This document shows, piece after piece, positions 1 to 26,993 of a stretch of 26,993 nucleotides of DNA (positions are counted from its first letter, which is position 1; every line of letters starts with the position of its first letter). This DNA is from a virus. The stretch lies in the IMG/VR virus record IMGVR_UViG_3300046809_000296, positions 1 to 26,993 of that record. The stretch is one strand, 5' to 3'. The notes under the pieces are model-generated. The model was given only the letters and a program-made list of their open reading frames with translations. It made no database searches and was not told the origin of the DNA. A program made the position numbers and the translations under genes.

Positions 1-129
1 CCCTGGTGGCTGGCTCGCCCGGTCGCCCCCACGATTATTTCTCGGTACCCGTCGCGATCGGTGGGCTCTGCGCGCTGGGCCTCGCATGGCCGGCTTCCGG
101 CATCCCGGCCCGGTTCCGCCGCCACCAGA
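1..129. other. Left edge segment without a confident gene
   Basis: This is the stretch downstream of the last minus-strand gene. I see no ribosome binding site or recognisable product on the minus strand; a frame from a minus-strand ATG near position 80 stays open to the edge but reads as a highly basic, arginine-rich peptide. On the plus strand one frame is open from the edge to a TGA at 141-143 and would end in a hydrophobic segment followed by a basic tail. That could be the C-terminus of a convergent membrane protein overlapping the neighbouring gene by 14 nt. Too little is visible to call it. Confidence 0.3.
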
Positions 130-2220
130 TCAATACTGGCTGAGCGGGTTGACCGGGTCTTGCGACAGCAATTTCTGTTTCAGCGCGTTGGTCCCGGCGT
201 CGATCTTCGCCTGCGCCCGCGCCTCGCGCCTCGCCGTACGGTAGGGGAACGTCGCGCTGTAAACCCCCATGGGGACGTTCAGGAACGGCAGACCATGCAT
301 ATGAGCGTAGATGCCTGTGCCATGCGCGACGGCCTCGGCGCCCGCTCTGACTGACTGCGCGAGCGGCCCGGTACCCCGCTTCGCCGCCTGATTGAGTAGC
401 TGCGCTGTGGGCGATCCCGGCACCTTGGCCTGCTCGTCGCGCAGCGTGCGGGTCGCCAGTTCGTTCCGCGTGTTGACGATGTTCTGGATCTGCTCGTCGG
501 TCAGCGACTGCGCCAGATTGAACTTCGTATCCGTCAGGCCTTTGTGGATGTCCTCCAGCATGCGGTTCACCTTGGCGAGTTGCAGGTTGCCTTCGCCATC
601 GGTGATCTTTTTGGTGCCGGCCTGATATTGTTGCAGGAACCGCTGCTGGTTCACGGGTTGCGACGCCTCGCGGTAAGCCTGCCGATACGCCTTGTATTTG
701 TCGGCCCCGCTTTGAATCAGGTCATCGACCTGGGGCAGCAGATCACGCAACTGGTTGACCGCGACGGCGGCGTCGGTGCCCTCCCGGTCCATCGGGCGGC
801 GGGCCTTCTCGATCAGGTCATCGATGTGCTTCCGCACGCCGTAGAGTTGGGATGGCGCCGTTTCCAGGTTGCCGTTCGCGTCGTAGAGTTTCTCTCGGAC
901 ATTGGCCATCGTCCGCGCGACGGCATCCCGTTTTCCTTCAGGGCTGTCCAAGACCTTTTGAATCGTGCCGTCGAGGCCGCTCGCGTCCACCGGCTTTTCA
1001 TTATCGAACGCGCCGAACGCGTCCGGCGCCACCTCACGCCGCGCTTTGCGTGCCTGGTCAAGCGTGATGCCGTCGCCGGCGTCGCTCTCCAGCAAATCCT
1101 TCATGCCCGCGTTACGCTCGTCGCGGTTCTTGTCATAGGGTTCGCGATAGCCGGGCGCGTCCTCGCCGTATCGTTCCTTGTGATCGAGTGCGGTTTGCGG
1201 GCTGAAGTCCCGTTCCGGGCGCATCCGTTCGGGAATGCCTTCGACGTAGGTCGTATCGTCCACCAACCCAGGCCCGGCGCGGTCCTTCGCGCTCTCGTTG
1301 ATCGACACGCGGAGGTTGCGGGCTCGCTCGACGCGGGTCTGGTCGGGGATGTCGGCGTCGGGCGTGGCCTGCGCGCCGGCCGGTCGCGGCCCGATCGGGG
1401 CCTCTCCGGCATGCACGTCGCCGGCCGTGTTCGCCGCCCCCGCCGTCTCCGAGGTGTCGGGCGGGGCGGCCCTGACGCTTTCGTCAATCGGCGGTTCCCC
1501 GGCTTTCGCCCGTGCGATCGCGGCCTCGTTCTCGGTATCGGCGCTGATCAACTGATCGATCCTGGCGGCGTCGGTCATGCCCGCCGGCCGTTCCGGCGCC
1601 AGTGGTATCTCGCGGGCGAACCGGGGCGACGGCGGCCCTGGTGGTCCGGCGGGGGGAACGAGCGGATTGACCTCGGGGGCGACCGGCGGCTGCAATCCCG
1701 CCCTTGGTCCCGCCATCTGAGGCAACAGGGCGGTGAGCACCTGAGAACCCATCGCGAGGTCGCGGCCAAGCCGAGGGTCAACGACGTTGCCGGCTTCATA
1801 GGCACCCGCCTGGATGCCCGCGCCAAGCCCCGCCCCCGCCCCTTTCACGGCGCCCCACGCGTCGAACAGGGGGTTGGCGACGTTCCGCCCCAGCCACGTC
1901 TGATTGTAAACGTCCCGCGCGTAGGGCGTCAGGATGGGCTCGGTGCGATTGTAGGCGTCGAGCCCGGCCCCGAAAATCCGGTTGGCTACGTCCTGACCAG
2001 GCAACCGGTCACCGACGACGTTCCCCCACTCATCCACGGTGGGCGCCGTTGGCCAGGCGGCGGCCCCGCCGCCGGTCGGCACTGTCTTCGCCGCCTCCTT
2101 GCCGACCGGGAACCACGACCTCGGATCGTCGGGAGGCGCGTCCGTCTTGGTTTTCGTCCCGCTGTCGTCACCGACCGGGAACCATGTGGTGGGATCGTCG
2201 GCCGCCTGCGTCTGTGCCAT
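130..2220 (-). CDS. Large putative internal virion / DNA ejection protein (696 aa)
   Basis: This is a 696-residue protein of no family I can name. The start is the ATG at 2220-2218, which overlaps the upstream stop as TGATG; the frame stays open further upstream but there it runs inside the preceding gene. The N-terminus has two copies of a short motif (DPTTWFPVG and DPRSWFPVG, about 20 residues apart). Residues of roughly 110-185 are rich in Gly and Ala with hydrophobic stretches, followed by a Pro-rich linker and then a long charged, helical C-terminal half. It is the last gene of the virion chain, behind two other ejection-type genes and a peptidoglycan hydrolase, the position held in P22-like phages by the ejected pilot proteins (gp7, gp20, gp16). 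That assignment rests on position, size and composition only. Confidence 0.7.
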   Translation of the reverse strand: MAQTQAADDPTTWFPVGDDSGTKTKTDAPPDDPRSWFPVGKEAAKTVPTGGGAAAWPTAPTVDEWGNVVGDRLPGQDVANRIFGAGLDAYNRTEPILTPYARDVYNQTWLGRNVANPLFDAWGAVKGAGAGLGAGIQAGAYEAGNVVDPRLGRDLAMGSQVLTALLPQMAGPRAGLQPPVAPEVNPLVPPAGPPGPPSPRFAREIPLAPERPAGMTDAARIDQLISADTENEAAIARAKAGEPPIDESVRAAPPDTSETAGAANTAGDVHAGEAPIGPRPAGAQATPDADIPDQTRVERARNLRVSINESAKDRAGPGLVDDTTYVEGIPERMRPERDFSPQTALDHKERYGEDAPGYREPYDKNRDERNAGMKDLLESDAGDGITLDQARKARREVAPDAFGAFDNEKPVDASGLDGTIQKVLDSPEGKRDAVARTMANVREKLYDANGNLETAPSQLYGVRKHIDDLIEKARRPMDREGTDAAVAVNQLRDLLPQVDDLIQSGADKYKAYRQAYREASQPVNQQRFLQQYQAGTKKITDGEGNLQLAKVNRMLEDIHKGLTDTKFNLAQSLTDEQIQNIVNTRNELATRTLRDEQAKVPGSPTAQLLNQAAKRGTGPLAQSVRAGAEAVAHGTGIYAHMHGLPFLNVPMGVYSATFPYRTARREARAQAKIDAGTNALKQKLLSQDPVNPLSQY

Positions 2221-2759
2221 CAGGGCGCCTGTTGTGGGGGTGGGGGCGGTTGCGGCGCGCGGCGCGCCACGACGCTGCCGGCGGGCTCCCAGGTATAGGC
2301 CACGCGGCCGCCGAGATTGCCCGACTGCATGAGATAATAGGGGCCACCCTTGCCGTCCGCGACCTGTCCGAGGGCGATACCGACGTGTCCGCCCGTACTG
2401 CCGGCCGGATGACCTTTCGGCTGCACCAGCACGTCGCCGGCCATGGGCTCGCCCTCCACCGGCTCGCCCCAGTTCAGGAAGCCGGTGGCGACATTCTTGC
2501 CCGGCCCGGTCGTGCCCGGCACCCCGTTGGCGGTGAGCAGGCCGTTGACGTAGGCCGCGCACCAGTTCGACTGGCGCGGGTCCAGATCCTGCCCGGTCTG
2601 CTGGAAGAACTGGCGGATCGTGACGGCGTTGCGGCCGGCGAGTTTCGCCGCCGTTGCCGCGATTCCGTCACCGACCGATGGCGCGGGCGAAGGGTCAGGC
2701 GCATCCGGGGGCGCCGTCTGGTCAGGGTCGAGCGTGCTGGTCGTATCGACGGTGGGCAC
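2220..2759 (-). CDS. CHAP/NlpC-P60-like peptidoglycan hydrolase (TIGR02594-like), 179 aa
   Basis: This protein probably cleaves peptidoglycan by a cysteine peptidase/amidase mechanism. A Pro- and Asp-rich N-terminus (about residues 1-30) precedes the domain. The likely catalytic Cys67 lies in SNWCAAYVNGLL, the likely His125 in GGHVGIALG, and a later SGNLGGRV stretch fits the third conserved block of this family. A GD-V motif (AGDVLVQ) sits before the histidine, as is usual. The start is GTG at 2759-2757, four bases after the upstream stop, with no clear Shine-Dalgarno, so translation probably depends on the upstream gene. It lacks a signal peptide or membrane segment. Because it is embedded between putative ejection proteins, a virion-associated role in local cell-wall opening during entry is more likely than, but does not exclude, a lysis endolysin role. 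Confidence 0.8.
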   Translation of the reverse strand: MPTVDTTSTLDPDQTAPPDAPDPSPAPSVGDGIAATAAKLAGRNAVTIRQFFQQTGQDLDPRQSNWCAAYVNGLLTANGVPGTTGPGKNVATGFLNWGEPVEGEPMAGDVLVQPKGHPAGSTGGHVGIALGQVADGKGGPYYLMQSGNLGGRVAYTWEPAGSVVARRAPQPPPPPQQAP

Positions 2760-2762
2760 GGC

Positions 2763-4487
2763 TCAGTAGGGCGCTGACGGCGGCGTGAGGGGATTGGGCG
2801 GTGGCGGCGTGGCCGCGCGTGGCGCCGGGGGTGGCGTGGCCGGCCTGCTCCAGGCGCCGGTGTCGCGGGCGATCTTCATCGATCGTTCCCATTTCGCGTG
2901 GCCGCCCTCCTGTTTCGCGATCTGGTCGAGGTGCTCCTGACGTTCGGCCGGGGTCAGCAAGTCCCAGGCGAACGCGACCGGGTCGGTCTTCGCGGTGAAA
3001 TTCTGCACATGCTCGCCCATGCCCTGGCCGAACTCGGTCTTGCCCGTGCCGCCCTGGCCGGGCGCCGTCATGGTCTGCGCGATGCGCTGCCGCGCCAGTC
3101 CGATATCCTGCTTGAGGATGTGGTCGTTGACGCTGTTGAGCAAAGTATCGACGTTCGGGTTACTCTCCAGTTGCGTGGACAAGCCGAGATCCGTGCCGAC
3201 TTTGCCGCCGTTCGACTGCGCGAACCGCAACAGGTTCTTGCGCGCGATCTGGTATTGTTCGGTGCTGCCGTCGATCGCATCGGCCCCGCCGATGCCTTGC
3301 GCGACCATGAACGCCTTCATCGCGTTGGATGTCCCCGTGCCGGGTCCGGTGCGGGCGAGTTGAATGGCCTGCAACGCCGCGGTGCCCGCTTGCAGGCTTC
3401 TCTGCTGATCCGGCATCGCCGCCTGCGCCGCCTTGTAGGCCGCGATATCGACATCCGATCCAGCTTTTGGTCCGCCGATGCTCTTGCCCGCCGGGGGTGG
3501 GGGCGTGGGTTCGGTGGTTGTGGCCGGGGGCGTGGTGGTTGGCGGCGTGGTTTGCGGGGGTTGAGGTCCGGTGGCCGGAGCCGTGGACGCCGGCGGTCTG
3601 GCCGGGCGCGCCGTGGTGCCGGCCGGGGGAGGGGGCGGCGTGTTGGAGCCTGGCGTGCCGGCCGGGGGCGGTGTTCTCGGTGCGCCTCCCGGTTGGCCGC
3701 CGCCGATCTGATTGCCGCCGACCTGGGGGGTTATGCCCATGGTCTTGAGATGCTCGCCGACCGTGGTGTGAACCACGTTGTTGTTCTCGTCGGTGTATGT
3801 ATAGGGTTGATCGAGTTGCGCCTGTGTCATGCCCATCCCGACGCCGCCGGACAACACGCTGGCGCCGCCTGAGCTCCACGGGGTTCGGGGACTTGTCTGG
3901 ACCGGAACTCTCCCTCCGGCGCCCGTATCGACACTCTCCGGCATTCCATAGGGCGTCGTGGCAAGTTGGTGGAGCGTATCGAGGTTGGCGACGACATGCT
4001 TGTAAGCCTCAGCGCCGCGCTGTTCGGGCGGTAACGCCCCGATCCGGTCGATCTCCGTCAAAGCACTTGGGGGCAATTGTGTCGCGGCCGATGCCCTGAT
4101 CTTCGCGAGGTTTTCGTCAGACGGATCGTTCATCAGCGACGCCGCCATGTTACCGACGAGACTGTGCAACGCCCCGGCCTGATTGATCTGCGCCCCGCGC
4201 AACTGGGCGTTGTTCGTCAGATACGACTGCATCCCCATCTGCACGACCGGGCCGGCCGCCGCCGCCCGCCGTTGCGCGTCCTGATAGTCCACGTTGCCGT
4301 TCGGGTCCGTCGATTGCTGAAGAATGTTGCCAAGCGCCTGCTGCGCCTGTAGCCCGCGCGTCTTGAACTCTTCCTGCGCCGCCTGATTGCCCGCCATGAC
4401 GGCGGCGAGCGGATTGACCTGCACCGCGCCGCCCGCGTTGAACGTCGCCGCCGGGCCGCGGATAAGCTGGTTGAGCGTGTCGGACAT
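2763..4487 (-). CDS. Putative ejection/internal virion protein with Pro-Thr linker (574 aa)
   Basis: I do not recognise a named family. Residues 1-180 are Gln- and Ala-rich and predicted helical. Residues about 258-337 form a low-complexity Pro/Thr/Gly linker. Residues about 340-545 are again helical, and the tail is Pro-rich. The ATG start at 4487 is preceded by a good purine-rich ribosome binding site (GAAGGAAAGG, about 5 nt upstream), one of the better independent initiation signals in the operon. The gene lies 19 nt after the 276-residue putative DNA-transfer protein and just before the peptidoglycan hydrolase gene. By position and composition it fits a P22 gp20-type ejection protein, but there is no direct sequence motif to prove it. 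Confidence 0.7.
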   Translation of the reverse strand: MSDTLNQLIRGPAATFNAGGAVQVNPLAAVMAGNQAAQEEFKTRGLQAQQALGNILQQSTDPNGNVDYQDAQRRAAAAGPVVQMGMQSYLTNNAQLRGAQINQAGALHSLVGNMAASLMNDPSDENLAKIRASAATQLPPSALTEIDRIGALPPEQRGAEAYKHVVANLDTLHQLATTPYGMPESVDTGAGGRVPVQTSPRTPWSSGGASVLSGGVGMGMTQAQLDQPYTYTDENNNVVHTTVGEHLKTMGITPQVGGNQIGGGQPGGAPRTPPPAGTPGSNTPPPPPAGTTARPARPPASTAPATGPQPPQTTPPTTTPPATTTEPTPPPPAGKSIGGPKAGSDVDIAAYKAAQAAMPDQQRSLQAGTAALQAIQLARTGPGTGTSNAMKAFMVAQGIGGADAIDGSTEQYQIARKNLLRFAQSNGGKVGTDLGLSTQLESNPNVDTLLNSVNDHILKQDIGLARQRIAQTMTAPGQGGTGKTEFGQGMGEHVQNFTAKTDPVAFAWDLLTPAERQEHLDQIAKQEGGHAKWERSMKIARDTGAWSRPATPPPAPRAATPPPPNPLTPPSAPY

Positions 4488-4506
4488 CGCGCCTTTCCTT
4501 CATCCG

Positions 4507-5337
4507 TCAGACGGTAAAGCGGCCATATGGGTCAGCGGACGGAACGACGGCGGTGCCTGTGTAACCGCCGATCGTCGGATTGGCCGCGGCATAACCGGGC
4601 ATGGCCGCCGTGCGCTGCTGGTAGGCATTGTAGGCCAGGTAGTTGTTCGCGCCGCTCGCGAACGCGTTGCCGACGCCCTGGACACCCTGCGCCTGATCGA
4701 TCCCCGCCGCGTTGAGGTAGTTGCCCTGATTGGCCGCCGCCTGCGTGCCCTGCGAGCCCAACCCGGCGGCGGCGTTCGCCCCCAGCGTGGCGACGGAGTT
4801 CAGCCGATTGAACTGATTGGTTAAATTACCCTGCTGGCCGGTGTTGAGATTCAAATAATCGCCGAACCGTTGCTGTGCCGCATTGAACTGGTCCAAATAC
4901 GTCTTATCGGCGAGGCCCGTGGCATAGGTGGCCGCGCCCTTCAGCGCCGCGCCCGATACGCCCAACCCTTTGGCCGCCGCCGCGCTCTGCGTGGCCTTCA
5001 GCCCCTGACCGAGCGTGAACTGGTAGCCGGGCGTGGCCTCCAGTTGTGCCTGCGTCATTTGCGGCGGGATGTTCGCCGCCGCCTGCGACACGTAATCGGG
5101 GCCGCCGCCGGTCGGCCCGCTCTGGGCGAGCGTCAGCGCGTTCTGAACCGCGTCCTGGCCGGGCTGAAAGTACGGTTGCAGGTCGCCGCGCGTGGTTTGG
5201 TATTGCTGCTGCTGCTGGTTCGCCGCCGACTTCGCCGAAGCCGCCGCCTTGTTCGAACCATAGATCGAGGCGCCCGCGCTGGCCGCCGCTCCGGCGGCTC
5301 CGATCGCCGCCGCCGTTCCCGCCACTCCGAGACCCAT
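4507..5337 (-). CDS. DNA transfer/ejection protein-like (276 aa)
   Basis: The N-terminal 28 residues form a Gly/Ala-rich hydrophobic helix. They are followed by a helical Lys/Ala segment, a run of five glutamines and the stretch LQPYFQPGQDAVQNAL. That layout (small-residue hydrophobic N-terminus, helix, then L-PY--G motif) is familiar from phage proteins annotated as DNA transfer protein p32. The rest is rich in Gln, Asn, Ala and Gly, with repeated small helices. The start is the ATG at 5337-5335, overlapping the upstream stop as TGATG; the frame extends 146 codons further upstream but there it runs antisense-free inside the acetyltransferase gene in another frame. The likely role is membrane passage of DNA at infection, comparable to P22 gp7. 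This is inferred from composition and position. Confidence 0.65.
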   Translation of the reverse strand: MGLGVAGTAAAIGAAGAAASAGASIYGSNKAAASAKSAANQQQQQYQTTRGDLQPYFQPGQDAVQNALTLAQSGPTGGGPDYVSQAAANIPPQMTQAQLEATPGYQFTLGQGLKATQSAAAAKGLGVSGAALKGAATYATGLADKTYLDQFNAAQQRFGDYLNLNTGQQGNLTNQFNRLNSVATLGANAAAGLGSQGTQAAANQGNYLNAAGIDQAQGVQGVGNAFASGANNYLAYNAYQQRTAAMPGYAAANPTIGGYTGTAVVPSADPYGRFTV

Positions 5338-6398
5338 CAGTTCAACTCCAGCTTGTAAAGTTGGCCGAAATCCTCGGCGCCGAGACGGCGATAGAACGTG
5401 CCGAGCCGCGGCCCCGAACCGCGGTGGCCGGCGCGCATGATCACCTCGTCCACGCCACGCTCCCGCAAAGCGGCCAGCGCCGCGCGTTGCAACTTCATGC
5501 CGAGCCCGCGGATGTCGGGGGAGGCGAAGAAAATCGTGTGCCACGCCTGCGCCACGTCGGGCGCGTCGAGCGTGGGGCCTATGACTGTTTGCAAATATCC
5601 GAACATGCGACCGTTCATCCTCGCCGTCATCGTCTGCAACATTCCGGCGTCGTCCAATATCTCCAGAAGTGCTATGTTCTTGCGCGCGTGATCGTCGGGC
5701 GATTGTCCGGTCTGTGTCAGATGCTCCGCGAACAGATGCCCGGCGTCCCGGTAGAACGCGCGGAACGGTTCGCACTGAAACGTCACGCCCTCGGGTGGCT
5801 CGACCGTCGCTCGTGTCATCAGCGCCCGCGTCCGGTGCTTCGCCACTTTGATCAGCTTCTCAATTTGCTCCCGGTGCGCCGCGAAGTAGCGCATCAGGTG
5901 CGGCAGGCTGATCTGAATGTTGATCGGATCGCACGCCGCCCACCACGCATGATCATGCGGCAATCCGAGGCAGTGCTCGAAGATCCGCGCGCTCCCCGCC
6001 TCGGTCGCCAGATCCGCGAACGACACCGCCAGAACACCGGGCACCCGCGCCTCGATCTGGTCCAGCTTGCGCTCGATCCCCTCGACCGCCCGCGTCATCA
6101 CGGCATCATCGAATGCGAGGCGGCCCCGCCGCAGCGAAGCCACCACGTCGGCCACCGGGCGGCGCAGCGTGACGACGCGAACGTCAGGCGGCAGCAGACG
6201 CCAGAACGGCGCGGCGGCGGTCTCGACGGTGCCCGTGAACGGTTGCGACAGCCACGCGGCCACGTCGTCGAGTGAGCGGCAATGGCGTATCTCGTCATGG
6301 CCCACCTGCCACGGCCCGTATGACAAAAACTGACTGAGCCATTTGGTGCGGCTTCTGGGCATCGCGAAGACGACGAAGGGGGGCGGGGAGGCCGTCAC
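5337..6398 (-). CDS. Sulfotransferase-like domain fused to GNAT acetyltransferase domain (353 aa)
   Basis: Two enzyme-like domains are visible. Residues 8-190 look like a P-loop sulfotransferase: FVVFAMPRSRTKWLSQFL matches the PAPS 5'-phosphosulfate loop (family form PRSGTTWL), and VRVVTLRRPVADVVASLRR matches the 3'-phosphate-binding segment. Residues about 200-353 look like a GNAT N-acetyltransferase: DIRGLGMKLQRAAL is the acetyl-CoA-binding R/Q-x-x-G-x-G/A motif, and FYRRLGAE is the usual motif B ending. The usual Gly and Thr of the sulfotransferase loop are replaced (SRTKW), so activity is uncertain. The start is GTG at 6398-6396, in a GTGA overlap with the previous gene. It lies between fibre and ejection genes, so it may modify a virion protein, a host surface molecule, or be packaged. 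Substrates are unknown. Confidence 0.75.
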   Translation of the reverse strand: MTASPPPFVVFAMPRSRTKWLSQFLSYGPWQVGHDEIRHCRSLDDVAAWLSQPFTGTVETAAAPFWRLLPPDVRVVTLRRPVADVVASLRRGRLAFDDAVMTRAVEGIERKLDQIEARVPGVLAVSFADLATEAGSARIFEHCLGLPHDHAWWAACDPINIQISLPHLMRYFAAHREQIEKLIKVAKHRTRALMTRATVEPPEGVTFQCEPFRAFYRDAGHLFAEHLTQTGQSPDDHARKNIALLEILDDAGMLQTMTARMNGRMFGYLQTVIGPTLDAPDVAQAWHTIFFASPDIRGLGMKLQRAALAALRERGVDEVIMRAGHRGSGPRLGTFYRRLGAEDFGQLYKLELN

Positions 6399-6787
6399 AC
6401 CCCCGCCACTGGCAGCCACGCGCCGCCGCTCCGGCTCACGTAGAGCGTCGTGCCCACCGCCCCGTCCAACCGGCTGTAGAGCGAGCCGCGCGGCTGCGAC
6501 GCGGTCGGTAACCCCGTGCCCGCCGTCCAGGTCACGCCGCCCGCCGGCTTCGGCAGCAGTGTCCCGGCGTTGGCATTGATGTTCGCCTGCAACGCCGCGT
6601 CGGCGTTCGCCCGCGTCACCGCCTCCGCCTCGACGTTGCCTTGCACCACCGCCGGACTGAGGCCGAGGGCGCCCCCGGTACGGACCCAGAGGCTCATCAG
6701 AAAACCGCGCCACGAGGAACTGAGGTCTCCCGAGGGCTCCAGGAACGGCCCGGACGGCAACGCGGCGGTGAGCGCGCCCCTGGCCAT
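6395..6787 (-). CDS. Small fibre-tip-like protein (130 aa)
   Basis: The protein begins at ATG 6787-6785 in a TGATG overlap with the fibre gene before it. Its middle contains the Ala/Asn-rich coil NVEAEAVTRANADAALQANI, the same kind of trimeric stalk repeat seen in the 274-residue upstream neighbour. The C-terminus (GSLYSRLDGAVGTTLYVSR followed by GGAWLPVAGV) is a common end module of phage tail and fibre proteins. It is probably a small structural protein that trimerises and works with the preceding fibre. The coupling and shared coil suggest the two proteins may form one complex. No enzymatic motif is visible. Confidence 0.65.
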   Translation of the reverse strand: MARGALTAALPSGPFLEPSGDLSSSWRGFLMSLWVRTGGALGLSPAVVQGNVEAEAVTRANADAALQANINANAGTLLPKPAGGVTWTAGTGLPTASQPRGSLYSRLDGAVGTTLYVSRSGGAWLPVAGV

Positions 6788-7611
6788 CAGTATCCCGTCG
6801 CGTACCACGTGTAGGGTTGCCCGGGCAGCGCCACGGGTCCGCCGCCGCCGCCGGGATGATCCATCAGCGTCCCCACCACGCCCGCCGTGGTGATCGACCC
6901 CGGTCCCGACAGCGTCGTCTTGTCAAACACCGCGTTGGGGTAGGTCACCCCGGCATAGACCTCGAAATCGGTGGTCCGCAGCAGGTAAGCGACCGGGAAC
7001 GTCACGTTGATCTCGCCCGCGCTTCCGGACGTGGCGGTCCCGCTCTGCATCGTGACCGGCTTGCCGCCCGCCGGCGTGCCGGTGACGACGTTGATCTGGT
7101 TTTGCAGGATGGTGTCGGCGTTGGCCCGCGCGGCCGCCTCGGTGTCGATGTTCGTCTGCAATATGGTGTCAGCCGCCGCCCTGGCGTTCGCTTCGTTGGT
7201 GTCCCCGGCGACCCGCGCGTTGGTTTCCGCCGTGTCGGCGTTGCTGCGCGCCGTCGCCTCGGCGCTGATGAGCGCGGACACGCCCAGCATGGCGAGCGCG
7301 TCTGGAATCGTGGGCGCGGAGACCACCGGCTCCATCGCGGCGGAGACGATCGTGGTCGCGGGGAAATCGAGGATCAGGTTCCCGGCGATGTCGCGGAGTA
7401 TGAGGCGGTAGTCTCCGTCTCCGTACATCAGCGACCGGCCGGCGCCGTCCAGCACCACGGGGTTGGTGTTGAGCGCCGTCAGGCCGGGATCGGTCCAGGT
7501 CGATTTCGGCGACGTGGTGCCGGCGGCGTAGGTCGTGATCGAGCCGCCAGCATAGGGCTTGCCGTTGGCGTCGGACCATTGCAGTTCAGGGACGACAATC
7601 GGCGCCGCCAT
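6787..7611 (-). CDS. Tail fibre with head-binding-type N-terminal domain (274 aa)
   Basis: Residues 1-80 (VPELQWSDANGKPYAGGSIT... through GDGDYRLILRDIAGN) match the N-terminal module found on many podovirus fibres and spikes, which attaches the protein to the virion. Typical elements are the P-LQ--D-NG-P--GG start, AGTTSPKSTWTD, NTNPVVLDGAGR and the YRL-L-D ending. Residues 105-175 are an Ala/Asn/Asp-rich repeat (ADTILQ-NI) typical of a triple-helical coiled-coil stalk. The last 90 residues are a Gly/Thr-rich beta domain. The ATG start at 7611 follows the gp10-like gene's TAG by three bases. It may replace the P22 tail needle or act as a side fibre; which of these cannot be decided here. Confidence 0.75.
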   Translation of the reverse strand: MAAPIVVPELQWSDANGKPYAGGSITTYAAGTTSPKSTWTDPGLTALNTNPVVLDGAGRSLMYGDGDYRLILRDIAGNLILDFPATTIVSAAMEPVVSAPTIPDALAMLGVSALISAEATARSNADTAETNARVAGDTNEANARAAADTILQTNIDTEAAARANADTILQNQINVVTGTPAGGKPVTMQSGTATSGSAGEINVTFPVAYLLRTTDFEVYAGVTYPNAVFDKTTLSGPGSITTAGVVGTLMDHPGGGGGPVALPGQPYTWYATGY

Positions 7612-7614
7612 GGC

Positions 7615-9144
7615 CTATTCCCCCGCCGCCGGTGCCGGCGCGGTTTCCGCGTCGGCGGTCTCCACGGTGATCCACGCGCCTTGCAGCACGGTGGGAGCGT
7701 TCACCGTCCACGAGAGGCGGTAGACCCGGTCCCTGGTCATCCCCAGGCGCTGCCATTGCAAGCTGGTGAAATAGTCCCCGCCGGCGCCGAGCGTCGGGCT
7801 GGTGCCACCGATGGCCTGCGTCACCGGGTTGCCGTAGCGGTGCCCGCGATCGTCCGACCAGTCCAACGACACCAGCAGATTGTCCGGCACCGGCCCTTGC
7901 TTCGGCGCCGTCCCGGTTTCCATGTCGGCGAGAAACTCCCGGTGGAAAATCCTTCTGCCGTCCGCGACCATATGCGGGAACGAGCGCACGCGCTTTATCG
8001 GGCCAATGGCCGCGGCGTGCGCGTCCGTACAGGTGCCGTCATCCAGCACATACAAGCTGCCGCTCTCCCGGTCGCCCACGACCAGGATGTTGGCGAACGC
8101 GCAAAAGCAATTGGCGCGATGCCGGTGCTCCGTCCCGTTGGCGTCGATCCAGCACCATTCGTGCCAGAGTTTCGTTCCGGTGTCATAACACCACGTCTTA
8201 TCGGCGGCCGGGAACGTCAACACGTAGAACGCGTGGCCATTGATCTGATACACCCAGCCGATGGCGTCATCGATCCTGGAGTAGCCCTGAAACGCCGTTT
8301 CGATGGCGTAGGTCGATATCCGTTCGGTGCGGTAGCCCGACGACGTGACGACGACGGCCTGACCCTGGCGGTTACGCGACAGCCAGTAGATGCCGTTGTC
8401 GTATTCGGCGGCGCTGTATTTCGCCACGATGCCGTGATCGATGAACACCCCCTGCACGGGGCTGAACTCCGAGCCGGCGCCGCTCGCGTCGTCGAGGCCG
8501 GAGTGAAACCAGACCTCCGTTGTTTTCGTGCCCAACAGGTAGATTTCGCGCCGCGCCACGATCAGCGTGATCAGCAGATCCGGAAACGATTCCTTGTCCG
8601 CGAAATCCAGCGCGAGCGGATCGAAGTCGATGGAATTGGACAGGCTCCAATAGAATTGCGGCGTGTCGCGCTTGTTGAACAAAAAGAACGTATCGAGGTA
8701 ATCGACCTTGTCGGCGCCCACGAACATGCCGGACGGGTCGCTGATCGGCGCGAACGTGTTGGTGTTCTCATCGACCGTCCAACCGTTCGCCGAGCCATCG
8801 ACGATCACCAGCACGATTCCATTGTCGGCCATGCTGACCGGGGTCGTCAGGCCCGGCGTGATGTCGCCGAGATGCACCGAACCAAATGGGTTGAGATTGA
8901 GTTGATAAAAACCCGAGCCCGAGACCACATAAACGAACCCCCATGTGGTCTGGTGGATGCCGCGGATCGGTCCTGGCCCAATCGTCCCCGCGAGCCACGT
9001 CCCCGGCGTCGGGTAATGCGCCATCGGCATCGGCTCGCCCTGCGCCTGGGGCATTGGTTCGGCGTACAGATTCAACGATCTCTGGGCGCTCGCGACCACG
9101 CTACGCGCCTGATAGGCTCCCCCGGTGAGCGCGATCCGTGTCAC
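7615..9144 (-). CDS. P22 gp10-like packaged-DNA stabilization / tail hub protein (509 aa)
   Basis: The protein resembles the P22 gp10 family (Phage_stabilise), the ring of tail hub subunits that closes the portal after packaging. The N-terminus has the family opening (NLYAEPMPQ, then PTPGT), the middle is a run of beta-propeller-like blades with recurring Gly, Trp and Asp, and the end (YFTSLQWQRLGMTRDRVYRL then VLQGAWITVE) parallels the end of P22 gp10. The length, 509 against about 470 in P22, is similar. The start is GTG at 9144-9142 in a GTGA overlap with the beta-helix spike gene; the frame continues upstream, but only inside that gene. The position, two genes after the gp4-like adaptor, fits the P22 order with one spike gene inserted. 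Confidence 0.85.
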   Translation of the reverse strand: MTRIALTGGAYQARSVVASAQRSLNLYAEPMPQAQGEPMPMAHYPTPGTWLAGTIGPGPIRGIHQTTWGFVYVVSGSGFYQLNLNPFGSVHLGDITPGLTTPVSMADNGIVLVIVDGSANGWTVDENTNTFAPISDPSGMFVGADKVDYLDTFFLFNKRDTPQFYWSLSNSIDFDPLALDFADKESFPDLLITLIVARREIYLLGTKTTEVWFHSGLDDASGAGSEFSPVQGVFIDHGIVAKYSAAEYDNGIYWLSRNRQGQAVVVTSSGYRTERISTYAIETAFQGYSRIDDAIGWVYQINGHAFYVLTFPAADKTWCYDTGTKLWHEWCWIDANGTEHRHRANCFCAFANILVVGDRESGSLYVLDDGTCTDAHAAAIGPIKRVRSFPHMVADGRRIFHREFLADMETGTAPKQGPVPDNLLVSLDWSDDRGHRYGNPVTQAIGGTSPTLGAGGDYFTSLQWQRLGMTRDRVYRLSWTVNAPTVLQGAWITVETADAETAPAPAAGE

Positions 9145-10982
9145 AGCATCGGCACCCAGACCCAGGTAGGCGCGGCGGTGTAGGTGATCGCGATGGTATG
9201 ATCTGGCCGGATCGTCAGGATGATCGAGCCGGCGGACGTGGTATCCGCGATGGGGTCGCCCAGATAGCTGATGTTCTGCACGGTTCCCCCCGTAATGAAA
9301 ACCTGTTGCGGATATGGCGCGGCGTTGGTGACCGCGACCCCGGAAGCGGGCATCGCCGGCGTGGTCGTCAGCCACGGAACACCGAGATTGTCCTGTAGGC
9401 GCGATGTCGTGGGAGCGGCGCCGCCGAACGCGGTGGTGTTGCCGAGCAGGTCGTTCATACCGATCAGGAGGCGGGCGCAATTGGCGTCGAGGCAAAAAAC
9501 GCCGGCGGCCAGGCCGGTGATGTTGTTGTCGGTGATCTGAGCATCGGTCATGCTTTGCAGCGCGATGCCGTCGCCCGTGGCGACACCGCTGTAGGATTCC
9601 ATGAAGCAGCCCCGTATCGAACTGAATGGGGCGTGCGCCAGCCACACGCAGGCCTGCGCCGCGCTGTAGGTCAGGTTGAACGTGGCCCCGGTCCCGCCGC
9701 CTCCGGTGAATCCCACCGGGTTGGTTGGCGGCGTCTGCGTCAGGCCGGCGTTATAGATCGTCGCGGCGGTGACGGCGCCGGAGGAAACCGCCGTCACGTT
9801 GAGGATGACGGCGGCGCCCTGTTGCACGGCGGCGGGGACCGGCCCGGACAATATATCGCCAACGGCATAGCCACTGCCGCCCGCCGCGACGGCGGCGGTG
9901 GCGGCCATCTGCTGCGGTTCTGTGACCGAGCAGCCGGAAATGATATTGCCGATCGACGGCTGGCCGGCGGTGGCCGAGACCAGGATTCCGATGCCGCCGA
10001 AACTATCGACGACGTTGTCTTCGATCGTGATGTAGGACGGCATGACGGCGTTGATCATCGTCCCCACGCGCAGCGTGATGCCGGAATAAACGCCGAGGCA
10101 GGTATTGCCGGAGACGACATTGCCCTGGCACTGATTTTCCAGAACGATGAAAGAGATCGGGCCGCCGCCGTAGGCGCCCCACGCGAGAGAACATTGCGTG
10201 ATACTGGTATTCGGTTGCGAGGTCAGCAGGATGCAGACCGGCGCGGCCTGCCCGAAAGCCGATCCCGTCATCGGGCTGAAGCGAACGCGGGTGAGCGTGC
10301 CGTTGCCTCCCAGGACGCCCCCCGAAACACTGTTCCAGGCGGACGACTGGCACCACACGATGCCGCCAGGAAAGGACATGGAGGAACGCACGAAGATATC
10401 GTTGACGCCGTAATACGCGCAGCGGTCCAGGACGATCGAGCCGCCCGCGCAGCCGGTCAGGGTCAGGCAACACAGTCTCAGGTAATTGCAGAGCGTGGCC
10501 GTGACGCCGACGCAATTGGCGGCGGTCGGCGCGATCTGAAGCTCGCAGATGACGGTGTCAGTATCGGTGGCCGTGGTGCTGACAATCGAGAAGGCCGCCT
10601 GTCCCGCCGTGGACGGGGCGACGCGTGACGCGGGTCCGGCGCCGGTCACCGAGACGCGCGGCGGCAAGTTGATCTGGGACGTGATGCGGTACGTGCCGGC
10701 AGGCAGGTAAACGCGGCCGCCCGAGGTCGCCAGGGCATTGACCGCCGCCTGGATGGCCGCCGTGTCGTCAGCCACGCCGTCCCCGATGGCGCCGGGCGGT
10801 CCTGGCGGGATCGGCGGGATCGGCACCGGCATCGTTTCGGCGAGCGCGATGGCGGCATTGAGGTCGGCGGCATACAGGGTGTCGCCGTCCTGCCAGGGAT
10901 AGCCGGGGCCGCTGAGATCGTCCGGAACGCTTCCGATCAAAGGCGGGATGCCAAACCTCGCCAACGGGCGTGCCGCGCTCAT
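9141..10982 (-). CDS. Beta-helix tailspike 3 (613 aa)
   Basis: This is a right-handed parallel beta-helix protein of the pectate-lyase-3/tailspike type, likely to bind or cut a surface polysaccharide. Residues 27-48 carry the anchor motif YPWQDGDTLYAADLNAAIA, which is shared with the other two spikes in this window. Residues 68-115 are the usual helix entry (DGVADDTAAIQAAVNAL, GGRVYLPAGTYRI). Repeated short strands with N-xI and I-x-N patterns follow. Residues about 361-441 form a separate GGSGYAVGDIL module interrupting the helix. Cysteine is unusually frequent in the helix core. The start is ATG at 10982-10980 in an ATGA overlap with the gp4-like gene. Unlike the other two spikes it lacks the YANDAAAA-type C-terminus. 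Catalytic residues cannot be named. Confidence 0.8.
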   Translation of the reverse strand: MSAARPLARFGIPPLIGSVPDDLSGPGYPWQDGDTLYAADLNAAIALAETMPVPIPPIPPGPPGAIGDGVADDTAAIQAAVNALATSGGRVYLPAGTYRITSQINLPPRVSVTGAGPASRVAPSTAGQAAFSIVSTTATDTDTVICELQIAPTAANCVGVTATLCNYLRLCCLTLTGCAGGSIVLDRCAYYGVNDIFVRSSMSFPGGIVWCQSSAWNSVSGGVLGGNGTLTRVRFSPMTGSAFGQAAPVCILLTSQPNTSITQCSLAWGAYGGGPISFIVLENQCQGNVVSGNTCLGVYSGITLRVGTMINAVMPSYITIEDNVVDSFGGIGILVSATAGQPSIGNIISGCSVTEPQQMAATAAVAAGGSGYAVGDILSGPVPAAVQQGAAVILNVTAVSSGAVTAATIYNAGLTQTPPTNPVGFTGGGGTGATFNLTYSAAQACVWLAHAPFSSIRGCFMESYSGVATGDGIALQSMTDAQITDNNITGLAAGVFCLDANCARLLIGMNDLLGNTTAFGGAAPTTSRLQDNLGVPWLTTTPAMPASGVAVTNAAPYPQQVFITGGTVQNISYLGDPIADTTSAGSIILTIRPDHTIAITYTAAPTWVWVPML

Positions 10983-12184
10983 GACAGGACGCTCCCGCCA
11001 CCGGTTACCCAGGCCTGGTTCAGCCCGCCACCGCTCCACGAACTGACATCGCCCGAGCGCCGTCCCGACAGCGCCGCGGGCATGCTCAACAGCGGGATCT
11101 GAGCGTTCGCCATCTTGATGGTCTCCAGGCTGGCCCTGGCCTGCCCGGCGAGGAATGGCGATATCTGGCCGCCGGACGCCACGATGATCCGGCACGCCAG
11201 GTTGTTCACGATGGCCTCCGTGTATTCCGGGGGCAGCCCCAGGTCGTTGCTCAGGTCATTGTAATCCGGGAACGATGCCTTGACGGTGAGATGCATTTGG
11301 TAGGTGCTGGCCGGCGCCACCGGCCAGAAGTAAACGCGCGCGGTAGGAAAGCCGCTGTCGTAGAACACCGCCGCCGGAATCGATTTGAGGTCTTTGATGG
11401 AGATCGACGCCCAGTCTTCCTTCGCCTCGATGATAGCGAGCGGGATGTCAACCATGTTGGGCGTTCGCGGCACCGCCGTGGCGCCGAGGGGAAACGGCAG
11501 TTCCTCGGACAACACGGCGCCGTCATCGCCGAATTGTCCTGGGCCTATGGTGACCCATGCCGAATGGATTTTGTCCGGCCGAGGCGCGTTGAAATCAAGG
11601 CCGCGCCCGATCGTGTAATAGTTGGCGCCGGTGGAAACGACGGATGTCTCGACTTCGTTCCAGACCAGCCACCGTTTGCGCGCCCACTGGCCAAGCATCA
11701 TCATCAACAGGCCGAAAGCGTCATAGACATCCTTGCTGTTATTCGCGACGCTCTGTTGATCGTTGACGCGGCCGGCGAGACGCAGGGCAAGGAAGATGGC
11801 CTGCTCGACGGTCTCCACGAGTGCTGGAAGGAACGGCGCCACTTGCTGCTGGTTGATGGCGTTGAACGCCGCGACGGCGGACGCCGCCAGTTGTACGTCC
11901 AATTGCACTGGCGGCAGCGAGTAGATTTGCCGCAGCCGAACCGCCATCACCGTCAACAGGACGTGCTCGTAAGGCGTCCAGAACGCCACGTCGGTCGTCA
12001 GATCGGAAAACAACGGCAACGTGATACGATTGACCTTGACCATCCGCTCAAGGTTCATCTCATTGATCCACGCGTTCAGGACTTTGAGTGAATCATTCAC
12101 ATCATCCGGCATCGGTGTCTGGCCGATGCCGTTGACCCCAGAATTGCGAAGCGACAGGAAGATGATGTCGTTTGCGATGGTCAT
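10979..12184 (-). CDS. P22 gp4-like head-tail adaptor, apparently with two gp4-type domains (401 aa)
   Basis: The protein probably binds below the portal to begin tail assembly. Residues 145-385 follow the pattern of long gp4-like adaptors: a helix (DVYDAFGLLMMMLGQWARKR), a YYTIGRG strand, FWPVAP, and a helical end GLPPEYTEAIVNNLACRIIV comparable with the NLACRI stretch in P22 gp4. Residues 1-110 look like a second, shorter copy: DVNDSLKVLNAWINEMNLER, then YEHVLLTVMAVRLRQIY and a helical end. P22 gp4 has 166 residues, so this is much longer. The ATG at 12184 follows the free-standing HNH gene by 25 nt with only a weak ribosome site (CGGGAA). The position after the coat gene agrees with P22 order, once the HNH gene is ignored. 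Confidence 0.75.
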   Translation of the reverse strand: MTIANDIIFLSLRNSGVNGIGQTPMPDDVNDSLKVLNAWINEMNLERMVKVNRITLPLFSDLTTDVAFWTPYEHVLLTVMAVRLRQIYSLPPVQLDVQLAASAVAAFNAINQQQVAPFLPALVETVEQAIFLALRLAGRVNDQQSVANNSKDVYDAFGLLMMMLGQWARKRWLVWNEVETSVVSTGANYYTIGRGLDFNAPRPDKIHSAWVTIGPGQFGDDGAVLSEELPFPLGATAVPRTPNMVDIPLAIIEAKEDWASISIKDLKSIPAAVFYDSGFPTARVYFWPVAPASTYQMHLTVKASFPDYNDLSNDLGLPPEYTEAIVNNLACRIIVASGGQISPFLAGQARASLETIKMANAQIPLLSMPAALSGRRSGDVSSWSGGGLNQAWVTGGGSVLS

Positions 12185-12209
12185 GCGACGTTCCCGTTGG
12201 AGTTCAGGG

Positions 12210-13196
12210 TCATTCGATGTGTTTCCAGGTCTTACGCAGGCGAATGGCCGATATGTGATTGTGGGTCACGCCGTATCGCGCTGCCAGAATTGGGCCGCTT
12301 TCCGCGCTCGCACGGATAGATCTGATGTCCTCGGCTGATAGTTTCGCATCGTGGTGCGCGCTGCCCCTTCGGGCGGATACTTTTGCCGCATCCCCTTCGA
12401 TGTGCGCCCACATGCGACGGTGGCGGATATTGCTGACCATCTGCGGCGTGATATCGAACCGACCGGCGAGATCGATGCCGCGCTCCGTGCTGGCCAGGAT
12501 TTCCCGCACCATGTCCGGCGTCACCTTATCGCTAACGCCTCGACGCGGACTGATTCGCTTCGCCTTAACACCCTTCTCTGGCCCCAGAGCGTGCCATGAA
12601 TGGCGGGCTTTTATGCTGCTGATCGTCGTGCGAGACACGTTGTAATCATCCGCGATCCGGCTATGGGTTCTCGGATCGCCAAGAATGACTTTGACCTGTT
12701 CCTCGGTCAGAATTGCCTTGTAGTGTTTTTCGCCTTCGGGCGTCCGATGCCGCCCCTTCGCCATCATATCGTCCGTGTTCTCCGCGCTCGTTCCGAGAAA
12801 CAGATGATCGGGGTTCACACAGGCGCGCACGTCACAGGTGTGACAGACAAAAAGCAGCGAAGAAATCTGGCCTTTGTAACGCGCGTAGCTGTAGCGATGC
12901 GCCCTGGTATGGGCGACACCCTCGAACCGGGCGTTAAACAGGCCGTACCCGTCCTTGTCCTTGCCGCCCTGCCATAACCAGCAACCGTCTCCTTTGGTCA
13001 CATTGACGGCGAACCGCTCGTCATACGAGAGGCGCTTCCATAACCATGGCATCGTCGATGACGCGACCGGCGAACCATACTTTTGGTTCCGCCGCAGGTG
13101 GTTAACACAAAAGCCGAGAGAAATTGTCGGCTCGTCGCAGCCCTTCACGCAACAGAAAGGCCACGCCTCGATCGTATCCTGTGACACAGTGTCCAT
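12210..13196 (-). CDS. Free-standing HNH homing endonuclease with three C-terminal DNA-binding repeats (328 aa)
   Basis: The N-terminus has a small zinc knuckle (FCCVKGCDEP... LGFCVNHLRR). The HNH nuclease core follows: GCWLWQGGKDKDGYG, then AHRYSYARYKG, then VCHTCDVRACVNPDHLFLGT. The last half is three related modules of about 45 residues, each with a helix-turn-helix pattern ending in a basic aromatic motif (SSIKARHSWHAL, SNIRHRRMWAHI, SAIRLRKTWKHI). It probably nicks or cuts a specific site in phage DNA to spread itself, and sits exactly between coat and gp4-like genes. The start is uncertain: ATG 13196 has AAGGAG only one base away, GTG 13187 has it at ten bases, and GTG 13268 is the longest frame. 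An RNA hairpin encloses this start region (see separate entry). Confidence 0.8.
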   Translation of the reverse strand: MDTVSQDTIEAWPFCCVKGCDEPTISLGFCVNHLRRNQKYGSPVASSTMPWLWKRLSYDERFAVNVTKGDGCWLWQGGKDKDGYGLFNARFEGVAHTRAHRYSYARYKGQISSLLFVCHTCDVRACVNPDHLFLGTSAENTDDMMAKGRHRTPEGEKHYKAILTEEQVKVILGDPRTHSRIADDYNVSRTTISSIKARHSWHALGPEKGVKAKRISPRRGVSDKVTPDMVREILASTERGIDLAGRFDITPQMVSNIRHRRMWAHIEGDAAKVSARRGSAHHDAKLSAEDIRSIRASAESGPILAARYGVTHNHISAIRLRKTWKHIE

Positions 13197-13223
13197 GCTC
13201 CTTTTCAGCACAGACACTGTATC
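13183..13223 (-). promoter_or_regulatory. RNA hairpin enclosing the HNH gene start signals
   Basis: On the transcript, GATACAGTGTC (13223-13213) can pair with GACACTGTGTC (13193-13183), an 11-pair stem with one U.G pair. The 19-nt loop contains AAAAGGAG and the ATG at 13196-13194; the alternative GTG at 13187-13185 lies in the 3' arm. Folding would restrict ribosome access to one or both starts. Similar RNA structures that silence late translation are known for some phage homing endonuclease genes. Function here is inferred from sequence. Confidence 0.45.
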
Positions 13224-13302
13224 CCATGACGCCGCTTCTTGGAAGACAATATCGCGTATAAACGACACGATGTTATCGTCTTTCTTTATCGAAGAATATC
13301 AA

Positions 13303-15272
13303 TCAGTTAGCAACGAGACGACAAGCCAATTGCGGGCGCAATGCCGCCGCTCCCCAAAGCACATCGATACGGATTGGCATTGTGTCATCTGAAATCGAGT
13401 ATTGACGAACTGCTCGCATACTAATGCCGTCCTTCACTACTCTGGAAGCCATGTCAACGCCTCCGGGCATCACTAAATCCGCAGTCGCGAAAGTAAAAGC
13501 GTCCGGATGAAACGCGAGCGACAGTCCAGTCGCAGTAGAGGCTGTTCCAAGGAATGTCAACGCCGCCGTGGCATTGGCGCTGGGCACAACCACGTTTTGC
13601 TGTGGGCTGCCGATCACGGCGTTGATGGCCGGCGCGATGCTCATATTGCCGCCGCCGCCCGCGTAGGCCGCCGTCAGCACGAACTGCTGGAGCACGCCGC
13701 TGTTGACCTTGGTTTCGGGATGCACGCGGAACACCCCGGCGATGGTGAAGATATCGCCCGCGTTGCCCGCCCCGGTGCCGGTGATGACGGCCAGCGTGCC
13801 GCCGGTGTTCTGACCCGTGGTGATGGCTGTCGTATAGGTGCCGCTCTCGGCGCCGCGCGTCTGCGTGGTGAAGTGCGTTGACTCGGCCCACTCGTAGCCC
13901 GCCGCCAGGCCCATCACGCCGTCCGTGTACTGACGCGCGATCTGCGTTGACTGCTGGAACAAGCCTTTGAGAGCATCCACGAGGTCCACGTTGTCCTGCG
14001 TGTTGATCCTCAACTGCCATTGCTTCGACTGCGGCGTCAGGTTGTCGAGCAGCAACTTACGCGATTGCAACACGGTCTTGAACGTCTGCGCGGCGCCGCT
14101 GACACCCACCTGATTGTAGACCGTGGGCCACATCATGCCGATGCACGTCGCCTCGATCTGGGCGGCCAGGACGGCCATGGCGGGCTCGATGTAACGGGCG
14201 CTGAAGTCGTCAATGGACAGCGTCAGTTCAGCGCTGCTGAACGAGAAATCCACGTGGTATTGATTGGTGATCGGCAGGCTGACCTGCGTTTCCACGGTGT
14301 TTTGCAACGACAACGCCGGGGTGGTGCTGACGGTGTATTGCACCGGCAGGCGGATGCGCAGCGTCGAACCGATCTTGGCGCCCGAGTTGGCGAAGCTATC
14401 ATCATCGCTTGTGTTCGGTCAGATACGCTACGACCTGACCCGCTTTCGCTGCTGCCGATCTCTCGGCAGGCCAGACTATATCTTACTATACGTGTTTCCA
14501 TATGCGCCGCGTGCGGATCATGGTCACCAGGGATTGAGTGACGCCAAAATGCTTGGCGATGCTGCTGTGGCTGCCACCCATGAACCTGATCAACCTGACC
14601 TCCGCGACAGTCAGCTTGGCGTGTCCGTTCCTGGCGCCATGAGCGTGACGGAGTTTACCCGTCATGTCGTCCATGTTGTCCTGAAACGAACCCAGCCGCA
14701 GATGGGCCGGATTAACGCAACGCCGATTGTCGCAATCGTGAAGCACGAACTCGCCATCTGGGATCGGACCGTTGGCCAGTTCCCAGGCAACGCGGTGCGC
14801 GTAAGCGGTTCGACCGCTGGAATGGATCTGGCCATAGCCGTTCGGCATGATGGACCCTGTCCAATGATGGCAACCGCTCTTGTGCGGCGTCACCTTCTCC
14901 GCGAACCGGAGAGCCAATGGTCTCGCTGCTGGCACGTATAGCCCCCGCTTTTCGGGCCGCTTGACCCTACGCCTTTCGGCTAGTCGTTGAACCTTCCGCA
15001 TCATCATACTGGTATTAACCGGCACATGGAAGCGGCTTGGCTGCTGATTGTCCAATCCATCGAACTTTTTGGCTGTCGCGTTTGTCATTTCTGGCTGGCG
15101 CTGTAGCGGCGATGGCTCTAAGGAGTTTCCAGCAATTAACGGGGTTTAACGTCAGCTAGATGGTGGTCAACTGACGGTTTATTGCGCCAATGAAATTACA
15201 TTTCTGATGGAGTATAGCCAGCGCTTTTGCAGTAATCATATTTATAGTCAGGAGGGTATTAGTGGCGGGCAT
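13303..15272 (-). CDS. P22-type major coat protein, split by a group I intron: join of 15272-15170 and 14405-13303
   Basis: The spliced product is a 401-residue capsid protein of the P22 gp5 (P22_CoatProtein) kind. Exon 1 starts at ATG 15272-15270 behind AAGGAT and encodes 34 codons plus one base, ending INRQ. Exon 2 starts at 14405 and gives YDDSFANSGAKIG..., so the junction rebuilds NRQ-YDDSFA, a conserved stretch of this family. Exon 2 alone has no start until a GTG inside the fold, and a stop (14421-14419) closes its frame upstream. Later landmarks are FSSAELTLSIDDFS, YIEPAMAVLA and the family ending RIDVLWGAAALRPQLACRL. The two exon lengths (103 and 1103 nt) sum to 402 codons. Scaffold lies upstream and the gp4-like adaptor downstream, as in P22. 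The 3' quarter and exon 1 are visibly less GC-rich than neighbouring genes. Confidence 0.9.
14406..15169 (-). ncRNA. Self-splicing group I intron (subgroup IA-like, probably IA2) in the coat gene
   Basis: This 764-nt insertion has the four conserved core elements in order: P (AATTGCTGGAAACTCC, 15137-15122), Q (AATCAGCAGCCAAGC, 15049-15035), R (GTTCAACGACTAG, 14992-14980) and S (AAGATATAGTC, 14485-14475 region). GACTA of R pairs with TAGTC of S to form P7; GCCGAAAGGC after R is a P7.1-type hairpin. P1 pairs exon CGTCAGT with intron GCTGACG, placing the U.G pair exactly at the 5' splice site (15170/15169). Near the 3' end are CTGCCGA-GAGA-TCGGCAG (P9) and GGTCAG...CTGACC. The last intron base is G14406. 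The HNH gene lies between R and S, in what would be the P8 loop. Confidence 0.92.
14486..14935 (-). CDS. Intron-encoded HNH homing endonuclease (149 aa)
   Basis: The HNH core is clear: GCHHWTGSIMPNGYGQI, then AYAHRVAWELANGPIPDG, then VLHDCDNRRCVNPAHLRLGS and DNMDDM. Likely metal or catalytic residues are His47, His66, Cys68, Cys73, Asn75 and His78. One C-terminal module (AKLTVAEVRLIR ... TRRIWKHV) is of the same type as the three modules of the free-standing HNH protein. The frame is open up to 15088, but that would run through the intron Q and R elements. I chose GTG 14935 because it lies just after R and P3/P8 5' strands, has GCGGGGGC nearby, and gives the normal short N-terminus for this family. 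The stop (14488-14486) is immediately before the S element. The product probably cuts intronless coat genes near the exon junction and so spreads the intron. Confidence 0.8.
   Translation of the reverse strand: MPAARPLALRFAEKVTPHKSGCHHWTGSIMPNGYGQIHSSGRTAYAHRVAWELANGPIPDGEFVLHDCDNRRCVNPAHLRLGSFQDNMDDMTGKLRHAHGARNGHAKLTVAEVRLIRFMGGSHSSIAKHFGVTQSLVTMIRTRRIWKHV
15170..15272 (-). other. Coat protein exon 1 with its ribosome binding site
   Basis: This short exon encodes the first 34 residues and the first base of codon 35. TAAGGA ends about 8 nt before ATG 15272-15270. The helical peptide (ITAKALAILHQKCNFIGAI) is the usual N-terminal arm of P22-type coat proteins of this group. Without splicing, translation runs into the intron and stops at a TAG about six codons past the junction, so the short product would be non-functional. 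Confidence 0.88.
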
Positions 15273-15305
15273 GGGAGATTATCCTTAGGCGATACTACGG
15301 GAAAG

Positions 15306-15335
15306 GGTTCCTCACCGCAAGCGGTTCTTGGAACC
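15306..15335 (-). other. Stable RNA hairpin upstream of the coat gene
   Basis: The transcript can form GGTTCC ... GGAACC around an inner stem ACCGC-TT-GCGGT, starting 33 nt before the coat ATG. It is followed by CCTTTCCC, not by a T-run, so an intrinsic terminator is unlikely. It could be an RNA processing or stabilising element for the abundant coat message. The 196-nt gap it lies in (15273-15468) contains no ATG-started frame other than coat and no promoter I would defend. Confidence 0.4.
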
Positions 15336-15468
15336 TCGTTCGCCCGCCGTCGCCTTCGTGAAGCCACGCGATCAGCCGGGATACGCACGCCACGCGGTAT
15401 TGTCGGACCCGCTACCCGTTCGGTTCGGCACGTCGCGCGGTGTTACGGCCCGCTGCCCGTAGGCACGA

Positions 15469-15669
15469 TTAGTCCTCGCGTTCTTGTTCTTCTTGCAGGT
15501 GTTCAAGGAAACGAATGCGCGAGTCGAGTTCGTCAATCTCGTCGTCAAACCTGAAAACCCAGGCTGACAACGTATCCAGAATATCGCCTACCGCGGCCGC
15601 CTCCTCCGAACCAAGTCGGGCACGCAGCAGGGCGACCCGTTCATGCAGTTCGACGGTTTCCTTGCTCAC
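15469..15669 (-). CDS. Small acidic helical protein (66 aa)
   Basis: No family is recognised. The protein is almost entirely charged helix with heptad-like leucines and ends in a strongly acidic stretch (EHLQEEQERED), so a coiled coil is likely. The start is GTG at 15669-15667 in a GTGA overlap with the scaffold gene, which couples it to scaffold synthesis. It is the last gene before the gap in front of coat. A helper in capsid assembly or a head decoration or cement role is possible from location alone. Confidence 0.6.
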   Translation of the reverse strand: MSKETVELHERVALLRARLGSEEAAAVGDILDTLSAWVFRFDDEIDELDSRIRFLEHLQEEQERED

Positions 15670-16439
15670 CGCCGTTGTCTCTCCAGGTTCTGCCGCATGT
15701 AGTAGTCCACGGCTTCCTGCGCCGTGGCCGTATACTCGTTGAACACCGGCGACACGCGTCCCGTCACCGGGCGGATCGGCGCCGGGGCGCGGGTGACAAC
15801 GGGCGCCTGTGCCGCACCGCCGTTGCCGTTCACGGCGGCCCTGGAGGGGGTCTGTGGCGCGTCCTCGATCGTGGCGGCGTACTTGCCCAGCGCCACCGCG
15901 CGAGCCCTCTCCGTCCGCAGGTTGGCGATGCGCTGCACCGCGTCGGGGTCGGCCGCCAGCGCCGCGGCGACCCGCACCCCCTCGCCGCCGGGCATTTCGA
16001 CCAGCAGCGAGGCGAAGCCTGGATCAGCGCCCATCGCCACGAGGTCGTCGCAACGTTGCTTCCAATCTGCGTATTGCGTCGCGCCCTGCTGGTGGAATGT
16101 CTCGGTCCTGATCTGCTGCTCGACCTCGCCCCGGATCTGCGCCCGCTCGCGCTGCGTCCGCTGCTCCGGCGTTTCGTCCTCGGGCCGTATGGCCGCCGCC
16201 TGCCGCCGGTAGAACTCCAGTTCGGCGAGTTGCTCGGCCTCGCGACGCTCCGCCGCGGCCAGCCGGGCACGGACCTGGGCGACGCGACGGCCTTCCGGGT
16301 CGGGCTGTTCCTTGTGCTCCGGCGCCTCGCCCTCCGGCGCGTTGCCGGTGTCGGCCGGTGCCGGGGGATCGGGAACGGCGGGTTGCGGAAGGCCGCCGGG
16401 GTCGGAAACGACGGGCGGTTGGTCTGTTGTTTCGCTCAT
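15666..16439 (-). CDS. Capsid scaffolding protein (257 aa)
   Basis: The assignment rests on position directly before the coat gene and on composition. Residues 1-50 are disordered, Pro- and Glu-rich. Residues 50-120 are a highly charged helical region rich in Arg, Glu, Gln and Ala. The middle is helical, and the C-terminus (AVDYYMRQNLERQRR) is a short basic helix. P22 scaffolding protein binds coat through a basic C-terminal helix pair, which this end resembles. The start is ATG 16439-16437 in an ATGA overlap with the Lar-like gene. No protease domain is fused. There is no conserved motif that proves the call, but the coat family assembles with a scaffold and no other candidate is present. 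Confidence 0.75.
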   Translation of the reverse strand: MSETTDQPPVVSDPGGLPQPAVPDPPAPADTGNAPEGEAPEHKEQPDPEGRRVAQVRARLAAAERREAEQLAELEFYRRQAAAIRPEDETPEQRTQRERAQIRGEVEQQIRTETFHQQGATQYADWKQRCDDLVAMGADPGFASLLVEMPGGEGVRVAAALAADPDAVQRIANLRTERARAVALGKYAATIEDAPQTPSRAAVNGNGGAAQAPVVTRAPAPIRPVTGRVSPVFNEYTATAQEAVDYYMRQNLERQRR

Positions 16440-16711
16440 GAGCGGTTATTCCAGGCGTTGTATGCGTCGGTCAGTGTTTCGCCGGGCGGCCCATTGGCGA
16501 CGCAAGAGCCGCAGGTAACAACCCAACTTGGTTCGGCCTTGTCATGGTCATTCCAGAAGTTGGAAGCCTCGCCGCCGCAAAACGGACATGGCTCCGTATT
16601 CAGTTCATCAGGGATGTATGGATACGGATTGTAAACATATGGCGTCCCATCATCCTGGAGATTGTGAACGCAATTCCGCACCATGGCGTCGATATCGGTT
16701 GTGTCGCTCAT
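16436..16711 (-). CDS. Lar-like restriction-alleviation zinc protein (91 aa)
   Basis: The protein has a four-cysteine zinc ribbon of the Lar type: EPCPFCGGEAS (Cys42, Cys45) and VVTCGSCVANGP (Cys67, Cys70), then A--AWNNR at the C-terminus, which is the usual end of this family (A---WN-R). About 40 polar residues precede the ribbon. Lar of the Rac prophage modulates host type I restriction-modification so that unmodified DNA escapes cutting. Many phage proteins carrying this ribbon have no tested function. Here it lies in a late virion chain between a coiled-coil gene and the scaffold, with ATGA overlaps at both ends, which is an odd place for an early anti-restriction gene. It could alternatively bind nucleic acid or a virion partner. 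Confidence 0.7.
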   Translation of the reverse strand: MSDTTDIDAMVRNCVHNLQDDGTPYVYNPYPYIPDELNTEPCPFCGGEASNFWNDHDKAEPSWVVTCGSCVANGPPGETLTDAYNAWNNRS

Positions 16712-17031
16712 CGCGGTGCGTTCGGCGTGCCTTCGATGAGCGTGACCGGGCCGTCGTCGTCTGGTTCAGGGCGGGCCATGGTGCCGCGCAGCACGGCGAT
16801 CTCGGCGAATGCCAGATCCCGCTCCGTTTCAGCGTCGGCGGCGCGTCCACGCATCTCGGCCAGTTGGTTTTCCAGTTCATAAACACGGGCACGCATCACG
16901 TTGAGGTCATCGGCGCGCAGTATCCGGACGGTTTCGCGTAACCGCTCGCCCGCGTCCTCCAGTTCGGTGATGATCGCGCGCAGGCGCTGGATCTCGGCGG
17001 CCTGGACGGAGGCGACGGCGTCCTCGCTCAT
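16708..17031 (-). CDS. Coiled-coil protein between portal and scaffold genes (107 aa)
   Basis: No family is recognised. Residues 8-85 form a nearly continuous heptad pattern (EIQRLRAIITELEDAGERL, then ELENQLAEMRG), so a long coiled coil is expected. The C-terminal 20 residues are Pro- and Asp-rich and flexible. No cysteine or membrane segment is present. ATGA overlaps on both sides couple it to portal and Lar-like genes. Its place suggests a part in procapsid assembly or portal incorporation, but the sequence does not show this. Confidence 0.65.
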   Translation of the reverse strand: MSEDAVASVQAAEIQRLRAIITELEDAGERLRETVRILRADDLNVMRARVYELENQLAEMRGRAADAETERDLAFAEIAVLRGTMARPEPDDDGPVTLIEGTPNAPR

Positions 17032-19226
17032 GCGCCACTCCCCGGAGCCGGTCCTGACGGCGCCTGTCCGTTGGTCCCGTTCATCGGTGGCGGCGGCATC
17101 GCGGCGCCCTGTAGCGCGCCCTCAAGGGCGGCGTGGCTCTGGATGTGCGGGGTGATGTCCGTCTGCTGCATATTCTCCCACAATTGACGGGCAATCATCT
17201 GCACCAGCATCGGATCGACCGCGCCGATAGCCTTCAGGCGGTCTGTTTCCGCTTTATAGCTGTCCGTCTCAAGTTCCTGGCTCTTGTCTTTGGCTTGCTC
17301 CTGCGCGTGAACAAGTTGGGCCTTCAGCGTGGCAATTTCCGCATCTGCTTTTTGCAATAACCCTTGGGCCTGCTGTTGCATTTGTTGGGCTTGCTGGGTA
17401 ACGGCTTGAACCTGGGGGTCTGGACCGGATTTGTATTGAGGGGGAAGACCGCGCTTCAGACGATCCGCTAACTCATCGGCCCCCGGAAAATCGGAATTGG
17501 CAGCCCAAAAGTCCCCAACAACCTGAAAAGCTGCTGGATTTTGCTGCATTATTTGAGAGAACGCATTAGCGGCCTCTTGTCTTTGTGTCCCATACGAGGG
17601 GCCTACATCCGCTTCAACATCGTAGGTTCCAATTTGTGGATTAAATATCACGGTCGGGTCGGGCTGTTCCGGGTCTTCCGCCTGCTGCTGCGCCTGTCCG
17701 TTCGACAGCGCCGCCGGTTGCCCGCCCGGCCCCTGGCCCATGTTCTGGTGCGCCTCCGGAGCGTCCGGCGCGACAACGACCTTCGCCTCGCTACCATCCT
17801 CGGCGAGCGTCATCACCACGCGCCGCACGTCGTAGATCTTCGGGATCAGGTCGATCAGAATGCGGCCAACCTGCCGGATCGCCTTGGCCTGATTGTCGAT
17901 GTAGTGATACGTCGCCGTATCGCCCTGGCGCTGCCGCTGCTGGATGGCCACACCCGACCGTTCGTTGCTCGGCATCCCGAGTTCGGCCTGATACTGACCC
18001 GTCACCGACATCAGATCCTGCCGCGCGATGGTCATGCCCTGGATGTAGGCCTGAGCCATGGTCGGCGGTTCAACGCGGGTGGGCGCGGCGATGGGCTGCC
18101 CGGCCTCATCCACTCCGTTGTAGACCAAGACCGACCAATTCTTGACGTTGGCGGTAGACCATTGCTCCAACCGCCCCTCTATGGCGTCGGCGCGGGCGAT
18201 ATACGGGGTCTTGGTCTGCAACGCGACCTGTTCGACGGCCGCGGAGGCCCAATAGTTGTAGATCCTCTGCGCGTCGATCTGCGACCGCGTGTGGCCCTTG
18301 CGGTCCATCACACCGTCGATCACCGTTTCCTCGCCGATGAACGGCACGATCGGGATGTACTTCCCTGGCCAATCGCGCCGGTCCACGATCTTGTCGCCGG
18401 CGATCTTGAACCACTCGATTTCCGGCTCGCTGACATCGCGCGATTTGACGATGCGCTTCTCGACTTCGTCGCGCAGTTCCTCGGGGATTTCGTCGTCGTC
18501 AACCACCGCGCCGTTGTCGAGCATGTGGATCGTGCGGTTGGCCTCGCCCCGGCGCCAGTATTCCGCGACCCTGACGTGATCTTTGTCGTTCCAGCCATCG
18601 GTCTGGTCGAACGTGGCCGGCGCGGTGTTGTCCTCCTTGCCGTATTCCTCCTCGTAACGATCTCTCGGGATGTCCTCGAACACGAACGCGAACGCGGCGT
18701 CCGACTTGTCGTAGGACTTCGTATCAGGGTCCATGTAGACGCAACGCGGATCTGGCACACGGCGAATGAACAGGTCGAGGTCGAAACTCTGGTCGTCAAC
18801 ATAGTCCGTCTCGACGCGGACGTAGCCCATGCCGCTCTCGACCTGATGGTAGGTCGCCGTTGAGTAAGCATCCACGGCCTTGGAGGTGTATTCGATGCGC
18901 CGGATGATGCCGGAGAACACCTGCGCGGCCTCGTATGACGCGCGACCGCCGACCGGCGTCACCTTCACCTGGGCTTTGTTTTGTCTCGCATCGTTAATGA
19001 TTTGATTGTTATGCTGTCTAACCTGATTGTAAGTGAGACTTGGCCTACTCCCTCGATCGGTTCTAACATTAGCATCCCACTGGAAGTGATTATGCGCGTC
19101 TCCGTTAGCGAACTTAGTATCAAAAAGGGCTCTTTCCCTCCATTGTCTCTCCCATGCCTCGCACCGAGTGAATCGCTCCTTGCCCTCGCGGATGATCTCG
19201 GCGTCGCCTTTGGTGGCGCGTGGCAT
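17028..19226 (-). CDS. P22-type portal protein (732 aa)
   Basis: This subunit forms the ring at the capsid vertex through which DNA is packaged and ejected. Length (P22 portal has 725 residues) and order fit. Landmarks include RPSLTYNQVRQHNNQIINDA near the N-terminus, VRVETDYVDD, RVPDPRCVYMDPD, the block IPIVPFIGEETVIDGV and the segment GMPSNERSGVAIQQRQRQGD, all typical of P22-like portals. Residues about 620-690 form a Gln-rich helix suited to the barrel seen in P22, and the tail is Pro/Gly-rich. The start is ATG 19226-19224 in a TGATG overlap with the tailspike gene; the longer frame only runs inside that gene. Two parts of the gene (about 17200-17660 and 18960-19150) are conspicuously poorer in GC than the rest, as if acquired by recombination. 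Confidence 0.9.
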   Translation of the reverse strand: MPRATKGDAEIIREGKERFTRCEAWERQWRERALFDTKFANGDAHNHFQWDANVRTDRGSRPSLTYNQVRQHNNQIINDARQNKAQVKVTPVGGRASYEAAQVFSGIIRRIEYTSKAVDAYSTATYHQVESGMGYVRVETDYVDDQSFDLDLFIRRVPDPRCVYMDPDTKSYDKSDAAFAFVFEDIPRDRYEEEYGKEDNTAPATFDQTDGWNDKDHVRVAEYWRRGEANRTIHMLDNGAVVDDDEIPEELRDEVEKRIVKSRDVSEPEIEWFKIAGDKIVDRRDWPGKYIPIVPFIGEETVIDGVMDRKGHTRSQIDAQRIYNYWASAAVEQVALQTKTPYIARADAIEGRLEQWSTANVKNWSVLVYNGVDEAGQPIAAPTRVEPPTMAQAYIQGMTIARQDLMSVTGQYQAELGMPSNERSGVAIQQRQRQGDTATYHYIDNQAKAIRQVGRILIDLIPKIYDVRRVVMTLAEDGSEAKVVVAPDAPEAHQNMGQGPGGQPAALSNGQAQQQAEDPEQPDPTVIFNPQIGTYDVEADVGPSYGTQRQEAANAFSQIMQQNPAAFQVVGDFWAANSDFPGADELADRLKRGLPPQYKSGPDPQVQAVTQQAQQMQQQAQGLLQKADAEIATLKAQLVHAQEQAKDKSQELETDSYKAETDRLKAIGAVDPMLVQMIARQLWENMQQTDITPHIQSHAALEGALQGAAMPPPPMNGTNGQAPSGPAPGSGA

Positions 19227-20815
19227 CAGACGACCCGAACCTGAACGACGCTGCCATTGCGGTAAAGCTGCCCCACGGCCACGCCGCCCGTCGCCGCCGC
19301 CGCGTCGTTGGCGTAGGTCGTGGAAGCACACAACGCGGGCATCACAGTTCTGGTCGCGATGGTGGTGCTCGGCAGCACGCCCACGACGGACCAGCCCGCC
19401 TTGAGCGATAACGGACCCAGATAATTGCCCGGCTGATCGCTGTTGTATTGCACCGCCGTTCCCGATGAACTGTAACCAAGCGCGGTGATCACGTCCACGT
19501 TGCTAATCTGCAGGTTACTCGTGTCGTTTTGCATGATCAGCGGCGCGGTCCATGTGCCATTGCCTGGGTAAATCTTCACGCCGTTCATTCGCAACGTCGC
19601 CGTGTTGGATACCTGAATGGCCGTGATCGTCACTGTGTATGGCAACATGACCGCGCCAACCAGTGATACATCGGCGTTTTGAGACACCTGCAATAATGGA
19701 AACGGCGAGGTGGAGTGAGTATAAAATCCGGCGATGGTCACCCGCGCGTTGCCAGCGAACGCAAGGCCGGGTTTGGTCGCGGTCGCGCCCGTGGCGTAAT
19801 ACAGATTGGAGAACTGCAGAAACTTCGCGTCGGCGACCTCGATCGTGGCGTGATCCGTGTCCATCGCGAGATTAGTGAAACTGAACCACCCGCCGGTCGC
19901 ATCCGACGTGAATACCAGCCTGGACGAAAAGCAACTTATGTTTTGCGCGGTCAGGCCATTCATCGCGCCGATCCGCATGGCGATGGTCTGGCCGTCCATG
20001 TAGACGTTAACCTGTCCAGTATTCGGCAAGCCCCATGTCCAGAACTCGACATCGCTCATATGAGACCAATTGAGGACAGCGGCGGCCGTCGTCCCGCCAA
20101 TGGCGATCCCAATATTAAAAGCACTGATCTTTAGTCCATCGATCCAGTAACACGCTTTGTCGGCGTTGATGCCGTTCCACGCGCCCTGGATGACAACATG
20201 TTGGACCTGGACGCAGCCGCTATTGCCTTGCGTGTCAATCGCCCACGGATACTGAACTCCGGTGCCAGGGGTGGTCGACGTGCCGCCAGCCGCGAGCGTC
20301 TTCATCGTGGAACGGTTGGCCAGGTCGTTCGGTTGAATGAACCAAACCGTCAGATCGCGAATGGTCGGGCCAGGATCGATAAAGGAAGCGGTGCAAAGAA
20401 TGACGGATGACGCGGTGGCGTCGAAACTGTCATAAACCGCGATATTCGTGCTACCCTCGCCGTCACCGAACAGGGTTTGACCATCGGTCAGAATGATCTG
20501 ATGCCTGACCTGATAAGTCCCGGTTGGCAGGTAGACGGCCTTGCGATGGCCGTTCGGTCCCATCTGAGAAGCGGCGGCGTTGATCGCCGCGCTGCTGTCC
20601 GCGGCGCCAGTTGGATCGGCGCCGTAGTCCAGCACGTTCACGGCACCCGGCGAGCCAGCATTCGCGATGGCGATGGCCGCGTTGAGCGCGTCGGCGTAAA
20701 GCACATCACCGTCAACCCATGGGTAGGTTGGATGGCCGCCCGTCGTGGACCTGACCGTTGCCCTACGGGGAAGCGTCATGCCTCGCTCTTCACGAGACTT
20801 TGGCAACCGGATCAT
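19226..20815 (-). CDS. Beta-helix tailspike 2 (529 aa)
   Basis: The N-terminus holds the anchor YPWVDGDVLYADALNAAIA (residues 31-50), followed by a pectate-lyase-3-like entry (YGADPTGAADSSAAINAA, AVYLPTGTYQV). A long run of beta-helix strands follows. The end is the module YANDAAAATGGVAVGQLYRN plus GSVVQVRVV, also present on tailspike 1. Several internal segments match tailspike 1 (GTGVQYPWAI, WNGI, SAFNIGIAI, DGQTIA), so the two genes are duplicates. I take ATG 20815-20813, in an ATGA overlap with a 19-codon mini-gene; ATG 20779 is an alternative with weaker context. The function is likely surface-polysaccharide recognition or cleavage; catalytic residues cannot be named. Confidence 0.82.
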   Translation of the reverse strand: MIRLPKSREERGMTLPRRATVRSTTGGHPTYPWVDGDVLYADALNAAIAIANAGSPGAVNVLDYGADPTGAADSSAAINAAASQMGPNGHRKAVYLPTGTYQVRHQIILTDGQTLFGDGEGSTNIAVYDSFDATASSVILCTASFIDPGPTIRDLTVWFIQPNDLANRSTMKTLAAGGTSTTPGTGVQYPWAIDTQGNSGCVQVQHVVIQGAWNGINADKACYWIDGLKISAFNIGIAIGGTTAAAVLNWSHMSDVEFWTWGLPNTGQVNVYMDGQTIAMRIGAMNGLTAQNISCFSSRLVFTSDATGGWFSFTNLAMDTDHATIEVADAKFLQFSNLYYATGATATKPGLAFAGNARVTIAGFYTHSTSPFPLLQVSQNADVSLVGAVMLPYTVTITAIQVSNTATLRMNGVKIYPGNGTWTAPLIMQNDTSNLQISNVDVITALGYSSSGTAVQYNSDQPGNYLGPLSLKAGWSVVGVLPSTTIATRTVMPALCASTTYANDAAAATGGVAVGQLYRNGSVVQVRVV

Positions 20816-20871
20816 GAACCAAGTCCGCCGGGACCGAAGATCCCCGGCGTGATGGGAGGGGCGGGGGGCAT
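20812..20871 (-). CDS. Mini-gene of 19 codons between two tailspikes
   Basis: ATG 20871-20869 overlaps the stop of the preceding mini-gene (TGATG), and its own TGA 20814-20812 overlaps the tailspike 2 start (ATGA). The peptide is MPPAPPITPGIFGPGGLGS, rich in Pro and Gly, without a recognisable domain. It is supported only by this perfect stop-start chaining, which matches the rest of the operon. It may be a real peptide or a device that carries ribosomes to the next gene. Confidence 0.4.
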   Translation of the reverse strand: MPPAPPITPGIFGPGGLGS

Positions 20872-20966
20872 CAGGCGGTCACCCGCGTCGGCGGCGCGAT
20901 CCAGTGATCGCAGACGAACACGAACCGCTCGCAGGCCGGGCACCAGTGCTGGGCGCGCGGTCTCAT
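20871..20966 (-). CDS. Mini-gene of 31 codons with a CxxC zinc-knuckle-like motif
   Basis: ATG 20966-20964 overlaps the stop of tailspike 1 (ATGA), and the TGA at 20873-20871 overlaps the start of the 19-codon frame (TGATG). The peptide contains HWCPACERFVFVCDHW, in which Cys-x-x-Cys and a later Cys-x-His could bind one zinc ion. I know no named family. Chaining on both sides and the metal-site-like spacing argue for a real gene, although it is very short. Confidence 0.5.
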   Translation of the reverse strand: MRPRAQHWCPACERFVFVCDHWIAPPTRVTA

Positions 20967-22678
20967 GCCACACGCACCATCTTGGCCGACCCGTTGCGGT
21001 ACTCGCCGCCGATTGGCACCCCTCCCGCCGCCGCCGCCGCGTCGTTGGCATAGCTTGGAGAGACGGGGAGCCAGTTGTTCGCTCCCGCCGGCAGGTTCAC
21101 CCGCCAACCGTTCCACGACACATCCGCGAGCGAAACAGAATTACCGGCACCGGCGGCAACGCCATTCGCGCCCGCGCCGGGTGCCTGGACAAAATCACAG
21201 TCGCGCATACGCAGCGCGCCGGTCCCCGTTACGGAAATATAGGTGTCAGTCCGCGAACCACTCGCGTCGAGCAACGTATCCGAGAGATACAGCGCCCCGC
21301 CGGAGACAGCTATCATCGGGATGGCGCCCTGAATCCCGTCCCAAAGATAACTGTTGCTCAGTTGTAAGGTGCCACCTTGCACGAGGATTCCATTTCCGGG
21401 CCGTACCACGCCCATATCGAAATTGGTCACCTTGGCGTGAAAACCCGGCCCGGCGTTCACGACGACTGGAGTGCCAGTCGAGAAGGCTCCCTTGCTTGAA
21501 TATCCATTCGCTATCTGAACAAACCCATTTCCGTTGGTGGAAAGCACATTCAGATTGGAATTGTCGCCATCCAGCATCAGGTTAGTAAACGATCCCCAGG
21601 TCCATGCCGTCGTGAGATTGACGATGCCGGACCACGTTTGGAAATCATATATCCCCACGCCGTCAGTCTCGCCAAAGTTCGCGGCTACCGTCTGTCCATC
21701 ATAATAAACCGCCCCCGTGACATCCTTCGTCGCGCCGACGTTGCCGTAAAATCCCCACAACCAGAAACGGTAATCAGAAATGGACGGAAAGTTGAAACAC
21801 TGATCGATGTCCAAACCGATATTGAAGGCGCTCATGTAAATCTGACTGATATGGAACCCTGATCCCCGGATATAGATACCATTCCAGCTATCGATGAACA
21901 TCAGATCGCGCAGGACCGTGGTCTGCCCCGTGCTGTTGTAGATCGCCCACGGATAGCGCACGCCGGTTCCACCCGGTCCCACCGTGGGATTGTTGGCCAG
22001 CGTCTTATACATCGAACGGACGGACGCGAACTGAATGGAGTCGCCGATGGTAACGCCGGGGGCCGCTATATTGGCGCTCAACGTCACGACGTTGCCCGCG
22101 ACGGCGGAAACGGTAACCAGCGGCCCGTTGAGATACACCGGGTTGGTTATCGCCGCCCGTGCCCACGCATCCACCACGGCCATGCCGATGACGACGCCCG
22201 TGGCGTTATTGATCGTCACGGTATTTGTCCCGGCCGCCGAGGTCGCCGTCGCTGATTTTATCAGGTCGATCGGTTGCGCGAACTTAAACGTAAGACCTGA
22301 TACCTCGGGCGGCTTGTCGTTCACGTCTCCCGTGCCGGTCAGCACCAGGACCCCGGTTGTCACGGTTGAATCGAACCGCGTATCGATCAGCAGTACCGTC
22401 CCACGTCCGGCGCCGCGCAGCGCCTGCGCGCGAACGCCGGTGGCCATCGTGAGTTGGCCGATGATGACGTAGTTTCCTTTGGGTATGAAGACATCGTTGC
22501 CAGTGGCGAGGGCGGCGCGGAATGCTGTTGTACTGTCGGCTACGCCAGTCGGGTCGGCGCCATGGCCGATTACGTTCTCCGCGCCGCCAGGCGCGCCCGC
22601 GTTGGCTATCGCCGCATTGAGTTCGTCGGCGAACAACGCGTCACCCTCCGACCATGGGTAACCCGGTCGATCGTTCAC
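20963..22678 (-). CDS. Beta-helix tailspike 1 (571 aa)
   Basis: The anchor motif is at the very N-terminus (YPWSEGDALFADELNAAIA, residues 7-25), directly followed by the beta-helix entry (HGADPTGVADSTTAFRAALA, VFIPKGNYVI). Long beta-helix coils follow, with an insert around residues 140-210 rich in Thr and Val. The C-terminal module YANDAAAAAGGVPIGGEYRN plus GSAKMVRVA matches tailspike 2. The start is GTG 22678-22676 in a GTGA overlap with the repeat-bearing spike gene. The N-terminus is short, so the virion anchor must be carried by the 20-residue motif or by another protein. Likely function is binding or degradation of a host surface glycan. Confidence 0.82.
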   Translation of the reverse strand: MNDRPGYPWSEGDALFADELNAAIANAGAPGGAENVIGHGADPTGVADSTTAFRAALATGNDVFIPKGNYVIIGQLTMATGVRAQALRGAGRGTVLLIDTRFDSTVTTGVLVLTGTGDVNDKPPEVSGLTFKFAQPIDLIKSATATSAAGTNTVTINNATGVVIGMAVVDAWARAAITNPVYLNGPLVTVSAVAGNVVTLSANIAAPGVTIGDSIQFASVRSMYKTLANNPTVGPGGTGVRYPWAIYNSTGQTTVLRDLMFIDSWNGIYIRGSGFHISQIYMSAFNIGLDIDQCFNFPSISDYRFWLWGFYGNVGATKDVTGAVYYDGQTVAANFGETDGVGIYDFQTWSGIVNLTTAWTWGSFTNLMLDGDNSNLNVLSTNGNGFVQIANGYSSKGAFSTGTPVVVNAGPGFHAKVTNFDMGVVRPGNGILVQGGTLQLSNSYLWDGIQGAIPMIAVSGGALYLSDTLLDASGSRTDTYISVTGTGALRMRDCDFVQAPGAGANGVAAGAGNSVSLADVSWNGWRVNLPAGANNWLPVSPSYANDAAAAAGGVPIGGEYRNGSAKMVRVA

Positions 22679-24318
22679 GTCGTCACCTGCTGCATTTCGG
22701 CGTCGGACAGGACGCGAGGCCAGTAGGACACGCGGCGAATATAGCCAGTGGTGAAGCCATCCTGGCTACTAAGTATGTTAAAACCGAAACCACCAAGGGA
22801 GGCATACCCTCCAGTCATCGCGCCCGATGCGACAGCACCACCGTTCAAACATATCTTGCCGGTCGATGGCGAGTAACCCGAAGCGCCTTTCATGACCGAA
22901 CCAAACGAACTGGAGTTAGCTGTCGCCAGTACTCCAACCCCGTCATACTGATCCAAAGTCGGACTACCATTGCTGATAAACAAAGGCGTCTGCCCGCCGG
23001 CCCCTCCACCCACGCCGATAATACGATTATTGGCGCCAAAAGTTAGCGACGACATGAACTCGACAAACCACGAACCACCCGGCGATGCGAACCACGGCGC
23101 CATGTTCGCCGCCGGGATCACGCAATTGTCCTGCGCCCGTGTCACCGATGCCGCCGTCGTGGGAATGTAGCTGGTCGCGAACGCGCCTTGCTCGACCTGC
23201 GCCCCCCACACATAGAGGGTTTGCGCGGGTTTCGCGGACTGGCCCCCGTCACGTAAATCAACACCGATCTGGCAATAAATAACCGGTTGCGGCGTATTTG
23301 GTGATGTAACCGAGAACCGTTGCCATTGCGTTGTCAATACGCATAGCGTCCTGGCGTAGTTAACACCGTCCGATGTCGTCATGATATACAGGTTTTCGCC
23401 ACCGGCGTTCCCACGCAACCAAATGGAGAACGTAAACGAAACAGTGGTGCTGAGCGGCCCAATAGGAGCAATGTAACTGGAAGTCCCCGCCGTCACCGCC
23501 GGATAAACAACGCGCGCCGCGCCGGACAGGGTGCCATCCGGCGCGGTCACCTGATTGCCTGTCACCGCGGGCGCGACATTCCCGATCTGTGTCTTGCTCC
23601 AGTTCGATGTCGCCGCGTTACCGCTGTCGAGCGTGCTGTTGGTCCGCGCTTCCTCGATCAACACCCCGCGCAATTGATGCGTCACCGGATCGTAGTCCCA
23701 CCTCGGCGCGTTGGTGGCCGCCGTCTGGATCGTTCCGGTGCTGTCGGTGTATGTCGCGGTGCTGGCGCGGGTGAACGTGATGCGCGGATCGAGCGCGCCG
23801 GGGGTCATGAAGTCCAACGACAATGACGGCGCGCCGACCGCCGCCCAGGCGCTGCCGTTCCAGCCGAACATGGCGACGCCCTGAAGTACGCCGTAAGGCG
23901 TCGCGACATCCGGCCCCGCGCGTCCCGCCGGCTGCCATGCGGTTCCGTCCCAGTTGAACGCCGCGACGCCACGCAGCGCCCCGGTCGAGGTAGAGGATGT
24001 CGGGCCGCCACCAGAGGGCGTCCATTGCGATCCCGACCACGTATAGACCGCGACCCCATCAAGCACGCCGGTCGGTGTCGCCACGCCGGGGCCGGCTTGC
24101 GCGGACGGTTGCCACGATGGACCACCGTTGAACGCCGCGACCCCCCGCAAGACCCCCGTGGGCGTTGCCACGGACGGCCCCGCGCGCCCGCTGGGTTGCC
24201 ACTGGCTACCGTCCCACGAGAACGCGGCGCAGCCCTGGAGCACCCCTGTTGGGGTCGGCACGCCAAATGTCGGGTCGGACGCGGCCACGGCGTCAGACGG
24301 CCGGAATCGCCACGGCAT
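22675..24318 (-). CDS. Repeat-bearing head-spike/fibre protein with lectin-like C-terminus (547 aa)
   Basis: Residues about 17-163 are five imperfect repeats of about 29 residues (core ATPTGVLxGVAAFxWDGSxW). After them comes LDPRITFTRASTATYTDSTG, then RGVLIEEARTN, a signature of phage head-spike/fibre proteins, followed by a jelly-roll-like carbohydrate-binding region and a LamG-like end (GFTTGYIRRVSYWPRVLSDA). It is probably a receptor-binding structural protein. ATG 24318 overlaps the upstream gene by 26 nt; GTG 24288, four bases after that gene's stop, is an equally reasonable start and would remove only ten residues. Neither has a good ribosome site. The 3' part is less GC-rich than the repeats, consistent with mosaic exchange. 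Confidence 0.75.
   Translation of the reverse strand: MPWRFRPSDAVAASDPTFGVPTPTGVLQGCAAFSWDGSQWQPSGRAGPSVATPTGVLRGVAAFNGGPSWQPSAQAGPGVATPTGVLDGVAVYTWSGSQWTPSGGGPTSSTSTGALRGVAAFNWDGTAWQPAGRAGPDVATPYGVLQGVAMFGWNGSAWAAVGAPSLSLDFMTPGALDPRITFTRASTATYTDSTGTIQTAATNAPRWDYDPVTHQLRGVLIEEARTNSTLDSGNAATSNWSKTQIGNVAPAVTGNQVTAPDGTLSGAARVVYPAVTAGTSSYIAPIGPLSTTVSFTFSIWLRGNAGGENLYIMTTSDGVNYARTLCVLTTQWQRFSVTSPNTPQPVIYCQIGVDLRDGGQSAKPAQTLYVWGAQVEQGAFATSYIPTTAASVTRAQDNCVIPAANMAPWFASPGGSWFVEFMSSLTFGANNRIIGVGGGAGGQTPLFISNGSPTLDQYDGVGVLATANSSSFGSVMKGASGYSPSTGKICLNGGAVASGAMTGGYASLGGFGFNILSSQDGFTTGYIRRVSYWPRVLSDAEMQQVTT
23830..24270 (-). repeat. Five coding tandem repeats of about 87 bp
   Basis: These repeats encode residues 17-163 of the head-spike/fibre protein. 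Units 1, 2, 3 and 5 share TPTGVL or TPYGVL; unit 2 lacks one residue in its W-D-G loop (FNGGPSW); unit 4 is divergent at its front (TSSTSTGALRG). The conserved part is G-V-L-x-G-V-A, an aromatic, W-x-G, W and P. Unit divergence shows an old expansion, not recent slippage. Confidence 0.8.
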
Positions 24319-24751
24319 TGCTCATGGGCGCGACCGTGCTGCCCATGGCGTTGGTCGCGGTGACGACGCAGGCGAGGCTGTGCCCGGCATCCTCTGGCGT
24401 GACGGAGTACGTCGCGTTGGTGCCGTCATTTGGCACCCCATCCGCGTGCCATGCGTAAGCGTAAGCCGTGGGCTCGCCCTGCCAGTTGCCCATCGTGCAG
24501 TTCAGCACCGCGCCGGTCTGCGTGACGTGCGGCACATCGACGTTGACCGGCGGCCCGGCTGACGCCGTGAGCGAGGCGACGAGGGCCGCGATTTCGCGGG
24601 CGTGGGTGCGGTCGTTGTTGACCCAGTCGCCGGCGAGCAGCAGCAGCAGGCGCGTCTGGTCGGCGCTGGTGTCGCGCGGCGTAGCCGCCGTTGTCTTCGC
24701 CGCGGGCTTTTTATCGTCGTCGTCTTTGTGCGTCGTGGGCGTATGGGCCAT
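24293..24751 (-). CDS. Small protein with one Ig-like domain (152 aa)
   Basis: The N-terminus is a Lys/Asp/Thr-rich flexible segment (DDDDKKPAAKTT), followed by a helix (about residues 30-65). Residues about 70-152 are one Ig-like domain of the type fused to many phage surface proteins: GAVLNCTMGNWQGEP, AYAWHADG, TYSVTPEDAGHSLACVVTAT and NAMGS...SNAVAI. Such domains are thought to help virions adhere to surfaces or glycans. Here it is a separate gene directly before the repeat-bearing spike gene. ATG 24751 lies two bases after the previous stop; GAAGGCGAAG inside the previous gene is a good ribosome site. Confidence 0.75.
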   Translation of the reverse strand: MAHTPTTHKDDDDKKPAAKTTAATPRDTSADQTRLLLLLAGDWVNNDRTHAREIAALVASLTASAGPPVNVDVPHVTQTGAVLNCTMGNWQGEPTAYAYAWHADGVPNDGTNATYSVTPEDAGHSLACVVTATNAMGSTVAPMSNAVAIPAV

Positions 24752-24753
24752 GA

Positions 24754-25068
24754 TTACTTCGCCTTCTCTTGTGCCTTGATCCGTTCCTCAAGCCGCGCCA
24801 GTGACTCGCGCGTGGTGGCGTCGCTGGCCTCCAGCGAGCGGCGCACGTCAGCGACGACCTTGCGGTTCTCCAACATCGTCCCCTGCATGATCGTCACGTC
24901 GCCGCGGATGACATCGACCCGCTTTTCCAGATGCGCGATCGAACCGACCCAGAGCGTGCCGGCGACGACGCCGCCGAGGATGGTGCCCATGACCGCCGTG
25001 ATGGCGACCGCCACGCCGAGGTTGGTGCGGACCCAACTGGCGACCGTTTCCGCCACGTCATTGACCAA
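24754..25068 (-). CDS. Membrane-anchored coiled-coil protein (104 aa)
   Basis: Residues about 16-44 form a hydrophobic segment (GVAVAITAVMGTILGGVVAG and on to WVGSI), followed by a charged coiled coil to the end (VDVIRGDVTIMQG, RLEERIKAQEKAK). One N-terminal membrane helix with a soluble coiled coil is the layout of an inner-membrane spanin or of a holin accessory protein such as XhlA, but no specific family is recognised. The start is uncertain: TTG 25068 gives the full length, GTG 25056 removes four residues, and neither has a clear ribosome site. It is the first gene after a 135-nt gap. Confidence 0.6.
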   Translation of the reverse strand: MVNDVAETVASWVRTNLGVAVAITAVMGTILGGVVAGTLWVGSIAHLEKRVDVIRGDVTIMQGTMLENRKVVADVRRSLEASDATTRESLARLEERIKAQEKAK

Positions 25069-25158
25069 AACTCATGATATCAATCGAAAAGTGGCGCGTT
25101 TCCGCCCGGAATGTCATCGGGAACGCGATCAAACGTCTGTTTGCGGACGCATCCGAGG

Positions 25159-25186
25159 ATTGTACGAGCGTTAGGTTCGCGTGAAA
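25159..25186 (-). promoter_or_regulatory. Weak sigma70-like promoter candidate
   Basis: On the minus strand, TTTCAC (25186-25181) and TACAAT (25164-25159) are 16 bases apart, in the 135-nt gap (25069-25203) before the membrane/coiled-coil gene. The -10 box matches five of six bases of the consensus, the -35 box about half. In GC-rich DNA this could arise by chance, but it is the longest non-coding gap in the right half of the window. Confidence 0.3.
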
Positions 25187-25203
25187 CGGCGCTAACAACC
25201 GCG

Positions 25204-25488
25204 TCAGACATTGCTGACCGCGTCCCCGGAACGGGCGCGAAAGACGATGCTGTCACCAAGCGCAGACCGCAGATCCAGGTCGGCCTTTAGTATGGTCACC
25301 ACCTTTTGATTGAACGCGCGTTGCTCGCTCTCACGCGCGGCTATGCCATGAGAGACCAATTCCCGAATGGCCTGCAACTTGCCGCTGCCTCCCGCGGTTA
25401 TCTCCTTCACGGCTTCGATCTGTCGCTTCGTCAACAACAGTTCCATGGCCGCGATGACATCCGGCGTGCTTGGTCTGGGCTTGCTCAC
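25204..25488 (-). CDS. Hypothetical protein (94 aa)
   Basis: I do not recognise the family. The protein is soluble and mostly helical (TPDVIAAMELLLTKRQIEAV, then AFNQKVVTILKADLDLR), with no cysteine and no membrane segment. GTG 25488-25486 overlaps the membrane protein stop as GTGA, so the two are coupled. The frame extends about 95 codons further upstream, but only across the membrane protein and terminase genes in a different frame. It precedes the 135-nt gap, so it closes the terminase transcription segment. Confidence 0.55.
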   Translation of the reverse strand: MSKPRPSTPDVIAAMELLLTKRQIEAVKEITAGGSGKLQAIRELVSHGIAARESEQRAFNQKVVTILKADLDLRSALGDSIVFRARSGDAVSNV

Positions 25489-25715
25489 CGCACCCTCGGC
25501 ATACCGGCACAGGTCAGCAGATCCCAACAGAACCAGATCAGCACGATCAGCACGAACGCGATGAGGATGATGTTGATGACCTGCATCACCACGCTGCCCG
25601 CGACGCCGAGCCAGCCCAGCACGATCGGCAGTACGATGCGGCCGATGGCGACCACCGCGCACACGACGATGAGCCAGATCAGCAATGACACGAACCATGC
25701 GGCGGAGAAGCACAT
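25485..25715 (-). CDS. Small membrane protein, holin candidate (76 aa)
   Basis: Two long hydrophobic segments are visible: residues about 6-40 (SLLIWLIVVCAVVAI, then IVLPIVLGWLGVAG) and 42-68 (VVMQVINIILIAFVLIVLIW). A short basic tail (GMPRVR) follows. The size and two-helix topology fit a class II type holin, and similar small membrane proteins are frequent in alphaproteobacterial prophages without known function. No endolysin gene is adjacent. ATG 25715-25713 overlaps the terminase stop as TGATG; GTG 25718 one codon upstream is also possible. Confidence 0.6.
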   Translation of the reverse strand: MCFSAAWFVSLLIWLIVVCAVVAIGRIVLPIVLGWLGVAGSVVMQVINIILIAFVLIVLIWFCWDLLTCAGMPRVR

Positions 25716-26993
25716 CACACGCCCATCCACGCGGAGTTATTGCCGAGGCCCTCGTACATCGTGACCGGCTCACGCAGCGGACGCGTCAGGATGCTGTCGA
25801 TGCTCTCGGGGCGGGCCTCGCGCAGCCCCATGGCCAGTGTCCTGGCGGCGTCGGCCGCGTGGCTCGACCAATCATGCACCGGCGCGTCCTTGAACACGCC
25901 CATGCGGTCGTTGAAATCGCGGTGGTAATGCACGAGGCACTCGCGCAACCGCTCCGTCCTGACCCGGTCGAACCAGCACCGCGGCAACAGCATCTTGACC
26001 GCGTTGATGCCGTCATCGATGTCCTGGCGCGGCAACACGCGGACCTTGCGGCCATTGGCGCGCAACAGTTCCTCGCGCGTCTTGCCGGTGCCGAGTTCAC
26101 GCGCGCCGGCGTCGTGCGGCAACAGGTCGGTGCCGTAGCGGTATGGCTTGCTGTCGAGCCATTGCACGTAATGGGTCAGCGGCTCGCCGGTCGCCTCGTA
26201 ATAGTCGATGACATGCACCTCGCGGCCGACAAGCTGCGCGCAGATGATCGAGGTGGCGTCGCCCACGCCCAAGTCCCAACCAGTCCAGACGGGAACCGCC
26301 GGATCGTAAGGCACGCCGCAGAGGCGACCGTCCACATCCAAGGCCAGCATTTCGTTACGGTAGATCGAACCTCGGATTGCCGCGTCGAACGAAACGAGCA
26401 TTTCCTGGCTATATTGGTCCTCTGTGAGCATCTTGCGGATGTCCGCCAACTCATCCGGGTCCAATATGCCGGTCTGGTCAGCCCGCAGCACGAGGGAGAA
26501 CCAGTCTGACGTGCTCTCCGACAATTTAAAGATATCGTGGAAATGGTTGCGGCCCTTCGGAGTACCTATGAACACGGCCCAACCCTGACGATCGGAGAGC
26601 GACGGACGCAACACTTCGGGCCACGCGCGAGGGTCCATGTCGCCGAACTCATCCAATACCATCCCGTCATGATATGTGCCGCGCAGCCTGTCATAATTGT
26701 CGCAGCCATAGAGCCTGACCCTGGCACCGTTGTTAAACGTCACCATCAAATCGCTCTCACGCTGTTCCACTCCCGGAATGCCGGCGGTGAAGCGTTTGAG
26801 ATACGACCACGCAATGTCTTTGGCTTGTGCATATGTCGGAGTTATGTAAGCGTATCGACCAGCGTCCCTTGAGCATCGAAGCGCGGCGTCGATCAGATCC
26901 ATCACGCAGGCCACCGTCTTTCCGGCGCGGCGGTGGGCGACGATACATGCCCAGCGTTGCTTGCGTTTATGAAACCCGGCGAACTGCGGACGC
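25715..26993 (-). CDS. Terminase large subunit, 5' end beyond the window (425 aa visible)
   Basis: This is the ATP-driven DNA-packaging motor with a nuclease domain. Walker A AHRRAGKT is encoded at 26938-26915, close to the right edge, so only the first few dozen residues are missing. Walker B with catalytic Glu is MVLDEF, and IGTPKG is the coupling (C) motif. The nuclease domain shows VWTGWDLGVGDATSI (acidic DxGxxD), a middle YYEATGEPL block and the final HDWSSHAADAARTL with the conserved Asp. The gene ends at TGA 25717-25715 overlapping the next start. The small terminase gene would lie upstream, outside the window. The 5' part shown here is less GC-rich than the 3' part. Confidence 0.92.
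   Translation of the reverse strand, partial: RPQFAGFHKRKQRWACIVAHRRAGKTVACVMDLIDAALRCSRDAGRYAYITPTYAQAKDIAWSYLKRFTAGIPGVEQRESDLMVTFNNGARVRLYGCDNYDRLRGTYHDGMVLDEFGDMDPRAWPEVLRPSLSDRQGWAVFIGTPKGRNHFHDIFKLSESTSDWFSLVLRADQTGILDPDELADIRKMLTEDQYSQEMLVSFDAAIRGSIYRNEMLALDVDGRLCGVPYDPAVPVWTGWDLGVGDATSIICAQLVGREVHVIDYYEATGEPLTHYVQWLDSKPYRYGTDLLPHDAGARELGTGKTREELLRANGRKVRVLPRQDIDDGINAVKMLLPRCWFDRVRTERLRECLVHYHRDFNDRMGVFKDAPVHDWSSHAADAARTLAMGLREARPESIDSILTRPLREPVTMYEGLGNNSAWMGV

Follow-up and report, generated by a model that had tools for sequence, protein, structure and literature searches.

The window, by which we mean the whole 26,993-nucleotide stretch of DNA analyzed, carries a P22-like coat gene whose reading frame is interrupted by an insertion with the features of a mobile group I intron. 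Portal (P22_portal, E 7.6e-167) and scaffold (phrog_8865, E 4e-11) genes lie upstream, as expected for a P22-like coat. The features of the locus, in the direction of transcription, are as follows.

15170-15272, minus strand: coat exon 1, made up of the ATG, 33 further codons, and the first base of the Y codon in MPATNTLLTINMITAKALAILHQKCNFIGAINRQ-Y
14406-15169, minus strand: predicted group IA2-type intron of 764 nt, 5' end UGACC, terminal G at 14406 (RF00028 match and covariation)
15170-15176, minus strand: P1 exon strand CGTCAGT, its last U pairing with G
15150-15156, minus strand: P1 internal guide sequence GCTGACG, which co-varies with the exon in relatives
15139-15144, minus strand: P3 5' strand CCCCGT (98% standard pairs and two pairs with double changes across 27 introns)
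14981-14985, minus strand: P7 5' strand GACTA (R element), followed by P7.1-GUA-P7.2 (99% standard pairs across 27 introns)
14943-14948, minus strand: P3 3' strand GCGGGG, also the likely Shine-Dalgarno sequence of the HNH gene
14933-14941, minus strand: P8 5' strand CTATACGTG, containing the GTG start of the HNH gene
14486-14935, minus strand: gene for an HNH homing endonuclease, located in the P8 loop; the GTG at 14935 is the probable start, the TAG stop falls in P8, 149 aa
14486-14494, minus strand: P8 3' strand CACGTATAG, containing the HNH stop codon
14474-14478, minus strand: P7 3' strand TAGTC (S element), from the Rfam match and the alignment of relatives
14452-14469, minus strand: P9 hairpin CTGCCGA...TCGGCAG (100% standard pairs, six of seven pairs with double changes)
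13303-14405, minus strand: coat exon 2 including the stop codon; predicted spliced product 401 aa
12210-13268, minus strand: free-standing HNH gene of 352 aa, directly downstream of the coat gene (HNH_3, E 1.3e-6; phrog_59, E 2e-35)

Joining 15272-15170 to 14405-13303 yields a 401-residue frame that reads NRQ-YDDSFA at the junction. This product matches P22_CoatProtein (PF11651) with an E value of 4.7e-27 (95.3 bits against a cut-off of 24), its residues 3-399 aligning to positions 2-422 of the 423-position model and making it a full-length family member, and it matches the PHROG major head protein family phrog_283 at E 3.3e-65. An earlier sequence-only reading had placed the missing coat N-terminus, 34 codons plus one base, 764 nt upstream, had proposed this same junction, and had suggested aligning the spliced product with the coat family; its coordinates proved exact and the alignment bore it out. 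Scanning IMG/VR with the spliced protein returned at least 80 loci, nearly all of them uninterrupted coat genes, and at least 70 or so intronless relatives among the matches listed carry the joined exon sequence. One of these, L003, is 99% identical to the spliced coat and has the exon 1 peptide contiguous with exon 2, as the sequence-only reading had expected of intact homologues. At the DNA level identity to L003 is about 75% in exon 1 and about 90% in exon 2, a contrast that fits a recombination tract. The coat gene is preceded by nearly 400 nt of G+C-rich sequence (15273-15660) mostly without an obvious gene, of which about 195 nt can be aligned to the equivalent position in L003 and other intronless relatives; this stretch may be a structured leader. 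The terminase and portal genes are separated by three genes resembling tail spikes or tail fibres (24318-19226, minus strand), and a further tail-spike-like gene lies at 11195-9141, an arrangement unlike the gene order of P22.

The Rfam group I intron model RF00028 matches 15204-14452 on the minus strand over its whole length (1-253), scoring 61.3 bits (E 1.7e-13) against a gathering score of 50. This search had been proposed along with the original claim that a group I intron splits the coat gene, a claim that now stands on the covariance match together with the intronless homologues and the covariation described below. Of the outcomes named in advance as fatal to that claim, those open to computation did not occur. 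The P, Q, R and S elements, the P7 pairing GACTA/TAGTC, the seven-pair P1 with its U.G, and the terminal G were likewise all found where they had been drawn. The exon 1 tail CGTCAGT ends at 15170 (minus strand) and forms seven P1 pairs, including U.G at the exon end; this P1, the terminal G, and the reading frame jointly set the junction. Between P7 and P3 lies the region GCCGAAAGGC-GTA-GGGTCAAGCGGCCC, forming P7.1 and P7.2, which covary, and P2 is absent. Because P7.1-GUA-P7.2 is the mark used for the Pf-WMP3 intron (PMC3428280), the sequence places the intron in the IA2 type, an assignment made by that criterion as opposed to a curated IA2 model.

The protein encoded within the intron matches HNH_3 (PF13392; E 1.4e-16, 60.2 bits against a cut-off of 24.8) and phrog_1872 (E 6.4e-32). 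N70, H78, and their neighbors are invariant in 10 HNH members, with H47 nearly so, and the window's copy has an intact frame holding the residues invariant in the family. The ORF-finder frame opens at ATG 15088 and runs through the ribozyme core; since in relatives the HNH start codon is an ATG or a GTG located in P8, GTG 14935, itself inside P8, is the more likely start, and a GGGGG run in P3 lies ahead of it. Comparison of the HNH family with solved structures by sequence gave no match. The free-standing 352-aa HNH protein contains repeated helix-turn-helix-like units and is a neighbor of the intron, not part of it. Coat-adjacent HNH genes occur at 30 of 84 loci among the matches listed, in several separate clades and mostly beside intronless coats. 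Derivation of the intron HNH from such a gene was considered and found unsupported, with 11 site A and site B intron HNHs (sites defined below) forming one clade apart (support 92/94).

Relatives of the intron occur in the coat genes of about 40 other environmental phage contigs among the matches listed, and the split coats are interrupted at five sites within residues 29-47, in the numbering of the window's coat.

Site A, inside codon 35 (the window's site): L007, L074, L084, L086, L087, L088, L091, L137, L190
Site B, after codon 32: L034, L076, L112
Site C, after codon 29, with a different HNH: L061
Site D, after codon 47 (GAKIG): L093
Site E, four codons beyond site A, 290 nt, with no HNH: L126

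Twelve of these introns (L007, L074, L076, L084, L087, L088, L091, L093, L112, L126, L137, and L190) score above the Rfam gathering threshold; L034, L086, and L061 fall below it, with E values from 2.7e-9 to 1.5e-6. Most introns at the other four sites carry their own matching guide sequence. When the last seven exon bases were compared with the guide sequence within the first 45 nt of each intron, a perfect P1 (seven pairs, U.G at the splice site, terminal G) was found in 14 of the 15 split-coat introns, those of sites A, B, D, and E; for random 7-mers with a final T, the rate of a perfect P1 including the U.G in that interval is 1.3%. The remaining intron, at site C, forms five pairs. The guide changes along with the exon at sites A, B, D, and E, as seen in L084 (CGTGAGT/GCTCACG), L034, L076, L112, L093, L126, and L262. 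Across 27 aligned cores, 97% of P1 pairs are standard, with compensating changes in five of seven, and the corresponding figures for P3, P4, P7, and P9 are 98%, 100%, 99%, and 100%. P3, P7.1, P7.2, P8, P9, and P9.2 also covary relative to controls in which the pairings were slid by 2-3 columns and far fewer pairs formed than in the true register. Five aligned site A introns retain six of the seven P1 pairs, and P5 and P6 as drawn show about 50% standard pairs, probably owing to the register of the drawing.

Aligned HNH proteins, used to search viral contigs, picked out at least 80 loci, overlapping those of the coat scan in several contigs. The best 37 of these, 48-99% identical to the window's HNH, all reside in coat-gene introns at site A (an automatic junction search placed 27 of them, and inspection the other 10), and the coat proteins of the intron family diverge down to about 40% identity. 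Among bacterial genomes and prophages, 23 HNH relatives were found in genome contigs, none beside a P22-like coat. In the GenBank phage assembly MW202674.1 (16569-18084, equivalent to L099 2995-4510), about 220 nt with group I-like P7 elements interrupt the coat near residue 100; Rfam reported nothing there at E 0.01, and the P7 elements hint at a sixth insertion site with a group I intron that had gone unrecognised. The annotation divides this coat into two CDSs, each called "P22 coat protein", on either side of a small hypothetical protein, the kind of split annotation that had been predicted from the window's sequence.

Nearly the same core, without HNH, was also observed in the major head protein genes of other phages, at L098 6563-6764 (also L096) and twice within one gene in L090 (6713-6486 and 6298-6074), the two protein families involved being phrog_3437 and phrog_1328. 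A tight search for the core pattern returned capsid genes only, and a looser sample of 120 stretches, screened for P22-like coats alone, contained four such loci; given the scope of that check, we make no general claim that the wider intron type is confined to capsid genes. Separately, several contigs (L068 4001-4189, L069-L072, and L017 2865-2996) carry a partial extra coat N-terminus of about 50 residues, 46-52% identical, upstream of a full coat gene.

Evidence for mobility comes from comparing L087 with L088, which are 88-100% identical across the intron and 82-90% identical just after it, falling to 60-77% further out; upstream, identity is 85% over the last 60 nt ahead of the splice site and 63-77% beyond about 60 nt. 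We read this tract of identity, from the sequence pattern, as the mark of homing with co-conversion. An apparent intron/exon contrast in L237/L239 was dropped as an artefact of a contig end. The window and L084 share 80% identity in HNH and 63% in the coat; for the window and L034 the coats are 88% and the HNHs 63% identical. Coat data reject a clade of the window with L084 (AU p 0.017, somewhat generous as the clade was named after seeing the trees), and HNH data reject a single origin of the site B introns of L034 and L076 (AU p 0.0025, also generous for a pair chosen post hoc), so site B appears to have been reached, or left, more than once. A clade of the window with L034 is compatible with the HNH data (AU p 0.19), so more than one route of transfer into this phage is possible.

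We consider it very probable that a mobile group IA2-type intron occupies codon 35 of this P22-like coat gene, with splicing and HNH homing as proposed below. The alternative that a free HNH gene landed in the coat gene and broke it, leaving the coat dead or starting downstream, draws on the long downstream frame that opens at GTG 14343 and on the free-standing HNH gene that the phage also has beside its coat; however, the ribozyme core is conserved and covarying, the junctions rebuild the conserved sequence exactly, and exon 1 is intact in about 40 contigs among the matches listed, which makes simple disruption highly improbable. An intein or a ribosomal bypass would likewise split a protein-coding gene in a phage, but exon 1 is followed by an in-frame stop (CAGTAA in most relatives), Pfam finds no intein domain, and the insert matches a group I ribozyme, leaving either with a negligible chance of being correct. 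Although the window is a metagenome-derived viral contig in which an assembler could have joined unrelated reads, the same arrangement at the same codon recurs in dozens of contigs from different metagenomes, by which this scarcely credible explanation is already refuted.

The rival that retains somewhat more weight, yet which we still judge unlikely, is that the intron was once mobile and that this copy is now defective in splicing or inactive in its HNH. Homing cycles commonly end in degeneration, and the near-identical L007 carries a substitution in the J8/7 region (AAGATA to ACGATA) that could weaken a given intron copy. Against this, the window keeps consensus R and S elements, P1, P3, P7, P8, and the intact HNH frame with its invariant residues, and the coat is essential, such that loss of splicing should be lethal.

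For the favored mobile intron, we propose that the RNA folds within the coat mRNA and is cut after ...CGUCAGU using guanosine and the 7-bp P1, whereupon the exons would be joined after the terminal G of the intron to restore the 401-residue coat. The HNH enzyme encoded in the P8 loop would then cut or nick intronless coat alleles at or near the sequence encoding NRQYDDSFA, and repair would copy the intron with flanking exon into the cut allele, the copying pattern being that observed in L087 and L088. With the HNH start and stop lying in P8 and the probable ribosome-binding site in P3, the folded ribozyme should hide all three signals, and HNH translation would consequently compete with splicing. 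A hidden HNH start agrees with the known regulation of intron ORFs in T4. More tentatively, and on balance doubtfully, P22-like coats may be a long-standing hot spot, in which one ribozyme-HNH lineage would move almost only among these coats, would have had its guide re-aimed to several sites within about 60 nt, and would work with the second, free-standing HNH to make co-infecting phages give up their coat allele or have it replaced.

Capsid-gene introns have precedents. The mycobacteriophage LittleE has an intron of about 819 bp in its major capsid gene, with splicing established by RT-PCR and N-terminal sequencing (PMC3706429). It shares with the coat intron a U at the end of exon 1, a terminal G, a homing endonuclease gene, and intronless relatives, but it interrupts an HK97-like capsid, encodes a LAGLIDADG-like endonuclease on the opposite strand, and is described from a single phage (PMC3706429). 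The lactococcal phage Tuc2009, as cited in PMC3706429, also has a group I intron in a capsid gene, in a different phage group. The Pf-WMP3 DNA polymerase intron likewise belongs to group IA2, with GUA linking its P7.1 to its P7.2, and it encodes an HNH enzyme, I-PfoP3I, that makes its nick 4 nt upstream of where the intron inserts; it differs in its host gene and in an ORF that starts in P6a and spans P7 (PMC3428280), whereas the coat-intron HNH lies in the P8 loop. Phage Phi-PA3 likewise has a group I intron with a homing endonuclease, here of the HNH type and in an RNA polymerase gene (PMC11878797); the enzyme attacks an essential gene of a competitor (Science 2024, PMC11620839), a possible model for the coat-gene endonuclease. 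The Phi-PA3 host gene is not such a virion gene, and the competitive role shown there is conjecture for the coat intron.

The open-access literature we searched describes no intron in P22-like coat genes, although an unseen report is possible, and the family therefore appears undescribed so far. The novelty claimed for the window thus holds for P22-like coats, while its broader sense gives way to LittleE and Tuc2009: the family is widespread and unusually broad, yet capsid-gene introns as such were already known.

Each virion requires hundreds of copies of its coat protein, so the intron must splice efficiently, and it offers a natural setting in which group I splicing is put to a demanding test by high expression of the gene. 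In the family, alleles with and without the intron can be matched, a single scaffold carries several different guide sequences, and homing has left a clear footprint. The family is also a warning that environmental P22-like coat genes are receiving truncated or split annotations, which distorts both marker-gene surveys and predictions of capsids.
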